From Ensifer adhaerens (lineage in GTDB: Bacteria; Pseudomonadota; Alphaproteobacteria; Rhizobiales; Rhizobiaceae), in the NCBI RefSeq assembly GCF_002940685.1, contig NZ_PNFP01000008.1:124001-188000 (forward strand): a stretch of DNA of 64,000 nt. The letters are read 5' to 3'. A program made the position numbers and the translations under genes. The notes under the pieces were generated by a model, which made no database searches, had not been told where the DNA came from, and saw nothing but the letters and a program-made list of their open reading frames with translations. Positions within the stretch are counted from its first letter, which is position 1. Each line of letters starts with the position of its first letter. Shown here piece after piece: positions 1 to 64,000 of this stretch.

Positions 1-1
1 C

Positions 2-781
2 ATCGCAGCTGCACTTGCCGTTCCATTCGCATTTTCTGCACCGGCCGTTGCCAGCGACCTGCCGGATCTCGGCGGCAAGACGGTCGTCGTCGTCACGGAG
101 AACGCCTACCCGCCGCTGCAGTTCGTCGACCCGAAGACCGGCGAGGCCAAGGGCTGGGAATACGACGCCATGAACGAGATCGCCAAGCGATTGAATTTCA
201 AGGTCGAATACCAGAACACCAGCTGGGACGCGATGATCCAGGCGGTGCATGACGGCCAGTACCAGATCGGCATGACCGGCATCACCATCAAGGACGATCG
301 CAAGGAAAAGGTCGACTTCTCGGATCCCTACATGCGTTCGCAGCAGTTCATGCTCGTGCGCAGCGACGAGACCCGCTTCAACGACGGCAAGAGCTTCGGC
401 GCCTTCGCAGACGGCCTCGTCGGCGCGCAGCCGGGCACCTCGCCGTTCTACACCGCCGTCTATGAAATGCTCGACGGCAACGAGCAGAACCCGCGCATCA
501 AGCTGTTCGAGACGTTCGGTGCGACCGTTCAGGCGTTGAAGGCCGGCGACGTCGACGTGGTGCTGACCGATAGCGTTGCCGCCAAGGGTTACGTCGATTC
601 CTCCGAAGGCAAGCTCAAGGTCGTCGGCGGACCGCTCGGCACCGAGGATTTCGGCTTCATCTTCCCGAAGGGGTCCGATCTCGTGGCTCCGATCAACGCC
701 GCGATCAAGGCGCTGAAGGAAGACGGCACCTTCGACGCGCTCGATAAGAAGTGGTTCCTCGAATACAAGATGGGCGGCTGA
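2..781 (+). CDS. Amino-acid ABC transporter substrate-binding protein (5' partial)
   Basis: Periplasmic solute-binding protein of the polar amino-acid ABC family. The open frame enters from the left edge, so the start is missing. The first residues visible form the end of a Sec signal peptide (a hydrophobic run ending AVA before SDLP), followed by the mature lobe with the family's typical YPPLQF and [14 protein letters not shown] stretches, and later GMTGITI and DVVLTDS. It ends with TGA nine bases before the permease gene, so the two form one operon; the ATPase is not in view. Substrate cannot be told from sequence alone. An internal ATG at 170 is not the start because the signal peptide lies upstream of it. 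Confidence 0.93.
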
Positions 782-790
782 TCGTAGGCT

Positions 791-1612
791 ATGGCCGCTC
801 CACAATCTTCAGACATGTCCGGCAAGGGCGACTATCCCTGGTGGTTGGTCGCCCTTCTTGTGATCGCCGTGGCGCTTGCCGCGGTGATCGTCAGCAATGA
901 CATCTTTTCGGAAGTCTTCACCGTCGTCCTCAAGGGCCTTGGCGTCACTGTCTTCGTGACCCTCATGGGCTTCGTGCTGGCAACGACGCTCGGCCTCGGC
1001 GTCGCGCTGATGGCGCTCTCCGAGCATTCGGCGCTCAGGCAGATCGCCCGCTTCTATACCGAAGTGATCCGCGGGGTGCCGATCCTGGTGCTCTTGTTCT
1101 ACATCGCCTTTGTCGGTGCGCCGGCGATCGTGGTCGCCGCCAACTTCATCTTGGCGCCACTGATCAGCGCCGGCTGGATGGAGCCCGTCGTCGTACGCGA
1201 CATCTCGTTGATGTGGCGGGCGATCATTGCGTTGATGATCGGCTATTCGGCCTTCATCGCCGAAGTGTTCCGCGCCGGCATTCTCTCGGTCGACAAGGGG
1301 CAGGTCGAGGCCGCCAAGGCGCTCGGGCTTTCGCGCTACCAGCGCTTCCGCCTCGTCATCTTCCCGCAGGCGATCCGCGTGATCCTGCCGCCGCTTGGCA
1401 ACGACTTTATTGCCATGGTCAAGGACAGCTCACTCGTCTCGGTGCTCGGCGTCGCCGACATCACGCAGATGGGTAAGGTCTATGCCTCCGGGTCCTTTCG
1501 CTTCTTCGAGACCTATTCGATCGTCGCCTATGTCTATCTGGTGCTGACCATCGGTCTGTCGTTGGGACTGCGGGCGCTGGAGCGGCGGCTGAGGCGTGCC
1601 GAGCAGCGCTGA
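791..1612 (+). CDS. Amino-acid ABC transporter permease (HisM/GlnP type)
   Basis: Inner-membrane permease, 273 aa, that works with the binding protein encoded just upstream. It has several hydrophobic spans and the cytoplasmic EAA loop (EAAKALGLS, then FPQAIR) at about residues 170-190 that docks on the ABC ATPase. The N-terminus is longer and more polar than in short HisM proteins (MAAPQSSDMSGKGDYPW before the first span). The gap to the upstream stop is 9 bases, so translation is probably coupled. The C-terminus is Arg-rich (ALERRLRRAEQR), as is usual on the inside. No terminator is obvious directly after the stop; the next gene is leuC, 240 bases on. Confidence 0.93.
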   Translation: MAAPQSSDMSGKGDYPWWLVALLVIAVALAAVIVSNDIFSEVFTVVLKGLGVTVFVTLMGFVLATTLGLGVALMALSEHSALRQIARFYTEVIRGVPILVLLFYIAFVGAPAIVVAANFILAPLISAGWMEPVVVRDISLMWRAIIALMIGYSAFIAEVFRAGILSVDKGQVEAAKALGLSRYQRFRLVIFPQAIRVILPPLGNDFIAMVKDSSLVSVLGVADITQMGKVYASGSFRFFETYSIVAYVYLVLTIGLSLGLRALERRLRRAEQR

Positions 1613-1627
1613 GCGCGATCACGCCAA

Positions 1628-1656
1628 TTGCCGACCTGTCAAAAAATTGATATGTA
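1628..1656 (+). promoter_or_regulatory. Possible sigma-70 promoter of leuC
   Basis: TTGCCG, a 17-base spacer and TATGTA lie in the 242-base gap between the transporter operon and leuC. If used, the leuC leader would be about 190 bases long. An in-frame 42-codon ORF starts at 1652 and ends near 1780, but it has no leucine run and no ribosome site, so I do not call a leader peptide. This is a motif match only. Confidence 0.4.
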
Positions 1657-1854
1657 CGCGCTCATGGAATCCAAATTCGGATGTCGCGAACAGAAAATCG
1701 TCGTGCTGCAGGACCACAAGCGCCTGCCGGCACGCTTTTTTGCGCGCGTCCACGGGGCGCTTACAAGCCGCCTTTCCTGATCCCCCGATCAGTGCCTCCG
1801 GCCGCCTTGCCGCCGGCTTCCTGCCTCTTTTGAAAACTCGATGGATATACCGCC

Positions 1855-3264
1855 ATGAGCGCACCGCGTACCCTCTATGACAAGATCTGGGACGACCACC
1901 TGGTCAACGAACAGGAAGACGGCACCTGTCTTCTCTACATCGATCGTCACCTCGTTCACGAAGTGACGAGCCCGCAGGCCTTCGAGGGCCTGCGCATGGC
2001 TGGCCGCAAGGTCCGCGCACCGGAAAAGACGCTCGCCGTCGTCGACCATAACGTCCCGACCTCGGCCGACCGCCACCTCGGCATCAAGAACGAGGAAAGC
2101 CGCATCCAGGTCGAGGCGCTCGCCAAGAACGCTGCCGACTTCGGCGTCGAGTACTACTCCGAGAACGACAAGCGCCAGGGCATCGTGCACATCGTCGGCC
2201 CGGAGCAGGGCTTCACCCTGCCGGGCATGACCATCGTGTGCGGCGACAGCCACACCTCGACGCACGGCGCCTTCGGTTCGCTGGCGCATGGCATAGGCAC
2301 ATCTGAAGTCGAGCACGTGCTCGCGACCCAGACGCTGATCCAGAAGAAGGCGAAGAACATGCTGGTGCGCGTCGACAACCAGCTGCCGCCGGGCGTCACC
2401 GCCAAGGACATCATCCTTGCCATCATCGGCGAGATCGGCACGGCCGGTGGCACCGGCCACGTCATCGAGTTTGCCGGCGAAGCGATCCGCTCGCTGTCGA
2501 TGGAAGGCCGCATGACGATCTGCAACATGACGATCGAAGGCGGCGCCCGCGCCGGCCTGATCGCGCCCGACGAGACGACGTTCGCCTACATCAAGGACAA
2601 GCCGCGCGCGCCGAAGGGCAAGGCCTGGGACATGGCGCTCGACTACTGGAAGACGCTGCACACGGACGAGGGCGCGCATTACGATCGCGTTGTCGTGCTC
2701 GACGCTGCCAACCTGCCGCCGATCGTCTCCTGGGGCTCGTCGCCGGAAGACGTCATCTCGGTCCAGGGCATCGTTCCCAATCCGGACGACATCCAGGAAG
2801 AGACCAAGCGCACCTCCAAGTGGCGCGCGCTCGACTATATGGGCCTGAAGCCGGGCACGAAGATCACCGACATCGGTATCGACCGCGTCTTCATCGGCTC
2901 CTGCACCAACGGTCGCATCGAGGACCTGCGTGAAGTGGCCAAGGTGGTGGAAGGCCGCAAGGTCGCGTCGACGGTTTCGGCGATGATCGTTCCGGGCTCG
3001 GGCCTCGTGAAGGAACAGGCGGAAGCCGAAGGGCTCGACAGGATCTTCAAGGAAGCCGGCTTCGACTGGCGCGAGCCGGGCTGCTCCATGTGCCTGGCGA
3101 TGAACGACGACCGGCTGAAGCCGGGCGAGCGTTGCGCGTCGACCTCGAACCGCAACTTCGAGGGCCGCCAGGGCTTCAAGGGCCGCACGCACCTGGTCTC
3201 GCCGGCCATGGCGGCAGCCGCGGCGGTTGCGGGTCACTTCGTCGACATCCGCGAATGGAAATAA
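1855..3264 (+). CDS. leuC: 3-isopropylmalate dehydratase large subunit
   Basis: Large subunit of isopropylmalate isomerase, the second committed step of leucine synthesis; it pairs with LeuD, encoded far away at 26.0-26.6 kb on the other strand. 469 aa is the usual length of the bacterial LeuC type. The three cysteines expected to hold the 4Fe-4S cluster are visible as GSCTNG (C350) and GCSMC (C410, C413). The N-terminus [15 protein letters not shown] is typical of the family, which fixes the ATG at 1855. It stands alone, with its own leader and a strong terminator directly after it. Confidence 0.98.
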
Positions 3265-3292
3265 GCCGGATCTGAGCTTTTCCGGCGCCAAT

Positions 3293-3320
3293 GGCCGCCC
3301 TTCGGGGCGGCCTTTTTTGT
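3293..3320 (+). terminator. Intrinsic terminator of leuC
   Basis: Perfect 8-bp stem GGCCGCCC / GGGCGGCC with a TTCG tetraloop (3293-3312), followed by six T residues, 28 bases after the leuC stop. Confidence 0.93.
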
Positions 3321-3408
3321 TTGCCCGCATCCGTCGTTCCGCGCGGCGCGGTGAAATGCGCTAAGCTGTCCCACCGGAGCATCGACATGCATGAGGGGAG
3401 GATGATTG

Positions 3409-3945
3409 ATGAGCGACGATCTACCCGTGCAAAGCTATCGCTTGATGCTGCTGCGCCATGCCAAGTCGGCGTGGCCGGACGGCGTCGCCGACATCGACCG
3501 TCCGCTTGGCGAGCGTGGCCGCAAGGCGGCGCCGCTGATGGGGGACTATATGGCGCGGCACAAGCTGGTGCCGGATCTCGCCCTCGTCTCGACGGCCAAG
3601 CGGGCGCAAGAGACCTGGAAACTGGTGGCGGCCGCCCTGCCGTCGGGCATCGTGGTCGAAAACACCCGCTCGATCTACGAGGTGGGCGCCTCCCAGATCC
3701 TCAGCGTCCTTCGCGCAACCGATCCGGCTGTCGGGACGTTGCTGATCGTCGGCCACAATCCCGGCATGGAGGACCTGGCGCACGAGCTCGTCGGCTCCGG
3801 CGATCCGGACCTGCGCATGCGCATGGCGGACAAGTTTCCGACGGCCGCCCTTGCCGTTCTTGAATTCGAAGCTGCGGGCTGGCGCGCGCTCCTTTCCGGC
3901 GGGGCCAGGCTCGTGCGTTTCGTGACGCCGCGTTCGCGCGATTGA
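3409..3945 (+). CDS. SixA-like histidine phosphatase family protein
   Basis: 178-aa member of the histidine phosphatase superfamily, phosphohistidine phosphatase SixA group. The catalytic RHAKS motif sits at residues 16-20 (H17), and the second-half VGHNPGMEDLA motif carries the distal histidine. Substrate is not predictable; SixA acts on phospho-His proteins. ATG 3409 is chosen over the in-frame TTG at 3406 because the purine-rich ribosome site GAGGGGAGGA ends 6 bases before it. It stands alone after the leuC terminator and converges on the transpeptidase-like gene with an 18-base gap. Confidence 0.85.
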   Translation: MSDDLPVQSYRLMLLRHAKSAWPDGVADIDRPLGERGRKAAPLMGDYMARHKLVPDLALVSTAKRAQETWKLVAAALPSGIVVENTRSIYEVGASQILSVLRATDPAVGTLLIVGHNPGMEDLAHELVGSGDPDLRMRMADKFPTAALAVLEFEAAGWRALLSGGARLVRFVTPRSRD

Positions 3946-3963
3946 GCCATCCGGACGCCGGGA

Positions 3964-4563
3964 TCAAAGCACCTTAACGACCGTGCCGCGGCGCATGTGC
4001 GGGATCAGCCGGCGCATGGACGCAAGGCTGACGGCGACGCAGCCCTGCGTCGGCTCATAGCCCGGGCGGATCAGGTGGAAGAAGATGGCCGAGCCGGCGT
4101 TTCGTCGCCGGGCGAGGAGATTCCAGTCCATGACGAGGCAGATGTCGTAGAGGGCATCGTCGCGGATCATCTCCTCATGGCTCGGCTTGAAAGGGGCTTC
4201 GGCCGGTCGGTTGTAGAGGGCGTGGCCTGACGCGTCGCACCAGAGCATGCCCTTGCGCGTCGCGCGTGTCGGAAGCGGCGTTTTCGGCAGAAGGAGCCGG
4301 TCGCGCCTGACATAGCCGCCGATCAGCCTCATCGCGGCGCGTGGGGTCGCGCCGTCGCCCTCGCGCTTCCGGCTGGTGATGCCGCTGCGTCCGATCGCCG
4401 CCTGCTCGACCCGACCGTCGAAAGAGACGAGGGCGCGTTTGCGATCGCGCGGTGCGGCGCGCACGGTGATGACGGTTTTGGCTGGTCTTCTTCCCGACGT
4501 TTTCTTACGCATCATTCTCACGGATTTTTGCTTTGCCCGTGATTTGGGGGGCACCATAAGCAC
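3964..4563 (-). CDS. L,D-transpeptidase (YkuD-fold) family protein
   Basis: The C-terminal half carries the YkuD signature, seen as FFHLIRPGYEPTQGCVAVS with the catalytic Cys in GCVAV and an upstream His, so the product is likely a peptidoglycan-active or related acyl-transfer enzyme. The family normally acts in the periplasm, yet the N-terminus is strongly basic (KSRAKQKSVRMMRKK) and shows no clear signal peptide. The start is uncertain: ATG at 4563 or 4557, or the ATG pair at 4515/4512. A TTATAT box near 4571-4576 (minus strand) would place transcription start close to the upstream ATGs and so favours the later ones. Function beyond the fold is inference. Confidence 0.78.
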   Translation of the reverse strand: MLMVPPKSRAKQKSVRMMRKKTSGRRPAKTVITVRAAPRDRKRALVSFDGRVEQAAIGRSGITSRKREGDGATPRAAMRLIGGYVRRDRLLLPKTPLPTRATRKGMLWCDASGHALYNRPAEAPFKPSHEEMIRDDALYDICLVMDWNLLARRRNAGSAIFFHLIRPGYEPTQGCVAVSLASMRRLIPHMRRGTVVKVL

Positions 4564-4655
4564 GGTTGCAGATATAACGACTTAGCGATGCTGGCTCGCT
4601 TGCCAACACGGGCATTTGAGCTAGTTTGAAAACGGAAGCAAACAGGAATTGTCCC

Positions 4656-5339
4656 ATGGCGACCCGTACCATTCTTCTTGTCGATGACGACAATGACCTG
4701 CGCGAGACCCTGGTCGAGCAGCTCTCGCTCTACGAGGAATTCGATCTCATCCAGGAGGCAACCGCCGGCAAGGGTATCCAGACGGCGCGTGCGCAGCAGG
4801 TGGACCTCCTGATCATGGATGTGGGCCTGCCTGACATGGACGGCCGCGAGGCGGTCAAGCTCCTGCGCAAGGGCGGCTTCAAGGCGCCGATCATCATGCT
4901 CACCGGCCACGATACCGATTCCGATACGATCCTCGGTCTTGAGGCCGGCGCCAACGACTATGTGACCAAGCCGTTCCGCTTCGCCGTGCTGCTTGCCCGC
5001 ATCCGCGCGCAGTTGCGCCAGCACGAGCAGAGCGAGGACGCGACCTTCAGCGTCGGTCCCTACACCTTCAAGCCCAGCCAGAAGCTGCTGACGCTCGAAA
5101 ACGGCCAGAAGATCCGGCTCACTGAAAAGGAAGCGGCGATCATCCGCTATCTCTACCGCGCCGATCAGAAGGTGGTGACGCGCGACGTTCTGCTCGAAGA
5201 GGTCTGGGGCTACAATTCCGGTGTGACCACACACACGCTCGAAACCCACGTCTATCGGCTGCGCCAGAAAATCGAGCGGGACCCTTCCAATGCCGAGATT
5301 TTGGTGACAGAGAACGGCGGCTACAAGATCGTTCCGTAG
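4656..5339 (+). CDS. OmpR-family two-component response regulator
   Basis: 227 aa. Receiver domain at about 1-120 with the acidic pocket D10-D12, phospho-acceptor D55 (LLIMDVGLPDMDG), the switch threonine in MLTGHD and K105 in TKPF. A winged-helix DNA-binding domain follows at about 130-227 (LTEKEAAIIRYL, VWGYN, THTLETHVYRLRQKIE). No histidine kinase lies beside it, so its partner is unknown. ATG 4656 has an AGGAA site eight bases upstream; the TTG at 4626 would add ten non-conserved-looking residues. A Crp-like gene follows after 119 bases. I do not assign a specific regulator name. Confidence 0.93.
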   Translation: MATRTILLVDDDNDLRETLVEQLSLYEEFDLIQEATAGKGIQTARAQQVDLLIMDVGLPDMDGREAVKLLRKGGFKAPIIMLTGHDTDSDTILGLEAGANDYVTKPFRFAVLLARIRAQLRQHEQSEDATFSVGPYTFKPSQKLLTLENGQKIRLTEKEAAIIRYLYRADQKVVTRDVLLEEVWGYNSGVTTHTLETHVYRLRQKIERDPSNAEILVTENGGYKIVP

Positions 5340-5410
5340 CCGGGGTGCGCAAGGTGGAAAACCACGTCTCGCGCGTTCTCCGTAGACTGTTGTTTGCATG
5401 GGTCGCGCGA

Positions 5411-5430
5411 TCCGGTCCGTTTGGACCGGA
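5411..5430. repeat. 8-bp inverted repeat ahead of the cNMP-domain gene
   Basis: Perfect palindrome TCCGGTCC-GTTT-GGACCGGA, 29 bases before the TTG start at 5459. There is no T tract, so it is either a weak terminator of the response regulator mRNA, an mRNA leader hairpin, or an operator. Confidence 0.5.
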
Positions 5431-5458
5431 ACCGGCGTGACCTTGGGAGGTTAGCCGC

Positions 5459-5914
5459 TTGGCGCTCAACGACGATATCGTGCTTCTGTCCAACGTGCCG
5501 CTGTTTGCCGACATCAGCGAGGACAAGCTGAGGCTGATCGCTTTCGGTGCCGAACGGCGGCGCATCTTCAAGGGGCAGGAACTGTTTCGCGAGGGGGCGC
5601 CGGCCGACTGCGCCTATGCGATCGCCAGCGGCAGTCTCACCTTGTCGAAGACGGGGGTGGATGGTTCCGATACGGCGGTTTCGACTGTCGGCCGTGGGGC
5701 GCTTCTGTCGGAGCTGGCACTGATCTCGATGGTCGAGCGCAAGTTCACCGCAACGGCCGAGGAGGACAGCGAGGTCATCCGCATCAACCGGCCGCTCTTC
5801 CGCCGCATGCTGGAAGAGTATCCGGAAGTGGCGGAACTCGTCGAAGCGCGCATCCGCGAAAACCTGCAGGCAATGATCCGCCGGGCCGGCGCGCTCGCCG
5901 GCCGTTTTGCTTGA
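5459..5914 (+). CDS. Cyclic-nucleotide-binding domain protein (Crp-like, no HTH)
   Basis: 151-aa protein formed almost entirely of a cNMP-binding beta-barrel (about residues 8-125: LSNVPLFADISEDKLRLIAF, FKGQELFREGAPADCAYAI, GRGALLSELALI). A helical tail follows, but there is no DNA-binding helix-turn-helix, so it is probably a stand-alone sensor or regulatory subunit. The start is TTG with GGGAGG eight bases upstream; no better ATG exists. The phosphate-binding region reads GALLSELAL, close to the Crp GELALL pattern. Partner and ligand are unknown. It faces the siderophore receptor gene with a 13-base gap between stops. Confidence 0.85.
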   Translation: MALNDDIVLLSNVPLFADISEDKLRLIAFGAERRRIFKGQELFREGAPADCAYAIASGSLTLSKTGVDGSDTAVSTVGRGALLSELALISMVERKFTATAEEDSEVIRINRPLFRRMLEEYPEVAELVEARIRENLQAMIRRAGALAGRFA

Positions 5915-5927
5915 GGGCTTTTGGCCG

Positions 5928-8111
5928 TTACCAGCGGTATTTCAGCGAACCGAGCATCGTTCGACCCTGGCCGAAATAGCAGTAGCCATCGGTGCAGACC
6001 TCTTCGCGGCGGTCGCCGAGATTGGTGGCGCTGACGGCGAGCGACAGCCCGTCGAGTTCGGGGTTCTTGACACCGAAATCGTAGGCGATCGAGGCGTCGA
6101 AATAGACGGCGCCGCCGTTCCTGGCGGTGTTGGCGTCGGACGTGTAGGAGCTTGACGCCAGCCGCACGCCGCCGCCGAGGCTCAGGCCCGCAAGCTGCGT
6201 GTCCTCGGGCAGGAGATAGTTGGCCCAGAGGGATGCGACATGGCGTGGCTTCGTCGACGGCGCGTTGCCGATCAGCGACGGGTCGACGTTTCCGGTGATT
6301 TCGGCGTCGTTGTAGTTGTAGGCGGCGATGAAGCTCAGGCCGTTGTCGAATTCCCGGCGTCCTTCCACCTCGAAACCGTTGGTCGTCACCTCGCCCGAGG
6401 ACTTGTAGTAGTAGCCGACGGGCAGCGAGGCGTCCGAGACATATTGCGGTGCGCCGGTCTCCACGATCCGGTAGTAGGCCGCACTCAGCGAATAGGCCTC
6501 GCCCTCGGGCTGATACTTCACGCCGAGTTCGATCTGCTCGCCCGTCGTCGGATCGAGTACCTTTCCGTCGGCCGAAAGCTCGGTGCGCGGCACGAAGGAG
6601 GTGCTGTAGCTGGCATAGGGCGCGATGCCGTTGTCGAAGAGGTAGAGCAGGCCGACCTGTCCGGTGAGCTCGCCATCGTCCTTGCGATCGACGACGCCGG
6701 TGTTCTTGTTGGTGCTGGTCTGGTCGACCCAGTCGTAGCGAAGGCCGCCGACGGCGCGCCAGTTGCCGAACTCCAGCTGATCCTGGACATAGATGCCGGT
6801 CTGCCGCAGGTCCCGCCCGCTGAAGCTGGTCAGCGCTGGCGTCGGGCCGCCGACGCCGAAGGTCGGGTTGTTGAGATCGAAGCGATAGGCCGGGTCGACG
6901 GCGCCGAAACCCAGGCCGAAATCGGAGGTGATCCAGGTGTAGTCGAGGCCGGTCAGCAGCGTGTGCGAGACCGCGCCGGTGTCGAAGACGGCCTGGAGCT
7001 GGTTGTCGACCTGGTAGGCGCGCTGGTCGTCCCTGATGGCGACGGGCGAGCGATCGAAGACGTCGGGTGCGACCTTGGCCCCGAACTGCAGGTAACGGGC
7101 CTTCAGGTCGAGATCGCTGACGCGGCCGTGCTGGCGGAACGTCAGGCCATTGTCGAATTCATGCTCGAACTTGTAGCCGACCTGAACCTGCCGGACCTTC
7201 TGGTAGTCGTAATCCGGATCGCTGTAGCGCAGCAGCCGGCCGTCATGTTGAAGCACGCGCGGGCTGGCGTCGCTCTCGCCCTTCTGTCCCAGGCCGTAGA
7301 CGGTCAGCGACGTGCCTTCGTCCGGCTTCCAGGTGAAGGAGGGTTGCAGCAGGTAGCGGTCGTCGGCCACGTCGTAGTTTGTCTCGCCGTTTCGCAAAAG
7401 CCCAACGATGCGATAGAGGAAGTCGCCATCGGCCGTTGCCGGCCCGCCGACGTCGAAGGCGGCTTGGGCGCGGCCGATCGTGCCGTATTGCAGTTCGATC
7501 TCGCGGTGGGTCTTGTCCTCGGGCATCTTCGAGATGCGGTTGACGATGCCGCCGACGCCGGCAGCACCATACATGACCGAAACCGGACCCTTGAGGATCT
7601 CGATGCGCTCGAGGCCGTAGACTTCCGTCGGGAAGGTGCCGTAGTTCATGTAGGGCTGGCGCAGTCCGTCGCGGAAGTCGCCGGTGGTCGTCGTCTCGAA
7701 GCCGCGGATGTAGATCTGGTCGAAGCGTGGGTCGAAGCCGAAGGCGCCTGTCGTGACGCCGGCGGCGTAGCGCGTTGCCTGGATCATGTCCTGCACGCCG
7801 CGCTCTTCGAGTTCCTTGCGCGTGATAACCGAGACGGAGCGGGGCGTTTCGTTGAGCGGCGTGTCGGTCTTTAGCGCCGAGACGTTGCGCGTCGGCGCGA
7901 TCGTGTCGTTATCCTCGGCGATCGTCGCAGCCGCCTTGCCGGCCGTCGCTTCGATCTTTTCAAGACGGGTGGTCCTTTGGCTCTCGGCCGATTGCGCATG
8001 GGTCGCTGTCGGCGAAAGGATCACGGCGGCAGCGCTCGCGGCCAGCACGGTGGCTGCGGAGAGCGCGCGTCGCGAGGCGCGCTGGAAGGTGATCGGCAAG
8101 GTCTTTGACAT
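5928..8111 (-). CDS. TonB-dependent siderophore receptor
   Basis: 727-aa outer-membrane receptor. A signal peptide (ending ATHAQ) is followed by a plug domain (about 60-190: TPRSVSVITRKELEERG, IYIRGFETTTTGDFRDGLR, ERIEILKGPVSVMYG) and a 22-strand-type beta-barrel ending in the outer-membrane signature ...GSLKYRW with a terminal aromatic residue. The sequence style matches ferrichrome/hydroxamate-type receptors (FhuA/FhuE/FoxA), but the exact siderophore is not predictable. There is no N-terminal signalling domain for an ECF sigma factor. ATG 8111 is chosen for its AGAGGG site and signal peptide. Transcription is probably controlled by the iron operator at 8270-8284. Confidence 0.93.
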   Translation of the reverse strand: MSKTLPITFQRASRRALSAATVLAASAAAVILSPTATHAQSAESQRTTRLEKIEATAGKAAATIAEDNDTIAPTRNVSALKTDTPLNETPRSVSVITRKELEERGVQDMIQATRYAAGVTTGAFGFDPRFDQIYIRGFETTTTGDFRDGLRQPYMNYGTFPTEVYGLERIEILKGPVSVMYGAAGVGGIVNRISKMPEDKTHREIELQYGTIGRAQAAFDVGGPATADGDFLYRIVGLLRNGETNYDVADDRYLLQPSFTWKPDEGTSLTVYGLGQKGESDASPRVLQHDGRLLRYSDPDYDYQKVRQVQVGYKFEHEFDNGLTFRQHGRVSDLDLKARYLQFGAKVAPDVFDRSPVAIRDDQRAYQVDNQLQAVFDTGAVSHTLLTGLDYTWITSDFGLGFGAVDPAYRFDLNNPTFGVGGPTPALTSFSGRDLRQTGIYVQDQLEFGNWRAVGGLRYDWVDQTSTNKNTGVVDRKDDGELTGQVGLLYLFDNGIAPYASYSTSFVPRTELSADGKVLDPTTGEQIELGVKYQPEGEAYSLSAAYYRIVETGAPQYVSDASLPVGYYYKSSGEVTTNGFEVEGRREFDNGLSFIAAYNYNDAEITGNVDPSLIGNAPSTKPRHVASLWANYLLPEDTQLAGLSLGGGVRLASSSYTSDANTARNGGAVYFDASIAYDFGVKNPELDGLSLAVSATNLGDRREEVCTDGYCYFGQGRTMLGSLKYRW

Positions 8112-8185
8112 CTCTGGCCCTCTTGCGGGCGCACGAAAACCCTCCGGCGAAAGCCAGAGCAAAGCACCCAGGTATCAGTGAAAAT

Positions 8186-8203
8186 GGCAGCCAACTGGCT
8201 GCC
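8186..8203. repeat. Palindrome in the receptor mRNA leader
   Basis: Perfect inverted repeat GGCAGCCA-AC-TGGCTGCC between the iron operator and the receptor start. A second GC-rich stem (GGCGG / CCGCC) lies directly beside it at about 8206-8224. It could be a leader hairpin or an operator. I compared the leader with the cobalamin riboswitch core and did not find that core. Confidence 0.5.
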
Positions 8204-8269
8204 GGAGGCGGTGTCCCCGCCGCCCGACAAGAGGGATAGTCCGTTTGGAAGTGCGCATCAAGAAAAATA

Positions 8270-8284
8270 TGATTCTTTTAGTCA
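8270..8284 (-). promoter_or_regulatory. Iron-responsive operator (RirA/IRO type) of the siderophore receptor
   Basis: TGA-N9-TCA (plus strand TGATTCTTTTAGTCA) in an AT-rich island, 158 bases upstream of the receptor start. TGA-N9-TCA is the established IRO consensus bound by RirA in Rhizobium and relatives. The site and the receptor's function support each other. Confidence 0.7.
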
Positions 8285-8345
8285 TGTTTTCCTTGACCGA
8301 ACGGCGAGCATCGAAGGCGCATGCCGCCGCTCAGAAAATGACGTC

Positions 8346-9152
8346 CTAGATGTCGAAGTGCGCGATAACCGGCACGTGGTCGGAGGGGCGTTCCCAGCCG
8401 CGCGCTTCCCGCAGGATGTCGACGTTCTTGAGCGCCGGCGCCAGGTCGGCGGACGACCAGATATGGTCGAGCCGGCGGCCGCGGTCGGCGGCTTCCCAGT
8501 CCTTCGCGCGGTAGCTCCACCAGGTGTAGAGCTTGGTCGGGGCCGGCGTGTGCTGGCGCATCAGGTCGACCCAGCCGCCGCCGTTCATGACCGTGGTCAG
8601 CCCTTCGGTCTCGATCGGCGTGTGGCTGACGATCTTCAAGAGCTGCTTGTGCGACCAGACGTCGTCTTCGAGCGGCGCGATGTTGAGGTCGCCGACGAGG
8701 ATCGAGGAGATGCCGGCTTCGGCTTCCGCGTGCAGCAGCTTCATTTCCTCGACGAAATCGAGCTTGTGGCCGAACTTCGGGTTGATGGTGCGGTCCGGCT
8801 CGTCGCCGCCGGCCGGAACGTAGAAGTTATGCAGCCGGATCTTCTTGCCGCCGGCCGCGAAGACGACTGAAAGGTGGCGGGCGTCGCCGACGCCACAGTA
8901 GTCGCGGCGGTCGCTGAGCTCATGCAGCGGCAGGCGCGAGATCGTCGCCACGCCGTGATAGCCCTTCTGGCCGTGCATCTCGATGTGGTTGTAGCCGAGC
9001 GCCTTCAGGGGCTTGGAGGGGAACTGGTCGTTCGGGCACTTGGTTTCCTGCAGGCAGAGGATGTCCGGCTGCCAGGTCTTCAAGAGATGCTCGACCAGCG
9101 GCATGCGCAGGCGAACGGAGTTGATGTTCCAAGTGGCGACGGAAAGGGCCAT
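8346..9152 (-). CDS. xthA: Exodeoxyribonuclease III (AP endonuclease)
   Basis: 268-aa member of the exonuclease III family, which cuts DNA at abasic sites and trims 3' ends in base-excision repair. Family motifs are clear: TWNINSVR at the start, LQETK (metal-binding Glu), GDLNIAP (catalytic Asp/Asn), RRLDHIW, and SDHVPV at the C-terminus with the catalytic Asp-His pair. Length matches the family (about 265-270). It lies downstream of, and in the same direction as, the LolA-like gene, but a hairpin with a short T run separates them, so it may have its own promoter. Confidence 0.96.
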   Translation of the reverse strand: MALSVATWNINSVRLRMPLVEHLLKTWQPDILCLQETKCPNDQFPSKPLKALGYNHIEMHGQKGYHGVATISRLPLHELSDRRDYCGVGDARHLSVVFAAGGKKIRLHNFYVPAGGDEPDRTINPKFGHKLDFVEEMKLLHAEAEAGISSILVGDLNIAPLEDDVWSHKQLLKIVSHTPIETEGLTTVMNGGGWVDLMRQHTPAPTKLYTWWSYRAKDWEAADRGRRLDHIWSSADLAPALKNVDILREARGWERPSDHVPVIAHFDI

Positions 9153-9276
9153 GCGTCATTCCCTGATCGGCTGGGGCCGGACGCTCGCGAAGGGAAGGCC
9201 GGCTCGGGATGGATGTTTGACCCGAGCTTTAAGCAGGTCCGGCGCGCCGGGACAAGGAATGCATGAGAGAGGTCGC

Positions 9277-9304
9277 AGCAAAACCGCGCGTCCTATGGAC
9301 GCGC
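9277..9304 (-). terminator. Terminator after the LolA-like gene
   Basis: On the minus strand an 8-bp perfect stem GCGCGTCC / GGACGCGC with an ATA loop is followed by GG and TTTT. It lies 28 bases after the LolA-like stop. Confidence 0.7.
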
Positions 9305-9331
9305 AAGGGTGCCTGGGACGCTTGCTGTTGC

Positions 9332-9994
9332 TCAGCCGCCCCGTTTGTTGCGGACTTCGTCATAGGGGATCTGGAAGACCTTGTCGTCCAGCGCCATCCC
9401 GGTCTTGACGTTGAAGATCATGACCGAGGTGTCTTTCTTCTGCGCGTCGGTGATCGTCCACTGGCGCAGGTCATAGGTCTTCGGGTCGAACATCATGGTG
9501 ATCGTCGAATCGCCGAAGATCGAGCGGTCGCCAAGCACGATGGTGATGAGGTCGGATTCTTCCTTGACGTTGCGCACCATCTTGCCGGTCAGGTCGATCC
9601 TCTCGCTGAGCAGGAGGTTGAGCGGCGTCTTCGACAGCGGGTAGATGTCCCAGGTCTTGAGCTTCATGTTGCCGATGACGACCGACTTGCCGTCGGCGAT
9701 CACGCGCATCGGCGAGGGGGCCTCGTAGTTGAAACGGATGCGGCCGGGGCGGCGGATATAGAACTTGCCGCCGGTCTGTTCGCCGCGCGGGCCGAACTGC
9801 ACGAATTCGCCGGCCATGGTCTTCACCGAAGAGAAGTGATCGGCGATCTTCTGGGCTGCGCTCGGCGCCTGCGCGAACGCCTTGCCGATGTCGAGACCGG
9901 TGCCGCCGATGCCGGCAAGTGCCGCAAGCCCGCACACGAAGAGGCGGCGCGACATCACCGGGTGGTTGCGCTCGCCAGTCTTAGTCTCTGTCAT
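9332..9994 (-). CDS. LolA-like outer-membrane lipoprotein carrier family protein
   Basis: 220-aa exported protein with a LolA-type fold. After the signal peptide, residues such as MAGEFVQFGPRGEQTGGKFYIRRPGRIRFNYE and later WTITDAQ match the periplasmic lipoprotein chaperone pattern. Its role is probably to carry lipoproteins from inner to outer membrane. ATG 9994 has an AAGGAG site six bases upstream; the ATG at 10009 lacks one. The signal peptide contains MSRRLFVCG, a twin-arginine-like motif, before the hydrophobic core and the FAQ cleavage site. ftsK lies upstream in the same direction, the usual ftsK-lolA neighbourhood, though about 190 bases with three hairpins intervene. Confidence 0.88.
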   Translation of the reverse strand: MTETKTGERNHPVMSRRLFVCGLAALAGIGGTGLDIGKAFAQAPSAAQKIADHFSSVKTMAGEFVQFGPRGEQTGGKFYIRRPGRIRFNYEAPSPMRVIADGKSVVIGNMKLKTWDIYPLSKTPLNLLLSERIDLTGKMVRNVKEESDLITIVLGDRSIFGDSTITMMFDPKTYDLRQWTITDAQKKDTSVMIFNVKTGMALDDKVFQIPYDEVRNKRGG

Positions 9995-10035
9995 CTCGGT
10001 CTCCTTCATTTACGAATCATCTGGAGCGCAAGTGC

Positions 10036-10137
10036 GGCGCCTTCAAGGCGCCATTTTCGAGCTTTTTCGCTCGCGCTCTCACATGACCGTTACCAGTTCG
10101 GCCCCTTGTGCGGGGCCTCTGCCCGCGTTCGCCGGGC
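10036..10137. repeat. Three consecutive GC hairpins between ftsK and the LolA-like gene
   Basis: Perfect stems GGCGCC-TTCAA-GGCGCC (10036-10052), GGCCCC-TTGTGC-GGGGCC (10100-10117) and GCCCG-N7-CGGGC (10121-10137). None carries a good T tract on the minus strand, so they are not clear terminators. They may stabilise mRNA ends or be a mosaic repeat. Confidence 0.5.
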
Positions 10138-10200
10138 GTCTCTTCTGTCAAGGCATTCGCTTTACGCGACTCTGCCGGAATTTCCTTGTCGTCCGGCGAC

Positions 10201-12855
10201 TTACTCCTCGGTCGGCACCAGGATTTCGCGTTTCCCGGCATGGTTCGCCGGGCCGATGATGCCCTCCTGCTCCATGCGTTCGATCAGCGATGCGGCACGA
10301 TTGTAACCGATGCCGAGGCGACGTTGAACGTAGGAGGTGGAGGCCTTGCCGTCGCGAAGGACAACCGCGACCGCCTGGTCGTAGGGATCGTCGGAGTCTG
10401 CGAGGTTGGAGGTGCCGGCCGGGCCGCCGCCCTCACCATCATCGTCGTCGGCTTCAGTGATGGCGTCGAGATATTGCGGCACGCCCTGAGTCTTCAGGTA
10501 GGCGACGACTTCCTCGACCTCGTTGTCCGAAACGAAGGGACCGTGGACGCGCTGGATGCGGCCGCCACCGGCCATGTAGAGCATGTCGCCCATGCCGAGC
10601 AGCTGTTCGGCGCCCTGTTCACCAAGGATGGTGCGGCTGTCGATCTTGGACGTCACCTGGAACGAGATGCGGGTCGGGAAGTTGGCCTTGATCGTGCCGG
10701 TGATGACGTCGACCGACGGGCGCTGGGTTGCCATGATGACATGGATGCCGGCGGCGCGCGCCATCTGCGCAAGCCGCTGGACGGCGCCTTCGATGTCCTT
10801 GCCGGCGACCATCATCAGGTCGGCCATCTCGTCGATGATGACGACGATATAGGGCATCGGCGCCAGATCGAATTCTTCGGTTTCGTACATGGCTTCGCCG
10901 GTCTGGCGATCGAAGCCGGTCTGGACGGTGCGGGTGATCTGCTCGCCCTTGGCAAGCGCCTGCTCGACGCGGCTGTTGAAGCCGTCGATGTTGCGCACGC
11001 CGATCTTCGACATCTTCTTGTAGCGCTCTTCCATCTCGCGCACGGTCCATTTCAGCGCAACGACGGCCTTTTTCGGATCGGTAACGACGGGTGAAAGCAG
11101 GTGCGGGATGCCGTCATAGACGGAAAGTTCGAGCATCTTCGGGTCGATCATGATCAGGCGGCACTGGTCGGGGCTCAGGCGATAGAGCAGCGACAGGATC
11201 ATGGTGTTGATCGCGACCGATTTGCCCGAGCCGGTCGTCCCGGCAACGAGCAGATGCGGCATCTTGGCGAGATCGGCAACCACGGGCTCGCCGCCGATCG
11301 TCTTGCCGAGCGCCATGGCCAGGCGCGCCTTCGAGGTCTCGAAGTCGCGCGAGCCGATGAGTTCGCGCAGGTAGACGGTCTCGCGCCGCTGGTTCGGCAG
11401 TTCGATGCCGATGGCGTTGCGGCCGGGAACGACGGCGACGCGGGCAGCGATCGCGCTCATCGAGCGGGCGATGTCGTCGGCAAGGCCGATGACGCGGGAG
11501 GACTTGATGCCGGGCGCCGGCTCCAGTTCGTAGAGGGTGACGACCGGGCCGGGGCGTACATGGATGATCTCACCCTTGACGCCGAAATCTTCAAGAACGC
11601 CTTCGAGCATGCGGGCATTCTGCTCCAGCGCGTCGGGCGACAGCGACGCGTCGCGGCTGACGTTCTTCGGCTCGGCGAGGAAATGCATCGGCGGAAGCGT
11701 GAAATCGCCGTCGTTGTCGTCGACGAAGGAGCGCTGGGCTTCGCGTTCGCCCCGCTGGCCCGACTTCGGGCGAGGGGCAGGCGTTGCGACGCGCGAGCCG
11801 GCATTCGGCAAGCCCTGCTTCGGCGGCGCCGCTTTCGGCGCCCAGTCGGCGGCGGCGTCGTAATCGTCGTCAGGCAGGATGCCGGCGGGACGGCGTCCGT
11901 CGATATCGAAGGGCAGGTCGTCGTCCTCGTCGTCGGCCATGATCGGCGGCGGGGTGAGGACGCGGCGCTCGGAGCGGTCGAGCGAGGGCTCGATGCGGTC
12001 GCCGGCGGCCATCGGCTTCGGCCGGGCCGGCTCGTTCAGCGTGCCGAACTCGTCATTGTTGAAATCATAGGGTTCGTCGTACTGGCGCTTGGGCGTGGCG
12101 CGGGTGCCGCTCATGCCGAAGATGCGGCGCATGCGTGCGTGCATGGTGTAGCGCATGTGGGCAAAGGAGCCCATCAGCAGGGTGAAGGGCCCTTCGCTGT
12201 CATCCTCGTCGATCTCGTCGCGAACGGTGCGCGCCTTGCTCGGTGTCGGCTCGACGACCTCTTCGTCTTCCTCTTCGTCGCTGACGCCGATCAGGCCGGC
12301 GCTGTAGACCAGGCACCAGGCGGCCGGCACGGCGAAGATGCAGGCAAGAATGGTCGCAAGCGTGCCGGTCGGGAAGGCGCCGGTGAAGAGTGCCGGAAAG
12401 CGGAGAATCATGTCGCCGAAGACGCCGCCGAGGCCGTTGGGCAGCGGCCAGGTGATGGGGGCGGGAACGCAACTGAGCGCCGCGCCGGCAAGCACCGAGC
12501 CGACGAACCAGAGGCCGAGGCGCTTGAAGACCTTGTCGAAGCGCTTGCCGCCGATCAGCACCAGGGCCCAGGCGACCGCCGGCAAAAGGGCGACGACGCT
12601 GGCAAGGCCGAAAAACTGCATGAAGATATCGGCAAAGGCTGCACCGGTGTATCCGAGCACGTTGGTCGGCGCTTGCGATGTGGCGTAGGAGAAGCTCGGA
12701 TCGGCGACGTTCCAGGTCGAGAGCGCCGCAATCGCCAGCGCCAATGCGCCGAACAGCGCAAAGCCCGCCAGCGACGCGATCTGTCGCCAAACGAAGGTGG
12801 TTAGCACGAACCGGTTGGAACGGCTGTCAAGCGCTGCCGGATTGCTTCTGCTCAT
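10201..12855 (-). CDS. ftsK: DNA translocase FtsK
   Basis: 884-aa septal DNA pump. The N-terminal part has four to five membrane spans (about 25-190), followed by an acidic, proline-rich linker (about 190-400) and the RecA-like motor (about 440-820: Walker A VAGTTGSGKSVAIN, Walker B YIVVIIDEMADLMMV, MATQRPSVDVITG). The C-terminal gamma winged helix (TSYVQRRLGIGYNRAASLIERMEQEG) reads KOPS sites. An in-frame ATG at 12900 would add 15 Arg-rich residues, but the CtrA box at 12925-12940 puts the likely transcription start near 12900, so 12855 is preferred. It moves chromosome ends at division and activates XerCD. Confidence 0.96.
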   Translation of the reverse strand: MSRSNPAALDSRSNRFVLTTFVWRQIASLAGFALFGALALAIAALSTWNVADPSFSYATSQAPTNVLGYTGAAFADIFMQFFGLASVVALLPAVAWALVLIGGKRFDKVFKRLGLWFVGSVLAGAALSCVPAPITWPLPNGLGGVFGDMILRFPALFTGAFPTGTLATILACIFAVPAAWCLVYSAGLIGVSDEEEDEEVVEPTPSKARTVRDEIDEDDSEGPFTLLMGSFAHMRYTMHARMRRIFGMSGTRATPKRQYDEPYDFNNDEFGTLNEPARPKPMAAGDRIEPSLDRSERRVLTPPPIMADDEDDDLPFDIDGRRPAGILPDDDYDAAADWAPKAAPPKQGLPNAGSRVATPAPRPKSGQRGEREAQRSFVDDNDGDFTLPPMHFLAEPKNVSRDASLSPDALEQNARMLEGVLEDFGVKGEIIHVRPGPVVTLYELEPAPGIKSSRVIGLADDIARSMSAIAARVAVVPGRNAIGIELPNQRRETVYLRELIGSRDFETSKARLAMALGKTIGGEPVVADLAKMPHLLVAGTTGSGKSVAINTMILSLLYRLSPDQCRLIMIDPKMLELSVYDGIPHLLSPVVTDPKKAVVALKWTVREMEERYKKMSKIGVRNIDGFNSRVEQALAKGEQITRTVQTGFDRQTGEAMYETEEFDLAPMPYIVVIIDEMADLMMVAGKDIEGAVQRLAQMARAAGIHVIMATQRPSVDVITGTIKANFPTRISFQVTSKIDSRTILGEQGAEQLLGMGDMLYMAGGGRIQRVHGPFVSDNEVEEVVAYLKTQGVPQYLDAITEADDDDGEGGGPAGTSNLADSDDPYDQAVAVVLRDGKASTSYVQRRLGIGYNRAASLIERMEQEGIIGPANHAGKREILVPTEE

Positions 12856-12924
12856 GTTGCCTGCTGCCCGTCTCGATCTCAAGGGCGCATTGCGCGCCAT
12901 GGAATCAACCTAAGCGGAGTACGG

Positions 12925-12940
12925 TTAATGCGACATTAAC
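12925..12940. promoter_or_regulatory. CtrA-binding box upstream of ftsK
   Basis: TTAA-N7-TTAAC with the spacer TGCGACA, followed by CAT; the reverse strand also reads TTAA-N7-TTAACC. This is the full alphaproteobacterial CtrA consensus. It sits where the -35 region of an ftsK promoter would be, suggesting cell-cycle control. Confidence 0.7.
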
Positions 12941-12991
12941 CATGCGTAGTCGGCGCTAAAATAGCGGTCGCAACCGGAGAGATCGGCCAAG

Positions 12992-13021
12992 AAAAAAGGC
13001 CCGGAGCTTTCGATCCGGGCC
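12992..13021 (-). terminator. Terminator of glnK-amtB
   Basis: Minus-strand stem GGCCCGGA / TCCGGGCC (12998-13021) followed by six T residues (A run at 12992-12997), 70 bases after the amtB stop. Confidence 0.92.
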
Positions 13022-13090
13022 AAGGGCGATCCGCGTGGGGCGGATCGCGACGGGACTGTGAGCAGCGCCAGGTCCGGCGCTGTGATCGGC

Positions 13091-14446
13091 TTAGCTGTGG
13101 TAGGCGGCTTCGCCATGGGACGAGAGGTCGAGACCCTCGCGCTCGGCTTCGACGGAGACGCGCAGGCCGACGACGGCGTCCACGACCTTGTAGAGAATCG
13201 TCGAGACGACACCGCACCATGCGATGGTGATGGCAACGGCGGTGAGCTGCGTCATGAACTGGCCGCCCATGGTGACGCCGTCGGCATAGCCGATGCCGCC
13301 GAGCGACGAGGAGGCGAAGATGCCGGTGGCAAGCGCACCGAAGAAACCGCCGACGCCGTGAACGCCGAAGACATCCGCCGTGTCGTCATAGTGGAACTTG
13401 TTCTTCACGACCGAGACGAAGAAGTAGCAAAGCGGCGAGACAATCACGCCCATGACGATCGCACCCATCGGGCCGGCAATGCCGGCAGCCGGGGTGATGG
13501 CGACGAGGCCGGCGATCATGCCCGAAGCAGCACCCAGCATCGAAGCCTTGCCGCGGGTGATGGTTTCGACCACCGACCAGGAGAGCACTGCGGCGGCGGT
13601 TGCAAGGAAGGTGTTGACGGTTGCAAGCACTGCCCCGCCGGAAGCTTCGAGGTTCGAGCCGGCATTGAAACCGAACCAGCCGAACCAGAGCATGGCGGCG
13701 CCGACCAGCGTCAGCGTCATGGAGTGCGGCGCCATCATGTCACGGCCGTAGCCGGTGCGCTTGCCAACCATGATCGCGCCGATCAGGCCCGCGACGCCGG
13801 CATTGATGTGAACGACGGTGCCGCCGGCGAAGTCGAGTGCACCCATGCCGAAGAGCAGGCCGTTGCCGTCCCAGACCATGTGGGCGATCGGGAAATAGAC
13901 GAAGGTGGCCCAGAGGATGGAGAAGAGCACGGCTGCCGAAAACTTGATGCGTTCGGCAAAGGCACCGACGATCAGGGCCGGTGTCAGTGCGGCGAAGGTC
14001 ATCTGGAAGAGCATGAAGATGTATTCCGGAATGACGACGCCTTCCGAGAAGGTTGCCGACGTGCTCTCACCGGTGACGCCGGCGAGGAACATCTTGGCGA
14101 AGCCGCCGAAATAGGGGCTGGTCGAGCCGCCGAAGGCGAAGGAATAGCCATAGACGACCCAGACGATCATCATCGCCGCGCCGATGACGGTGCACTGCAT
14201 CAGCACCGACAGCATGTTCTTGGCGCGCACCAGACCACCGTAGAAGAGCGCCAGGCCCGGGATCAGCATGAAGAAGACGAGTAGCGTCGAGATGAACATG
14301 AAGGCGGTATCGGCCTTGTCCGGGACCGGCGCTGCGGCGGCTGCGGCCGGCGCCGCCTCCTGTGCGAAGGCAACGGCCGGCGCAAGCAGGGCGGTGGTCA
14401 GAGCGCCGAGGCGTCCAAGAGAGGTGGTAAGTTTGCTGGATGACAT
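13091..14446 (-). CDS. amtB: Ammonium transporter AmtB
   Basis: 451-aa Amt/Mep/Rh channel. A cleavable signal peptide (ending AFAQ) and an Ala/Pro-rich spacer precede eleven membrane spans. Family landmarks include PGLALFYGGLVRAKN, WFGFNAGSNL and DDTADVFGVHGVGG with the conserved pore histidines. Its C-terminal tail (VGLRVSVEAEREGLDLSSHGEAAYHS) is the GlnK-docking region. The ATG at 14446 gives the signal peptide; the open frame upstream of it overlaps glnK and is not coding. It is the second gene of the glnK-amtB operon (28-base gap), the standard ammonium-sensing pair. Confidence 0.97.
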   Translation of the reverse strand: MSSSKLTTSLGRLGALTTALLAPAVAFAQEAAPAAAAAAPVPDKADTAFMFISTLLVFFMLIPGLALFYGGLVRAKNMLSVLMQCTVIGAAMMIVWVVYGYSFAFGGSTSPYFGGFAKMFLAGVTGESTSATFSEGVVIPEYIFMLFQMTFAALTPALIVGAFAERIKFSAAVLFSILWATFVYFPIAHMVWDGNGLLFGMGALDFAGGTVVHINAGVAGLIGAIMVGKRTGYGRDMMAPHSMTLTLVGAAMLWFGWFGFNAGSNLEASGGAVLATVNTFLATAAAVLSWSVVETITRGKASMLGAASGMIAGLVAITPAAGIAGPMGAIVMGVIVSPLCYFFVSVVKNKFHYDDTADVFGVHGVGGFFGALATGIFASSSLGGIGYADGVTMGGQFMTQLTAVAITIAWCGVVSTILYKVVDAVVGLRVSVEAEREGLDLSSHGEAAYHS

Positions 14447-14474
14447 CGAGGTAGTGCTCCCTGAACGGCGTGAT

Positions 14475-14819
<345 letters not shown>

Positions 14820-14898
14820 TCATCCTTGTTCGCCTCCGGCGGAGGCCGTCTCTCCTTGCTGCGGAGCGCCCCAAGCGCCGTGCAACCGGACTATGACA

Positions 14899-14914
14899 TT
14901 CAAGGGGCGTGCCA
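14899..14914 (-). promoter_or_regulatory. Sigma-54 (-24/-12) promoter of glnK-amtB
   Basis: On the minus strand TGGCACG-N4-TTGAA; the consensus is TGGCACG-N4-TTGCW, so only one core base differs. The GG and G dinucleotide positions are 12 bases apart as required. Transcription would begin about 75 bases before the glnK ATG. NtrC activation is inferred from the family. Confidence 0.8.
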
Positions 14915-14942
14915 GATTCTGACGCCTGCTCTAAGTGTATGA

Positions 14943-14986
14943 AAAGAAAATAGAAAAAAGAACGCCGCAGCAATAATGCTGCGGCG
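14943..14986 (-). terminator. Terminator of tesB
   Basis: Perfect 10-bp stem CGCCGCAGCA / TGCTGCGGCG with a four-base loop (14963-14986). On the minus strand it is followed by GTTCTTTTTTCTATTTTC. It ends tesB about 65 bases after the stop and separates it from the glnK promoter. Confidence 0.92.
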
Positions 14987-15048
14987 CACCAAAGAAATGT
15001 CAATTTAGAAGATTAAAAAATAGGCAGATTGAAGAATCTGCTCGTTTT

Positions 15049-15933
15049 CTATTCAGTTGCCTTTTTCCGGATCAACCCTTCCTGGGCAACGGAGGCAATC
15101 AGCACGCCGGAACGCGTAAAAAGGCTGCCTCTGGTCATCCCGCGGGCACCATGTGCACTCGGACTGTCCTGGGTGTAGAGCAGCCAGTCGTCCATCTTGC
15201 AGGGCCGGTGGAACCACATGGCGTGATCGAGGCTCGCGACCTGCAGATTGCGGTCGAAGACCGACGTGCCATGCGCGTAGAGCGAGGTGTCGAGCAGCGT
15301 CATATCGGAGAGATAGGCAAGGATCGCCGCCTGGATGTGGCGTTCGTCGGGAACCGTGCCGACGGCCTTGACCCAGACGTCCTGGATCGGCTTGCCGTCG
15401 TCGCGGGTGAAGTAGTGGTGAAACGAAGCCGGGCGGATCTCGATCGGCCGCGGCCGCTCCCAGTAGCGGCGGATCGCTTCCGGTGCGTGCACGAGGAACT
15501 TTTCCTTCAGCTCCTGCTCGCCCGGGAGCGTCTCGGGCATGGCGAGATCAGGCATCTCGATCTGGTGGTCGAAGCCGTCCTCGTCGTACTGGAACGAGGC
15601 CGACATGGAGAAGATCGCCTTGCCGTGCTGGATGGCGACGACCCGGCGGGTGGCGAAGCTTGTGCCGTCGCGGATGCGGTCGACTTCGTAGATGATCGGC
15701 ACCGACGGGTCGCCCGGTCGCATGAAATAGGCGTGCAGCGAATGGACGTAGCGGTCCGCGTCCACGGTGCGCTGGGCAGCGACCAGTGCCTGGCCGATCA
15801 CCTGGCCGCCAAACACCCGCTGCCAGCCGACCTGTGGGCTCAAGCCCCGGAACAGATTCTCCTCCAGCTTCTCGAGATCGAGAATGGCGAGCAGCGCATC
15901 CATGGGCGTGGTGGTCTCGGTGGGGCGCGACAT
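15049..15933 (-). CDS. tesB: Acyl-CoA thioesterase II
   Basis: 294-aa double-hotdog thioesterase that hydrolyses acyl-CoA to free acid and CoA. TesB landmarks are LFRGLSPQVGWQRVFGGQVIGQAL at the start, a central SFHHYFTRDDGKP, and a C-terminal LDHAMWFHRPCKMDDWLLY with the conserved catalytic Asp region, followed by GSLFTRSGVLIASVAQEGLIR. The start at 15933 is chosen because MSRPTETTTPMDALLAIL gives the family's usual length; the frame continues upstream into the divergent promoter gap. It is single and divergent from the ubiquinone hydroxylase gene. Confidence 0.95.
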   Translation of the reverse strand: MSRPTETTTPMDALLAILDLEKLEENLFRGLSPQVGWQRVFGGQVIGQALVAAQRTVDADRYVHSLHAYFMRPGDPSVPIIYEVDRIRDGTSFATRRVVAIQHGKAIFSMSASFQYDEDGFDHQIEMPDLAMPETLPGEQELKEKFLVHAPEAIRRYWERPRPIEIRPASFHHYFTRDDGKPIQDVWVKAVGTVPDERHIQAAILAYLSDMTLLDTSLYAHGTSVFDRNLQVASLDHAMWFHRPCKMDDWLLYTQDSPSAHGARGMTRGSLFTRSGVLIASVAQEGLIRKKATE

Positions 15934-16018
15934 TTCGGCAGTCTCCGATGGTAGGAACGTCGATGGCATTGATCTATATAGACATAAAACGATGCTCAAG
16001 TGCGACGGGAGAAAGCCG

Positions 16019-17233
16019 ATGCTCGATGTCTTGATTGCCGGTGGCGGCTATGTCGGCCTTTCGCTCGCCGTTTCCCTGAAGAAGGCGGCGCCGCATCTCG
16101 ACGTCATGGTGATCGATGGCGCGCCGGAAGGCGCCTGGAAGAAGGACCAGCGTGCCTCGGCCGTCGCCTCCGCCGCCGAGCGCATGCTCGACGTGCTCGG
16201 TGTCTGGGACGAGATTGCGCCGGAGGCCGAGCCGATCCGCCGCATGGTGATCACCGATTCGAAGGCGGCCGATCCGGTACGCCCGGTGTTCCTGACCTTC
16301 GACGGCGACGGCGGCGATGGTCGTCCCTTTGCCCATATGGTGCCGAACACGGCGATGGTCGGCGCGCTGCGCCGCGCCTGTGAAGCGCTCGGCGTCGTCA
16401 ATCGCCAGTCGACCATGGTCGAGAGCTTCAAGAGCGGCGACCATGCCGTCGCCGTCACGCTTGCCGGCGGCGAAGAGCTGGAGGCACGCCTGCTCGTCGC
16501 CTGCGACGGCGTACGCTCGAAGCTGCGTGATGCCGCAGGGATCAAGACGGTCGAGTTCGACTATGGCCAGTCCGGTATCGTCACGACTGTCGAACACGAG
16601 CGGCCGCACGACGGCACGGCCGAGGAGCATTTCCTGCCGGCGGGCCCCTTTGCCACCCTGCCGCTCAAGGACAATCGCTCGTCGCTGGTCTGGACCGAGC
16701 GCACCGAGGACGCCGAACGCCTGGTCAAGGGTGACGATTTCCTGTTCGAGGAAGAGCTGGAGCGGCGCTTCGGCCACAGGCTCGGCCATCTGAAGGTGGT
16801 CGGCGGACGGCGGGCCTTCCCGCTCGGGCTGACGCTGGCGCGTGATTTCGTCAAGCCGCGCTTCGCGCTTGCCGGCGATGCCGCCCACGGCATCCATCCG
16901 ATCTCCGGCCAGGGTCTCAATCTCGGCTTCAAGGACGTCGCAGCCTTGGCGGAAACCATCGTCGAGGCGGATCGCCTCGGGCTCGATATCGGCTCGTTCG
17001 CCGTGCTCGAGCGCTACCAGAGCTGGCGGCGTTTCGACACGTTCCGCATGGGGGTGACGACGGACGTGCTCAACCGGCTGTTTTCCAACGACATCACTCC
17101 GGTCAGGATCGCCCGCGACTTCGGTCTCGGTCTCGTCGACAGGATGCCGTCGCTGAAGAGCTTCTTCATCCGCCAGGCGGCCGGCATTGCCGGTGAAACC
17201 GATCCGCGGCTGTTGTCGGGACAGCCGATCTGA
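16019..17233 (+). CDS. UbiH/UbiF/COQ6-family FAD-dependent hydroxylase
   Basis: 404-aa flavoprotein monooxygenase. It has an N-terminal dinucleotide-binding motif (DVLIAGGGYVGLSLAVSLKK), the middle GRP/ACDGVRSKLR motif, and the C-terminal FAD-ribose motif RFALAGDAAHGIHPISGQGLNLGFKD typical of ubiquinone-ring hydroxylases. It most likely hydroxylates an intermediate of ubiquinone synthesis; UbiH, UbiF and UbiL cannot be told apart from sequence alone. The ATG at 16019 has GGGAGAAA just upstream. An upstream ATG at 15992 would add nine residues. It is divergent from tesB, with a TATATA-containing gap of about 85 bases. Confidence 0.92.
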   Translation: MLDVLIAGGGYVGLSLAVSLKKAAPHLDVMVIDGAPEGAWKKDQRASAVASAAERMLDVLGVWDEIAPEAEPIRRMVITDSKAADPVRPVFLTFDGDGGDGRPFAHMVPNTAMVGALRRACEALGVVNRQSTMVESFKSGDHAVAVTLAGGEELEARLLVACDGVRSKLRDAAGIKTVEFDYGQSGIVTTVEHERPHDGTAEEHFLPAGPFATLPLKDNRSSLVWTERTEDAERLVKGDDFLFEEELERRFGHRLGHLKVVGGRRAFPLGLTLARDFVKPRFALAGDAAHGIHPISGQGLNLGFKDVAALAETIVEADRLGLDIGSFAVLERYQSWRRFDTFRMGVTTDVLNRLFSNDITPVRIARDFGLGLVDRMPSLKSFFIRQAAGIAGETDPRLLSGQPI

Positions 17234-17251
17234 GCCTGTACTTGAGGATTG

Positions 17252-17432
17252 CCCTCACCCTGACCCTCTCCCGTAGGCGGGGAGAGCGGACGAGAGCTAC
17301 TGCCGCACCATCGCTTGGTCTCAGGTCGCTGCTGAACAAGCGGAACGCAACCTTTGTTGCTGAAGTGCAGGTGGCGCCGCAGACTTCCTTCTCCCCGCTT
17401 AGCGGGGAAGGTGCCGGCAGGCGGATGAGGGC
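17252..17432. repeat. RIME-type intergenic mosaic repeat, copy 1
   Basis: Two palindromes flank a variable middle. The left one begins CCCTCACCCTGACCCTCTC and has the arms CTCTCCC / GGGGAGAG. The right one, CTTCTCCCCGC...GCGGGGAAG, runs into the GGTGCCGGCAGGCGGATGAGG end. This is the known Rhizobium intergenic mosaic layout. It fills the 235-base gap between the hydroxylase and the Trm112-like gene. Confidence 0.88.
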
Positions 17433-17468
17433 CTATGGGGTCGATCGAAAACGACGCCGAGGAAGAGC

Positions 17469-17657
17469 TCAATTCTCGATCTTGCGCGCTTCCGAAACCA
17501 GCATGATCGGCACACCGTCGCGGATCGGATAGGCGAGGCGGGCCTTTTCCGAGACAAGCTCGCCCGCCTCGGCGTCGTAGCTGAGGCGGCCCTTGGTCAG
17601 CGGGCAGACGAGCAGCTCGAGCAGTTTCGGATCGACCTTGCTGGCGTTGATGTCCAT
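17469..17657 (-). CDS. Trm112-like (DUF343) small protein
   Basis: 62-aa protein of the Trm112/YcaR family: [35 protein letters not shown]. Only one Cys of the usual zinc-binding set is visible (VCP); the others are absent, as in many proteobacterial members. In eukaryotes and archaea Trm112 activates methyltransferases; the bacterial role is poorly known. ATG 17657 follows the Lon-domain gene stop by ten bases, so the two are co-transcribed. It ends beside RIME copy 1. Confidence 0.88.
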
Positions 17658-17667
17658 TGTCCGTTGC

Positions 17668-18348
17668 TCACTGCAGAATGCTGTCCATATCGCCGAAGTC
17701 GCGCGCAAGCACGATCTCGGTGATGGCGATCAGGGTTTCGGCGCGGGTCTTGAGGTCCGGGGCTTCGAGCAACGCCTGTTTTTCCGCCGGGCCATAGGGC
17801 GACATCATCGCCATGGAATTGACCAAGGTGCGGTTGCTCGCCCGCTCGACGCTTTCCCAGTCGGCCTTCAGCTTGTTGGCTTCGAGATAGGCCTTGAAGG
17901 CAGCAAGCAGTGCGGCCCGGTCGACGAGGGTTTCATCGTCGCGGTTTTCGAGATCGGCGGCAAAGGGGCCGATGCGGAAACGGCGATAGCCGCGGGTGCC
18001 GCCGACTTCCGAAAACAGCCGGTAACGGCAAACGCCGGTCAGCGAGGTGATGTAGCGGCCGTCGCCGGTTTCGGCAAAGGACGTGATGCGGCCGATGCAG
18101 CCGACCTCGCAGAGCGCCTGCATCGGGCCGGTGGCCGTGTCGTTGCGGCCTTCGCAGAAGGATGGCTGCACGATGCCGATCAGCCGGTTGCCGGAGAGCG
18201 CGTCGTCGAGCATGGCGAGATAGCGCGGTTCGAAGATGTTGAGCGGAAGCTGAGCGCCGGGAAGCAGCAGCGCACCGGTCAGCGGAAACACCGGAATGAT
18301 CTCCGGCAAGTCCTTGGGACCGAGATAACGTGCATTTCCGACGTGCAT
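17668..18348 (-). CDS. Lon protease substrate-binding-domain protein (no protease domain)
   Basis: 226-aa protein formed by the LON N-terminal domain alone: [47 protein letters not shown]. There is no AAA or Ser-Lys protease domain, so it is an independent LON-domain protein, perhaps an adaptor. Start ATG 18348 gives [16 protein letters not shown]; the ribosome site is weak. It is upstream of and tightly spaced to the Trm112-like gene, and downstream of the thioredoxin/TPR gene, a small apparent protein-quality group. Function is inferred from the domain only. Confidence 0.9.
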
Positions 18349-18493
18349 TTCCGATAGACCCTGCCGGTATTCGCTTTTGCCCCGCCAAGGAAGCGTGGTC
18401 AACCAGATCAAGAGATGGTGCGCCGCTTGAAAATCTCAAGGGACGAGCATGCCGATCTTCACGGGTGAATATGGATCGTGATCGGATCCGCTT

Positions 18494-18518
18494 AAGGGGC
18501 GCAGACCGCGCCCCTTTT
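18494..18518. terminator. Bidirectional terminator-like hairpin after the thioredoxin/TPR gene
   Basis: Stem AAGGGGCGC / GCGCCCCTT with a five-base loop. T residues follow on the plus strand; on the minus strand, the direction of the gene ending at 18538, the T run is only two bases plus AAG. Confidence 0.65.
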
Positions 18519-18537
18519 CAAAACCATGACTGACGGC

Positions 18538-19512
18538 TCAGGAGAACAGGATCGACGATAGCTTGCGCCGAGCGGCGATCGTTGCCGGATCCTTCGGACC
18601 CCAGACTTCGAAGAAGGAGAGCAGTTCGCGGCGCGCGCCGTCGTCGTCGAACGCCCGATCGCGCTTCATGATCGTCAGGAGGTGATCGGCCGCAGCCGTG
18701 CGGTCGCCTTCGACATTGCGGATCTTGGCAAGCAGCACGCGCGCCTCGTGATCGTCGGGGTTTGCGGCAAGACGGCGCTCGAACTCGTTCGGGTCGCCGA
18801 GCTTGCGGGCTTCCTCGATCTGGTCGAGCTTCTTGCCGATCGCGGCGATGCCGGCGTCCTTGGCAAGGTCCTCCGGCAGGCTGGAAAGCGCCTCACGGGC
18901 TTCAGCGAGCTGGCCGAGCGCGATCATGCAGTCGACCATGCCGGCGATCGCCACGACATTTTCCGGATCGGCCTGCAGCACGGCGCCGTAGAGGCCGGCG
19001 GCGTTCTCGGCATCGCCGGCATCGGCAAGCGCCTTGGCGTCGGCGAGCACGGCTTCGATCTCGGCCTTGCTGTCGTCGACGGCGGGGCCTGCGATCTTCT
19101 CGATGAACTGCTTGATCTGGCTTTCCGGGACAGCGCCCATGAAACCGTCGACCGGACGGCCGCCGACGAAAGCGATGACGGCGGGGATCGACTGGATGCC
19201 GAGCTGGCCGGCGATCGAGGGGTGGTCGTCGATGTTCATCTTGACGAGCTTGACGCGGCCGGCTGCTTCCGTGACCACCTTTTCAATGACGGGGGTCAGC
19301 TGCTTGCAGGGGCCGCACCACGGCGCCCAGAAATCGACGAGCACCGGCTGCTGCCGGGACGCGTCGAGCACGTCCTTGGTGAAATTGGCAGTGGTGGTTT
19401 CCTTGATCAGGTCACCGCCCGACGCGGCGGCCGGCGCTGGTTGGCCGAAGGAGGCCGAACCTGTCATCTGAGTGCCGAAAGACCCTGCATAGGGATTGTC
19501 GCTGCCCGTCAT
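18538..19512 (-). CDS. Thioredoxin-TPR protein of the CnoX/YbbN family
   Basis: 324-aa protein: an N-terminal flexible tail (1-35), a thioredoxin domain (about 38-145, VLVDFWAPWCGPCKQLTP) and a TPR-like C-terminal half (about 150-320, repeated ALADAGDAENAAGLYGAVL-like helices). The active site keeps both cysteines, unlike E. coli YbbN, which has SXXC. CnoX proteins are holdases that pass clients to GroEL and guard against oxidative misfolding. It is upstream of the LON-domain gene in the same direction but separated by a hairpin at 18494-18518. Confidence 0.93.
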   Translation of the reverse strand: MTGSDNPYAGSFGTQMTGSASFGQPAPAAASGGDLIKETTTANFTKDVLDASRQQPVLVDFWAPWCGPCKQLTPVIEKVVTEAAGRVKLVKMNIDDHPSIAGQLGIQSIPAVIAFVGGRPVDGFMGAVPESQIKQFIEKIAGPAVDDSKAEIEAVLADAKALADAGDAENAAGLYGAVLQADPENVVAIAGMVDCMIALGQLAEAREALSSLPEDLAKDAGIAAIGKKLDQIEEARKLGDPNEFERRLAANPDDHEARVLLAKIRNVEGDRTAAADHLLTIMKRDRAFDDDGARRELLSFFEVWGPKDPATIAARRKLSSILFS

Positions 19513-19570
19513 TCTTCTCTCCTCGCCGGCTCGTCGGCCAGCTTACTGCATTCGCGCCAAAGATCGTATG

Positions 19571-20080
19571 TCAGGCCGTGACTTTCAAGACAAGCGGTTC
19601 GTGTCCGGTCGCTTCCATGAAGCGCAGCAGATCCTTCGAAGCGATCGAGGTCGTCGCGTCATTGGAAAGCGGATGGCAGTTGACGATGTCGAACTTCATA
19701 AGCTCCTCGTCGAGGATGACCCTGACGTTGCCCTGGGTGTCGTTGATCGCGCCGAAGGCGGTGACCGCACCCGGAATGACACCCAGATATTCCATCAGCT
19801 TCTCCGGCTTGCCAAAGGAGACCCGGCTTGCCGCGCCGATCACCTGGTGCACGGTCTTCAGGTCCACCGTCGCGTGCTCCTCGACCGTCAAAAGGAAATA
19901 GTTGTCCTTCTTGTCCTTCACGAACAGGTTTTTCGTGTGGCCGCCGGGGATCTCGTCGCGCAGCGCCACCGATTCGGCAACGGTGAACACCGGCTCGTGG
20001 TTCTTGGTCTTGTGCTTGATCCCAAGCCCGTCGAGAAAATGAAAGAGGTCTTCGGCGGTCTTCGGCTGTGATTCACTCAT
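19571..20080 (-). CDS. YbaK/ProX-type prolyl-tRNA deacylase-like protein
   Basis: 169-aa YbaK-domain protein that likely removes mischarged amino acids (alanine or cysteine) from tRNA-Pro. Motifs seen: GHTKNLFVKDKKDNYFLLTV, with the catalytic-type Lys, and FGAINDTQGNVRVILDEELM. ATG 20080 is preceded by a GGGATGAG stretch; the frame continues to 20101 without a better site. It stands alone between the CnoX-like gene and the tRNA-Gly region. The substrate is inferred from the family. Confidence 0.92.
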   Translation of the reverse strand: MSESQPKTAEDLFHFLDGLGIKHKTKNHEPVFTVAESVALRDEIPGGHTKNLFVKDKKDNYFLLTVEEHATVDLKTVHQVIGAASRVSFGKPEKLMEYLGVIPGAVTAFGAINDTQGNVRVILDEELMKFDIVNCHPLSNDATTSIASKDLLRFMEATGHEPLVLKVTA

Positions 20081-20236
20081 GATTCTCATCCCCCAGGGCA
20101 CGCGTTTCGCATCTGCTTTAGGGGAGAAGCCTGTCTATGCGCAATCTCACAGGCGGCGATGCCGACCGAAAACGCGGCATTTCCGGGCTTTGCGCGCAGT
20201 CTCCAAAAAAATATTCGATTTCTCGTCATTTCCCTG

Positions 20237-20265
20237 TTGCATTCCAAAATCGCTTAGGCCATATA
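20237..20265 (+). promoter_or_regulatory. Putative promoter of tRNA-Gly
   Basis: TTGCAT, a 17-base spacer and CATATA lie 68 bases before the mature tRNA. No gene is seen in the rest of 20081-20332. Confidence 0.6.
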
Positions 20266-20332
20266 CCGCCCGTCGCCGCAAGACAGCGCCGACGCCACGG
20301 TCCACCGACTACCCCCGGACCTTGGATGATGA

Positions 20333-20407
20333 GCGGGTGTAGCTCAGGGGTAGAGCACAACCTTGCCAAGGTTGGGGTCGGGCGTTCGAATCGCCTCACC
20401 CGCTCCA
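20333..20407 (+). tRNA. tRNA-Gly(GCC)
   Basis: 75-nt cloverleaf including the encoded CCA. The acceptor stem GCGGGTG / CACCCGC is perfect, the anticodon stem is CAACC / GGTTG with anticodon GCC at 20365-20367, and the T loop is GTTCGAATC. The discriminator base is U. Confidence 0.97.
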
Positions 20408-20573
20408 ATTTCTCCCAACCACTTCATTTCACAATCATTTCCGGAATGAAGCGGCATTTGCCGATAACCATTCCATGCGTGCGTGACCGCGCATTCACAC
20501 CGCTGGGTCCGGACCATCGGCCTTGCTTCGTCGTGGCTTGGTGCTGTTGGCGGTGCCGCCGCCGCTTCCGCGG

Positions 20574-21596
20574 TCAGCTCTTCATGAACACGTAGTCCGT
20601 CTCCTGCCGGCGCGTCTCGCCGGGGCGCAGCACCGCGTTCGGGAAGCCTGAATGGTTGATGGCATCCGGCCAGACCTGGGTTTCCAGACAGAAGCCCGCA
20701 AACGGGCCGTAGCGGCGGCCCTCGAGGCCGGGGACGGGGATATCAAGCTTGACGCCGGTATAGAGCTGCACGCCGGGCTCGGTCGTCAGCACTTCCATGG
20801 TGACGCCGGAATCGATGCTGCGGGCAAGCGCCACCGAATGCTTCGCCATGCGCTCGTCGGAAAGACAGAAGTTGTGGTCGTAGCTGATGCGTTCGCCTTC
20901 GGTCTGGCGGCGAAGCGGCGTCATTTCCCTGAGATCGAAGGCGGTGCCCTCGACGGAGCGGATCTCGCCCGTCGGCACCTGAAAATCATTCGTCGGCAGA
21001 TAGTGGTCGGCGGCGATCATGATGTCGTGGCCGAGCGCGTCGGCGCTGCCGTCGAGATTGAAATAGCTGTGCTGGCAGACATTGGCGAGCGTCGCCCGAT
21101 CGGCCTCGCTCTCGTAGACGACGCTCAGGACGCCGCCAGGCTTCAGCGCGTAGGTGCACGTGATCCTGCAATTGCCGGGATAGCCGGCGCGGCCGTCGGG
21201 ATCGGTGATCACGAGCGTCACGCTATCGGGCGTCTGGTTGGAAATCGTCCAGTTGCGCTTGCCGATATTGTCGCTGCCGCCGTGCAGATGGGTGACGCCC
21301 TTCTCGTTCAATTCGAGCTGATAGGTCTCGCCATCGAGCGTGAAGCGTCCGTTGCCGATGCGGTTGGCTGAGCGGCCGGGCGTCGCGCCGAGATAGGGCG
21401 AATGGGCGAGGTAGCTTTCGAGATCGGTGAAACCGAGCACCAGCGGCGGCTCGTGGCCTTCCAGGCGCAGGTCCTGGATCACCGAGCCCCAGGTGAGCAC
21501 ATGGGCGGTCAGTCCGCCGCCGGACAGCACCACACGATGAACCGGCTCGCCGGATGGCAGATGGCCGAAGATTTCCGTGTTCTGATGCATGTTCAC
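20574..21596 (-). CDS. galM: Aldose 1-epimerase
   Basis: 340-aa mutarotase that interconverts alpha and beta anomers of galactose/glucose. Family landmarks are YLGATPGRSANRI, HLHGGSDNIGKRNW, the central HSYFNLDG catalytic His motif, SYDHNFCL, and FCLETQVWPDAINH with the catalytic Glu. The start is GTG 21596 (six bases after GGGAG) or ATG 21590. Its leader is made of the composite palindromic repeat at 21609-21706. No sugar operon surrounds it. Confidence 0.94.
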   Translation of the reverse strand: MNMHQNTEIFGHLPSGEPVHRVVLSGGGLTAHVLTWGSVIQDLRLEGHEPPLVLGFTDLESYLAHSPYLGATPGRSANRIGNGRFTLDGETYQLELNEKGVTHLHGGSDNIGKRNWTISNQTPDSVTLVITDPDGRAGYPGNCRITCTYALKPGGVLSVVYESEADRATLANVCQHSYFNLDGSADALGHDIMIAADHYLPTNDFQVPTGEIRSVEGTAFDLREMTPLRRQTEGERISYDHNFCLSDERMAKHSVALARSIDSGVTMEVLTTEPGVQLYTGVKLDIPVPGLEGRRYGPFAGFCLETQVWPDAINHSGFPNAVLRPGETRRQETDYVFMKS

Positions 21597-21608
21597 CGCT
21601 TGCTCCCT

Positions 21609-21706
21609 CTACAGCGCCGCGCGTCTCCCCAGATGCGCAAAGGTCGCTGTACATTCTATGATCGCTGCATGTTCCTGGGATCGATTGGTATCCAGGGAAC
21701 ATGCAG
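21609..21706. repeat. Composite double-palindrome repeat, copy A
   Basis: A degenerate palindrome from CTACAGCGCC to CGCTGTA (21609-21651) is joined through a short linker containing ATCG to a second palindrome, CTGCATGTTCC ... GGGAACATGCAG (21665-21706). The same two-part unit occurs inverted at 42234-42337. It lies directly upstream of galM. Confidence 0.8.
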
Positions 21707-21779
21707 TCGTGCGATCGCAGCAACCTGCGTCATTTCCCGGGGCGCGGCAACCGGTATTCACAAGATTTCTGCGGTCATT

Positions 21780-22964
21780 TCAGCGCGATAGTTGTTTGGT
21801 GGCGTCCTGGAGACCGGCAAGGGTCAGAGGGAACATCCGCCCCTCGAACAGGCTTTTCACCATGGCGATCGACTGGGTGTAGCCCCAATGCTGCTCCGGC
21901 ACGGGATTGATCCAGATCGAGCGCGGAAAATGCGCCGTCAAGCGCGAGAGCCAGAGGGCGCCGGCCTCGTCGTTCCAATGCTCGACCGAGCCGCCGGGAT
22001 GGCTGATCTCGTAGGGGCTCATCGAGGCGTCGCCGACGAAGATGGCGCGGTAGTCGCCGCCATAGGTGCGCAGCACCTCTGTCGTGCGGGTGATGTCGGC
22101 GCGCCGGCGGCGATTGTCCTTCCACAGGCCCTCGTAGACGCAATTGTGGAAGTAGAAGTGCTCCATGTGGCGGAACTCGCCGCGGGCGGCGGAAAACAGT
22201 TCCTCGACGATGCGGATGTGGTCGTCCATCGAGCCGCCGACGTCAAAGAACATCAGGAGCTTCACGGCATTGCGCCGCTCCGGCCTCGTCACCACGTCGA
22301 GATAGCCGTGTTCGGCGGTGGCGCGGATCGTGCCGTTGAGGTCGAGTTCGTCGGCGGCACCCTGGCGCACCCAGCGCCGCAATCTTTTCAGCGCCACCTT
22401 GATGTTGCGGGTGCCAAGCTCGACCGTGTCGTCATAATCCTTGAACTCGCGCCGGTCCCAGACCTTGACGGCGCGGCGATGGCGCGACTGGTCCTGGCCG
22501 ATCCGGACCCCCTCGGGATTGTAGCCATAGGCACCAAAGGGGGAGGTGCCGGCGGTGCCGATCCATTTCGAGCCGCCCTGATGGCGGCCCTTTTGTTCAC
22601 TCAGCCGCTGGCGCAAGGTCTCCATCAGCTTGTCGAAGCCGCCGAGGGATTCGATCAGGCGCTTTTCTTCCTCGGTCAGGTGCTTTTCCGCAAGCTTGCG
22701 CAGCCAGTCCTCAGGGATGACCGCCTCTTCGCCCGCTTCCATCGGGTTGACCGCTTCGAGGCCGGAAAAGCAGTGCTGGAACACCCGGTCGAAGCGGTCG
22801 ATATGGCGCTCGTCCTTCACCAGCGCCGCGCGCGCCAGATAGTAGAAGGCTTCGACGTCGAAGGTGGCGATGCCGGCCTCCATCCCCTCGATCAAGGAGA
22901 GGAATTCCCGGAGGGTGACCGGGACTTTCGCCGCCTTGAGTTCGAGGAAGAAGGGGATGAACAT
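21780..22964 (-). CDS. VWA-domain (CoxE-like) protein
   Basis: 394-aa protein with an N-terminal helical half and a C-terminal von Willebrand A domain (about 225-390). The metal-ion site is visible as LLMFFDVGGSMDDH (DxGxS), followed later by the threonine/aspartate region and FVGDASMSPYE. CoxE-type proteins partner MoxR/CoxD AAA ATPases, and one is encoded at 24713-25552. The start is six bases after the metA stop, with its GAGG site overlapping that stop, so it is translationally coupled to metA and should share the SAM-II riboswitch. The target of the pair is unknown. Confidence 0.9.
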   Translation of the reverse strand: MFIPFFLELKAAKVPVTLREFLSLIEGMEAGIATFDVEAFYYLARAALVKDERHIDRFDRVFQHCFSGLEAVNPMEAGEEAVIPEDWLRKLAEKHLTEEEKRLIESLGGFDKLMETLRQRLSEQKGRHQGGSKWIGTAGTSPFGAYGYNPEGVRIGQDQSRHRRAVKVWDRREFKDYDDTVELGTRNIKVALKRLRRWVRQGAADELDLNGTIRATAEHGYLDVVTRPERRNAVKLLMFFDVGGSMDDHIRIVEELFSAARGEFRHMEHFYFHNCVYEGLWKDNRRRRADITRTTEVLRTYGGDYRAIFVGDASMSPYEISHPGGSVEHWNDEAGALWLSRLTAHFPRSIWINPVPEQHWGYTQSIAMVKSLFEGRMFPLTLAGLQDATKQLSR

Positions 22965-22970
22965 CTGACC

Positions 22971-23897
22971 TCAGCTTTTCCCGGTGCCGATCTCCTGGAG
23001 ATCATAGGGCGTCGTCTGGTACATCTCGTTGATCCAGTTGCCGAAGAACAGATGTGCATGGCTGCGCCAGCGGTTCTGCGGCGGCAGGGTCGAATCGTTG
23101 TGCGGGAAATAGTCGTGCGGCATCTTGATCGGCACGCCGGCGTCCACGTCCCGGAAATATTCGTCCGACAGCGAAGTGGAATCATACTCCACGTGGTTGA
23201 ACATGTAGAGCCTGTTGCCCTTTTTCTCGTGCACGAGGCAGACGCCCATCTCCTTCGATTCCATCAGGATTTCGAGGCCCGGCACCTTGTCGATGTCGGC
23301 GCGTCGCACTTCGGTCCAGCGCGAAACGGGGACGGCGAAATCGTCGGAGAAGCCGTTGAGATAGACGGAGGAGCGATTGAGGTTCTGGTGACGATAGACG
23401 CCGAAGGCCTTTTCCTTCAGCGGATACTTCGGCACGTCGTGGAAGTGGTAGATCGCCGCCATCGCGCCCCAGCAGACGTTGAGCGTCGAATGGACGTTGG
23501 TCTCGGTCCAGTCGAGGATGCGCTTCAGCTCGTCCCAATAGGTGACGTCCTCGTATTCGAGCGTCTCGACCGGGGCGCCTGTGATGATGAAGCCGTCGAA
23601 CTTGCGGGCGCTGACCTCTTCCCAGGTCTCGTAGAAGGAAAGCAGATGGTCTTCGGAGGTGTTCTTTGCGCGGTGGGCGCCGATGCGCACCAGCGACAGT
23701 TCCACCTGCAGTGGCGAAGCGCCGATCAGGCGCGCCATCTGGATCTCGGTCTTGATCTTGTTCGGCATGAGGTTGAGGAGCCCGATCTGGAGCGGACGGA
23801 TATCCTGACGGATCGCCACGGTCTCGGTCATCACCCGCACGCCCTCATTGACGAGGGTTTCGAAGGCGGGCAGCGTATCGGGAATCTTGATGGGCAT
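22971..23897 (-). CDS. metA: Homoserine O-acyltransferase
   Basis: 308-aa MetA family enzyme that acylates homoserine in methionine synthesis. It carries [16 protein letters not shown] at the start, the catalytic cysteine in [14 protein letters not shown] (about C142) and the His-Glu pair in [10 protein letters not shown]. MetA proteins of this type in alphaproteobacteria may use acetyl-CoA rather than succinyl-CoA; the sequence alone does not decide. ATG 23897 follows a GGAAG site. It is controlled by the SAM-II riboswitch and attenuator upstream and is followed directly by the VWA gene. Confidence 0.96.
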
Positions 23898-23918
23898 GGG
23901 CTTCCACTCGATCAATAC

Positions 23919-23950
23919 AAAAAAACCGGCGGCGATTGATCGCGACCGGT
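23919..23950 (-). terminator. Attenuator hairpin between the SAM-II riboswitch and metA
   Basis: On the minus strand ACCGG and GCGA arms fold into a stem-loop, followed by seven T residues (A run at 23919-23925), only 22 bases before the metA ATG. It lies downstream of the riboswitch and upstream of the start codon, as an expression platform should. Confidence 0.8.
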
Positions 23951-23972
23951 CCTCGGAAATCCAACTTTCCTC

Positions 23973-24030
23973 GGCCCTTTAGCGACTTGTTTAACGTGGC
24001 TGCAAGCCGGCCGGCCAAATCACCACGGGG
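23973..24030 (-). ncRNA. SAM-II riboswitch (metA leader)
   Basis: The conserved SAM-II core is read on the minus strand: GTGGTGATTTG, then TTGCAGCCACGTTAAAC, then AAGTCGCTAAAG followed by GGGCC, able to form the P1 stem and H-type pseudoknot. This class is known upstream of metA and metX in alphaproteobacteria. Confidence 0.95.
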
Positions 24031-24088
24031 AATTTGATAGCGCGACAGGGGCGCGGGGGTCAAGAAAAACGATTCGGGCGTGGGGAGG

Positions 24089-24285
24089 CCCCTCATCCCG
24101 CTGCCGCGACCTTCTCCCCGCAAGCAGGGAGAAGGGGCCTTGCCGTACCCGATCGTTCCACAAGTCAAGGGCAGCGGCCGTTCGGCCTATCTTGGTAGCC
24201 GGGTTCGCTATCCGCACGTCTCGGCTTGGAGCCAGCCGTCGTCTTGCCCTCTCCCCGCCTGCGGGGAGAGGGTTAGGGTGAGGGG
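24089..24285. repeat. RIME-type intergenic mosaic repeat, copy 2 (inverted)
   Basis: Left palindrome CCTTCTCCCCGC / GCAGGGAGAAGG and right palindrome CCCTCTCCCCGC / GCGGGGAGAGGG, ending TTAGGGTGAGGGG. Orientation is opposite to copies 1 and 3. Its right end overlaps the 3' end of the NUDIX gene. Confidence 0.9.
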
Positions 24286-24716
24286 CTAGTCTGCAGCAGG
24301 CTTAGAGCATCCCGCATGCCATAACCCAGCCGGTGCCGCGCCCCGTCTATCCCAAGCCAGAAGAAGCGAAAGCGGATCGGGTCACCGCCGCCAAAGGGCG
24401 TCATTTCCCGATGTATCCAGGTCTGCCGCTGCTCGCCGGCAAGGGCGATGTGGAAGTAGTGCCGCCGATGACAGATCGTCCTGCCGTCCTTCGGGTAGTG
24501 GTAGTCATGCGTGACGAGATGGGTGAGCGCCTGCGGCGACGTCAGTCCGGTCTCTTCGGTGAATTCCCGCGCGGCCGCCTGCTCCGGGCTCTCGCCGGGC
24601 TCCATCGTGCCGCCGGGTACCTGCAGCTCGATCGCGGGAAAATCCGGCTCGTCGAAGACCAGCAGGCGGCCCTGCCAAGTGGCGTAGATCAGGACCTTGT
24701 GGGCGTCGGGCATCAT
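24273..24716 (-). CDS. NUDIX hydrolase
   Basis: 147-aa NUDIX protein with a complete box, GGTMEPGESPEQAAAREFTE followed by ETGL (about residues 34-57). Substrate is unknown. ATG overlaps the stop of the MoxR gene by four bases (ATGA), so the two are translationally coupled. The last codons (Ser-Pro-Ser-Pro) and the TAA stop lie in the end of RIME copy 2, so the native C-terminus appears to have been changed by the repeat. Confidence 0.9.
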   Translation of the reverse strand: MMPDAHKVLIYATWQGRLLVFDEPDFPAIELQVPGGTMEPGESPEQAAAREFTEETGLTSPQALTHLVTHDYHYPKDGRTICHRRHYFHIALAGEQRQTWIHREMTPFGGGDPIRFRFFWLGIDGARHRLGYGMRDALSLLQTSPSP

Positions 24717-25552
24717 CCGTCGCGGCGTGCCATGAAGGCGAGGCGTTCGAAGAGGTGCACGTCCTGCTCGTTCTTCAGGAGCGCCCCGTGCAGCTTCGGC
24801 AGCATGGTCTTGGCATCGGCTCTCAAGTCCGCCGGATCGACCTCGTCGGCGACAAGCAGGCGGATCCAGTCAAGCGCCTCGGAGGTGGACGGTTTCTTTT
24901 TCAGGCCGGGCACCTGGCGGATATCGTAGAAGGCGGCCAGCGCCGCCGACAGCAGCGTCTTGCGGATGCCCGGATAGTGCACCTCGACGATGCGGGCGAG
25001 CGTGTCTGCGTCCGGGAAGCGGATATAGTGGAAGAAGCAGCGGCGCAGAAACGCGTCCGGCAGTTCCTTCTCGTTGTTGGAGGTGATGATGACGATTGGC
25101 CGGTGGCGAGCGCCGATCATCTCCCCGGTCTCGTAGACATGGAATTCCATGCGGTCGAGTTCCTGCAAAAGGTCGTTCGGAAACTCGATGTCGGCCTTGT
25201 CGATCTCGTCGATCAGGAGCACGACGCGGCGGTCGGCTTCGAAGGCCTGCCAGAGCTTGCCCTTGCGGATGTAGTTGCGGACCTCGTTGACCCGTTCGTC
25301 GCCGAGCTGGCTGTCGCGCAGGCGCGACACGGCGTCGTATTCGTAAAGGCCCTGCTGCGCCTTGGTCGTCGACTTGACGCTCCATTCGATGAGTTCGAGA
25401 TCAAGGGCAGCGGCGATCTGGCGGGCCAGTTCGGTCTTGCCGGTGCCCGGTTCACCCTTGACGAGCAGCGGTCGCTCCAGCCGGATCGCGGCGTTGACGG
25501 CGATCATCAGATCCTTGTCGGCGATATAGTCGGCGGTGCCTTGAAATTGCAT
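24713..25552 (-). CDS. MoxR-family AAA+ ATPase
   Basis: 279-aa MoxR/CoxD-type ATPase: Walker A GEPGTGKTEL at about 37, Walker B RRVVLLIDEIDKAD at about 110, and sensor 1 PIVIITSNNEKELPDAFLRR. MoxR proteins act as chaperone-like remodelling ATPases with VWA partners. The likely partner is the CoxE-like gene at 21780-22964, 1.7 kb downstream on the same strand, separated by a NUDIX gene, a RIME element and metA. The start MQFQGTADYIADKDL is standard. Confidence 0.93.
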   Translation of the reverse strand: MQFQGTADYIADKDLMIAVNAAIRLERPLLVKGEPGTGKTELARQIAAALDLELIEWSVKSTTKAQQGLYEYDAVSRLRDSQLGDERVNEVRNYIRKGKLWQAFEADRRVVLLIDEIDKADIEFPNDLLQELDRMEFHVYETGEMIGARHRPIVIITSNNEKELPDAFLRRCFFHYIRFPDADTLARIVEVHYPGIRKTLLSAALAAFYDIRQVPGLKKKPSTSEALDWIRLLVADEVDPADLRADAKTMLPKLHGALLKNEQDVHLFERLAFMARRDG

Positions 25553-25649
25553 GGGCGTCTTCCGGGTTCGGCGTCTCGTCTGCGAAGTCCATGGACTACC
25601 GCATCTTGGCCGAAATCGGAATCGATTTGAGGAGAGGTGCGAGAAGTCT

Positions 25650-26030
25650 TCAGCCGCGAAGGGCGGTGACTTCGATCTCGATCAGCATTTCCGGGCGGAT
25701 CAGGTCGCAGACGATCATGGTTGCGGCCGGGCGGATCTCGCCGAAGACTTCGCCGAAGATCGGAAACACCCGGTCGGCGAAGCTGGCATCGGTGACGTAG
25801 TAGTGGTTGCGCACCACGTCCTTCAGCGAGAAGCCCGCTTCCTTCAGCGCGCCCTCGATCGTCTTCAGGCAATTGCGCGCCTGCTCCTCCACCGTCTCGG
25901 GCATGGTCATGGTGGCATAGTCATAGCCGGTCGTGCCGGAGACGAAGCACCAGTCACCCATCGCGACGGCACGCGAATAGCCTGCCGTCTTTTCGAAGGG
26001 CGAGCCCGAGGAGATGAGCTTGCGCGCCAT
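25650..26030 (-). CDS. RidA/YjgF-family protein
   Basis: 126-aa RidA-like protein (Rid family of enamine/imine deaminases). The family RNHYYVTDASFADRVFPIFGE and ATMIVCDLIRPEMLIEIEVTA ending is present, but a RidA-type catalytic arginine in the final motif (usually TR..L...) reads CDLIRPEM, so activity should be confirmed. The start MARKLISSGSPFEKTAGYSRAV is unambiguous. It lies nine bases after leuD in the same direction, suggesting co-transcription. Confidence 0.88.
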   Translation of the reverse strand: MARKLISSGSPFEKTAGYSRAVAMGDWCFVSGTTGYDYATMTMPETVEEQARNCLKTIEGALKEAGFSLKDVVRNHYYVTDASFADRVFPIFGEVFGEIRPAATMIVCDLIRPEMLIEIEVTALRG

Positions 26031-26039
26031 GTCTCGGCT

Positions 26040-26645
26040 TTAGGCCCAGGGGCGCGAGGCGCCGACCGACTTCTCGAAGCTGTCGATCGCGGTTGCCTTT
26101 TCCAGGGTCAGGCCGATGTCGTCGAGGCCGTTCAGGAGGCAATGACGCTTGAAGGCGTCGACCTCGAACTTGACCGAGCCGCCGTCCGGACCGGTGATTT
26201 CCTGGGATTCCAGGTCGACCGAGAGGATGGCGTTGGAGCCGCGCGAGGCGTCGTCCATCAGCTTGTCGAGGTCGGCCTGGCTGACGACGATCGGCAGAAT
26301 GCCGTTCTTGAAACAGTTGTTGTAGAAGATGTCGGCGAACGACGTGGAGATCACGCAGCGGATGCCGAAGTCGAGCAGCGCCCACGGCGCATGCTCGCGC
26401 GAGGAACCGCAGCCGAAGTTGTCGCCGGCTACCAGGATGCTGGCGTTCTGGTAGGCGGGCTTGTTGAGCACGAAGTCCGGATTGACCGAGCCGTCCTCAT
26501 TATAACGGGCTTCGGCGAAGAGGCCCTTGCCAAGGCCGGTGCGCTTGATCGTCTTCAGGTAATCCTTCGGAATGATCATGTCCGTGTCGATGTTGACGAC
26601 GGGGAGGGGGGCGGCGACACCGGTGAGCTTGACGAATTTTTCCAT
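26040..26645 (-). CDS. leuD: 3-isopropylmalate dehydratase small subunit
   Basis: 201-aa swivelling subunit that completes isopropylmalate isomerase with LeuC (1855-3264). Landmarks are [41 protein letters not shown] and [15 protein letters not shown]. It is encoded 24 kb from leuC on the opposite strand, so the subunits are not co-transcribed here. A RidA-family gene follows at once; leuB is not in the window. Confidence 0.97.
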
Positions 26646-26731
26646 AACTTCAGGCCTTCGATTTCAGAAGAATGTTGCGCTAGCGTTTAGATGAGTTTTG
26701 CGCCGAAATGAAGGAAAATCTGTTCAAATAG

Positions 26732-26770
26732 GCTTCGCCGGGCGGGTGAAAATGCCTGCCCGGCGAAAGC
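26732..26770. repeat. Long inverted repeat between the VOC gene and leuD
   Basis: Arms GCTTCGCCGGGC and GCCCGGCGAAAGC with a 14-base loop, no T tract. It may end the VOC transcript or form a leuD leader hairpin. Confidence 0.45.
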
Positions 26771-26800
26771 TTCGCCCGAATTCCTGTTGTCGGGCCGCCC

Positions 26801-27232
26801 TCAGCCCGCCTTCACAGGGCTGTTCATTGCCCAGAGAACGCCGAAGGGATCGCGGAGCTGGCCGTAACGGTCGCCCCAGAACATCAGCTCGATCGGCATC
26901 ACCACTTCCGCACCGGCGGCAACGGCACGATCCCACCAGGCATCGATATCGTCGACGGTGAGCGTCAGGGTGAAGGCCTGCGGCTTTTCCAGCGGATGGC
27001 CGTATTCCGGATAGGCGTCGGCCAGCATCAGCGAGCTGCCGTTGATGTAGAGGTGGATGTGCATCGTGCGGCCCTGCTCGTCGAGCGGGTGCCGGCCCAC
27101 TTCCTTGCCGCCGAAGGCGCGTTGGTAGAATTCGGACGCCTTGGCGGCGCCGTCGACCTGCAGATAGGGCAGAAGGCCGTTCAGGACCGGTGCCGGCTGC
27201 TGCGTTTCGGTTTGCTGCGTCTGGGTATCCAT
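26801..27232 (-). CDS. VOC/PhnB-like glyoxalase-fold protein
   Basis: 143-aa PhnB-type VOC protein: LPYLQVDGAAKASEFYQRAFGGKEV, LADAYPEYGHPLEK, TVDDIDAWWDRAVAAGAEVVMP and FWGDRYGQLRDPFG. A Gln/Thr-rich N-terminal tag (MDTQTQQTETQQ) precedes the fold. Substrate is unknown; such proteins often resist or modify small electrophiles. It is single, with the next upstream gene more than 150 bases away. Confidence 0.87.
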   Translation of the reverse strand: MDTQTQQTETQQPAPVLNGLLPYLQVDGAAKASEFYQRAFGGKEVGRHPLDEQGRTMHIHLYINGSSLMLADAYPEYGHPLEKPQAFTLTLTVDDIDAWWDRAVAAGAEVVMPIELMFWGDRYGQLRDPFGVLWAMNSPVKAG

Positions 27233-27366
27233 CGGGTTTCTCCATCCTGTTTGAGGAGCCAGGGCCGTTGCTGGCCTGCCTCAAGGACGGGCCGGGTGCA
27301 CCCGATCCGACATGGAGATGGAAAAAATTTGAAGCCGCTGCGGCGCGTCGTTTTTGCAGGCATCAC

Positions 27367-27394
27367 AAAAGGCGGGCCGATCATGGATCGGCCC
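27367..27394 (-). terminator. Terminator of the 84-aa membrane protein gene
   Basis: Minus-strand perfect 9-bp stem GGGCCGATC / GATCGGCCC with a three-base loop, followed by GCC and TTTT. Confidence 0.85.
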
Positions 27395-27421
27395 GGCCGG
27401 TCTTGCCCGGATCAGGAGAGA

Positions 27422-27676
27422 TCAGAGGTCGATGATCGTGCCGCGACCGTCGTTCCAGATGCGCATCTCGCGCTGGCCGTTCGCGGCGGTTGCCGCTGCC
27501 GGGCGCACAGTTGCGCGGGCTGGCTTGAGGTTCAGCCTGGTGGCAATGGCGCTGCCGATCACGACGACGGCGGCGATGCCGGCCAGTGCCAGCGCCAGCG
27601 AGGCGGTCAGCACAAAGGCCGCAAACGTGATGGTCAGGGCTGCGGCCGTAAAGAGAACAGAGCGAATGCTTTGCAT
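27422..27676 (-). CDS. Small membrane protein, unknown function
   Basis: 84 aa: one or two hydrophobic spans (about 8-45, LFTAAALTITFAAFVLTASL and a second Ala/Ile/Val stretch), a basic segment (RLNLKPARATVRPAA) and a polar tail ending RGTIIDL. ATG 27676 has AAAGGTG seven bases upstream; a GTG nine bases earlier is less likely. It has its own terminator and is divergent from the CitE-like gene. No family recognised. Confidence 0.7.
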   Translation of the reverse strand: MQSIRSVLFTAAALTITFAAFVLTASLALALAGIAAVVVIGSAIATRLNLKPARATVRPAAATAANGQREMRIWNDGRGTIIDL

Positions 27677-27801
27677 GATCGTCACCTTTCTGATGGCGAT
27701 GTGGGGGCTCGCGCCCTGACTTGCAAGAGGTTGCCCCCGAAAGGGGGTGCGGCGGTTCGCCTCGTCTTGCGGAACGCGGCAAAGGCGGGCACAACTGAGG
27801 C

Positions 27802-28707
27802 ATGAACAAATCGAGCGAACATCACCCCGTGCGCCTGCGCCGCTCGGTGCTTTCGGTACCGGCCGACAATGCCCGCGCGCTTGCCAAGGTCGCGGAACTC
27901 GCGACCGATGCGGCGATCTTCGATCTCGAGGATGCGGTGGCGCCCGAGCGCAAGGCCGAGGCGCGGGCGGCGCTGGTGCAGCATCTGACGACGAACAGGC
28001 CGGATTGCGAGATCGTCATTCGCATCAATGCGATCGGCTCGGACTTCGGCCAGGGCGATCTCGCGGCAGCGCTTGCGGCCAATCCCGACGCCATTCTTCT
28101 GCCCAAGGTCGAAAGCCCCTCGGATATCCAGGTGGCTGCCGATTGGCTCGACGACAACGATGCGCCGGAAACGCTGCGTCTCTGGGCGATGATCGAAACG
28201 CCGCGCGGGGTCATCAATGCGCCCGCGATCGCCGAGGCCGGCCGTACCTTCAGCGGCAGGCTCGATTGTTTCGTCGTCGGCCTCAACGATCTGCGCAAGG
28301 AAACGGGCGTGCCGGATCGTCCCGGCCGGCCCTATCTCGTCCCCTGGCTGATGCAGATCCTGCTTGCTGCGCGGGGCGGCGGGCTCGATGTCATCGACGC
28401 CGTGTTCAACGATTTCCGCGATGCTGCCGGTTTCGACGAGGAATGCCGGCAGGGCCGCGACATGGGCTATGACGGCAAGATGCTGATCCATCCGGCCCAG
28501 ATCGGCCCGGCGAACGAACGCTTCGGCGTCGAGCAGATCGCCGTCGACGAGGCGCGCGCGATCATCGCCGCCTTCGCTCTTCCTGAAAACGCCGGCAAGG
28601 GCGTCATCAATCTCAACGGCCGAATGGTCGAGCGGTTGCACCTCGACCAGGCCGTAACGCTTGCCGCCAAGGCCGAGCTCATCGAAAAACGAAAGACAAG
28701 AACGTGA
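27802..28707 (+). CDS. CitE-like HpcH/HpaI aldolase family protein
   Basis: 301-aa TIM-barrel protein of the citrate lyase beta/CitE-like group: LRRSVLSVPADNARALAKV, AIFDLEDAVAPERK, ILLPKVESPSDIQ, MIETPRGVINAPAI and GKMLIHPAQIGPANE. These act as malyl-CoA, citramalyl-CoA or related lyases or thioesterases. No citrate lyase alpha or gamma subunits are nearby, so it is a stand-alone CitE-like enzyme. Its TGA overlaps the GTG start of the DUF1737 gene, implying coupling. Confidence 0.92.
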   Translation: MNKSSEHHPVRLRRSVLSVPADNARALAKVAELATDAAIFDLEDAVAPERKAEARAALVQHLTTNRPDCEIVIRINAIGSDFGQGDLAAALAANPDAILLPKVESPSDIQVAADWLDDNDAPETLRLWAMIETPRGVINAPAIAEAGRTFSGRLDCFVVGLNDLRKETGVPDRPGRPYLVPWLMQILLAARGGGLDVIDAVFNDFRDAAGFDEECRQGRDMGYDGKMLIHPAQIGPANERFGVEQIAVDEARAIIAAFALPENAGKGVINLNGRMVERLHLDQAVTLAAKAELIEKRKTRT

Positions 28708-28910
28708 AACTCTACCGCTTCCTGACCGGTCCGGACGACGCCACTTTCTGCCACAAGGTGACGGCGGCGCTGAACCAGGGCTGGAGCCTGCACGGCTCGC
28801 CCACCTATGCCTTCAATGCCGATACGCAGCACATGCAGTGCGGCCAGGCGGTGGTCAAGGATGTCGAGGGCAAGGATTACACCCCTGACATCAAGCTGTC
28901 GGAGCAGTAG
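28704..28910 (+). CDS. DUF1737-type small protein
   Basis: 68-aa protein starting with GTG inside the CitE-like stop (GTGA). It reads KLYRFLTGPDDATFCHKVTAALNQGWSLHGSPTY, the pattern of the DUF1737 family, a small fold of unknown role. The coupling to a CitE-like gene is the only functional hint. Confidence 0.82.
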   Translation: MKLYRFLTGPDDATFCHKVTAALNQGWSLHGSPTYAFNADTQHMQCGQAVVKDVEGKDYTPDIKLSEQ

Positions 28911-28932
28911 TCGCGGTAGCCATCAGCGTCAG

Positions 28933-29101
28933 CCCCTCACCCTAACCCTCTCCCCGCCTGCGGGGAGAGGGGACGAGAGCGAAAGCGCCCTCGGCACTTG
29001 GCGTCGCCCTTTACGGGAATGGTTTATTGAAACGAGCGGGTGCAGCTAGTCTCCTTCGCCCCGCTTGCGGGGAGAAGGTGGCCGGCAGGCCGGATGAGGG
29101 G
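28933..29101. repeat. RIME-type intergenic mosaic repeat, copy 3
   Basis: Left palindrome CCTCTCCCCGC / GCGGGGAGAGG beginning CCCCTCACCCTAACC, and right palindrome CCGCTTGCGG ending GGCCGGATGAGGGG. It sits in the convergent gap between the DUF1737 and metallopeptidase genes. Confidence 0.92.
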
Positions 29102-29176
29102 CAACGGGTGAGCCTTGCTCTTTGAAGTAACGCAGCTCCGGACGGAAATCCGCTTCACACTTTTCCTGGAATTGCG

Positions 29177-29611
29177 CTAACCGCCGACGTGCTCGACGCT
29201 CGCCTCGATCCGCTCCATGTCGTCGTCGGAAAGGCCGAAATGGTGGCCGATCTCGTGGATCAGCACGTGGGTGATGATGTCGCCCAGCGTTTCCTCGTTC
29301 TCTGCCCAATAGTCGATGATCGGGCGGCGATAAAGCGTGATGCGGTTCGGGAATTGGCCGGTTTCCATGGTGAAGCGCTCGCTGATGCCGCGGCCTTCGA
29401 AGAGGCCGAGCAGGTCGAAGGGCGTTTCCAGCGCCATGTCCTCGAAAACGTCGTCACTCGGGAAGTCGGCAACCTCGATGATGAGGTCGGTCGTCAACTG
29501 GCGGAATTCCTGCGGCAGGTGGCCGTAGGCTTCCAGAGCGAGCTGCTCGAAAGTGGTAAGCGTCGGTGCGTGGCGTTCCCGCCAATCATCGGTCTGGTCA
29601 ATGCGGGCCAT
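29177..29611 (-). CDS. Zinicin-like metallopeptidase family protein
   Basis: 144-aa protein with the minimal zinc-protease motif HEIGHHFGLSDDDM (HExxHxxGxxD) near residue 120, preceded by DITHVL helices and the ITLYRRPIIDYW strand, as in the small cytoplasmic DUF1025/zinicin family. Substrate is unknown. ATG 29611 has AAGGAG five bases upstream; the upstream GTG at 29617 is too close to it. It points away from imuA, so the gap 29612-29779 is a divergent control region. Confidence 0.87.
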   Translation of the reverse strand: MARIDQTDDWRERHAPTLTTFEQLALEAYGHLPQEFRQLTTDLIIEVADFPSDDVFEDMALETPFDLLGLFEGRGISERFTMETGQFPNRITLYRRPIIDYWAENEETLGDIITHVLIHEIGHHFGLSDDDMERIEASVEHVGG

Positions 29612-29742
29612 AGGCACTCCTTGTTGCCCTCATATAGCGATTTTGCCTTTGTTTTTCGAGTGTTGAATTCCTTGATCACAGGGACAGGAATAAATTCTTA
29701 GAATTGGCTGTTGACTCCATTAGGAAGCTCTGGAATCAATTA

Positions 29743-29757
29743 GAACATAACATGAAC
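29743..29757 (+). promoter_or_regulatory. LexA (SOS) box of imuA-imuB-dnaE2
   Basis: GAAC-N7-GAAC (GAACATAACATGAAC), a perfect alphaproteobacterial LexA operator, 22 bases before the imuA ATG. The same cassette is LexA-regulated in Caulobacter and Sinorhizobium. Confidence 0.88.
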
Positions 29758-29779
29758 ATACTGATGGGAGTTGACCGTC

Positions 29780-30733
29780 ATGGCCGACACAGCCGTGCAG
29801 CGGGAGACGGTGCTTTCGCTCCGGGAAACCATAGCAAGGATCGAAAACCGTCGGCTTCCGGGCGTCGTGCGCGCCGCCAAGGCGGCTGATCCCGGTGGCT
29901 TCCGTCAACGGGAGGAAGAGGAACCCGGCCGCAAGGTGCTTTCGCTCGGCGTTCCCGATCTGGACGATCTTCTCGAGGGCGGTCTGCCGCTCGAAGGCAT
30001 GACGGAAATCCGCAATGCCGAGACGCGCGATGCGGGTGCTGCCGCCGGTTTTGCCGCCGCACTCGGCGTGCTCTGCCAACGAGCGCGCCTTGAAAAAGGC
30101 GAGCCTGTGGCTCCCGTTCTCTGGATCAGCCAGTCGATGGCGTCCACCGAGGCGGGCCTGCCCTATGGGCTGGGTCTGAAGGCCTTTGGGCTCGATGTCC
30201 GCGGTCTCGTCTTCAGCCTGCCGCGCACGGTGAAGGATGCGCTCTGGATCGCCGAGGCTGCGCTTTCCGTGCCGAGCTTCTGCGCCGTCATCCTCGAAAT
30301 TCGCGGCAATCCTGCAGCCCTTGCGCTCAGCGAAAGCCGGCGCCTGCATGTGCGCTCGCGTGCTGGCCACGTCCCCCTTCTGCTTTTGCGCCAGTCCGGA
30401 CACGAGGAGGCGAGCAGCGCCTTCTTTCGGCTCCTCGTCGAACCGGCACCGGCGCGCGAGCGTCCGCTACCGGATGGATCGATGCTTCGCGGCAGCATCG
30501 GCCATCCCGTCTTTCATGTCATTGCCGAGAAGAGCAGGGCTCCTGCGCCGCTCGGCTTCCTGCTGGAGTGGAACCCCCATGACCGCCGCCTTTACCCCGT
30601 CGAGCCCCTACCAGCCGCTGCTGCGGCAGATCCAGAACCAGCGCATTCTGTCGCTCGCCTTTCCGCATCTTCCGGCCGATCGGGTCGCGCGCAAGCGCTG
30701 GGGGAACTCGTGGCTTTCCCGCGGGCGTCCTGA
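29780..30733 (+). CDS. imuA: ImuA, SOS mutagenesis accessory protein
   Basis: 317-aa RecA-like protein of the ImuA family: VLSLGVPDLDDLLEGGLPLEGMTEI, then a RecA-fold core without an intact ATP-binding lysine, LWISQS, FCAVILEIRGNPAALALSESRRLHVRS, and a basic-poor C-terminus. ATG 29780 has GGGAG nine bases upstream. It heads the error-prone cassette with imuB and dnaE2 behind a LexA box. ImuA's exact role is unknown; it is needed for damage-induced mutagenesis in Caulobacter. Confidence 0.93.
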   Translation: MADTAVQRETVLSLRETIARIENRRLPGVVRAAKAADPGGFRQREEEEPGRKVLSLGVPDLDDLLEGGLPLEGMTEIRNAETRDAGAAAGFAAALGVLCQRARLEKGEPVAPVLWISQSMASTEAGLPYGLGLKAFGLDVRGLVFSLPRTVKDALWIAEAALSVPSFCAVILEIRGNPAALALSESRRLHVRSRAGHVPLLLLRQSGHEEASSAFFRLLVEPAPARERPLPDGSMLRGSIGHPVFHVIAEKSRAPAPLGFLLEWNPHDRRLYPVEPLPAAAAADPEPAHSVARLSASSGRSGRAQALGELVAFPRAS

Positions 30734-32201
30734 GCATCCGCCCGTCGTCTTCGCCGACAAGGTGAAGAGCGCGATGCGTCTTGTCGCGCTCGACGGTTTT
30801 GCCGAGAAGCGCGGGTTTCACATCGGTCAGGGCGTTGCCGAGGCGCGGGCCATGTGTCCCGAGATCGACGTGCTGCCGGCCGATCCCGCCGCCGACCGGG
30901 CCCTGCTTGCAGGCCTTGCGGACTGGTGCTGCCGCTACACGCCACTCGTCGCGCTCGATGGTGACAGCGGCCTCTTTCTCGACATTACCGGCTGCGCCCA
31001 CCTTCTCGGCGGGGAAAAGGCGCTGCTCGACGATCTGCTCGCCCGCCTTTTCCATTTGGGGGTCGAGGCCCGGGCGGCGATCTCCTCGTCCGCCGGGCTC
31101 TCCTGGGCGGTGGCGCGTTTCGGTTCCGACGACATCCTTGCCGAGGATGAGGCGGCGCGGGCGCTGGCACCGCTGCCGCTGGCGGCGCTCAGGCTGCCGC
31201 GGGAAACGATCGAAACGCTTGGCCGGGTCGGGCTCAAGCAGATCGGCGACATCCTCAAGGCGCCGCGCGCGCCGCTTGCCCGCCGGTTCGGTGCAACCCT
31301 GCTTCTGCGCCTCGACCAGGCGCTCGGGCGCGAGGACGAACCACTGTCGCCGCGGCTGCCCGTCGCCGCCCTTTCGGTCGAGCGCCGGCTCGGCGAACCG
31401 GTCCAGGGCGAAGACGATATCTTGGGCCTGGCGGAAGAGCTGGCGCTGCGGCTGAAGCCGGAGCTGGAAAAGCGCGGGGAGGGCGGACGCCTGTTCGAGC
31501 TGCTGCTCTTCCGTGTCGATGGCGCGGTCTTCCGCATTACCGCCGGCACGTCCTCGCCGCTCAACGATCCGCGACGTGTCGCCGGTCTTTTCCGCGAGCG
31601 CCTGCAGGCGGTGCACGAAGATCTCGATGCCGGCTTCGGTTTCGAAATCCTCAGGCTCTCGGTGCCGAAGAGCGAAAAATACGAGGTGATGCAGGAGGAT
31701 TTTTCCGGCACGCCGGATCGCGAGCGTCCGCTTGCCGCCTTCGCCGACCGGGTCATGGCGCGGTTCGGCGCAGAAAGCCTGATGGTGCCGGCGCTCTCGG
31801 AAAGCCATGTTCCGGAGCGGGCGGCAAGCTTCCGGCCGCTCACGGATCTGGCGCTGATCGGCAAGGCTGAGGAACCGGGTAACAACATCCCGGCGCCCCT
31901 GCTTGCCGCCGCCGCCCGGCCGCAGCGGCTCTTTCCAAGCCCCGAGCCGGTGGAGGCGGTGGCCGAGGTGCCCGAGGGGCCGCCCCGAAGCTTTCGCTGG
32001 CGGCGCACGTTGCACCGCATTGCGCGGGCCGAAGGGCCGGAGCGGATCGCCGGCGAATGGTGGCTCGACGGCGAGCCGGCGCTGGAGCGCGACTATTTCC
32101 GGGTGGAGGACGATAGCGGCCGGCGGTTCTGGCTGTTTCGCGAGGGTCATTACGGCGCCAGCGCTCCGCCGCGCTGGTTCATGCATGGGGTCTTCGCATG
32201 A
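30579..32201 (+). CDS. imuB: ImuB, inactive Y-family polymerase-like protein
   Basis: 540-aa Y-family-like protein that links the beta clamp to DnaE2. The N-terminus [15 protein letters not shown] is the ImuB signature and replaces the catalytic DxD motif of real Y-polymerases; the expected second acidic pair is seen only as [16 protein letters not shown]. The beginning overlaps imuA by 155 bases in another frame, and the signature itself lies in the overlap, so the overlap is real. The C-terminal tail (from about 430) holds the DUF6504-like segment [21 protein letters not shown]. It overlaps dnaE2 by four bases. Confidence 0.94.
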
Positions 32202-35200
32202 GCGACGCTGTCCCCTATTTCGAGATCGGCGCCTGGTCGAATTTCTCCTTCCTCGAAGGCGCTTCCCATCCGGGCGAGATGGTGGTTGCGGCGAGCCGTC
32301 TCAAGATATCAGGCCTCGGCATTGCCGACCGCAACACGGTGGCCGGCGTCGTGCGGGCGCATGCGCAGGCCAAGGTGGAGAAGTCGACCTTCCAGCCGGG
32401 TGCACGGCTTTCCTTTGCCGAGGACCTGCCCGACGTGCTCGCCTATCCCTTGAACCGCCGCGGCTGGGGCAATCTCTGCCGGATGCTGAGTGCCGGTAAC
32501 CTACGGGCCAAGAAGGGCACCTGCACGCTCTACGAGACCGATCTGATCGAATGGGGCGAGGATTTGCTTCTCGCCGTGCTGCCGGGCCCCGTCATCGGCG
32601 CGCCGGAGGCAACCCGGCTTGGCGATTTCCTCAAGCGGCTGAAACCGCATTTCGCCGATCGGCTCTATCTGGCGCTGGTGCCGCGTTATGACGGCTTCGA
32701 CCAGTTCGCCTTTGCCGGGCTTGCAACCATTGCCCGCCATGCGGCAGTCAAGCTCGTCGCCACTAACAGTCCGCTGTTTCACGCGGCTGCAAGGCGACCG
32801 CTCGCCGATGTCGTCACCGCCATCCGCGAGCATGTGACGATCGCCACGGCCGGCTATCGGCTGCATGCCAATGCCGAAAGGCATCTGAAGGCGCCCGCCG
32901 AAATGGTGCGCATCTTCCGCGACTATCCGGAAGCGATCGCCAATACCGGGCATTTCTTTGGACGTCTGAAGTTCTCGCTGTCGGATCTCGAATATCAGTA
33001 TCCGGATGAGAGCATTCCGGGCGAAACACCGACGCAGACGCTGCGGCGGCTGACGATGGAGGGCGCGCGAGAACGGTATCCCGGTGAGATCCCTCAGAAG
33101 ATTTCGACGCAGATCGAGTATGAGCTCGAGCTGATCGCCAGCAAGCGTTACGAACCCTACTTCCTGACGGTGCGCAATATCATGCAGTTTGCGCGCAGTG
33201 CTCAGATCCTGTGTCAGGGCCGCGGGTCGGCGGCGAATTCTACCGTCTGCTATTGTCTGCGCATTACCGAGGTCGACCCGCTTTCGACCACCCTGCTTTT
33301 CGATCGTTTCCTCTCGACCGAGCGGGACGAGCCGCCGGATATCGACGTCGATTTCGAACATGAGAAGCGGGAAGAGGTGATCCAGCATATCTACCGCACC
33401 TATGGCAAGGAACATGCGGGGCTGACGGCCGCCGTCATCAGCTACCGGGCGCGCTCGGCCGGTCGCGAAACCGCCAAGGCTTTCGGGTTCTCAGAAGACG
33501 TGCAATCGGCGCTTGCCGGTTCGGTCTGGGGCTGGTCGGTCGCCGATCTCTCAGAGCGTGAGGCGCAGGCTGCCGGGCTCGACACGAAGGACCCGACGAC
33601 GGTGAAGGTGCTCGACTATGCCACCGAGCTGATGAGCTTCCCGCGCCATCTCTCCCAGCATGTCGGCGGCTTCGTCATGACCCGCGACCGTCTCGACGAG
33701 GTAGTGCCGATCATGAACACGGCGATGCCCGACCGTTTCATGATCGAGTGGGACAAGGACGACCTCGACACGTTGAAGATCCTGAAGATCGACGTGCTTG
33801 CGCTCGGCATGCTCACCTGCATCGCCCGGGCCTTCGACCTGCTCGACCGGCATTACAATGAGCGGAAAAACCTCCACCAGCTTTTCAAGGATCACCAGGA
33901 CGCCGTCTACGACATGATCTGCCGCGCCGATACGATCGGTGTCTTCCAGATCGAGAGCCGGGCGCAGATGAGCATGTTGCCGCGGCTGAAGCCCCGCATC
34001 TTCTATGACCTTGTCATCGAGGTGGCGATCGTCCGGCCCGGACCGATCCAGGGCAACATGGTGCACCCCTATCTGAAACGCCGGGAGCAGCGCGCGCGCA
34101 ATATCCCCATCGAATATCCAAGTCCGGAACTGGAGGCCGTACTGAAGCGGACGCTCGGCGTGCCCCTGTTCCAGGAACAGGCAATGCAGATCGCCATTAC
34201 CGCCGCCGGCTTCACACCCAGTGAGGCGGACAAGTTGCGTCGCGCCATGGCGACCTTCAAGCGCACCGGCACCATCCATACCTTCCATGAGAAGATGATC
34301 GAGGGCATGGTCAGGAACGGCTATGAACGGGACTTTGCCGAGCGTTGCTTCAAGCAGATCGAGGGCTTCGGCGAGTATGGTTTTCCCGAGAGCCATGCCG
34401 CGTCCTTCGCGCTGCTCGTCTATGTCTCCTCCTGGCTCAAGACCTACTATCCCGATGTCTTCTGCGCGGCGCTCCTGAATTCGCAGCCGATGGGCTTTTA
34501 CGCGCCAGGGCAACTGGTGCGCGATGCAAGGGAGCATGGGGTCAGGGTCATGCCCGTCGACATCAACCATTCGCTCTGGGATGCGGACCTTGAAGAGGGA
34601 GGGGTCGACAAGAGGGCCATCGAGCCGCGGCATCGCGAGATGGCGGACGTGATCAGGACGACGAAGGCGATGCGGCTCGGCTTCAACTCGATCAAGGGGC
34701 TGAACCAGGAAGAGATCGAGAAGAAACTCATCGCCAACCGGGGGGACGGCTACAGAACGGTTCGTGATCTCTGGCTGCGCTCCGGCCTCTCCCGTTCCGC
34801 GCTCGAAAGGCTTGCGGATGCGGATGCCTTCCGTTCGATTGGGCTCGACCGGCGAAAGGCGCTCTGGGCGGTGAAGGCACTGGATGAAAAGAGTGCTGCG
34901 GAACGGTTGCCGCTCTTCGAAGGTGCGGCGAGAGAGGAGTTGCGGCCGGAACCGGCGATGGTCCTGCCGGAGATGCTGCCGGGCGAGCAGGTGATCAACG
35001 ACTATCGTTACCTCTCCTTCTCGCTGAAGGCGCATCCGGTCTCTTTCCTCAGAGACACCCTTTCTGCGCAGGGCATCGTGCAGAGCCGCGCGCTTGCGAC
35101 CGCCCCGGTCGGGCGGCGGGTCACGGTTGCCGGCCTGGTGCTCGTCCGCCAGCGTCCGGGCTCGGCCAAGGGCGTCATCTTCATGACCATCGAGGACGAG

Positions 35201-35566
35201 ACCGGCGTTGCCAATGCGATCGTCTGGCCAAAGGTGTTCGCGGCCTATCGCCCGGTGGTCATGGGCGCGCGGCTGGTCAAGATCCGCGGCCGGCTGCAGC
35301 GCGAAAGCAGCGTCATCCATGTGGTTGCCGAGCACATCGAGGATATCACGCCGATGCTCGGGCTATTGCGCAAGGAGGCGCGGCGTTTCGGTGCGAGTGA
35401 CCGTGCCGACGAGGCGCTGCGGCCGACCGGCGACGCACGCCAGAAGCGGGCACAAGGCGACCTGGCTCTGCCGACGGCCCGCCGGTCCGGCAGCAATCCC
35501 GGCAGTCCGGACCGGGCGACAGCCGAGGTGGCCGACGTGATGCCGAAGGGGCGCAATTTCCATTGA
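32198..35566 (+). CDS. dnaE2: Error-prone DNA polymerase DnaE2
   Basis: 1122-aa C-family polymerase for translesion synthesis. An N-terminal PHP domain ([21 protein letters not shown]), the palm with the catalytic aspartates in [20 protein letters not shown] and a third Asp in [22 protein letters not shown], then fingers, the HhH region and an OB fold ([23 protein letters not shown]). It ends in a short basic tail (VMPKGRNFH). ATGA overlap with imuB shows a single operon. No terminator is obvious after the stop. Confidence 0.97.
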
Positions 35567-35811
35567 AGGTCTCCGGATCCGGCGTGACGGCCATTCCCAT
35601 GGTGCGGGGCGCGGTTTGGTGAGAGGAGCCGCCAAGTGCGCCGGAGAATTCCAGCGAACCCCGACGTCGGCTCACGGGCAGGCCCTCCCCCATCGTGCGC
35701 ATAGGTGTGTAAAAATGTCGCAGGCTGCGGGCGTCGTGACCCATTCAGGGTTTGCAGGAGAAGTCGCCAAGGAATCTCTAAAATTCTGAAAAGACGAAGT
35801 TTTTTGTCAAG
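35567..35811. other. Gap after dnaE2, no gene seen
   Basis: 245 bases between the dnaE2 stop and the bfd control region. It holds a 24-codon open frame at 35715 (MSQAAGVVTHSG...) that cannot be judged, and an AT-rich stretch from 35775. No terminator or repeat recognised. Confidence 0.4.
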
Positions 35812-35828
35812 TTTAGAGTCGTTCTAAT
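35812..35828 (+). promoter_or_regulatory. Irr-type iron control element upstream of bfd-bfr
   Basis: TTTAGAG-TCG-TTCTAAT; the known ICE consensus is TTTAGAA-N3-TTCTAAA, so 12 of the 14 arm positions match. It lies 33 bases before the -35 box of the bfd promoter. Confidence 0.75.
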
Positions 35829-35855
35829 CGACCTGCAACTTCCGCTCGCGGAGTT

Positions 35856-35889
35856 TTTAGTTGACACTAAATGTCCTGTTTTGCTTTAT
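35856..35889 (+). promoter_or_regulatory. bfd-bfr promoter with a second palindrome over the -35 box
   Basis: TTGACA (35861-35866), a 17-base spacer, CTTTAT (35884-35889). The -35 box is centred in a palindrome TTTAG-N6-CTAAA (35856-35871) similar to the Irr element, which would let a regulator cover the promoter. Confidence 0.65.
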
Positions 35890-35928
35890 GCGCAGATACA
35901 GGGCGTTGCGTACGACAGGCGAGACGAC

Positions 35929-36240
35929 ATGCTGGTTTGCAGCTGCAATTTCATCACGGAAAAAGAGATCGAGGACACGATTGTCGGCCTCCTTGACGAG
36001 GACTGTTGGCAGCTGATCGTGCCGGCGAAAGTCTACCACGCGATGGAAAAACGCGGCCGTTGCTGCGGCTGTTTCCCCAATGTCGTCGACATCATCATCC
36101 GCACCACCGAGCAATATCACGCCCGTCGCGACTCGACGGACGCAGAGATATTTGATTTCATGACCCGCCTCAGACAATTCCACGACGACAACCGGAGGGC
36201 GGATCTTGAAAGGCGACAAAAAAGTCATCGAGCAGCTTAA
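35929..36240 (+). CDS. bfd: Bacterioferritin-associated ferredoxin
   Basis: 103-aa Bfd: starts [18 protein letters not shown] with Cys 4 and 6, and a second pair in RGRCCGCFP (45-48), giving the 2Fe-2S site used to reduce and release iron from bacterioferritin. It is longer than the usual 64-75 aa because of a charged tail after residue 60 ([22 protein letters not shown]), whose end overlaps bfr by 35 bases. It is the first gene of an iron-storage pair behind an Irr-like box. Confidence 0.94.
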
Positions 36241-36697
36241 CGAAGCGCTCTATCTCGAACTCGGTGCCGTCAACCAGTATTGGCTGCACTACCGCCTCCT
36301 CGAAGACTGGGGTTACACGCTTCTCGCCAAGAAGGAGCGGGCCGAATCCATCGAGGAGATGCAGCATGCCGACAAGCTCGTCGCGCGCATCATCTTCCTT
36401 GAGGGCCACCCCAACCTGCAGACGGTTGCGCCGCTGCGGATCGGCCAGAACGTCAAGGAAGTGCTGAAGGCCGATCTCGCCGGCGAATACGACGCCCGCA
36501 CGGCCTACAAGAAATCCCGAGACATCTGTCACGCCGCCGGAGACTATGTCTCCATGAAACTCTTCGAAGAACTGCTCGCGGATGAGGAAGGCCACATCGA
36601 TTTCCTCGAAACCCAGCTCGAGCTGCTCGACAAGATCGGCGAAGAGAAATACGGCCAGCTCAATGCCGCACCGGCCAACGAAGCCGAAGCCGACTGA
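36206..36697 (+). CDS. bfr: Bacterioferritin
   Basis: 163-aa heme-containing ferritin. Ferroxidase and heme residues are in their standard places: E18, E51, M52 (heme ligand), H54, and E94 near the [14 protein letters not shown] helix, with E127 and H130 in [12 protein letters not shown]. The start is TTG 36206 with a GGAGGGCGG site; no ATG gives the conserved [15 protein letters not shown]. It overlaps the bfd 3' end by 35 bases, so translation is coupled. It stores iron under iron-replete conditions. Confidence 0.96.
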
Positions 36698-36721
36698 GCC
36701 TGGTCAAAGCTTACAAAGGCG

Positions 36722-36749
36722 AAGGCCGGCGATATCGCCGGCCTTTGTC
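36722..36749. terminator. Terminator between bfr and rppH
   Basis: Self-complementary AAGGCCGGCGAT / ATCGCCGGCCTT followed by TTGTCG, 25 bases after the bfr stop. It can serve both convergent genes. Confidence 0.8.
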
Positions 36750-36773
36750 GTTTCAGGAGCAAAGCAGTCCGGT

Positions 36774-37295
36774 TCACGGCGCCAGATGCGTGAAAGCTGC
36801 GACCACTTCCTCGTAGACCTTGCGCTTGAACGGCACGATCAGCTCCGGCAGCTCGCGCATCGGCTTCCATTCCCAGGCATCGAACTCCGGCTCATGTCCG
36901 CCCGGCGGCGGGTTGATGGCGATCTCGTTCTCCTCGCCCTCGAAACGGAAGGCATACCAGCGCTGCGTCTGGCCGCGATACTTGCCCTTGAGGCCGATGC
37001 CGATCAGATGTTCGGGCAGATCGTAGTTGATCCAGCCGGGGGCTTCGGCCAGCAGCGAGACGGTGCTCATGCCCGTTTCCTCGTAGAGCTCGCGATAGGC
37101 GGCCTTCAACGGGTCCTCGTTCTTGTCGATGCCGCCCTGCGGCATCTGCCATTGCTGCGGCGAGCCGTCATATTCGGAATTGCCGACGGCAATGCGGTGG
37201 CCGGCCCAGACGAGGCCCGCACGGTTCAGCACCATCACCCCGACACAGGGGCGATAGGGAAGGTCGTCCGCCTTCAGTTTCTTGTCCTTGCTCAT
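36774..37295 (-). CDS. rppH: RNA 5'-pyrophosphohydrolase (NUDIX)
   Basis: 173-aa RppH, which removes pyrophosphate from mRNA 5' ends to start decay. NUDIX box [20 protein letters not shown] plus TGM, preceded by the diagnostic [29 protein letters not shown] is the family N-terminus and [13 protein letters not shown] the C-terminus. It is the last gene of the minus-strand block that begins with obgE, 50 bases after the polysaccharide-deacetylase-like gene. Confidence 0.95.
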
Positions 37296-37347
37296 CGGCT
37301 GCCTCTTCTGTGCAAACGTTCATTGGTCCCATCGGGACGGCTTTAAG

Positions 37348-38562
37348 CTAGTTCTGTTGCGGATCCTTGACGAGCGCGGAGACGCCGACGATCTCGATGC
37401 CGCGCCCCTGCGCCTCGCCGATCCACGAGGCGATCGCGCCGACGCTTTCATCGAAGGCGGAAGCGACGCCAATGGCGGTGCCGTTGCGGCGTGCAATGCG
37501 TTCGAGCTCATCGAGCTTCTTCAGGATCGCGTTGCGGCTGAGTTCCGTGTCGAGCGTCAGGTCGGCAAAGCCGTGCGGCACGTCGAAGGCGCCGGCAAGT
37601 TTGCCGGACAGCGACTGCGCCGAGGTGCCGTCGTCGAGGAACAGCAGGCCGCGCCTACCGAGATCGCGCATGACCGGCTCCAGCGCATCGGCATCGGACA
37701 GGAAGCGGCCACCAAGATAGTTCATGACGCCGGTATAGTTGGTGATCTCGGCGAGGTTGCGGTGCAACTCCGACAGGTTCTTCTTTTCGCTAAGGCCGAC
37801 GCGCAGCGCATGGGGCCCGGGGTCGTTGGCCGGATAGTCGAACGGCTCCATCGGCAGCTGCAACAGGATCTCGTGGCCGCTGCGGCGCGCTTCCTGCATC
37901 CAGCGCTGTAGGCTGTTGCCGGCGGTGGCGAAGCCGAGCGTCACCTCGCCCGGCAGGTCGCGGATCGCTTTCTGCGTTCCGGTCTGGCTGAGGCCAAGCC
38001 CGCCGACGACGAGCGCGATGCGCGTGCCGCGTGCGCCGGACCAGGGGCGCGCATACTGATCCATCGGCCTGAGCCCGTCGGGGCCGATGATCGGTAGCCG
38101 CCCAGCGGCACTGTCTTCCAGCAGATCGTTATTGGGCATCGCGGCCATGCGCGGATCCTGGCCGCGGATCGGACCGACATTGATGAGCGCCGGCCCCTTG
38201 CCATCGCGGCTGCGCGGCGAGAAGGTCGTGACGGTGGAACCGTCGTCGGTGAGCGTGCGCTCGACATCGGCGCCGGAATAAGCCGTTCCCGGCGTCATCG
38301 TCCCGGAGCCTATGCCCGTCTGGCCGCTTGGCGCGTTGGCTGCCTTGTCGTCCGCCCTCGTTATGTTTTCCGCCGTTGCGACCGGCGATGCGGGGCCGCG
38401 CCGCAATCCGTCCGGCGAAAGAATGCTCCAGGCGGAAAGGCCAATCACCACAGCCATGCAAAGGCCGGCAAAGGAAAACCCCAGCAACCGCCGGGAATTG
38501 CGTTTCGACGCTGGCTTGGCCCGCCGGTTCTGGCCGAGCGGAGCATTGAGATCAGTTCCCAA
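37348..38562 (-). CDS. Divergent polysaccharide deacetylase (YibQ/DUF610) family protein
   Basis: 404-aa protein. A short cytoplasmic basic N-terminus (TDLNAPLGQNRRAKPASKR), one membrane span (LLGFSFAGLCMAVVIGLSAW), a low-complexity periplasmic linker, then the deacetylase-like barrel (about 200-400: RIALVVGGLGLSQTGTQKAI, EILLQLPMEPFDYPANDPGP, GRFLSDADALEPVMRDLGRRG, FAFDESVGAI-like end). YibQ partners EnvC/AmiA-type amidase regulators in E. coli-like clusters, matching the EnvC-like gene here. The start is a TTG at 38562 giving the conserved TDLNAPLGQ; ATGs at 38643/38646 are alternatives. Confidence 0.82.
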   Translation of the reverse strand: MGTDLNAPLGQNRRAKPASKRNSRRLLGFSFAGLCMAVVIGLSAWSILSPDGLRRGPASPVATAENITRADDKAANAPSGQTGIGSGTMTPGTAYSGADVERTLTDDGSTVTTFSPRSRDGKGPALINVGPIRGQDPRMAAMPNNDLLEDSAAGRLPIIGPDGLRPMDQYARPWSGARGTRIALVVGGLGLSQTGTQKAIRDLPGEVTLGFATAGNSLQRWMQEARRSGHEILLQLPMEPFDYPANDPGPHALRVGLSEKKNLSELHRNLAEITNYTGVMNYLGGRFLSDADALEPVMRDLGRRGLLFLDDGTSAQSLSGKLAGAFDVPHGFADLTLDTELSRNAILKKLDELERIARRNGTAIGVASAFDESVGAIASWIGEAQGRGIEIVGVSALVKDPQQN

Positions 38563-38862
38563 ACGGAGCCTCGGTCGAGCTGTGGGATGTTGCCGCCAAG
38601 CAAATCCAGGATGAACCGAACCGGTATCATTCCAGGCTTGCATCATTTCCAGCCGGGGTGGTGAGTGGACGCTTTCCGCGCCGCTTCCTGTTCCCTCGCG
38701 AGCCCGGCCGCGCCCGGAGAATCAGGCAATGGCCGGCGCCTCCTAACCCTATAATTTAGCCGCGGGGGATTGACCAGTGCATGCGCCACAAGGGCGGCCG
38801 CACAAATGAAAAGCGCCGCAGGTTCGGCTGAACCGCGGCGCTTCGTTTCGTGTCTGCCAGGC

Positions 38863-40185
38863 TTACTTCTTGAGCTGTGCCTGTTCGGGGCTCGCCGGGA
38901 AGGTCGGATCCGTCTTCTTGCCGCGCAGCAGGTCGAGCGCGTAGTTGAGCTGCAGGTCGTCCTTGGTCTCCGGCGGCACATAGGCGACCGAGCCCGAACC
39001 TTCGTCGGTCTCGCTCTGGCCCTGGATGTGGCCACGCAGATCGGATTCACCCTGGGCTTCGACCTTGCCGAGCAGTTCCGGCGGCAGCGGCTGTTCAACC
39101 TTGATATCAGGCGAAATGCCCGTGCCCTGGATCGATTTGCCCGACGGCGTGTAGTAGAGCGCCGTCGTCAGGCGCAGCGCCCCGGCCTCGCCGAGCGGGA
39201 TGATCGTCTGGACCGAACCCTTGCCGAAGGAGCGCGTGCCGAGCACGGTCGCGCGCTTCAGGTCCTGCAGGGCGCCGGCGACGATTTCCGAAGCGGAGGC
39301 CGAGCCGCCGTTGACGAGTACGATGACAGGCTTGCCATCGGTCAGGTCGCCCGGGGTGGCGTTGAAGCGGCGGGTCTCGTCCGGGTTGCGGCCGCGGGTC
39401 GAAACGACCTCGCCACGCTCCAGGAAGGCGTCGGAGACGTTGATCGCCTGATCGAGCAGACCGCCCGGGTTGAGGCGCAGGTCGAGCACGTAGCCCTTGA
39501 GCTTGTCGGCCGGCACTTCCGACTTGATCTTCTCGATGCCCTTCTTCAGGTCGTCATAGGTCTTTTCAGTGAAGGAAATGACGCGCAGGTAGCCGACGTC
39601 GCCTTCGGTGCGGAACTTGACGGCGCGAACGGCGATGACGTCGCGAACGATCGTCAGCTCGATCGGCTTGTCCGCGCCCTTGCGCAGGATCGTCAGCTTG
39701 ATCGGGGTGCCGACGGCACCGCGCATCTTTTCAACCGCGTCTTCAAGTTTGAGGCCGCGAACGTCCGCACCGTCAATCTTCGAGATGAAGTCGCCGGCAA
39801 GCACACCGGCGCGCGCAGCAGGTGTGTCGTCGATCGGGCTCGTCACCTTGACGAGATCGTCTTCCATGGTGACTTCGATGCCGAGGCCACCGAACTCACC
39901 ACGGGTCTGGGTGCGCATGTCCTCGGCATCGGCCGAGTTCATGTAGCTCGAATGCGGGTCGAGCGAGGAGAGCATGCCGTTGATGGCGTTCTCGATCAGC
40001 TTGTCGTCCTGCGGGGGCGTCACATATTGCGCCCGCACGCGCTCGAACACGTCGCCAAAGATTGCCAGTTCGCGATAGGTCGAAGTGTTGGCAGCGACGG
40101 CCGGAACGACAGCCGAATAAACCACGCCCATCGCGGTCGCGCCCATCAGCGCCCCGACCAGAACAAGTGAAGCCCTACGTATCAT
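38863..40185 (-). CDS. ctpA: C-terminal processing protease (S41)
   Basis: 440-aa Tail-specific protease: signal anchor MIRRASLVLVGALMGATAMG, PDZ domain (about 90-170: GIEVTMEDDLVKVTSPIDDTPA), and the serine protease domain with the Ser in VNGGSASASEIVAGA and the Lys in GTRSFGKGSVQTI. Its role is processing of periplasmic or outer-membrane proteins; in this block it likely acts with the EnvC-like protein and the YibQ-type protein on the cell envelope. Its start sits ten bases beyond the EnvC-like stop, so the two are co-transcribed. Confidence 0.96.
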   Translation of the reverse strand: MIRRASLVLVGALMGATAMGVVYSAVVPAVAANTSTYRELAIFGDVFERVRAQYVTPPQDDKLIENAINGMLSSLDPHSSYMNSADAEDMRTQTRGEFGGLGIEVTMEDDLVKVTSPIDDTPAARAGVLAGDFISKIDGADVRGLKLEDAVEKMRGAVGTPIKLTILRKGADKPIELTIVRDVIAVRAVKFRTEGDVGYLRVISFTEKTYDDLKKGIEKIKSEVPADKLKGYVLDLRLNPGGLLDQAINVSDAFLERGEVVSTRGRNPDETRRFNATPGDLTDGKPVIVLVNGGSASASEIVAGALQDLKRATVLGTRSFGKGSVQTIIPLGEAGALRLTTALYYTPSGKSIQGTGISPDIKVEQPLPPELLGKVEAQGESDLRGHIQGQSETDEGSGSVAYVPPETKDDLQLNYALDLLRGKKTDPTFPASPEQAQLKK

Positions 40186-41605
40186 TTCGCGCCTTTCCAA
40201 CCTCTGCTGCGGTCCACCATGGTCGGGAATCAACCGGTTTTCCGTCTTTTCGGAATTCAATGTAAAGCGTCGGCCGGTCCGTTTCCAGCGCCAAGGCCGC
40301 AGCGCTCGCCACTCTTTTTGCCCCCATCGTCGCCAGTGGTTCACCCGCCACGACGAACTGGCCAGTCTGCACGCTCACCTTCTCCATCCCCGAAAGCACG
40401 ACGTGGTAGCCATCGCCCGGGTTGAGAATGATCATCTGTCCATAACTGCGGAAATTGCCTGCATAGACGATCCAGCCATCTGACGGCGCAGTCACCAGCG
40501 CGCCGGGATTGGTTTCCAACATGATCCCTTGCAGGGAATGCCCCGTGCCGTCTGCATCGCCGAATTTACGCAACAGCGATCCGGCGGCCGGATAGGCAAG
40601 TTTGTTCCTCAGCTCCGAAAACACATATGCGGGGGCAATGCGGTTTTTGTCAGGCACCGCATTGCGGGCGAGTTCCCGCGCCGCCTCGCGCTCGGCTTCG
40701 CTCATGCGCCGGCGCTCCTCCTCCTGGGCGCGCGCCGCCTCGGCGGCGTCGCGCACGGAGGCGATCTGGTCCTCCAGCGAGCCGATCAGACCCTGGAGGT
40801 TGGTCGCCTGAGAGGCAAGCTCTTGCGCCTTGCGCTGCTCGGCCGCAAGTTCGCTGGCGCTCGTCTGGCGCAGCTTCTCCTTCTCGGCAACCAGCATCGA
40901 CATGCGCCGCTCTTCCTCGACATTGGCCGTCATCGCCGCGCTCAGGTCTTCACGCTGGCGATCGATGCCGGCACGGATATCGGCGAGCGCCTTGAGGTCG
41001 GCGACCAGGTTTTCGGTTTCCTCGCGCAGGCCGGGCACGACGGCGCCAAGCAGGATGGCGCTGCGCACGGAGCCAAGCGCATCCTCGGGCGTCACCAGGA
41101 TCGCCGGCGGCGGGTTGCGCCCCATCCGTTGCAAGGCGGCCAGCACCTCGGCAAGCACGCCCCGGCGTGACCGCAGCGACCGGCGGACCGTATCTTCCTT
41201 GGTCCTGAGCTCGCTCAGCTTCTTCTCGCCGTCGACGATCTGCTGCTCGAGATCCTGGCGCTTCTTCGCGGACTCGATGATCGCGGCGCGCAGCGTCTCG
41301 TTGGTCTTGTCGATCTCGGCAATGGTCTCGGTCAGCGCATTGGCGCGCTCCTGCGACAGCGTGATCGTCTTGGAGAGCGCATCCAGCTCGCTGCGCGTGC
41401 TGTTGCGGCGCAACGTCAGGTCGGCGGCCGGGTCGGGCGGGCCCTGTTCCTGGCCGGTCGTGGCAACGTCGGGCGGCGTGACTTCCTGGGCCCCCGCCGG
41501 CAGACCGATCGCAAGCGCAAGCGCGAAGGTCGCCGCTCTACGGGCAAGCCGTCCTGCGTCGTCTCTTCCCATGCCGAAAACGCTGGTCCTGCCTCGGGGC
41601 GTCAT
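40175..41605 (-). CDS. EnvC-like murein hydrolase activator
   Basis: 476-aa periplasmic protein: signal peptide, a long coiled coil (about 60-290 with heptads of E/K/R/L) and a C-terminal LytM-like domain (about 350-470). The LytM metal site looks degenerate: GIMLETNPGALV and LYIEFRKDG replace the HxGxD and HxH residues, as in E. coli EnvC, so it is likely an amidase activator and not an enzyme. Start 41605 is a choice; ATG 41572 would give a shorter n-region. It is followed by ctpA. Confidence 0.92.
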   Translation of the reverse strand: MTPRGRTSVFGMGRDDAGRLARRAATFALALAIGLPAGAQEVTPPDVATTGQEQGPPDPAADLTLRRNSTRSELDALSKTITLSQERANALTETIAEIDKTNETLRAAIIESAKKRQDLEQQIVDGEKKLSELRTKEDTVRRSLRSRRGVLAEVLAALQRMGRNPPPAILVTPEDALGSVRSAILLGAVVPGLREETENLVADLKALADIRAGIDRQREDLSAAMTANVEEERRMSMLVAEKEKLRQTSASELAAEQRKAQELASQATNLQGLIGSLEDQIASVRDAAEAARAQEEERRRMSEAEREAARELARNAVPDKNRIAPAYVFSELRNKLAYPAAGSLLRKFGDADGTGHSLQGIMLETNPGALVTAPSDGWIVYAGNFRSYGQMIILNPGDGYHVVLSGMEKVSVQTGQFVVAGEPLATMGAKRVASAAALALETDRPTLYIEFRKDGKPVDSRPWWTAAEVGKARNDT

Positions 41606-41730
41606 CCGTTGCGTGCGTCCATCCGAAAATATGAGGAAAAAACCTAATCTGATTTGGCGCGCGCGACCAAGCATATTCTCGTTATCGGCCCGTGTACCGG
41701 CTGCGGCGCTTCCGAAGATGTCCTGTCGCT

Positions 41731-42213
41731 TCAGACGCGGTGATAGGGGTGGCCGGAGAGAATGGTGACCGCCCGGTAGAGCTGTTCGGCGATCAGGATG
41801 CGCACGAGTTGGTGCGGCCAGGTCATCTTTCCGAGATTGAGCACCGCATCGGCGCGGGCGTGAAGGCTCGGATCGAGGCCGTCGGCGCCACCGATCGCGA
41901 TCATCAGGTCGCGCTTGCCGCCGTCGCGGAAGGTTCCGAGAAGCGAGGCGAAGCCCTCGGAATCGAGCGCCTTTCCACGTTCGTCCAGCAGCACGAGCAG
42001 GCTGCCCTCGGCGAGTGCCTTTTCAAGCTGTGCGGCTTCCTCGCGCTTGCGCGTCTCGGCATTCGAGGCGCGGCTTTCATTGACTTCGACGACACGGGAA
42101 AGTTCGAGACCGATCGCCGGACCGGCCTTGGAGAAGCGATCGAGATAACGGGCCGCAAGATCCTTTTCCGGCCCTGCCTTGAGGCGGCCGACTGCGAAAA
42201 GTCCGATACGCAT
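41731..42213 (-). CDS. rlmH: 23S rRNA (pseudouridine1915-N3)-methyltransferase
   Basis: 160-aa SPOUT methyltransferase RlmH: IGLFAVGRLKAGPEKDLAARY at the start and the SPOUT knot MIAIGGADGLDPSLHARADAVLNLGKMTWPHQLVRILIAEQLYRA ending in GHPYHRV, the standard RlmH C-terminus. ATG 42213 gives the normal length. It methylates helix 69 of 23S rRNA. The composite palindrome copy B lies 21 bases upstream of its start, separating it from rsfS. Confidence 0.97.
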   Translation of the reverse strand: MRIGLFAVGRLKAGPEKDLAARYLDRFSKAGPAIGLELSRVVEVNESRASNAETRKREEAAQLEKALAEGSLLVLLDERGKALDSEGFASLLGTFRDGGKRDLMIAIGGADGLDPSLHARADAVLNLGKMTWPHQLVRILIAEQLYRAVTILSGHPYHRV

Positions 42214-42233
42214 GACCTTGTCCGTCCTTGCTA

Positions 42234-42396
42234 CTGCATGTTTCCTTTGATCGCAGCCGATCAAAGGACAAAAACATGCAGCGATTCAAAGTGCCACAGC
42301 GTCCTTTGCGCGTCCGATAAGACGCGCGGCGCTGTAGTGCTGCAACGCGCACTGCATAGTTCCTGAAATCGGATCGATTCAAGGACAATCTTATGC
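42234..42396. repeat. Composite double-palindrome repeat, copy B, plus a third palindrome
   Basis: First palindrome CTGCATGTTTCC ... AACATGCAG (42234-42282), a linker GCGATTCAAAGTG, second palindrome CACAGCG ... GCGCGGCGCTGTAG (42294-42337), and a third, GCATA ... TATGC (42354-42396). The first two correspond to copy A at 21609-21706 in inverse order. The rest of 42214-42578 holds no gene that I can support. Confidence 0.82.
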
Positions 42397-42578
42397 CGCG
42401 TCCATATGGCCTTGCAGCGTCGCTGCGAGCCTTGTCCGGCAAACGGAACCAAAGGAACGATCAGTCGCAACACACGTCCGGCTGGCAACGCCGCCCAAGG
42501 CGGCGCCAGCCCTTCACATTCATGCATGACCGCAACTCGGCTCGTCCGGCGCTTAGCTGCGCGGCGACCCGGTCGGTC

Positions 42579-43010
42579 TCAATGCAAGGTGCCGTCCTCG
42601 ATCTCGGGAGCCGCCCACATCTTCTCGATGTTGTAGAACTCCCGGATTTCCGGCCGGAAGATGTGAACGATCACATCGCCGGTGTCGATCAGCACCCAGT
42701 CACCGCCTTCCAGACCTTCGACACGGGCATTGCCAAAGCCCCCGTCTTTGAGGTCGGTCGTCAGGTGATCGGCAATGGCCATCACATGCCGCGTCGATCG
42801 CCCGGAGACAACGACCATGAAGTCTCCCAGCGCCGATTTTCCGGCAATGTTGATGCTGACGATATCTTCTGCCTTCGAGTCCTCTAGGCTCTCGAGGACC
42901 AGTTGAAGCGCACGGACAGCGGCTTCGTCGCTCGATCCCGTGCTGCGCGGGAATGCGGAGACCGCATATCCCTTGGCGTGTGCTGTTGTCAGGGTCTTTC
43001 CTTTCCACAT
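42579..43010 (-). CDS. rsfS: Ribosomal silencing factor RsfS
   Basis: 143-aa RsfS/Iojap protein that blocks ribosome subunit joining in stationary phase. Conserved pattern: LVLESLEDSKAEDIVSINIAGKSALGDFMVVVSGRSTRHV, then GDWVLIDTGDVIVHIFRPEIREFYNIEKMW. Start: the annotated ATG 43010 has no Shine-Dalgarno sequence, while an AAAGGAAAG lies a few bases before an in-frame CTG at 42992, which would begin LTTAHAKGYAVSAF. Which start is used is uncertain. It is downstream of nadD in the standard nadD-rsfS-rlmH order. Confidence 0.94.
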   Translation of the reverse strand: MWKGKTLTTAHAKGYAVSAFPRSTGSSDEAAVRALQLVLESLEDSKAEDIVSINIAGKSALGDFMVVVSGRSTRHVMAIADHLTTDLKDGGFGNARVEGLEGGDWVLIDTGDVIVHIFRPEIREFYNIEKMWAAPEIEDGTLH

Positions 43011-43112
43011 GAACAGAACAGGCACTTTCGATTCGAACAAGGATCGAACCGTCCATGAATGTAGGCATCAAACCGTAGCGGTTTCAAGACAGCAGAACTG
43101 ATTCCCAGGAAA

Positions 43113-43700
43113 TCATACTCCGCCGGCGGCCCGCAGCGCCGTCGAGCTCATCGATGAGCGCGGGCCATGGATGAAGGTCCAGGCAGGGGCTGCGTGATAG
43201 GCGAGGCGCCGCGCGTCGTCCTCGTCGATGCGGGCGTAGTCGAAGGTTTTCGCCATGCGCGAGGAGAGATAGGCGAGCGTCGAGCCCGGCCGGTCGATGA
43301 CCGCAATCGGGAAGGTGCGGGCGATCTTCTGCCAGTTCTGCCAGCGGTGGAAGCTCTTCAGGTTGTCGGCACCCATGATCCAGACGAAGCGGATGTCGCG
43401 ATTGCGCGCCTGCACGATTTCCAGCGTGCGGGCGGTAAAGCTTTGGCCGAGCGCCTTTTCGAAGGCCGTCACCTTGATGCGCGGGTTCTGCGCAATCTCC
43501 TCGCTCATGGCTATGCGTTCGGCGAGCGGCGCAAGGTTGTTGTGATCCTTGAGCGGATTGCCGGGTGTTACCATCCACCAGAGCTGGTCGAGCCCGAGCC
43601 GCTGGATCGCGGTGTCGGCAACCAGCACATGGCCCTCATGCGGCGGATTGAAGGATCCGCCGAAGAGGCCCACCACCATGCCGGCCTCGACATGGGGCAT
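43113..43700 (-). CDS. nadD: Nicotinate-nucleotide adenylyltransferase
   Basis: 195-aa NadD, which joins nicotinate mononucleotide and ATP in NAD synthesis. Nucleotidyltransferase motifs are VVGLFGGSFNPPHEGHV (with the H-x-GH signature), WWMVTPGNPLKDH, FVWIMGADNLKSFHRW and, near the end, the ISSTxxR-like SMSSTALRAA. Start options are ATG 43700 and ATG 43679; the second has GAGG five bases upstream. It lies between proA and rsfS in the same direction. Confidence 0.95.
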   Translation of the reverse strand: MPHVEAGMVVGLFGGSFNPPHEGHVLVADTAIQRLGLDQLWWMVTPGNPLKDHNNLAPLAERIAMSEEIAQNPRIKVTAFEKALGQSFTARTLEIVQARNRDIRFVWIMGADNLKSFHRWQNWQKIARTFPIAVIDRPGSTLAYLSSRMAKTFDYARIDEDDARRLAYHAAPAWTFIHGPRSSMSSTALRAAGGV

Positions 43701-43737
43701 GCGCAGGTAGCGGGCGTTCACCGTGCCCGCGATCACC

Positions 43738-45021
43738 TCAGGGCCTGACCTGTCCAGCACCGCGCACCCGATACTTGAAGGACGTCAACTGTTCGACGCC
43801 GACCGGCCCGCGGGCATGCATCTTGCCCGTCGCGATGCCGATCTCGCCGCCCATGCCGAACTCGCCGCCATCGGCAAACTGCGTCGAGGCGTTGTGCAGG
43901 AGGATGGCGGAATCGATCTCCGAGAAGAAGCGCTCGACCACGGTCGCATCCTCGGCGATCACGGCTTCCGTGTGGGCCGACGACCAGGTGGCGATGTGCT
44001 CGATGGCGCCGGAGATGCCGTCGACCAGCTTCACCGAGATGATGGCGTCGAGATACTCCGTCGCCCAGTCCTCATCCTTGGCGGCCTTCAGGCCATCAAC
44101 TGCGCCTGCGAGCTCGTCCGAGACGCGCACTTCGCAGCCGGCGGCAAGCAGGGCGTTCAGCAGCGGCTTTGCCAGCCGTGCGGCATCGTTGCGGTCGATC
44201 AACAGTGTTTCGGCAGCACCGCAGATACCGGTGCGGCGCATCTTGGCGTTGACGACGATCTTCTCCGCCATCGCGAGATCGGCCGAAGCGTCGACATAGA
44301 TGTGGCAGAGGCCTTCGAGATGGGCAAACACCGGCACGCGCGCCTCGTTCTGTACGCGGGCGACAAGGCTCTTGCCGCCGCGCGGAACGATGACGTCGAT
44401 CGTGCCGCCAAGACCCGAGAGCATTGCGCCAACGGCGGCGCGGTCGGCAACCGGCACCATCTGGATCGCGTGTTCCGGCAGGCCGGCGGCCTTCAGCCCC
44501 TCGACGAGGCAGGCATGGATCGCGCCGGAGGAATGGAAGCTGTCGGAGCCGCCGCGCAGGATCACGGCATTGCCGGCCTTGAGGCAGAGCGCGCCAGCGT
44601 CCGCCGTCACGTTCGGCCGGCTTTCATAGATGACGCCGATGACGCCGAGCGGCGTGCGCACGCGCTCGATATGCAGGCCGTTCGGCCGGTCCCATTCGGC
44701 AATCACGTCGCCGACGGGATCCTTGAACTCGGCGATCGCGCGAATGCCGTTCGCCATGTCGCGGATGCGGCCTTCGGAGAGCGTCAGGCGATCGATAAAG
44801 GCGGCGGCAACGCCGCTTTCGCGGGCGTTTTCAAGGTCGATCGCATTGGCAGCGAGGATGTCGTTCGTGCGCGCCACGATCGTGTCGGCCATGGCAATCA
44901 GGGCGGCATGCTTGCGTTCGGCGCTGGCGACGGCAAGCGGTCGGCTGGCGGCCTTGGCCCGGCGGCCGATTTCCAGCATGACGCTCTCGACGTCGTCCTT
45001 GTTCTTCACCTCGTCAAGCAT
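43738..45021 (-). CDS. proA: Gamma-glutamyl phosphate reductase
   Basis: 427-aa ProA, second step of proline synthesis: reduces gamma-glutamyl phosphate to glutamate semialdehyde. The catalytic cysteine lies in [35 protein letters not shown] and [16 protein letters not shown] are family landmarks. Overlaps the proB 3' end by eight bases, so translation is coupled. The shared operon with nadD is the normal alphaproteobacterial arrangement. Confidence 0.97.
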
Positions 45022-46183
45022 GGACCTCATCCTTCCGGCTGCCGTCACTTTCGGCGCGTTTTCCGGTCATCACCATATCATCGCGGTGCACCATGGCGGC
45101 GCGGCCCGCATAACCGAGGATCGCGGCGATTTCGGCTGATTTCTTGCCGGCAATCTGGCGCGCCTCGTCGGCATCATAGCCGGCAAGGCCACGGGCGATC
45201 TCGCGGCCCGAGGTGCCGAGAATGGCGATCGTGTCGCCGCGGCTGAAGCTGCCGGTGACGTCACGCACGCCGGCGGGCAGCAGGCTCTTGCCCGAGCGCA
45301 GCGCCTCCTCGGCGCCGGCATCGACGACAAGCGTTCCGGCCGGCAGCAATTGCCCGGCAATCCAGGTCTTGCGCGCGGTGACCGGCGACCCCGACGGCGC
45401 GAACCAGGAGGAACGGGCACCGTCCTCGATCGCTGCCAGCGGGTGGTCGGGCTTGCCCGAGGCGATGATCATGGCGCAGCCGGCGGTCGTTGCGATCTTG
45501 CCGGCATCGATTTTGGTGCGCATGCCGCCGCGCGAAAGCTCGGACGCGGCACCGCCTGCCATCGCTTCGATCTCCGGGGTGATCTCGGCGACGGTTTCGA
45601 GGAAGCGCGCGTTCGGATCGAGATGCGGCGGGGCCGTATAGAGTCCGTCGATGTCGGAGAGCAGCACCAGGAGATCGGCGCCGACCATGGTGGCGACGCG
45701 GGCAGCGAGGCGATCGTTGTCGCCATAGCGGATCTCGGTCGTCGCGACCGTGTCGTTCTCGTTGATGATCGGCACGGCGCCGAGTTTCAAGAGCTGGTTG
45801 ATGGTGGCGCGGGCGTTGAGATAGCGGCGGCGCTCTTCCGTATCGCCCAGGGTCAAAAGCACCTGGCCGGCCACGATGGCGTCGGTCGACAGGCTCTCGG
45901 ACCAGGCGCGCGCCAGAGCGATCTGGCCGACGGCGGCGGCCGCCTGGCTCTCTTCCAGCTTCAAGGCACCCGCGGGCAGGTTGAGCACGGTGCGGCCAAG
46001 GGCGATCGCGCCTGAGGAGACGACCAGCACCTCGACACCCCTCGCTTTCAGGCCGGCGATATCGGCGCACATGGCGTCGAGCCAGGCCTTCTTCAGCCCG
46101 CTGGCGCGGTCGACGAGAAGCGCCGACCCGATCTTGATGACGACCCGGCGATACTTCAAAAGCGGCTTGCGGGTCTTGGTCAT
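45014..46183 (-). CDS. proB: Glutamate 5-kinase
   Basis: 389-aa ProB: an amino-acid kinase domain (about 12-265: [50 protein letters not shown]) and a C-terminal PUA domain (about 285-375: [41 protein letters not shown]). It phosphorylates glutamate for proline synthesis and is usually feedback-inhibited by proline. ATG 46183 lies two bases from the obgE stop at 46185, so it is the second gene of the obgE operon. Confidence 0.97.
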
Positions 46184-46184
46184 A

Positions 46185-47246
<1,062 letters not shown>

Positions 47247-47353
47247 TCACGGTGAGAGCGGGATGCTGGCGGTAAACCGCATCCTCATTTCCTCATCGCG
47301 CTTCATTTTGCCGCCATCGATATAGGCGGTTTATTCGGAGGTCAAAGAATATC

Positions 47354-48214
47354 GTGCGGTTCGTCAGCTACAACATCCAATACGGCATCGGCCTCGACGG
47401 TCGCTTCGATCCCGAGCGCATCGCCGCCTCGATCGGGGACGCCGACATCATCGCGCTTCAGGAAGTGACGCGCGGCTTTCACCGCAACGGCCATGTCGAT
47501 CTCGTCACCCGCTTCGAAAAGCTGTTTCCCGGTCACTTCTCCGCCTTCCATGCGCCCTGCGACATCGACATCGGCTCGGCGATCGAGGATGGACGCGCGG
47601 TCAGCCGCCGCTTCCAGTTCGGCAACATGATCCTGTCGCGCTGGCCGATCCTTGCAACACGGCTGATCCCCTTGCCGCGCACCCGCACGATCAGCCCGAT
47701 GAACCTGCAGCGCGGTGCGACCGAGGCGCTGATCGCAACGCCCGGCGGCCCGCTCCGGGTCTATTCCGTGCATCTCGACCATGTGCTGCCGGCCGAACGC
47801 ATCGCCCAGATCCGCTACCTGAAGGAGCGGCTGCTCGGCTACCCGCTCGAAGGCGGCGCGATCACCGGGGCGGCCGACTTCGGCTTGGCCGAGCCGCCGC
47901 ATCCGGAGGACTTCGTCGTCATGGGCGATTTCAACATGGAGCCGGAGACGCCGGAGTATAACGCCATGGTGGGCTCGCGCGATGCCTTCTACGGCCGTTC
48001 GCTGCGGCTCGAGAATCCGGTCGATGCGCTTGCCCATCTCGGCCGCCTGACGCCTGAAAGCTACAGCTGGATCCATCCCGAAAACCCCGAAAGACGCATG
48101 CATCTCGACTATTGTTTCCTGAGTGCCGGCCTCATTTCGCGCCTGACGGACGCCTGGACCGACTATGAGGCCAGGGGCTCCGATCACCTGCCCGTGGGCT
48201 TCACGCTCGCATGA
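47354..48214 (+). CDS. Endonuclease/exonuclease/phosphatase (EEP) family protein
   Basis: 286-aa EEP-fold hydrolase: SYNIQYGIGLDGRFDPERIAASI, ADIIALQEVTRG (metal-binding Glu), VYSVHLDHVLPAERI, VVMGDFNMEPETPEYN, and GSDHLPVGFTLA at the C-terminus. No signal peptide. Substrate (DNA, phospholipid or phosphate ester) is unknown. The start is GTG 47354 with GGAG upstream; no ATG is in place. It is transcribed opposite to its neighbours, between obgE and the GNAT pair. Confidence 0.9.
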   Translation: MRFVSYNIQYGIGLDGRFDPERIAASIGDADIIALQEVTRGFHRNGHVDLVTRFEKLFPGHFSAFHAPCDIDIGSAIEDGRAVSRRFQFGNMILSRWPILATRLIPLPRTRTISPMNLQRGATEALIATPGGPLRVYSVHLDHVLPAERIAQIRYLKERLLGYPLEGGAITGAADFGLAEPPHPEDFVVMGDFNMEPETPEYNAMVGSRDAFYGRSLRLENPVDALAHLGRLTPESYSWIHPENPERRMHLDYCFLSAGLISRLTDAWTDYEARGSDHLPVGFTLA

Positions 48215-48253
48215 CAAGAATCCCCGCGAAGCTCAGCTTCGCGGGGATGTCCT

Positions 48254-48838
48254 TCAGTGCGGTCGGCGCAGATCGGCGGCGGCGAGCCGCGTCTCGATAT
48301 GGGCGACCATGGCGTTGCGCGCGAGCGCATAGACCTGCGTGCAGCCGGTGATCTGGAAGCCGATCTTCTCCTGCACCTTCAGCGATCCCGGATTGTCGGC
48401 AAAGACGCCGGAGTGCAGGGTCGTTTCGGGCATGCGGCGGAAGAAGCGCTCGACCGCCGCATAGGCAGCCTCCGAGGCAAAGCCCTTGCCCCAGTAGAAG
48501 CGGTTCAGCCAGTAGCCGACATGCCATTGGCCGTGGCGGAGCTCGATGCCGACGCAGCCGATATGCACGTCGTCGCCGGTGGTGATGGCGAAGGTCCAGT
48601 CGGGTGTCAGTCCCGATGTCTGCGCCGTCAGCCAGTCGAGCGCGTCCTGCTGATCGTAAGGTGCGGGCACTCGCGCCAGCATGCGCGCAACCTGGAAATC
48701 GCCGAGCGACTGGGCGATCGCTTCGGCGTCGGCCCGGCGATGCGGCCGCAGGACCAGACGCCGGGTTTCGATGACCGGGCAAGGTCCGGGACCGGGGCGG
48801 GCGACGACCCGCTGGCGTTCGGAAACGAGCGCGTTCAT
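48254..48838 (-). CDS. GNAT acetyltransferase (RimJ/RimL-like)
   Basis: 194-aa GNAT: ETRRLVLRPHRRADAEAIAQ at the start, IGCVGIELRHGQWHVGYWLNRFYWGKGFASEAAYAAVERF with the acetyl-CoA loop, and GVFADNPGSLKVQEKIGFQ. The MNALVSERQRVVARPGPG leader extends before the fold. Substrate unknown; the RimJ/RimL group acetylates N-termini or small molecules. It overlaps the upstream GNAT gene by four bases (ATGA), a tandem pair. Confidence 0.9.
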   Translation of the reverse strand: MNALVSERQRVVARPGPGPCPVIETRRLVLRPHRRADAEAIAQSLGDFQVARMLARVPAPYDQQDALDWLTAQTSGLTPDWTFAITTGDDVHIGCVGIELRHGQWHVGYWLNRFYWGKGFASEAAYAAVERFFRRMPETTLHSGVFADNPGSLKVQEKIGFQITGCTQVYALARNAMVAHIETRLAAADLRRPH

Positions 48839-49467
48839 CGCATGCCTCCCCAGCTTCTCAGGGAGACCCAGGTCTTGCGGTCGAGCCGGTACCATTCGAC
48901 GGCGATCGAGCCGCCGAGCGCCAGGCTGCCGACCATGCCGCTTCCCTGGAACTGGAAGCCGCACTTCTGGATGACCCGGCGCGAAGCGAGGTTCATGACC
49001 CGGCAGCGCGCATCGATCTGGTCGATGTCGCGGGTGCGGAAGGCCATGTCGGTCAGGACCTGGGCGGCCTCGGTGGCATAGCCCTGGTTCCAATAGGGCT
49101 CGCCCAGCCAATAGCCGAGTTCCGCCGTCTTGCCATCGGGATGCGGTTCGATACCGCAGCAACCGAGAAATGCGCCATTGTCCGCTTTGGTAATCGCGTA
49201 GACGCACTTGCCAATCGTGCCGGCTTTCGCGCGTCGCACGAAGTCGGCGGCATCGGCCGTCGTATACGGGTGCGGCATGCGCGAGACCATGGTCGCGACA
49301 TTGGCATTGTTGGCAAGATGGGCAAGGGCGTCGATATCGTCTTCATGAGGGGCGCGCAGAACGAGCCGGGGTGACAACAATATCGGGCAATCGGTCCTTG
49401 ACCGTTGGGGCCGCAGCCTTTGTTCGGGAGACCGTGATTGGTCTTCCCTCAACAGTTCGGTTTGCAT
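48835..49467 (-). CDS. GNAT acetyltransferase (RimJ/RimL-like), second of a tandem pair
   Basis: 210-aa GNAT: LSPRLVLRAPHEDDIDALAHLANN, ELGYWLGEPYWNQGYATEAAQVL, CRVMNLASRRVIQKCGF. Similar in layout to the downstream gene (48254-48838), suggesting an old duplication. ATG 49467 has GGAGGACG just upstream. It sits directly after the rpmA terminator. Confidence 0.9.
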   Translation of the reverse strand: MQTELLREDQSRSPEQRLRPQRSRTDCPILLSPRLVLRAPHEDDIDALAHLANNANVATMVSRMPHPYTTADAADFVRRAKAGTIGKCVYAITKADNGAFLGCCGIEPHPDGKTAELGYWLGEPYWNQGYATEAAQVLTDMAFRTRDIDQIDARCRVMNLASRRVIQKCGFQFQGSGMVGSLALGGSIAVEWYRLDRKTWVSLRSWGGMR

Positions 49468-49488
49468 GGTTCGTCCTCCAGAAACGAC

Positions 49489-49525
49489 AAAAGGGGAGAT
49501 TGGGTCTTGCCCCATCTCCCCTTTT
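49489..49525. terminator. Terminator of rplU-rpmA
   Basis: Stem AAAAGGGGAGAT / ATCTCCCCTTTT with a 13-base loop, usable in both directions, between rpmA and the GNAT pair. Confidence 0.88.
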
Positions 49526-49597
49526 AAGTCTGGCCTGGAACCATCTGGTGCGTCAGCCGGGTCGATGAGACGCCGGCTGTTTTAGAGCGCTACCGGC

Positions 49598-49867
49598 TTA
49601 TTCCGCTGCTTCGGCTTTCGGCATTACAGACACGTACACGCGGCCATTGGCCTTCGTACGGTAGTCAACGTTGCCAGCCGTGAGTGCAAAAATCGTGTGG
49701 TCCTTGCCGAGGCCGACATTGGCGCCCGGATGCCACTTCGTGCCGCGCTGGCGCACGATGATGTTGCCCGCAACGACGTTTTCGCCGCCGAACTTCTTCA
49801 CGCCAAGGCGCTTGGACTGAGAATCGCGACCGTTACGCGACGAACCGCCAGCTTTTTTGTGTGCCAT
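49598..49867 (-). CDS. rpmA: 50S ribosomal protein L27
   Basis: 89-aa L27: [43 protein letters not shown] in pieces, with the N-terminal tail that reaches the peptidyl transferase centre intact and no cleavable extension of the Firmicute type. It lies 33 bases after rplU in one transcript. Confidence 0.98.
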
Positions 49868-49900
49868 TGGTGTTCTCCTTTAAACCTTAGATCCCTGAAC

Positions 49901-50275
49901 TCAGTTTGCAGCGGCTTCGGCGGCAGCTTCAGACTTCTTCGAAGCCTTCTTTGCCTTGCCACCGGCAGCAGCGATGTCCAGGATACGGACAGTCGTCTGG
50001 TGCTGGCGGTGACCGCGCGAGCGCTTGGAGTTCTGGCGGCGACGCTTCTTGAAGGCGATGACCTTCTTGGCGCGACCCTGCTCAACAACTTCAGCGCTGA
50101 CTACGGCGCCTTCGACAAACGGAGCACCGATGGTTGCATCGGCGCCGACGCCGACCATCAGGATCTCGGTGAATTCAATCTTGTCGCCTGCAACGCCTTC
50201 CAGCTTTTCGATGGTGAGGACGTCGTTGGCGGCCACGCGGTACTGCTTACCGCCGGTCTTGATGACTGCGAACAT
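49901..50275 (-). CDS. rplU: 50S ribosomal protein L21
   Basis: 124-aa L21: [41 protein letters not shown] (rRNA-binding core) and a C-terminal Lys/Ala-rich extension ([18 protein letters not shown]) that is longer than the usual 103 aa, as in many alphaproteobacteria. The leader of about 155 bases contains the hairpin at 50348-50372. Confidence 0.98.
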
Positions 50276-50347
50276 TTTTTATCCTTTCATGTTCGATCCG
50301 GCTCTCCGCCCGAGGGCAAGGCCGTCTTTTTGTCAGTCGACAGTTGA

Positions 50348-50372
50348 GTGGATCTCCTTTTCGGATATCCAC
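50348..50372 (-). ncRNA. Hairpin in the rplU leader
   Basis: GTGGAT-TCC / GGA-ATCCAC arms with one mismatch and a five-base loop, about 73 bases before the L21 start. It might be an autogenous r-protein control site, but no known L21 leader motif was matched. Confidence 0.5.
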
Positions 50373-50435
50373 CGGTGAATGGGCGCAAATCACACCCGAT
50401 GCGGTGAAGCTAGGCCACACCACTTCATTGCGCGG

Positions 50436-50463
50436 ATTACAAGGATTTGCGCGCCTGTGTCAA
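50436..50463 (-). promoter_or_regulatory. rplU-rpmA promoter
   Basis: Minus strand TTGACA (50458-50463), a 16-base spacer and TGTAAT (50436-50441), about 160 bases before rplU. This region also separates rplU from the divergent tRNA-Ser gene. Confidence 0.7.
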
Positions 50464-50505
50464 GGCGAAAGCAACAGGGCTGCAATTTATTCTTCAAACA
50501 GGCCC

Positions 50506-50534
50506 TTGCCAGCACCCGAATCTGCCGCTATGAA
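50506..50534 (+). promoter_or_regulatory. Putative promoter of tRNA-Ser
   Basis: TTGCCA, a 17-base spacer, TATGAA, 36 bases before the mature 5' end. Confidence 0.55.
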
Positions 50535-50569
50535 CCCGACCGCGCTGAACAAGCGCCGACCAGCAAAGC

Positions 50570-50659
<90 letters not shown>

Positions 50660-50755
50660 TAATCTATCCCATCACCATTATGATGTGCGAAGCAGCCCGG
50701 CTTGGGGCGGCTCGTGGACGATTCCGCGGTTCCTTTTTAGCAGCAGCTTGGCGAG

Positions 50756-51091
50756 TTGAAGGTCAATCCAGCGCTGTGCGATGACTGGCGCCTGCAATTC
50801 GACAAGGCGATGCAGGAAGCGGCCGGGGCCATAAAGGGGCCAGCGAAGGTCGATGAAGCGACCACACTGACCGGCGCCGAATACAAGGACGGTACTTTTA
50901 CCTATTTCTACACGGTCGCAAGCGCGCCTCCGGATGATGGCTGGAAGGCGTATATGAAGGGCATGTGGTGCCAGACAGATCAATTCAAGAAATTGATGGA
51001 CTTTGGTCTCAACGTACGCGGCGTCTATTCGACTGAGGACAACGCTCCTATCGGCGAAATCGTCGTCAGTTCAGAGGTTTGCGGCATCTGA
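50756..51091 (+). CDS. Hypothetical protein, possibly 5'-truncated
   Basis: 111-aa open frame with a compact, Trp/Tyr-rich, coding-like composition (CDDWRLQFDKAMQEAAGAI, FTYFYTVASAPPDDGWKAYMKG) that I do not recognise. It begins at a TTG with no clear Shine-Dalgarno sequence; upstream the frame hits TAG at 50738, and homologues of exported proteins of this style usually have a signal peptide, which is absent. It directly follows tRNA-Ser, a common integration site, but no repeat of the tRNA 3' end was found. Treat as a possible decayed gene. Confidence 0.5.
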   Translation: MKVNPALCDDWRLQFDKAMQEAAGAIKGPAKVDEATTLTGAEYKDGTFTYFYTVASAPPDDGWKAYMKGMWCQTDQFKKLMDFGLNVRGVYSTEDNAPIGEIVVSSEVCGI

Positions 51092-51473
51092 TCGCGGCAG
51101 GATTGCGGGAACGGTGCCCTTTGACGCGGCGGCTCGGGACGTTCCTGCTGTGTCGGAGGGGGCGGGCGATCGTTCTCGTCGCGGCCGAACATCACGGCGG
51201 TCATCCGGCGCGTCCGATAGCCCCGATATCGCGATCGCGGGTCGTGCGCCGCGTCAAAGGATGGCCCACTGACCACGGTGTCGCGGCGTTGCCGCCGCCG
51301 ATTGCTGTTTGCCGAACGATACCCATCGGCGCCCTTGCGAACCGGGCAAGGGCGCCGGCGGCCGGGCTGACGGCACGGTCCGTGTTTCCGCGGCGAAACG
51401 CAGCTGCGCTAGCTCATGTCGCGCAAAAGTGCGCAGCGGTTTTGCAACTACGACATGGGACAAATCAATAACT
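51092..51473. other. Gap without a supportable gene
   Basis: About 380 bases between the truncated-looking ORF and the palindrome at 51474. Two overlapping open frames on opposite strands (51079-51471 plus, 51025-51276 minus) look like GC-rich random frames (Arg/Pro-rich) and are not called. No promoter or terminator recognised. Confidence 0.6.
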
Positions 51474-51515
51474 TAAAGCGCGCCGAGCGAATCCAAAGGA
51501 TCGCGACGCGCTTTA
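51474..51515. repeat. Palindromic repeat at the end of the 165-aa gene
   Basis: Outer arms TAAAGCGCG / CGCGCTTTA enclose GAATCC / GGATC. On the minus strand it is followed by AGTTATTG. The TAA stop of the 51513 gene is the first triplet of the repeat. Confidence 0.7.
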
Positions 51516-52010
51516 GGCGACTTTCAGCGCCGCGGAGATTTCTGACAGGGTGGCCTTCTCCGCGTCGCTGACAGAGACGCCGCCGAAGCCCAGGAAGCCA
51601 CCTTCCTTGGCGGCTTCCGCCACCTTCTGGCTGATCTGGTAGAGCCATGCGCTGAAGGCCGCGACATCACCCGGCGCCTTGGTCTCGACGAGCGTTCGGG
51701 CCTGTTTCAGCGTTTCGATGCATCTGGCCTTCATGTCCTCTGGCTTGGCACCTTTCAGTTTCGCCTGCAGGCCGTCGCGGGCGGCGGTGCGGCCTTCCGA
51801 GGTTTCGAAGTCGGCGACCAGCGCCTTGAGGAGCGGATTTGCTGACGCATCGGTCTTGGCCTGCAGCAGTGCGCTGCTGCTGGCGATGCCTTCCTTCATC
51901 ATGCCCCAGAGGCCGCTCGGTTCCGCGGCCGTCACGGCAATGCCGGCCATCATCACGCTCTCCAGCAGCAGCGTCCATTCTTCCGGGGTGAATGTCGATT
52001 TGTCGGCCAT
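51513..52010 (-). CDS. Conserved hypothetical protein next to DUF937
   Basis: 165-aa predicted cytoplasmic protein, helix-rich, with WTLLLESVMMAGIAVTAAEPSG, GLWGMMKEGIASSSALLQAK and FLGFGGVSVSDAEKATL as its most distinctive stretches. ATG 52010 has GGGAGG eight bases upstream. It follows the DUF937 gene by about 92 bases in the same direction, so the two may act together. Its stop is supplied by the palindrome at 51474-51515. No family recognised. Confidence 0.8.
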   Translation of the reverse strand: MADKSTFTPEEWTLLLESVMMAGIAVTAAEPSGLWGMMKEGIASSSALLQAKTDASANPLLKALVADFETSEGRTAARDGLQAKLKGAKPEDMKARCIETLKQARTLVETKAPGDVAAFSAWLYQISQKVAEAAKEGGFLGFGGVSVSDAEKATLSEISAALKVA

Positions 52011-52102
52011 GGCCGATCCTCCCTTATCCGGTTTCGTCGATGACATCGCCGCCGGTCCATGCGGAATGCAGGGGCCGGCGGCCTCTTTGAATGACTGGTC
52101 CT

Positions 52103-53197
52103 TCAGGCCGCAAGTGAGGTGAGCTTGGCCTTCAACGCATCGATTGCGGGTTTGAGGATGTCGGAGACGCCGGGGATCGCCAGCACCTTGTCGAAAAGCC
52201 CGTTGAGCGTTGGCATCATCGGCCCGACGAGCGCTGAAAGGGCTGCCTTCTGTTCGGCAGACAGTTGCCCGGCGGCGCCTGCGACCTTGTCGAGCCCACC
52301 GGAGATCTCCTCCAGTTTCGGCAGGGCGGCCGTGGCCGAGGCGGCGTCGGTAATGCCGGTCAGCGTCGTCTGCAGGCTCGCCATGCTGTCCTGGACCTGC
52401 TGGCCGATGTCGACTCCGCCGACCGTCAATCCCGGCCCGGGCGCGCCGGCCTCGGGCGCGACCTCCCCGCCCGGCTTGCCGAACAGATAGAAAAGCACGG
52501 CCGCAAGCGCGAGTACGGCGATCACCCAGTAGAGCCAATTGCGCGACCCGGACGGCGTGGCCGTCGCGGCTGTGCGCTCGGCGGCGGTGCCGACGGTGGC
52601 CGCCGTATCGCGCGCGGTCTGGCCGACGGAGGCCGCGGCCGATTGCGCAGAGCCGCCGAGGGCGCTCAGCAGGCCGCTGCCGCCGAGCAGCTCCCTTGCG
52701 CCGGCCGGTAGCGCGGCGGCAATGTTGTCCTTCTGGCTCGCGAGCAAGCCGGCAATACCGTTGGCGCTCACGTCTCCGCTCTGCCGGGCGAGGCCGCCCA
52801 TCACGAGCGGAGCGAGTGTCGCCAGCAGCGAGCCGCTCGTGCGCGGGTCCATGCCGGAAACGTTGCCGATGGCGCCTGCAAGCGCATTGCCATCCCTGGC
52901 GCCGAACAGCGACGAGATGATCTGCGACCCGCTTTGGGCAAGCGATGCCTGATCGCCGCCCGCAAGCATGCCGAGGAGATTGTCGAGCGATCCGCCCTGT
53001 TGACTTGCGGTGTCGGCGATCCTTTGCGCGCCGCCCGGCTGCGCCGCGACGCCCGTCAGTCCCGCCAGCACCGCGGGAATGGCGGCGTTGACGGCGCCCT
53101 GCACCTTGTTTGTGTCGAGCCCGAGCGCCGAAGCGATGCGTGCGATCATGTCAGGGGTAAGCAATTGCGCGATATACGAAACAAGATTGCTGGCCAT
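52103..53197 (-). CDS. DUF937-domain membrane-linked protein
   Basis: 364-aa protein. The N-terminal half (about 1-160) is a DUF937/YidB-type helical domain (MIARIASALGLDTNKVQGAVNAAIPAVLAGLTG, LLATLAPLVMGGLARQ). A Ser/Ala-rich linker, one membrane span (about 232-252, WLYWVIAVLALAAVLFYLFG) and a second helical domain (about 280-364, with GLDKVAGAAGQLSAEQKAALSALVGPMMPTLNG in pieces) follow. ATG 53197 has GAGG upstream. Function is unknown; E. coli YidB is linked to outer-membrane or stress traits without a defined role. Confidence 0.85.
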   Translation of the reverse strand: MASNLVSYIAQLLTPDMIARIASALGLDTNKVQGAVNAAIPAVLAGLTGVAAQPGGAQRIADTASQQGGSLDNLLGMLAGGDQASLAQSGSQIISSLFGARDGNALAGAIGNVSGMDPRTSGSLLATLAPLVMGGLARQSGDVSANGIAGLLASQKDNIAAALPAGARELLGGSGLLSALGGSAQSAAASVGQTARDTAATVGTAAERTAATATPSGSRNWLYWVIAVLALAAVLFYLFGKPGGEVAPEAGAPGPGLTVGGVDIGQQVQDSMASLQTTLTGITDAASATAALPKLEEISGGLDKVAGAAGQLSAEQKAALSALVGPMMPTLNGLFDKVLAIPGVSDILKPAIDALKAKLTSLAA

Positions 53198-53683
53198 TGG
53201 CTTTTCCTCCACGTTGATGTCGTCGGACATCGACAGCACTCATGGAGTGGTCGTCCGACGGCGCGGCAATTGGCTGCAAGCAATTCGCGTTTATCTGATT
53301 ATCGTCTGCGAGACCGGTTCGTCTGGAACCCTCGGCACTAAAATATTAGCACTTGTGGATGTATTTGCCCAGTTCTCGGCAACTTGCGGAAACGGCGGAA
53401 CGTGGCGCCTCAACACGCGCCTTGGTGCGCCGGGATCTTCACTGGCCGGTGACCGGGCAGCCGAGGCAGGAGGGAAGCAGGCGAATCGCCGGCCGTGGGG
53501 CCGGATCGCGGGTAGCCACGACAGGGCTGCAAGATGTTCACCGGCACGCGCGGGCGGGCCGGACCCGGCGCCCGCGCCCGAAGTGCGATCCCGGGGTCCG
53601 ATCCCGGGGTCAGGGACGCTGTTGGTCTCGCGTTACGCCTTCGGCGATTTGTCCGGTGGCGCCGGTGCAGCCGTCCGGCGGGC
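53198..53683. other. Gap without a supportable gene
   Basis: About 485 bases. It contains a perfect tandem pair of the 12-mer GATCCCGGGGTC (53587-53611) and an AT-poor remainder; open frames here are short, Arg-rich and conflicting. No RNA gene recognised. Confidence 0.6.
53587..53612. repeat. Tandem 13-mer repeat
   Basis: GATCCCGGGGTCC followed at once by GATCCCGGGGTCA. Low complexity apart from the repeat. Confidence 0.6.
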
Positions 53684-54298
53684 TCAATGCGCGGCGTTGT
53701 TGCGCAGCCAGGCTTCCAGCGCGGCAATCACCGACAGCCGCAGGCTTGCGCCCTTGGACAGAGCGCGGGTCAGGGACAGGTCGTCGCCGGCAAAACCCAT
53801 CTCGGCCATGATGTCGTTTGCCCGCATGCGGCGGCGGTTCATGATGGTGCGGATTTCGGCGATCGTTTCGGGAAGCAGGTAGCGACCGCTGGCAATCGCC
53901 ACGACTTGGTGCGTTACGATTGGCGGGTCCGTTTCAGTTTGTGGGGCGGCCGTTTCCACGGCGCCATTGCTGCTCAGCCACTTCAGGAAAGTCTCACGTT
54001 CGGCGGGGCTCGCCTTGGCCCAGGAATTCTTGAGCTTGTCGAGGCGGGTGCGCTCGTCCATGAGCCCCGCGGCCACAAGCGCCTTGCGCAGCGACGGGAT
54101 GCGGCCGGCCATCAGATCCGCGTGGATATCGGGAAAATCGAGCTTCAGGCGCTGCAGGTCGGCGGTTTCGTCGCGCTTGGTTTTCTTCGACATGCTCTTT
54201 CCCGCGTCATCCGTCATGGCCGTTTCGAGGAAAGCGCGCTCCTTGGCCGAGGCGATCTCGTCCAAATCTCTGCCGCGTTCCGCGTTTTTGCGCGACAT
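53684..54298 (-). CDS. Conserved hypothetical protein, possible DNA- or RNA-associated
   Basis: 204-aa charged protein. A region with KKTKRDETADLQRLKLDFPDIHADLMAG and SLRKALVAAGLMDERTRLDKLKNSWAKAS is followed by a C-terminal part ETIAEIRTIMNRRRMRANDIMAEMGFAGDDLSLTRALSKG that looks like a HTH-type or plasmid-replicator-like fold (IMxxRxxxxxDIMxEMG). The start is uncertain: ATG 54298, or ATG 54193, which has GGGAAAGAG directly upstream. It stands alone. No family recognised. Confidence 0.72.
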   Translation of the reverse strand: MSRKNAERGRDLDEIASAKERAFLETAMTDDAGKSMSKKTKRDETADLQRLKLDFPDIHADLMAGRIPSLRKALVAAGLMDERTRLDKLKNSWAKASPAERETFLKWLSSNGAVETAAPQTETDPPIVTHQVVAIASGRYLLPETIAEIRTIMNRRRMRANDIMAEMGFAGDDLSLTRALSKGASLRLSVIAALEAWLRNNAAH

Positions 54299-54512
54299 GC
54301 TCTAGCGTGCTCGCGCGCCCGGCGCGAGCGAAATAGGTCGCTATCCTCTATCCTTTGTCGACCGATCCCGTTAGGGAGCGCATCGAGAATTACGCGACGC
54401 TTGTGAGCAAGGTACCCTTCCTCGGGCATCATGCATCCAGCTTTACGCAAGTCCCTTCGCCTATCGTCACCTCAATGGCCGGGATGTGACACGGCGAATG
54501 AAGGACAATGAT

Positions 54513-54674
54513 ATGTCGAACGATATCGAACATTACCGCGACCCATCCGATCAGATGGTTGCCCTCTATCTCGCCAACAACGACGGCGACGAATTGACCA
54601 ATGCGCTGGTGGCAGCGCTCGAAGATGCGTTCCGCATCCTCCGCGACGAGATCTCCGGCGAAACGATGCACTGA
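54513..54674 (+). CDS. Very small hypothetical protein (53 aa)
   Basis: Begins MSNDIEHYRDPSDQMVALYL with AAGGAC seven bases upstream of ATG 54513. It is acidic, has an amphipathic helix pattern (NALVAALEDAFRILRDEISG) and codon use in line with the region. No family recognised. It is divergent from the 204-aa gene. Confidence 0.6.
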   Translation: MSNDIEHYRDPSDQMVALYLANNDGDELTNALVAALEDAFRILRDEISGETMH

Positions 54675-54831
54675 AGCGGCGCGCGTCCCCACGGGCGAGT
54701 GCGCCTTCGGAACAATCCACTATCGGTTGCGCATCGGCCGATTGGTATTTTATCTTCGCCTCGTTTCAACCGCGACCTTCGGATTCTGGAGCTCGGGGCC
54801 GCAGATCGCCAGCGCAAGGGAGCGCTTGAAG

Positions 54832-54924
54832 ATGACATTTTCTATCTGGCACTGGGTGGTGATGTTGGTGGTCATCGGCGTGCCGATCTGGCTGATCGTT
54901 CGAGCCCTGAAGCGTCAACGCTAG
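54832..54924 (+). CDS. Single-span membrane microprotein (30 aa), SIWHW family
   Basis: ATG 54832 follows AAGGGAG by nine bases and encodes a 30-aa protein starting MTFSIWHW, with a hydrophobic span to about residue 22 and a basic end IVRALKRQR. The SIWHW start resembles TatA N-termini, but the amphipathic helix of TatA is absent. Too short for a confident family; coding is supported by the ribosome site, start, span and charged end. Confidence 0.6.
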   Translation: MTFSIWHWVVMLVVIGVPIWLIVRALKRQR

Positions 54925-55078
54925 GCGTCGACGCGCTCCGGCGGGCTGCGCCGGCCGTGGAGCGTGAGCGTCGCGAGCGTATCGTTTGGCGAGATCCCTG
55001 TCCGCCAGGGCGTTGACCAGCAACGACAGCAAAACCGGCCCGGTCGCAGGCCGGTGTTTCGTTGCGACCGGCTGCCGT

Positions 55079-56389
55079 TCAATTTGTTCGCAGCAGCGCC
55101 TCCACCGAAAGTGCCGTCGCCAGCACGTGCGCATCGGTGCCATTCCTGCCCATCAGCATCAAGCCGGCCGGGCGCGTGCAGCCCGGTATCGGCAAGGTGA
55201 TGGCGTTGAGGTCGAACTGGTTGGCGACCTGGCAGTTGCGCAGAAGCAGGCCTTCGACCCGGTCGTATTCGGCTTCGTCCGCTTCCACGCTCGCGATCGG
55301 CACGGCCGCGATCGGCGTTGTCGGCAGAGCGATGAGATCGTAGCCCGAAATTCGTTCATTCATTGCGCCGGCAAGCGCGCGTCGCGTTTCCAGCAGGTCA
55401 GCGACGGCGGCGTCCGGCACGGCGAGACGGCGTCGCAACGGGGCCTTGACCCTGTCGTCGACGGGGGCCGCCTCGTCGCCGAGCCAGCCGGCATGGATCC
55501 GGCTTGCTTCCAAGCCAGCGATCGAGCCGATCTTCGTTGCCTCGCGAAGCCCCTGGATCAGGTCGTCGAATGCGCAGTCGACGATCTCGGCGCCCGATCT
55601 GGCGAGCCGGTCGAGGCTTGACGCGAAGGCGTCGGCGATTTCGGGTGAAAGGTCTTCAAGCAACCGTCCCCGAGGAACGCCGATGCGAAGGCCCGCAATC
55701 GGGCGGGCGACGAGCGGCATCGGTTGCTCACCGGCCATGACGGCGTCGGCAAGGATGCAATCGGTGACCGTGCGGGCGAGGGGGCCGAGCGTGTCGAGGC
55801 TAGGCGACAGCGGGAAGGCGCCGTCGAGGGGAACGCGGCTGGCGGTCGGCTTGAAACCGACGATGCCGTTCAGCGCCGCGGGGATGCGAATGGAGCCGCC
55901 GGTATCCGAACCGATGGCGATGTCGCAGGTGCCTTCTGCCGCCGAAACGCCAGCGCCGGAGGACGAGCCGCCGGGGATCAGGCCTTCGTCGGTGGCGTTG
56001 CCGGGTACGGGATAGTGCGGGTTGAGGCCAACGGCCGTAAACGCGAATTCGGTCATGTGCGTCTTGCCGATGATCACGGCGCCGGCGGCGCGCAGCCGCT
56101 CAACGGCGAGCGCGTCTCTTTGGGCCGGCGGCGCGTCGCGGCGGATGATGGAGCCGGCAAGCGTCGGTTCGCCCGTGACGTCGAAGAGATCCTTGATCGA
56201 AACGATCTTGCCGTCGAGCGGACCAAGGCTGGCGCCGGCCCGTCGGCGGCGGTCGGCGGCGTCCGCTTCGGCGCGGGCACTTTCCGCATAGACTCGCACG
56301 AAGACTTTTTCTTCGCCGCGGCGATCGTTGAGCCGGCTCAGGGTCTGTTCCAGGCGATCGCGGGCGGGGCTGTTGGCAGAGTGGGACAC
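55079..56389 (-). CDS. Amidase (amidase signature family)
   Basis: 436-aa amidase: catalytic Lys in IVSIKDLFDVTGEPTLAGS, the signature serine region GGSSSGAGVSAAEGTCDIAIGSD with the Ser-Ser-Lys triad, and SIRIPAALNGIVGFKPTASRVP. It likely cleaves an amide or acyl substrate; AtzF/DhaF, GatA-like and simple aliphatic amidases share this fold, and GatA is unlikely without gatB/gatC. It converges on the microprotein region and is divergent from phoD. Confidence 0.93.
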   Translation of the reverse strand: MSHSANSPARDRLEQTLSRLNDRRGEEKVFVRVYAESARAEADAADRRRRAGASLGPLDGKIVSIKDLFDVTGEPTLAGSIIRRDAPPAQRDALAVERLRAAGAVIIGKTHMTEFAFTAVGLNPHYPVPGNATDEGLIPGGSSSGAGVSAAEGTCDIAIGSDTGGSIRIPAALNGIVGFKPTASRVPLDGAFPLSPSLDTLGPLARTVTDCILADAVMAGEQPMPLVARPIAGLRIGVPRGRLLEDLSPEIADAFASSLDRLARSGAEIVDCAFDDLIQGLREATKIGSIAGLEASRIHAGWLGDEAAPVDDRVKAPLRRRLAVPDAAVADLLETRRALAGAMNERISGYDLIALPTTPIAAVPIASVEADEAEYDRVEGLLLRNCQVANQFDLNAITLPIPGCTRPAGLMLMGRNGTDAHVLATALSVEALLRTN

Positions 56390-56545
56390 GGATCATGACC
56401 TGTCGAATTGGAGCCGCCATCGGCGGCAGGAGGCGGGGTCGTTGCCCGGATTCACTAAGGCAAACGCGCGTCGCCTTTGATAGCAGCATTGGCGGCGATT
56501 GCCATCGCTCCGTTGTCGTAGCGGCTGGCTCCGGCCTTCACCGAA

Positions 56546-56574
56546 CTGTCGCCAAACCGTTCAAATAGTTTCAT
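56546..56574 (+). promoter_or_regulatory. Pho-box array upstream of the PhoD phosphatase
   Basis: Three 7-bp repeats at exact 11-base steps: CTGTCGC (56546), CCGTTCA (56557), GTTTCAT (56568). The PhoB unit is CTGTCAT, spaced 11 bases; each repeat matches five of seven positions. It lies 77 bases before the TTG start. Confidence 0.65.
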
Positions 56575-56650
56575 GGTCCTGTTACGTCGCTGACACCAGG
56601 ATGACCAAAGGTCCGGCACGCGCGGTCGCGCTGCCGAATCGGAGGTCTGT

Positions 56651-58216
56651 TTGGCCGATATCCTCAAGACGCTTTCGCGGCGTTCTTTCCTGCTTTCCGC
56701 CGGTGCCGCGGGTTTCGTGGCCTCCTCAGGTCTTGCCACACCGTTCTATGCGAGAGGCTACGGTCGGCCGGAATTCGCTCACGGCGTGCAATCGGGCGAT
56801 GTCGATACGTCCTCCGGCATGATCTGGACGCGGGTGGATCGCCCGTCGAAGGTGTCGGTCGAATACTCGACCACCGAGAGCTTCTCCAACCCGCTTCGCC
56901 TTGCCGATCTGACGGCGACGCCGCAGACGGATTGTGCGGTCAAGTGTTCGCTCGAAGGGCTGCTGCCCGACCAGGACATCTTCTACCGTTTCACCGCCAC
57001 CGACCTTTATGATGTCAACCGCGTCTCCGAGCCGATTGTCGGCCGCTTCCGTACGGCGCCGTTGCGCAAGCGTTCGATCCGCTTCGTCTGGTCCGGCGAT
57101 ACCGCGGGGCAAGGCTGGGGCATCGACGACGTCGGCATGAAGACCTATTCGACGATGCGGCAGCACGAGCCGGACTTCTTCATTCATTCCGGTGACACGA
57201 TCTATGCCGACAACCCGATCCCCGACGAGATCAAGCTGCGCGACGGTGGCGTGTGGAAGAACCGGGTGGTGACGCACGAGAAGCGCGACGTGGCGCGCAC
57301 GCTCGAAGAATATCGCGGCCAATGGAAATACAATCTGCTCGATGACCATGTCCGGCAGCTGAACGCCGTCTGCCCCACCTTCTACCAATGGGACGATCAC
57401 GAGGTGCTGAACAACTGGTCGGCCTCGACCGATCTGCGCGACGATGCCCGCTATCCGGAAAAGGATGTTGCCGTCTACGCCGAGCGGGCGGCGCGGGCCT
57501 TCCACGAGATGACGCCGATCCGCATGCCGGCAACGCAGCCCGGCCGCATCTTCCGCAAGGTCGGCTATGGCCCGTTGCTCGACGTATTCTTCGTCGATCT
57601 CCGGTCCTATCGCGGCGCCAACCAGGGGGAAGGCGGCGGCGGCGCGCTGTTCGGCTGGCGGCAGGTCGACTGGCTGAAGCGGGAGCTGGCCGCCTCGCGG
57701 GCCACCTGGAAGGTGATCGCCTGCGACATGCCGATCGGGCTTGTCGTCTGGGACGATTACACCAACAGGCGCGGTTCGGACGCGATCGCCAATGGCGACA
57801 ACGGCGCGCCTCAGGGGCGCGAGCGCGAATTCGCCGATCTCCTGCGCTTCATCCGCGACAATGCGATCGACAATCTCGTCTGGCTGACCGCGGACGTGCA
57901 TTACACCGCCGCTCACCACTACGATCCGGCGCGCGCCGCCTTCAAGGACTTCACGCCGTTCTGGGAGTTCGTGTCGGGGCCGCTTCATTCGGGTACCTAT
58001 GGGCCGAAGGAGCTCGACATGACCTTCGGGCCGGAGGTTCGCTTCATCAAGGCATCGGGCGGCGGCATCGACCAGAACCTGCCGCCCTCGGCCGGCCTGC
58101 AGTTCTTCGGCATCGTCGATATCAACGGCCAGACGCAGCAGATGACGGTCCGACTGATGGACCGGCAGGACCAGGAACTGTGGCGCGTGACGCTCGATCC
58201 GGCCGCGATTGCATGA
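56651..58216 (+). CDS. phoD: Alkaline phosphatase D (Tat-exported)
   Basis: 521-aa PhoD. Twin-arginine signal peptide (LSRRSFLLSAGAAGFVASSG), then the phosphoesterase domain: GVQSGDVDTSSGMIWTRVDRP at the N-terminal PhoD domain, HSGDTIYADNP with metal-binding Asp, QWDDHEVLNNW, DLRSYRG, and WLTADVHYTAAHHYDP. It degrades organic phosphate in the periplasm. The start is TTG 56651 with GGAGG five bases before it. It is single and lies behind a Pho-box array, divergent from the amidase. Confidence 0.95.
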   Translation: MADILKTLSRRSFLLSAGAAGFVASSGLATPFYARGYGRPEFAHGVQSGDVDTSSGMIWTRVDRPSKVSVEYSTTESFSNPLRLADLTATPQTDCAVKCSLEGLLPDQDIFYRFTATDLYDVNRVSEPIVGRFRTAPLRKRSIRFVWSGDTAGQGWGIDDVGMKTYSTMRQHEPDFFIHSGDTIYADNPIPDEIKLRDGGVWKNRVVTHEKRDVARTLEEYRGQWKYNLLDDHVRQLNAVCPTFYQWDDHEVLNNWSASTDLRDDARYPEKDVAVYAERAARAFHEMTPIRMPATQPGRIFRKVGYGPLLDVFFVDLRSYRGANQGEGGGGALFGWRQVDWLKRELAASRATWKVIACDMPIGLVVWDDYTNRRGSDAIANGDNGAPQGREREFADLLRFIRDNAIDNLVWLTADVHYTAAHHYDPARAAFKDFTPFWEFVSGPLHSGTYGPKELDMTFGPEVRFIKASGGGIDQNLPPSAGLQFFGIVDINGQTQQMTVRLMDRQDQELWRVTLDPAAIA

Positions 58217-58417
58217 CGAATTCGCTCGTGGCCGAGAGCTTTCGAAACCCCGTTCGCGCACCCCCTGGCGAGTGCAAACCCATGGCCTACCGGCATTTGA
58301 CCACGACGCTCATGCGCGCGCCCCCCTTTCGCAATCGCAAAAAAACCTGTATGAGCGCGACCATTGAAAAAGCGGCGTGGCCCATCGGGGCTTGCCCTGA
58401 ACCTTCCGAGACGAAAA

Positions 58418-60244
58418 ATGAGCATTCGTAACATCGCGATTATCGCGCACGTTGACCATGGGAAAACGACCCTTGTTGACGAGCTCCTGAAGCAGTCGGG
58501 CTCGTTCCGCGAAAACCAGCGCGTTGCCGAACGCGTCATGGACTCCAACGACATCGAAAAAGAGCGCGGCATCACCATTCTCGCCAAGGCGACCTCGGTC
58601 GAGTGGCAGGGAACCCGCATCAACATCGTCGACACCCCCGGCCACGCCGACTTCGGCGGCGAAGTCGAGCGCATCCTGTCGATGGTGGATGGCGCCATCG
58701 TTCTCGTCGACGCTTCCGAAGGCCCGATGCCGCAGACGAAGTTCGTCGTCGGCAAGGCGCTGAAGGTCGGCCTGAAGCCGATCGTCGCGATCAACAAGAT
58801 CGACCGCCCGGACGGCCGCCACGAAGAAGTCATCAACGAAGTCTTCGACCTCTTCGCCAACCTCGACGCCTCTGACGAGCAGCTCGACTTCCCGATCCTC
58901 TACGGTTCGGGCCGTGACGGCTGGATGAACGTCAACCCGGAAGGTCCGAAGGACCAGGGCATGGCGCCGCTGCTCGACCTCGTCTTGAAGCACGTGCCGG
59001 AGCCGACGGTCGCCGAAGGCCCGTTCCGCATGATCGGCACGATCCTTGAAGCCAACCCCTTCCTCGGCCGCATCATCACCGGCCGCGTTCACTCCGGCTC
59101 CATCAAGCCGAACCAGGCCGTCAAGGTTCTCGGCCAGGACGGCAAGCTGCTCGAAAACGGCCGCATCTCGAAGATCCTCGCCTTCCGCGGCATCGAGCGT
59201 CAGCCGATCGAAGAAGCGCAGGCAGGCGATATCGTCGCGATCGCCGGCCTCACCAAGGGCACCGTCGCCGATACCTTCTGTGACCCGTCGGTCGCCGAAG
59301 CGCTGACCGCCCAGCCGATCGATCCGCCGACCGTTACCATGTCGTTCATCGTCAACGACAGCCCGCTCGCCGGCACCGAAGGCGACAAGGTGACGAGCCG
59401 CGTCATCCGCGACCGGCTGTTCAAGGAAGCCGAAGGCAACGTTGCGCTGAAGATCGAGGAATCCTCCGAAAAGGATTCGTTCTTCGTCTCCGGCCGTGGC
59501 GAACTCCAGCTCGCGGTTCTGATCGAAACCATGCGCCGCGAAGGCTTCGAGCTTGCCGTTTCGCGTCCGCGCGTCGTCATGCACAAGGACGACAACGGCC
59601 AGATGCTCGAGCCGATCGAAGAAGTCGTCATCGACGTCGATGAAGAGCATTCGGGCGTCGTCGTGCAGAAGATGTCGGAGCGCAAGGCCGAAATGGTCGA
59701 GCTGCGTCCGTCCGGCGGCAACCGCGTCCGTCTGGTGTTCTTCGCGCCGACCCGCGGCCTCATCGGCTACCAGTCGGAACTTTTGACCGACACGCGCGGC
59801 ACGGCGATCATGAACCGCCTGTTCCACGCCTACCAGCCCTACAAGGGCGAGATCGGTGGTCGCGTCAACGGCGTTCTCCTCTCGAACGACGCCGGTGAAT
59901 CGGTTGCCTACGCGATGTTCAACCTGGAAGACCGCGGCCCGATGATCATCGACGCCGGCGAGAAGGTCTATGCCGGCATGATCATCGGCATCCACACCCG
60001 CGACAACGACCTCGAAGTGAACGTGCTCAAGGGCAAGAAGCTCACCAACATGCGCGCCGCCGGCAAGGACGAAGCCGTTCGCCTGACGCCGCCGATCCGC
60101 ATGACGCTCGAGCGTGCACTGTCCTGGATCCAGGACGACGAGCTCGTCGAAGTGACGCCGAAGTCGATCCGCCTGCGCAAGCTGCACCTCGATCCGAACG
60201 ATCGCAAGCGCTTCGAAAAGGCCCGCACCGCGGGCGCTGCCTGA
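58418..60244 (+). CDS. typA: GTP-binding protein TypA/BipA
   Basis: 608-aa translational GTPase: AHVDHGKTTLVDELL (G1), RGITILAKAT (G2), DTPGHADFGGEV (G3), NKIDRPDGR (G4), then domains II and III and the C-terminal extension ending FEKARTAGAA. TypA assists ribosome assembly and stress growth. ATG 58418 is fixed by the conserved MSIRNIAIIAHVDHG; the frame opens earlier, at 58364, without reason. It has its own strong terminator. Confidence 0.98.
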   Translation: MSIRNIAIIAHVDHGKTTLVDELLKQSGSFRENQRVAERVMDSNDIEKERGITILAKATSVEWQGTRINIVDTPGHADFGGEVERILSMVDGAIVLVDASEGPMPQTKFVVGKALKVGLKPIVAINKIDRPDGRHEEVINEVFDLFANLDASDEQLDFPILYGSGRDGWMNVNPEGPKDQGMAPLLDLVLKHVPEPTVAEGPFRMIGTILEANPFLGRIITGRVHSGSIKPNQAVKVLGQDGKLLENGRISKILAFRGIERQPIEEAQAGDIVAIAGLTKGTVADTFCDPSVAEALTAQPIDPPTVTMSFIVNDSPLAGTEGDKVTSRVIRDRLFKEAEGNVALKIEESSEKDSFFVSGRGELQLAVLIETMRREGFELAVSRPRVVMHKDDNGQMLEPIEEVVIDVDEEHSGVVVQKMSERKAEMVELRPSGGNRVRLVFFAPTRGLIGYQSELLTDTRGTAIMNRLFHAYQPYKGEIGGRVNGVLLSNDAGESVAYAMFNLEDRGPMIIDAGEKVYAGMIIGIHTRDNDLEVNVLKGKKLTNMRAAGKDEAVRLTPPIRMTLERALSWIQDDELVEVTPKSIRLRKLHLDPNDRKRFEKARTAGAA

Positions 60245-60274
60245 TCGATCTCAAGCGATCCCGAGACTTTCTGA

Positions 60275-60302
60275 AAAACCCCGGAGCGATCCGGGGTTTT
60301 TT
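60275..60302 (+). terminator. Terminator of typA
   Basis: Stem AACCCCGG / CCGGGGTT with a six-base loop and a run of six T residues in total. Confidence 0.92.
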
Positions 60303-60339
60303 GCTGTGTGTGCCACGGATGGGCGACTTGCGGATAAAG

Positions 60340-60355
60340 TTAAAAAGGCGTTAAC
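60340..60355 (+). promoter_or_regulatory. CtrA-binding box upstream of the GNAT gene
   Basis: TTAA-N7-TTAAC (spacer AAAGGCG), a full consensus, about 98 bases before the ATG. A second TTAA/TTAAC pair nearby (60372-60393) has a 13-base spacer and does not fit. Confidence 0.6.
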
Positions 60356-60452
60356 CTTCCATCGGGTGCCGTTAAAGTTGCCTGTGGGTTAACGCGAGCC
60401 GGCAACCGGGCGGGATTCCTGTTCGCCTTGTGTGTGTTTAGAGTCGCGAGTC

Positions 60453-60959
60453 ATGAAGACTGTTTCGATAGAGATTCGGCCTGGAGAGCCGCAGGAGGCA
60501 TCGGCAATTGCCGATGTGCACCGCGTTTCCTGGCTGCAGGCCTATGGCGGTCTCATTCCTCATCGTCCCCTCGTTCAGATGGTCAACCGTCGCGACGAGA
60601 CCTGGTGGCGCAAGGCCACACGCGGTCCGGCAACGCTGCTCGTCGTCGACGTCGCCGGTACCATTGCCGGCTATGCAACGCTCGGCCTCAGCCGCGCCAA
60701 GGCGCTGCCGCAGGAAGGCGAGATCTACGAGATCTATCTCCGGCCCGAATATCAGGGCATCGGTCTCGGGCGCGTCCTTTTCGGCGAAGCGAGGAGCCTG
60801 CTGCGTTCGCTCGGCTGCCGTGGCCTGGTCGTCTGGTGCCTCGAGGACAGCGAACATGCCTACCAGTTCTTCCAGGGCGCCGGCGGCACCGACATCGCCG
60901 AAGGCATGGAAGATTTCGGCGACAAGCACCTGAAGAAGGTCGGCTTCGCCTGGAACTGA
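60453..60959 (+). CDS. GNAT acetyltransferase
   Basis: 168-aa GNAT: EIRPGEPQEASAIADVHRVSWLQAYGG, EIYEIYLRPEYQGIGLGRVLFGEA (acetyl-CoA loop), and CLEDSEHAYQFFQGAGG. The WLQAYGGLIPHR stretch is typical of a common bacterial group of unknown substrate. ATG 60453 is chosen over the TTG-type upstream frame at 60432. A CtrA-type box precedes it, and it converges on the exported protein gene. Confidence 0.88.
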   Translation: MKTVSIEIRPGEPQEASAIADVHRVSWLQAYGGLIPHRPLVQMVNRRDETWWRKATRGPATLLVVDVAGTIAGYATLGLSRAKALPQEGEIYEIYLRPEYQGIGLGRVLFGEARSLLRSLGCRGLVVWCLEDSEHAYQFFQGAGGTDIAEGMEDFGDKHLKKVGFAWN

Positions 60960-60997
60960 CCTCCGCGCTTTCGAGCGGCATCCCTGAAATCACGGCG

Positions 60998-61600
60998 CTA
61001 TTGCGGTAGTTCGTTGCGAGGAGCGCTTGCCCTGTCGCCTTGCGTGCCATGGTAGGCCGCCTTGTCGACGCCGCAGCGAAAGGTCGGGGCCACCTCGTCG
61101 GCGACCTTGCGGGCGAGCGCGTTGGGATCGGGATTGGCAAGCGCGTCGACATAGCCGGCGACACAGCCCTTGCCATCGTCCTTCTGCGCCACCTTGGAGA
61201 CGACCAGAACCTGTCCTTCAAGCGCCGGTACCGACTGTCCTGTCGTCGGATCGGGGTTTTCGATGAACCAGCGCAGGATTGTTGAAACCGGGGTGCCATC
61301 TACGGCAACGCGCCACTCCACCGTCGCACCGGCGTGGTTGAAGGGGATAAAAGTCTCGAACGCCTCGTCGAGATAGCGTTTGTCGAGATGCCCGAAAGAA
61401 AAGCTCTGGCGAATATCCATTTCCTTGAAAAAAGAAGGATAGTCGCCATGACCCGGGCAGCTCATCACGGAGTACATGCCCGGTTCCTCTTTGATCGTCA
61501 CACACTTTTCACGGCTGACGTTGACATAGACGCTCTCATTGGCCACCGCGGATCCGGCGGACAACAGAACCAGCGCGAGGCATGCAACCCTTCCGTTCAT
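60998..61600 (-). CDS. Exported protein of unknown function
   Basis: 200 aa with a Sec signal peptide (MNGRVACLALVLLSAGSAVA, cleavage near NESV). The mature part has two early Cys (EKCVTIKE and MSCPGHG) and two late Cys (GKGCVAGY, TFRCGVD) that could form two disulphides in the periplasm. No known domain recognised. It is single and divergent from ppa. Confidence 0.82.
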   Translation of the reverse strand: MNGRVACLALVLLSAGSAVANESVYVNVSREKCVTIKEEPGMYSVMSCPGHGDYPSFFKEMDIRQSFSFGHLDKRYLDEAFETFIPFNHAGATVEWRVAVDGTPVSTILRWFIENPDPTTGQSVPALEGQVLVVSKVAQKDDGKGCVAGYVDALANPDPNALARKVADEVAPTFRCGVDKAAYHGTQGDRASAPRNELPQ

Positions 61601-61760
61601 CGTGGACTCCCTTGAACACGTTTGGGGGACCTGAGGAGGTCGTTCGGCACGCACGAAACGACCGGTTGAATCTGCGCTACGGACGAAAGTTATGTTGCAT
61701 CGCGGCATGTTTCCCTTTATCCGACGGGCAAACTTCTCAAACCGACCCTGGAGTAGATCC

Positions 61761-62294
61761 ATGCGCATCGACGCGATTTCCATCGGAAAGAATCCACCAG
61801 AAGATGTCAACGTGATCGTTGAAGTTCCCGTCGGCGGCCATCCGATCAAGTACGAGATGGACAAGGAAGCCGGCACGCTGGTCGTCGACCGCTTCCTCTA
61901 CACGCCGATGACCTATCCGGGCAACTACGGCTTCGTGCCGCACACGCTGTCGGACGATGGCGACCCGATCGACGTTCTGATCTGCAACACCCGTCCGCTC
62001 GTTCCGGGTTGCGTCATCAACGTCCGCCCGATCGGCGTGATGATGATGGAAGACAATTCCGGCCAGGACGAAAAGATCATCGCCGTTCCCTCGTCGCACC
62101 TGACCAAGCGCTACGACAAGGTGCTCGAATACACCGACCTGCCGGAAATCACGCTGAAGCAGATCGAGCACTTCTTCGAGCACTACAAGGATCTGGAGCC
62201 CGGCAAGTGGGTGAAGATTTTTGGCTGGAAGGACGCTTCCGTTGCAAGGGAGCTGATCAAGGAAGCCGTCGAGCGCGCCAAGGGCGCCAAGTAA
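61761..62294 (+). CDS. ppa: Inorganic pyrophosphatase
   Basis: 177-aa family I PPase: the active-site loop [19 protein letters not shown] (the D-x-D-x-x-D cluster with Asp65/70/97 type ligands), [18 protein letters not shown], and [14 protein letters not shown]. It hydrolyses PPi to drive biosynthesis. ATG 61761 gives [19 protein letters not shown]; no good upstream start. Its terminator seems to lie inside the next, convergent gene. Confidence 0.98.
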
Positions 62295-62297
62295 GCT

Positions 62298-62615
62298 TTA
62301 TCTGCCGACCAGTTCGGCAAGACGCCTCATCAAATCCTCCGGGTCGCCCTCGATCCGGAGGATTTTTTTTCGCTGTGTTTCGCCTGAGATGAGGGAGAGC
62401 TTGGTCTTGGCAAGACCGAGCTTCTTGGCGAGGAAGGCAAGCAAGGCCTGGTTGGCCTTGCCCTTCTCCGGAACCGCGCTGACGCGCACCTTCAGATGTT
62501 CGTCTCCGTCGGCAGCCGCTTCCAGGCCATCAATGGCATCGCGGCCGCCGTTCGGCGTCAGGCGCACCGTCAGGCGAACGTGGTCGCCGTGCGCGGTTGC
62601 GGCCGGATTGGCCAT
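62298..62615 (-). CDS. DUF167/YggU family protein
   Basis: 105-aa YggU-type protein: DHVRLTVRLTPNGGRDAIDG, KVRVSAVPEKGKANQALLAFLAKKLGLAKTKLSLISGE and RKKILRIEGDPEDL. Function of the family is unknown. It follows the YggT gene with a two-base gap (62616-62617), and its 3' end faces the ppa stop with three bases between stops. Confidence 0.92.
   Translation of the reverse strand: MANPAATAHGDHVRLTVRLTPNGGRDAIDGLEAAADGDEHLKVRVSAVPEKGKANQALLAFLAKKLGLAKTKLSLISGETQRKKILRIEGDPEDLMRRLAELVGR
62334..62370 (+). terminator. Terminator of ppa inside the YggU coding region
   Basis: Perfect 9-bp stem ATCCTCCGG / CCGGAGGAT, 12-base loop, then a run of eight T. It lies 40 bases after the ppa stop and is read as RIEGDPED codons on the other strand. 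Confidence 0.85.
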
Positions 62616-62617
62616 GG

Positions 62618-62911
62618 TCAGCCGAGCAGGGCCGGCGCGATCGTGGTGTTGAGGAAGAGCTGGATGAAATAGAGGATCACCAGCACGACCAGCGGCGACA
62701 GGTCGACGCCGCCCATATCGGGCAGGATGCGGCGGATCGGGCGGTAGAGCGGCTCGGTCAGCTGGTAGAGCGAGCGGCCGATCATGTTGATCGCCTGGTT
62801 GTTCACGTTGATGACATTGAACGCGTAGAGCCAGGAAAAGATGGCCGATGCGATGACCAGAAACCACGCGATGTTGATGATGAAGTTCAAGGTGCCGATA
62901 ACAGCAAGCAT
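62618..62911 (-). CDS. YggT family membrane protein
   Basis: 97-aa protein with two hydrophobic halves (about 5-27, IGTLNFIINIAWFLVIASAIF, and 72-94, LSPLVVLVILYFIQLFL) and the YggT signature LTEPLYRPIRRILPDMGGVDLSP. Role poorly known (osmotic or division-linked). ATG 62911 follows GGAG; the frame also opens from 62941. It is upstream of the DUF167 gene, the usual yggT-yggU pair. Confidence 0.93.
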   Translation of the reverse strand: MLAVIGTLNFIINIAWFLVIASAIFSWLYAFNVINVNNQAINMIGRSLYQLTEPLYRPIRRILPDMGGVDLSPLVVLVILYFIQLFLNTTIAPALLG

Positions 62912-63148
62912 GCCGGTCTCCAAATCGTTATTGACAGACATGTAGACATTGAGACCTAAACGAGCAAGTACGCCGGTTTATCGGGCGCGATCATGTTTAA
63001 CGTGTGACCGCTCGACAGTCGGTGCCGACGAATGCGCATCGCGATCCTTCAGAAGCGTTGCCTGCGCTTTGAATCTTGATGTTTCACCTGTCGTTATTGC
63101 AAGACCGCCGCGCCGTTTTTTGTGACCCGCCCTAGGAGCGACTTCCTC

Positions 63149-64000
63149 ATGTCCGCCGTCCATGCCTCGCATCGCTTTGCCGCCTTTCGGCATGTCGGCT
63201 ATCGTCGCTACTTCTTCTCGCGCTTCCTCGCCTATTTCGCGATCCAGATCATATCTGTCGCGGTCGGCTGGCAGATCTACGATCTGACGCGCGATCCGTT
63301 CGATCTCGGCCTGATCGGCCTCTTCCAGTTCCTGCCATCGCTGGTGCTGATCCTCGTCACCGGATCCGTAGCCGATCGCTACAACCGGCGCATGATCATG
63401 GGCGTCTGCATGGTCGTCAGCACGCTTTGTGCCGCAGCGCTTCTGATGTTGACCGTCACCGGATTGTTTTCGCCCTGGCCGGTCTATGCGGTTCTCGTCG
63501 TCTTCGGCATCGAGCGCGCGTTTCTTGCCCCTGCATCGCAATCGCTGGCGCCGAACCTCGTGCCGCCGGAAGACCTGCCCAATGCGATCGCCTGGAACTC
63601 GACTTCGTGGCAGACGGCGATGATCGTCGGTCCGGTGGCGGGCGGCCTGATCTATGCGCTCGGCGCGGTCTTCCCCTATGCCGTCGGCTTGTGCTTCTTC
63701 CTCGCTTCCGCATTCATGGTCTTTGCGATCCCGAAGCCGGCGACGCGCACAGCACCTTCGGCCCAGAGCTGGGAAACGATCACCGCCGGCTTCCGCTACA
63801 TCAAGGCGGAGAAGGTGGTGCTCGGCGCCATATCGCTCGATCTCTTTGCCGTTTTGCTCGGCGGCGCGGTGGCGCTGATGCCGGTGTTTGCCCGCGATAT
63901 CCTCGATCTCGGCCCTTGGGGTCTCGGGCTTTTGCGTGCTGCCCCTGGTATCGGTGCCGTCGGCATGGCTGTGTGGTTGGCGGCGCACCCGATCCGCCAT
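63149..64000 (+). CDS. MFS transporter (EntS-like), 3' partial
   Basis: At least 284 aa, running off the right edge. It has an MFS fold with a hydrophobic N-terminal half: FRHVGYRRYFFSRFLAYFAIQIISVAVGWQ, GSVADRYNRRMIM between spans 2 and 3, FGIERAFLAPASQSLAPNLVP and PVAGGLIYALGAVFPY, typical of the EntS-like MFS_3 exporters. Substrate is unknown; such proteins often export siderophores or drugs. An AGGAG site precedes ATG 63149. Nothing else is present in 62912-63148 apart from the YggT start region. Confidence 0.9.
   Translation, partial: MSAVHASHRFAAFRHVGYRRYFFSRFLAYFAIQIISVAVGWQIYDLTRDPFDLGLIGLFQFLPSLVLILVTGSVADRYNRRMIMGVCMVVSTLCAAALLMLTVTGLFSPWPVYAVLVVFGIERAFLAPASQSLAPNLVPPEDLPNAIAWNSTSWQTAMIVGPVAGGLIYALGAVFPYAVGLCFFLASAFMVFAIPKPATRTAPSAQSWETITAGFRYIKAEKVVLGAISLDLFAVLLGGAVALMPVFARDILDLGPWGLGLLRAAPGIGAVGMAVWLAAHPIRH

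Follow-up and report, generated by a model that had tools for sequence, protein, structure and literature searches.

A SAM-II-led metA gene closely followed by a CoxE-like VWA gene in Ensifer adhaerens, and recurrence of the gene pair in related bacteria

The metA locus and its SAM-II leader

The window, i.e., the whole stretch of 64,000 nucleotides of Ensifer adhaerens DNA that was analyzed, carries on its minus strand a SAM-II leader, the metA gene and, closely following it, a gene for a VWA protein (Table 1). This observation, made in a preliminary description of the locus, was confirmed, and the pairing of the two genes proved to be real and to recur widely in the family. The VWA gene is followed on the same strand by a gene assigned by Pfam to an aldose epimerase. 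Upstream of the leader, again on the same strand as metA, lie genes for an AAA ATPase and a Nudix hydrolase, neither of which had been mentioned in the preliminary description; the Nudix gene is a variable neighbor, which some of the related loci lack.

Table 1 Features of the metA locus, with positions in the window
Feature	Position	Strand	Evidence and details
AAA ATPase gene	25552-24713	-	Pfam AAA, 53.4 bits; AAA_5, 50.4 bits
Nudix hydrolase gene	24716-24273	-	Pfam NUDIX, 57.5 bits; 4-nt overlap with the ATPase stop
metA promoter (probable)	24063-24034	-	-35 TTGACC 24063-24058, 18-nt spacer, -10 TATCAA 24039-24034
SAM-II aptamer	24036-23959	-	RF00521, 85.9 bits; GAGG 23972-23969 in the 3' tail
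Intrinsic-terminator-like hairpin and T7 run	23950-23919	-	Fold and sequence; hairpin 23950-23925, seven T 23925-23919
metA, homoserine O-acyltransferase, 308 aa	23897-22971	-	Pfam HTS, 432.8 bits; stop TGA 22973-22971
Ribosome site GAGG and ATG of the VWA gene	22972-22962	-	Sequence; GAGG 22972-22969, six-base gap 22970-22965
CoxE-like VWA protein gene, 394 aa	22964-21780	-	Pfam PF05762 VWA_CoxE, 38.1 bits

The metA gene of the window shares 96-99% identity with its counterparts in Ensifer adhaerens L18, Ensifer sp. LC11, Ensifer sp. Root278, and E. sesbaniae. Its match to the NCBIfam model for acetyl-type MetA (NF047918) reached 480 bits with a cut-off of 460.5, pointing to a product that is probably an acetyl-type homoserine O-acyltransferase; it stayed under the NCBIfam cut-off for the succinyl type. 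Two intergenic stretches of the locus contain repeats. The one from the Nudix gene to the metA promoter (24080-24290) has G/C-rich palindromic repeats, which we take to resemble rhizobial intergenic mosaic elements, and the gap between the VWA and epimerase genes contains a long, near-perfect inverted repeat (approximately 21706-21665) without a T-run, the fold z-score for 21779-21640 being -3.68.

A covariance search with RF00521 bore out the SAM-II riboswitch that had been placed upstream of metA (gathering score 36, E value 5.2e-18). A P1 stem can be formed by CGUGGU with GCCACG, according to the covariance alignment, and a P2 pseudoknot, found by eye, by CGGCC of the loop with GGCCG of the tail. 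The genome has a second SAM-II copy, located 5' of a gene for a Cys/Met PLP enzyme that is probably metZ. The promoter motif preceding the aptamer of metA is the single match across 26000-21001 of the minus strand; a TTGAC/T - TA motif was found 5' of the aptamer in 50 of the 51 tightly spaced loci with SAM-II, and 100 of 150 leaders matched a stricter version of the promoter motif (duplicates included in both counts).

Between the aptamer and the metA ATG lies a hairpin followed by seven T, so the T-run attenuator claimed earlier is present as an element; that it senses SAM is less safe, the corresponding terminator of S. meliloti being predicted, in the available part of the report on it, to be SAM independent (PMC9373788). 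The leader stretch as a whole folded no better than its shuffles (z-score -0.92; 39 of 200 as good), and a generic scan for promoters and terminators listed neither the hairpin nor the metA promoter. We nevertheless accept the hairpin, because 126 of the 145 distinct leaders from relatives contain a terminator-like element, taken here as a hairpin with an energy of -9 kcal/mol or better and no fewer than five T in the eight bases after it, and because the S. meliloti element has been put to the test (PMC9373788).

SAM-II has been described 5' of metA, with P1 immediately preceded by a promoter and P2 often followed by a terminator (PMC1273637), and the window shares P1, P2, the promoter, the terminator, and metA with the leaders of Agrobacterium and other alpha-proteobacteria presented there. 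The available sections of that paper name only methionine and SAM genes downstream of SAM-II and, unlike the window, no VWA gene in that position. For the S. meliloti metA leader, studied with reporters, the sections available report a terminator between AUG1 and AUG2 that strongly limits metA, most transcripts ending before the gene, and translation from AUG2 that needs a GAGG in the aptamer tail, AUG1 being present and unused (PMC9373788). Control was assigned there to the Shine-Dalgarno sequence in the aptamer tail, mRNA stability, and the promoter, while the terminator was predicted to be unaffected by SAM binding and the effect on termination was left open (PMC9373788). The aptamer class, the tail GAGG, and a terminator before the start codon are common to that leader and the window, and the distance from GAGG to the start is also close, about 72 nt here versus the 74 reported (PMC9373788). 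AUG1, in contrast, is absent from the window, where a TTG stands, out of frame with metA. In the leader of S. meliloti 4H41 (L238) a hand count gave a run of seven T, which leaves the first ATG out of frame; eight T would bring it in frame. The window leader is, by these sequence features, of a known kind, like that of S. meliloti metA, and its aptamer is predicted to bind SAM and lower metA expression.

Of the 145 distinct leaders from relatives, 39 carry a GAGG in the aptamer tail, and only 2 of 43 leaders with GAGG (duplicates included) had an in-frame start 3-14 nt past it. These counts indicate that the start conserved among the leaders is the downstream ATG and that only some members of the family have the tail GAGG, and they bear on a question left by the available part of the S. 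meliloti study, namely, how widespread such distant initiation is (PMC9373788).

In L148 (genome G351, metA turned to the plus strand), SAM-II cores were found at 3354-3384 and 4550-4580, with metA at 3501-4421, the second core thus being 3' of metA and 5' of a metZ-like gene; L149 (G274), which has the same genus code, carries a metZ-like gene 3' of metA without a second core. In L159 (G205, also turned), two cores lie in tandem 5' of metA (3336-3366 and 3414-3444), with an N at their junction, so that the tandem may be an assembly artifact.

At the other end of metA, the VWA gene was found to start six bases past the metA stop, with a ribosome site lying across that stop, both exactly as described before. 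A Shine-Dalgarno-like site precedes the VWA gene in 45 of 53 tightly spaced loci of relatives, overlapping metA in 44 of them, and was missing by the rule used in the other 8 (duplicates included). Because its ribosome site spans the metA stop, translation of the VWA gene is probably tied to that of metA. The metA-VWA gaps of relatives start at -1, the stop and the start overlapping by one base in S. fredii USDA 205, S. americanum, and Ensifer sp. BR816, and pass through 2-3 nt in R. tropici and its neighbors upwards. In L107 and in L272, metA and the VWA gene are separated by a GNAT-cluster gene, identified by Pfam in L107, that overlaps each neighbor or lies a few bases from it.

Linkage of metA and the VWA gene among relatives

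We then determined how often the two genes stand together in other genomes. Among 161 genomes of the family, 103 were found to have metA and 98 to have VWA orthologs, a few of them partial; this tally leaves out G254 and G305 (2 of 100), which hold weak paralogs only, as well as second, weak matches. Both genes were present in 68 genomes, metA only in 35, the VWA gene only in 30, and neither in 28, so that the presence of one was not associated with that of the other (Fisher p 0.093). In 38 of the 68 genomes (the window's included), metA lies upstream of the VWA gene on the same strand and no more than 8 kb away; the two genes of the remaining 30 are further apart on one contig in ten cases and on different contigs in 20. 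Some of these unlinked genomes are cut at the place in question, the VWA gene starting at a contig end in G202 and G223 and no sequence preceding metA in L105.

Spacing was determined on distinct loci, from which 5 of 157 metA loci had been dropped since their metA was identical to another. The window itself stands outside the relatives' counts of gaps, leaders, and motifs; 40 of 65 unlinked metA loci and 40 of 60 unlinked VWA loci were fetched. The 84 distinct linked loci of relatives (family and named loci together) had a gap of at most 25 nt in 51 cases, at most 60 nt in 54, and over 60 nt in 30, the genes found in between including one for a GNAT acetyltransferase and a Phd/Fic-type pair.

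The pair extends beyond the family. In a sample of 199 genomes of the order, with a threshold of 350 bits or more for metA, 21 had both genes, and in 11 of these (the window's included), belonging to five families, metA precedes the VWA gene on the same strand at a distance of no more than about 10 kb. The remaining ten comprise one with the genes 20 kb apart on opposite strands and nine with the genes on different contigs. Among the ten linked order-level loci from four other families, the ATPase gene precedes metA on the same strand in 8, and the intervening genes encode His_Phos_1, YcjX-like, and DUF697 proteins (Pfam on one genome, L300).

The SAM-II leader does not accompany the arrangement everywhere. 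A motif search found its core in none of the ten linked order-level loci outside the window's family, and an Rfam scan of five of them (L289, L290, L293, L294, and L295) gave no SAM-II match. Five linked loci (L097, L098, L099, L107, and L110) were without SAM-II by both motif and Rfam and, on that account, SAM control is not tied to the gene arrangement. In three of the latter (L097, L098, and L099), the ATPase gene, metA, and the VWA gene form a single packed run without a riboswitch, with the ends of the ATPase and metA matches 52-57 nt apart and the VWA gene 8-27 nt past the metA stop.

A tree built from 91 VWA sequences requires at least 13 changes among the three linkage states and, for tight spacing versus the rest, no fewer than 9, well-supported branches forcing 5 of the latter; the tree is a quick one in which two long branches meet, so its details are unsure. 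Read on this tree, linkage is mostly inherited, and tight spacing has been gained and lost repeatedly.

The VWA protein and the AAA ATPase

The CoxE-like character ascribed earlier to the VWA protein held, its match to PF05762, over residues 188-276, exceeding the gathering score of 26.4. The canonical MIDAS motif is given as DxSxS-T-D in the available part of a study of such proteins (PMC9976466), and our comparison covered its DxSxS part. The window protein has DVGGS instead, and D-x-G-G-S was found in all 126 VWA sequences of relatives (duplicates included); canonical MIDAS binding should therefore not be assumed.

The ATPase surpassed the Pfam cut-offs for AAA and AAA_5, while its match to AAA_3 (PF07726), which we take to be the MoxR model, was 21 bits, under the cut-off of 27; its best NCBIfam match was to MadB_ATPase, with 126.7 bits versus the 475 of the model. 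The protein can thus be called "MoxR-like" solely through its pairing with the VWA protein. A sequence search of the PDB with the VWA profile gave no match and one with the ATPase only midasins, over short stretches; the predicted VWA structure (pLDDT 51.5) was too poor for a structure search. A role in defense was considered and dropped, since PADLOC gave no match for the VWA protein and only weak ones, of 33 bits or less, for the ATPase.

The distribution of the ATPase gene follows that of the VWA gene. It was found in all 98 family genomes with a VWA gene. The only two that have it without one are G273, in which the gene is divided between contig ends, and G305, which is 68% complete. Within the sequence fetched around 37 linked family loci, it precedes metA on the same strand in 30. 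Among 80 named loci, the VWA gene follows metA in 50, and the other 30 have neither the ATPase nor the VWA gene in the stretch and keep SAM-II, metA, and the epimerase gene, the simplest reading of the sequences being that the two were lost jointly. Neither gene lies beside metA in S. meliloti 4H41 (L238), unlike in the window, and whole-genome searches of that strain, R. leguminosarum USDA 2370, and Ensifer sp. LCM 4579 for the ATPase found distant relatives only. In two loci without metA, the ATPase and VWA genes are 12 nt apart by match ends. Judged by these distributions, the ATPase and VWA genes are a pair belonging together, with metA as the gene between them, and the ATPase is probably the partner of the VWA protein, a partnership in function that we infer from their company. 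In Ensifer sp. BR816 (L228), the ATPase gene lies some 40 kb upstream, if the contigs match, and the VWA gene still adjoins metA; the distance may mark an inserted element.

A small AAA ATPase together with a co-occurring VWA protein is also what characterizes the MoxR AAA+/VWA pairs NorQ/NorD, CbbQ/CbbO, and RavA/ViaA. CoxD/CoxE is a further pair of this type. The window differs from them in the subthreshold AAA_3 match of its ATPase, in the D-x-G-G-S of its VWA protein, and in the methionine gene, led by a riboswitch, that stands between the two genes. The ATPase and the VWA protein probably constitute a protein-remodeling machine. MoxR-kind pairs are presented, in the available part of the source, as helpers of specific enzymes, NorQ and NorD assisting one enzyme, nitric oxide reductase, from within its own operon (PMC9976466).

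Control of the VWA gene and its possible use

Since the VWA gene lies close behind metA not only in the window but also in many related species, the two are probably switched together. We consider it likely, on the layout of the sequence, that metA and the VWA gene are transcribed as a single unit from the promoter directly 5' of the SAM-II aptamer, and that SAM would lower expression of the VWA gene and not that of the ATPase gene. As in S. meliloti, the hairpin that follows the aptamer would probably stop most transcripts, and those reading through it would give the metA-VWA mRNA. At high SAM, the promoter would probably be weaker, and SAM bound to the aptamer would hide the GAGG in its tail, lessening metA translation from the distant ATG; translation of the VWA gene, probably coupled to that of metA, would fall with it. 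The ATPase gene is encoded upstream of the riboswitch and would be outside its control, for which reason SAM would shift the ratio of VWA protein to ATPase. The interpretation offered in the preliminary description, that the methionine level also sets the level of the VWA protein, is as a whole partly supported, and coupled control of the VWA gene with metA, likely in view of the gene layout, gains from the conservation of short gaps (51 of the 84) and of one-base overlaps (three loci).

Coupling of this kind may serve no purpose. Under this alternative, the position of metA between the ATPase and VWA genes is an old one, its spacing has varied in both directions, and co-expression is a by-product; as it concerns usefulness, it is compatible with the transcription unit proposed above, and we judge its chances to be evenly balanced. 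It is favored by the order ATPase-metA-VWA in 8 of 10 linked loci from four other families with other genes in between, by the independent presence of metA and the VWA gene in the family, and by the 30 named loci in which the SAM-II-metA-epimerase part persists alone. Against it speak the at least 9 changes of tight spacing on the VWA tree and the fact that tight pairs mostly keep a spacing of the coupling type.

Rather unlikely, in our estimate, is that the VWA gene has a promoter of its own inside metA, in which case the two genes would be neighbors and the effect of SAM on the VWA gene would be small. The TTGAC/T - TA motif was absent from the 250 nt before the VWA gene in all 53 tightly spaced loci (duplicates included). 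This absence carries no weight, because the motif is likewise missing from 48 of the 50 VWA loci that have no metA in their neighborhood (2 with the motif; shuffled mean 0.35); the VWA gene is apparently driven there by promoters or operons that the motif misses, and such a promoter could also sit in the 3' end of metA. The generic scan did list a weak promoter-like site inside metA, at 23209-23181 and about 220 nt before the VWA gene, with 9 of 12 matches, such sites numbering 2 in the region versus 0.6 in its shuffles. Moreover, if most transcripts stop before metA, as the available part of the S. meliloti report has it (PMC9373788), VWA expression would be low without a separate promoter. 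What tells against one is the recurrence of tight spacing, mostly with the Shine-Dalgarno-like site lying across the end of metA, in numerous loci whose spacers differ.

That the ATPase and the VWA protein are a remodeling machine with MetA as its client, as NorQ-NorD are for nitric oxide reductase, would suit both the helper role of MoxR-kind pairs and the position of metA between the two genes, up to the packed riboswitch-free runs of three loci, but a MetA-specific role is very improbable, because metA and the VWA gene occur independently of each other (35 of 103 metA genomes have no VWA gene and 30 of 98 VWA genomes no metA match) and the ATPase and VWA genes adjoin without metA in two loci. 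Equally far-fetched is the wider form, in which the pair would remodel MetA or the methionine pathway and SAM-II would tune the client and the VWA adaptor, the ATPase being made independently. If true, it would mean that SAM sets how much of the ATPase-VWA machine is armed and, to our knowledge, would provide the first riboswitch governing half of an AAA/VWA pair.

The preferred reading, a metA-VWA unit behind SAM-II, would bring a gene of a different type into SAM-II units, and the response of the VWA gene to methionine would give a handle on the question of which client an AAA/VWA pair serves. The preliminary description knew of no account of such a link, and none between a metA SAM-II and a VWA gene was found in the literature searched, one library of open papers. 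A riboswitch of another class was seen near one of the compact ATPase-metA-VWA runs, where L099 has, at 836-945 of the minus strand, a match to the TPP riboswitch of 60.1 versus 54.3 bits.
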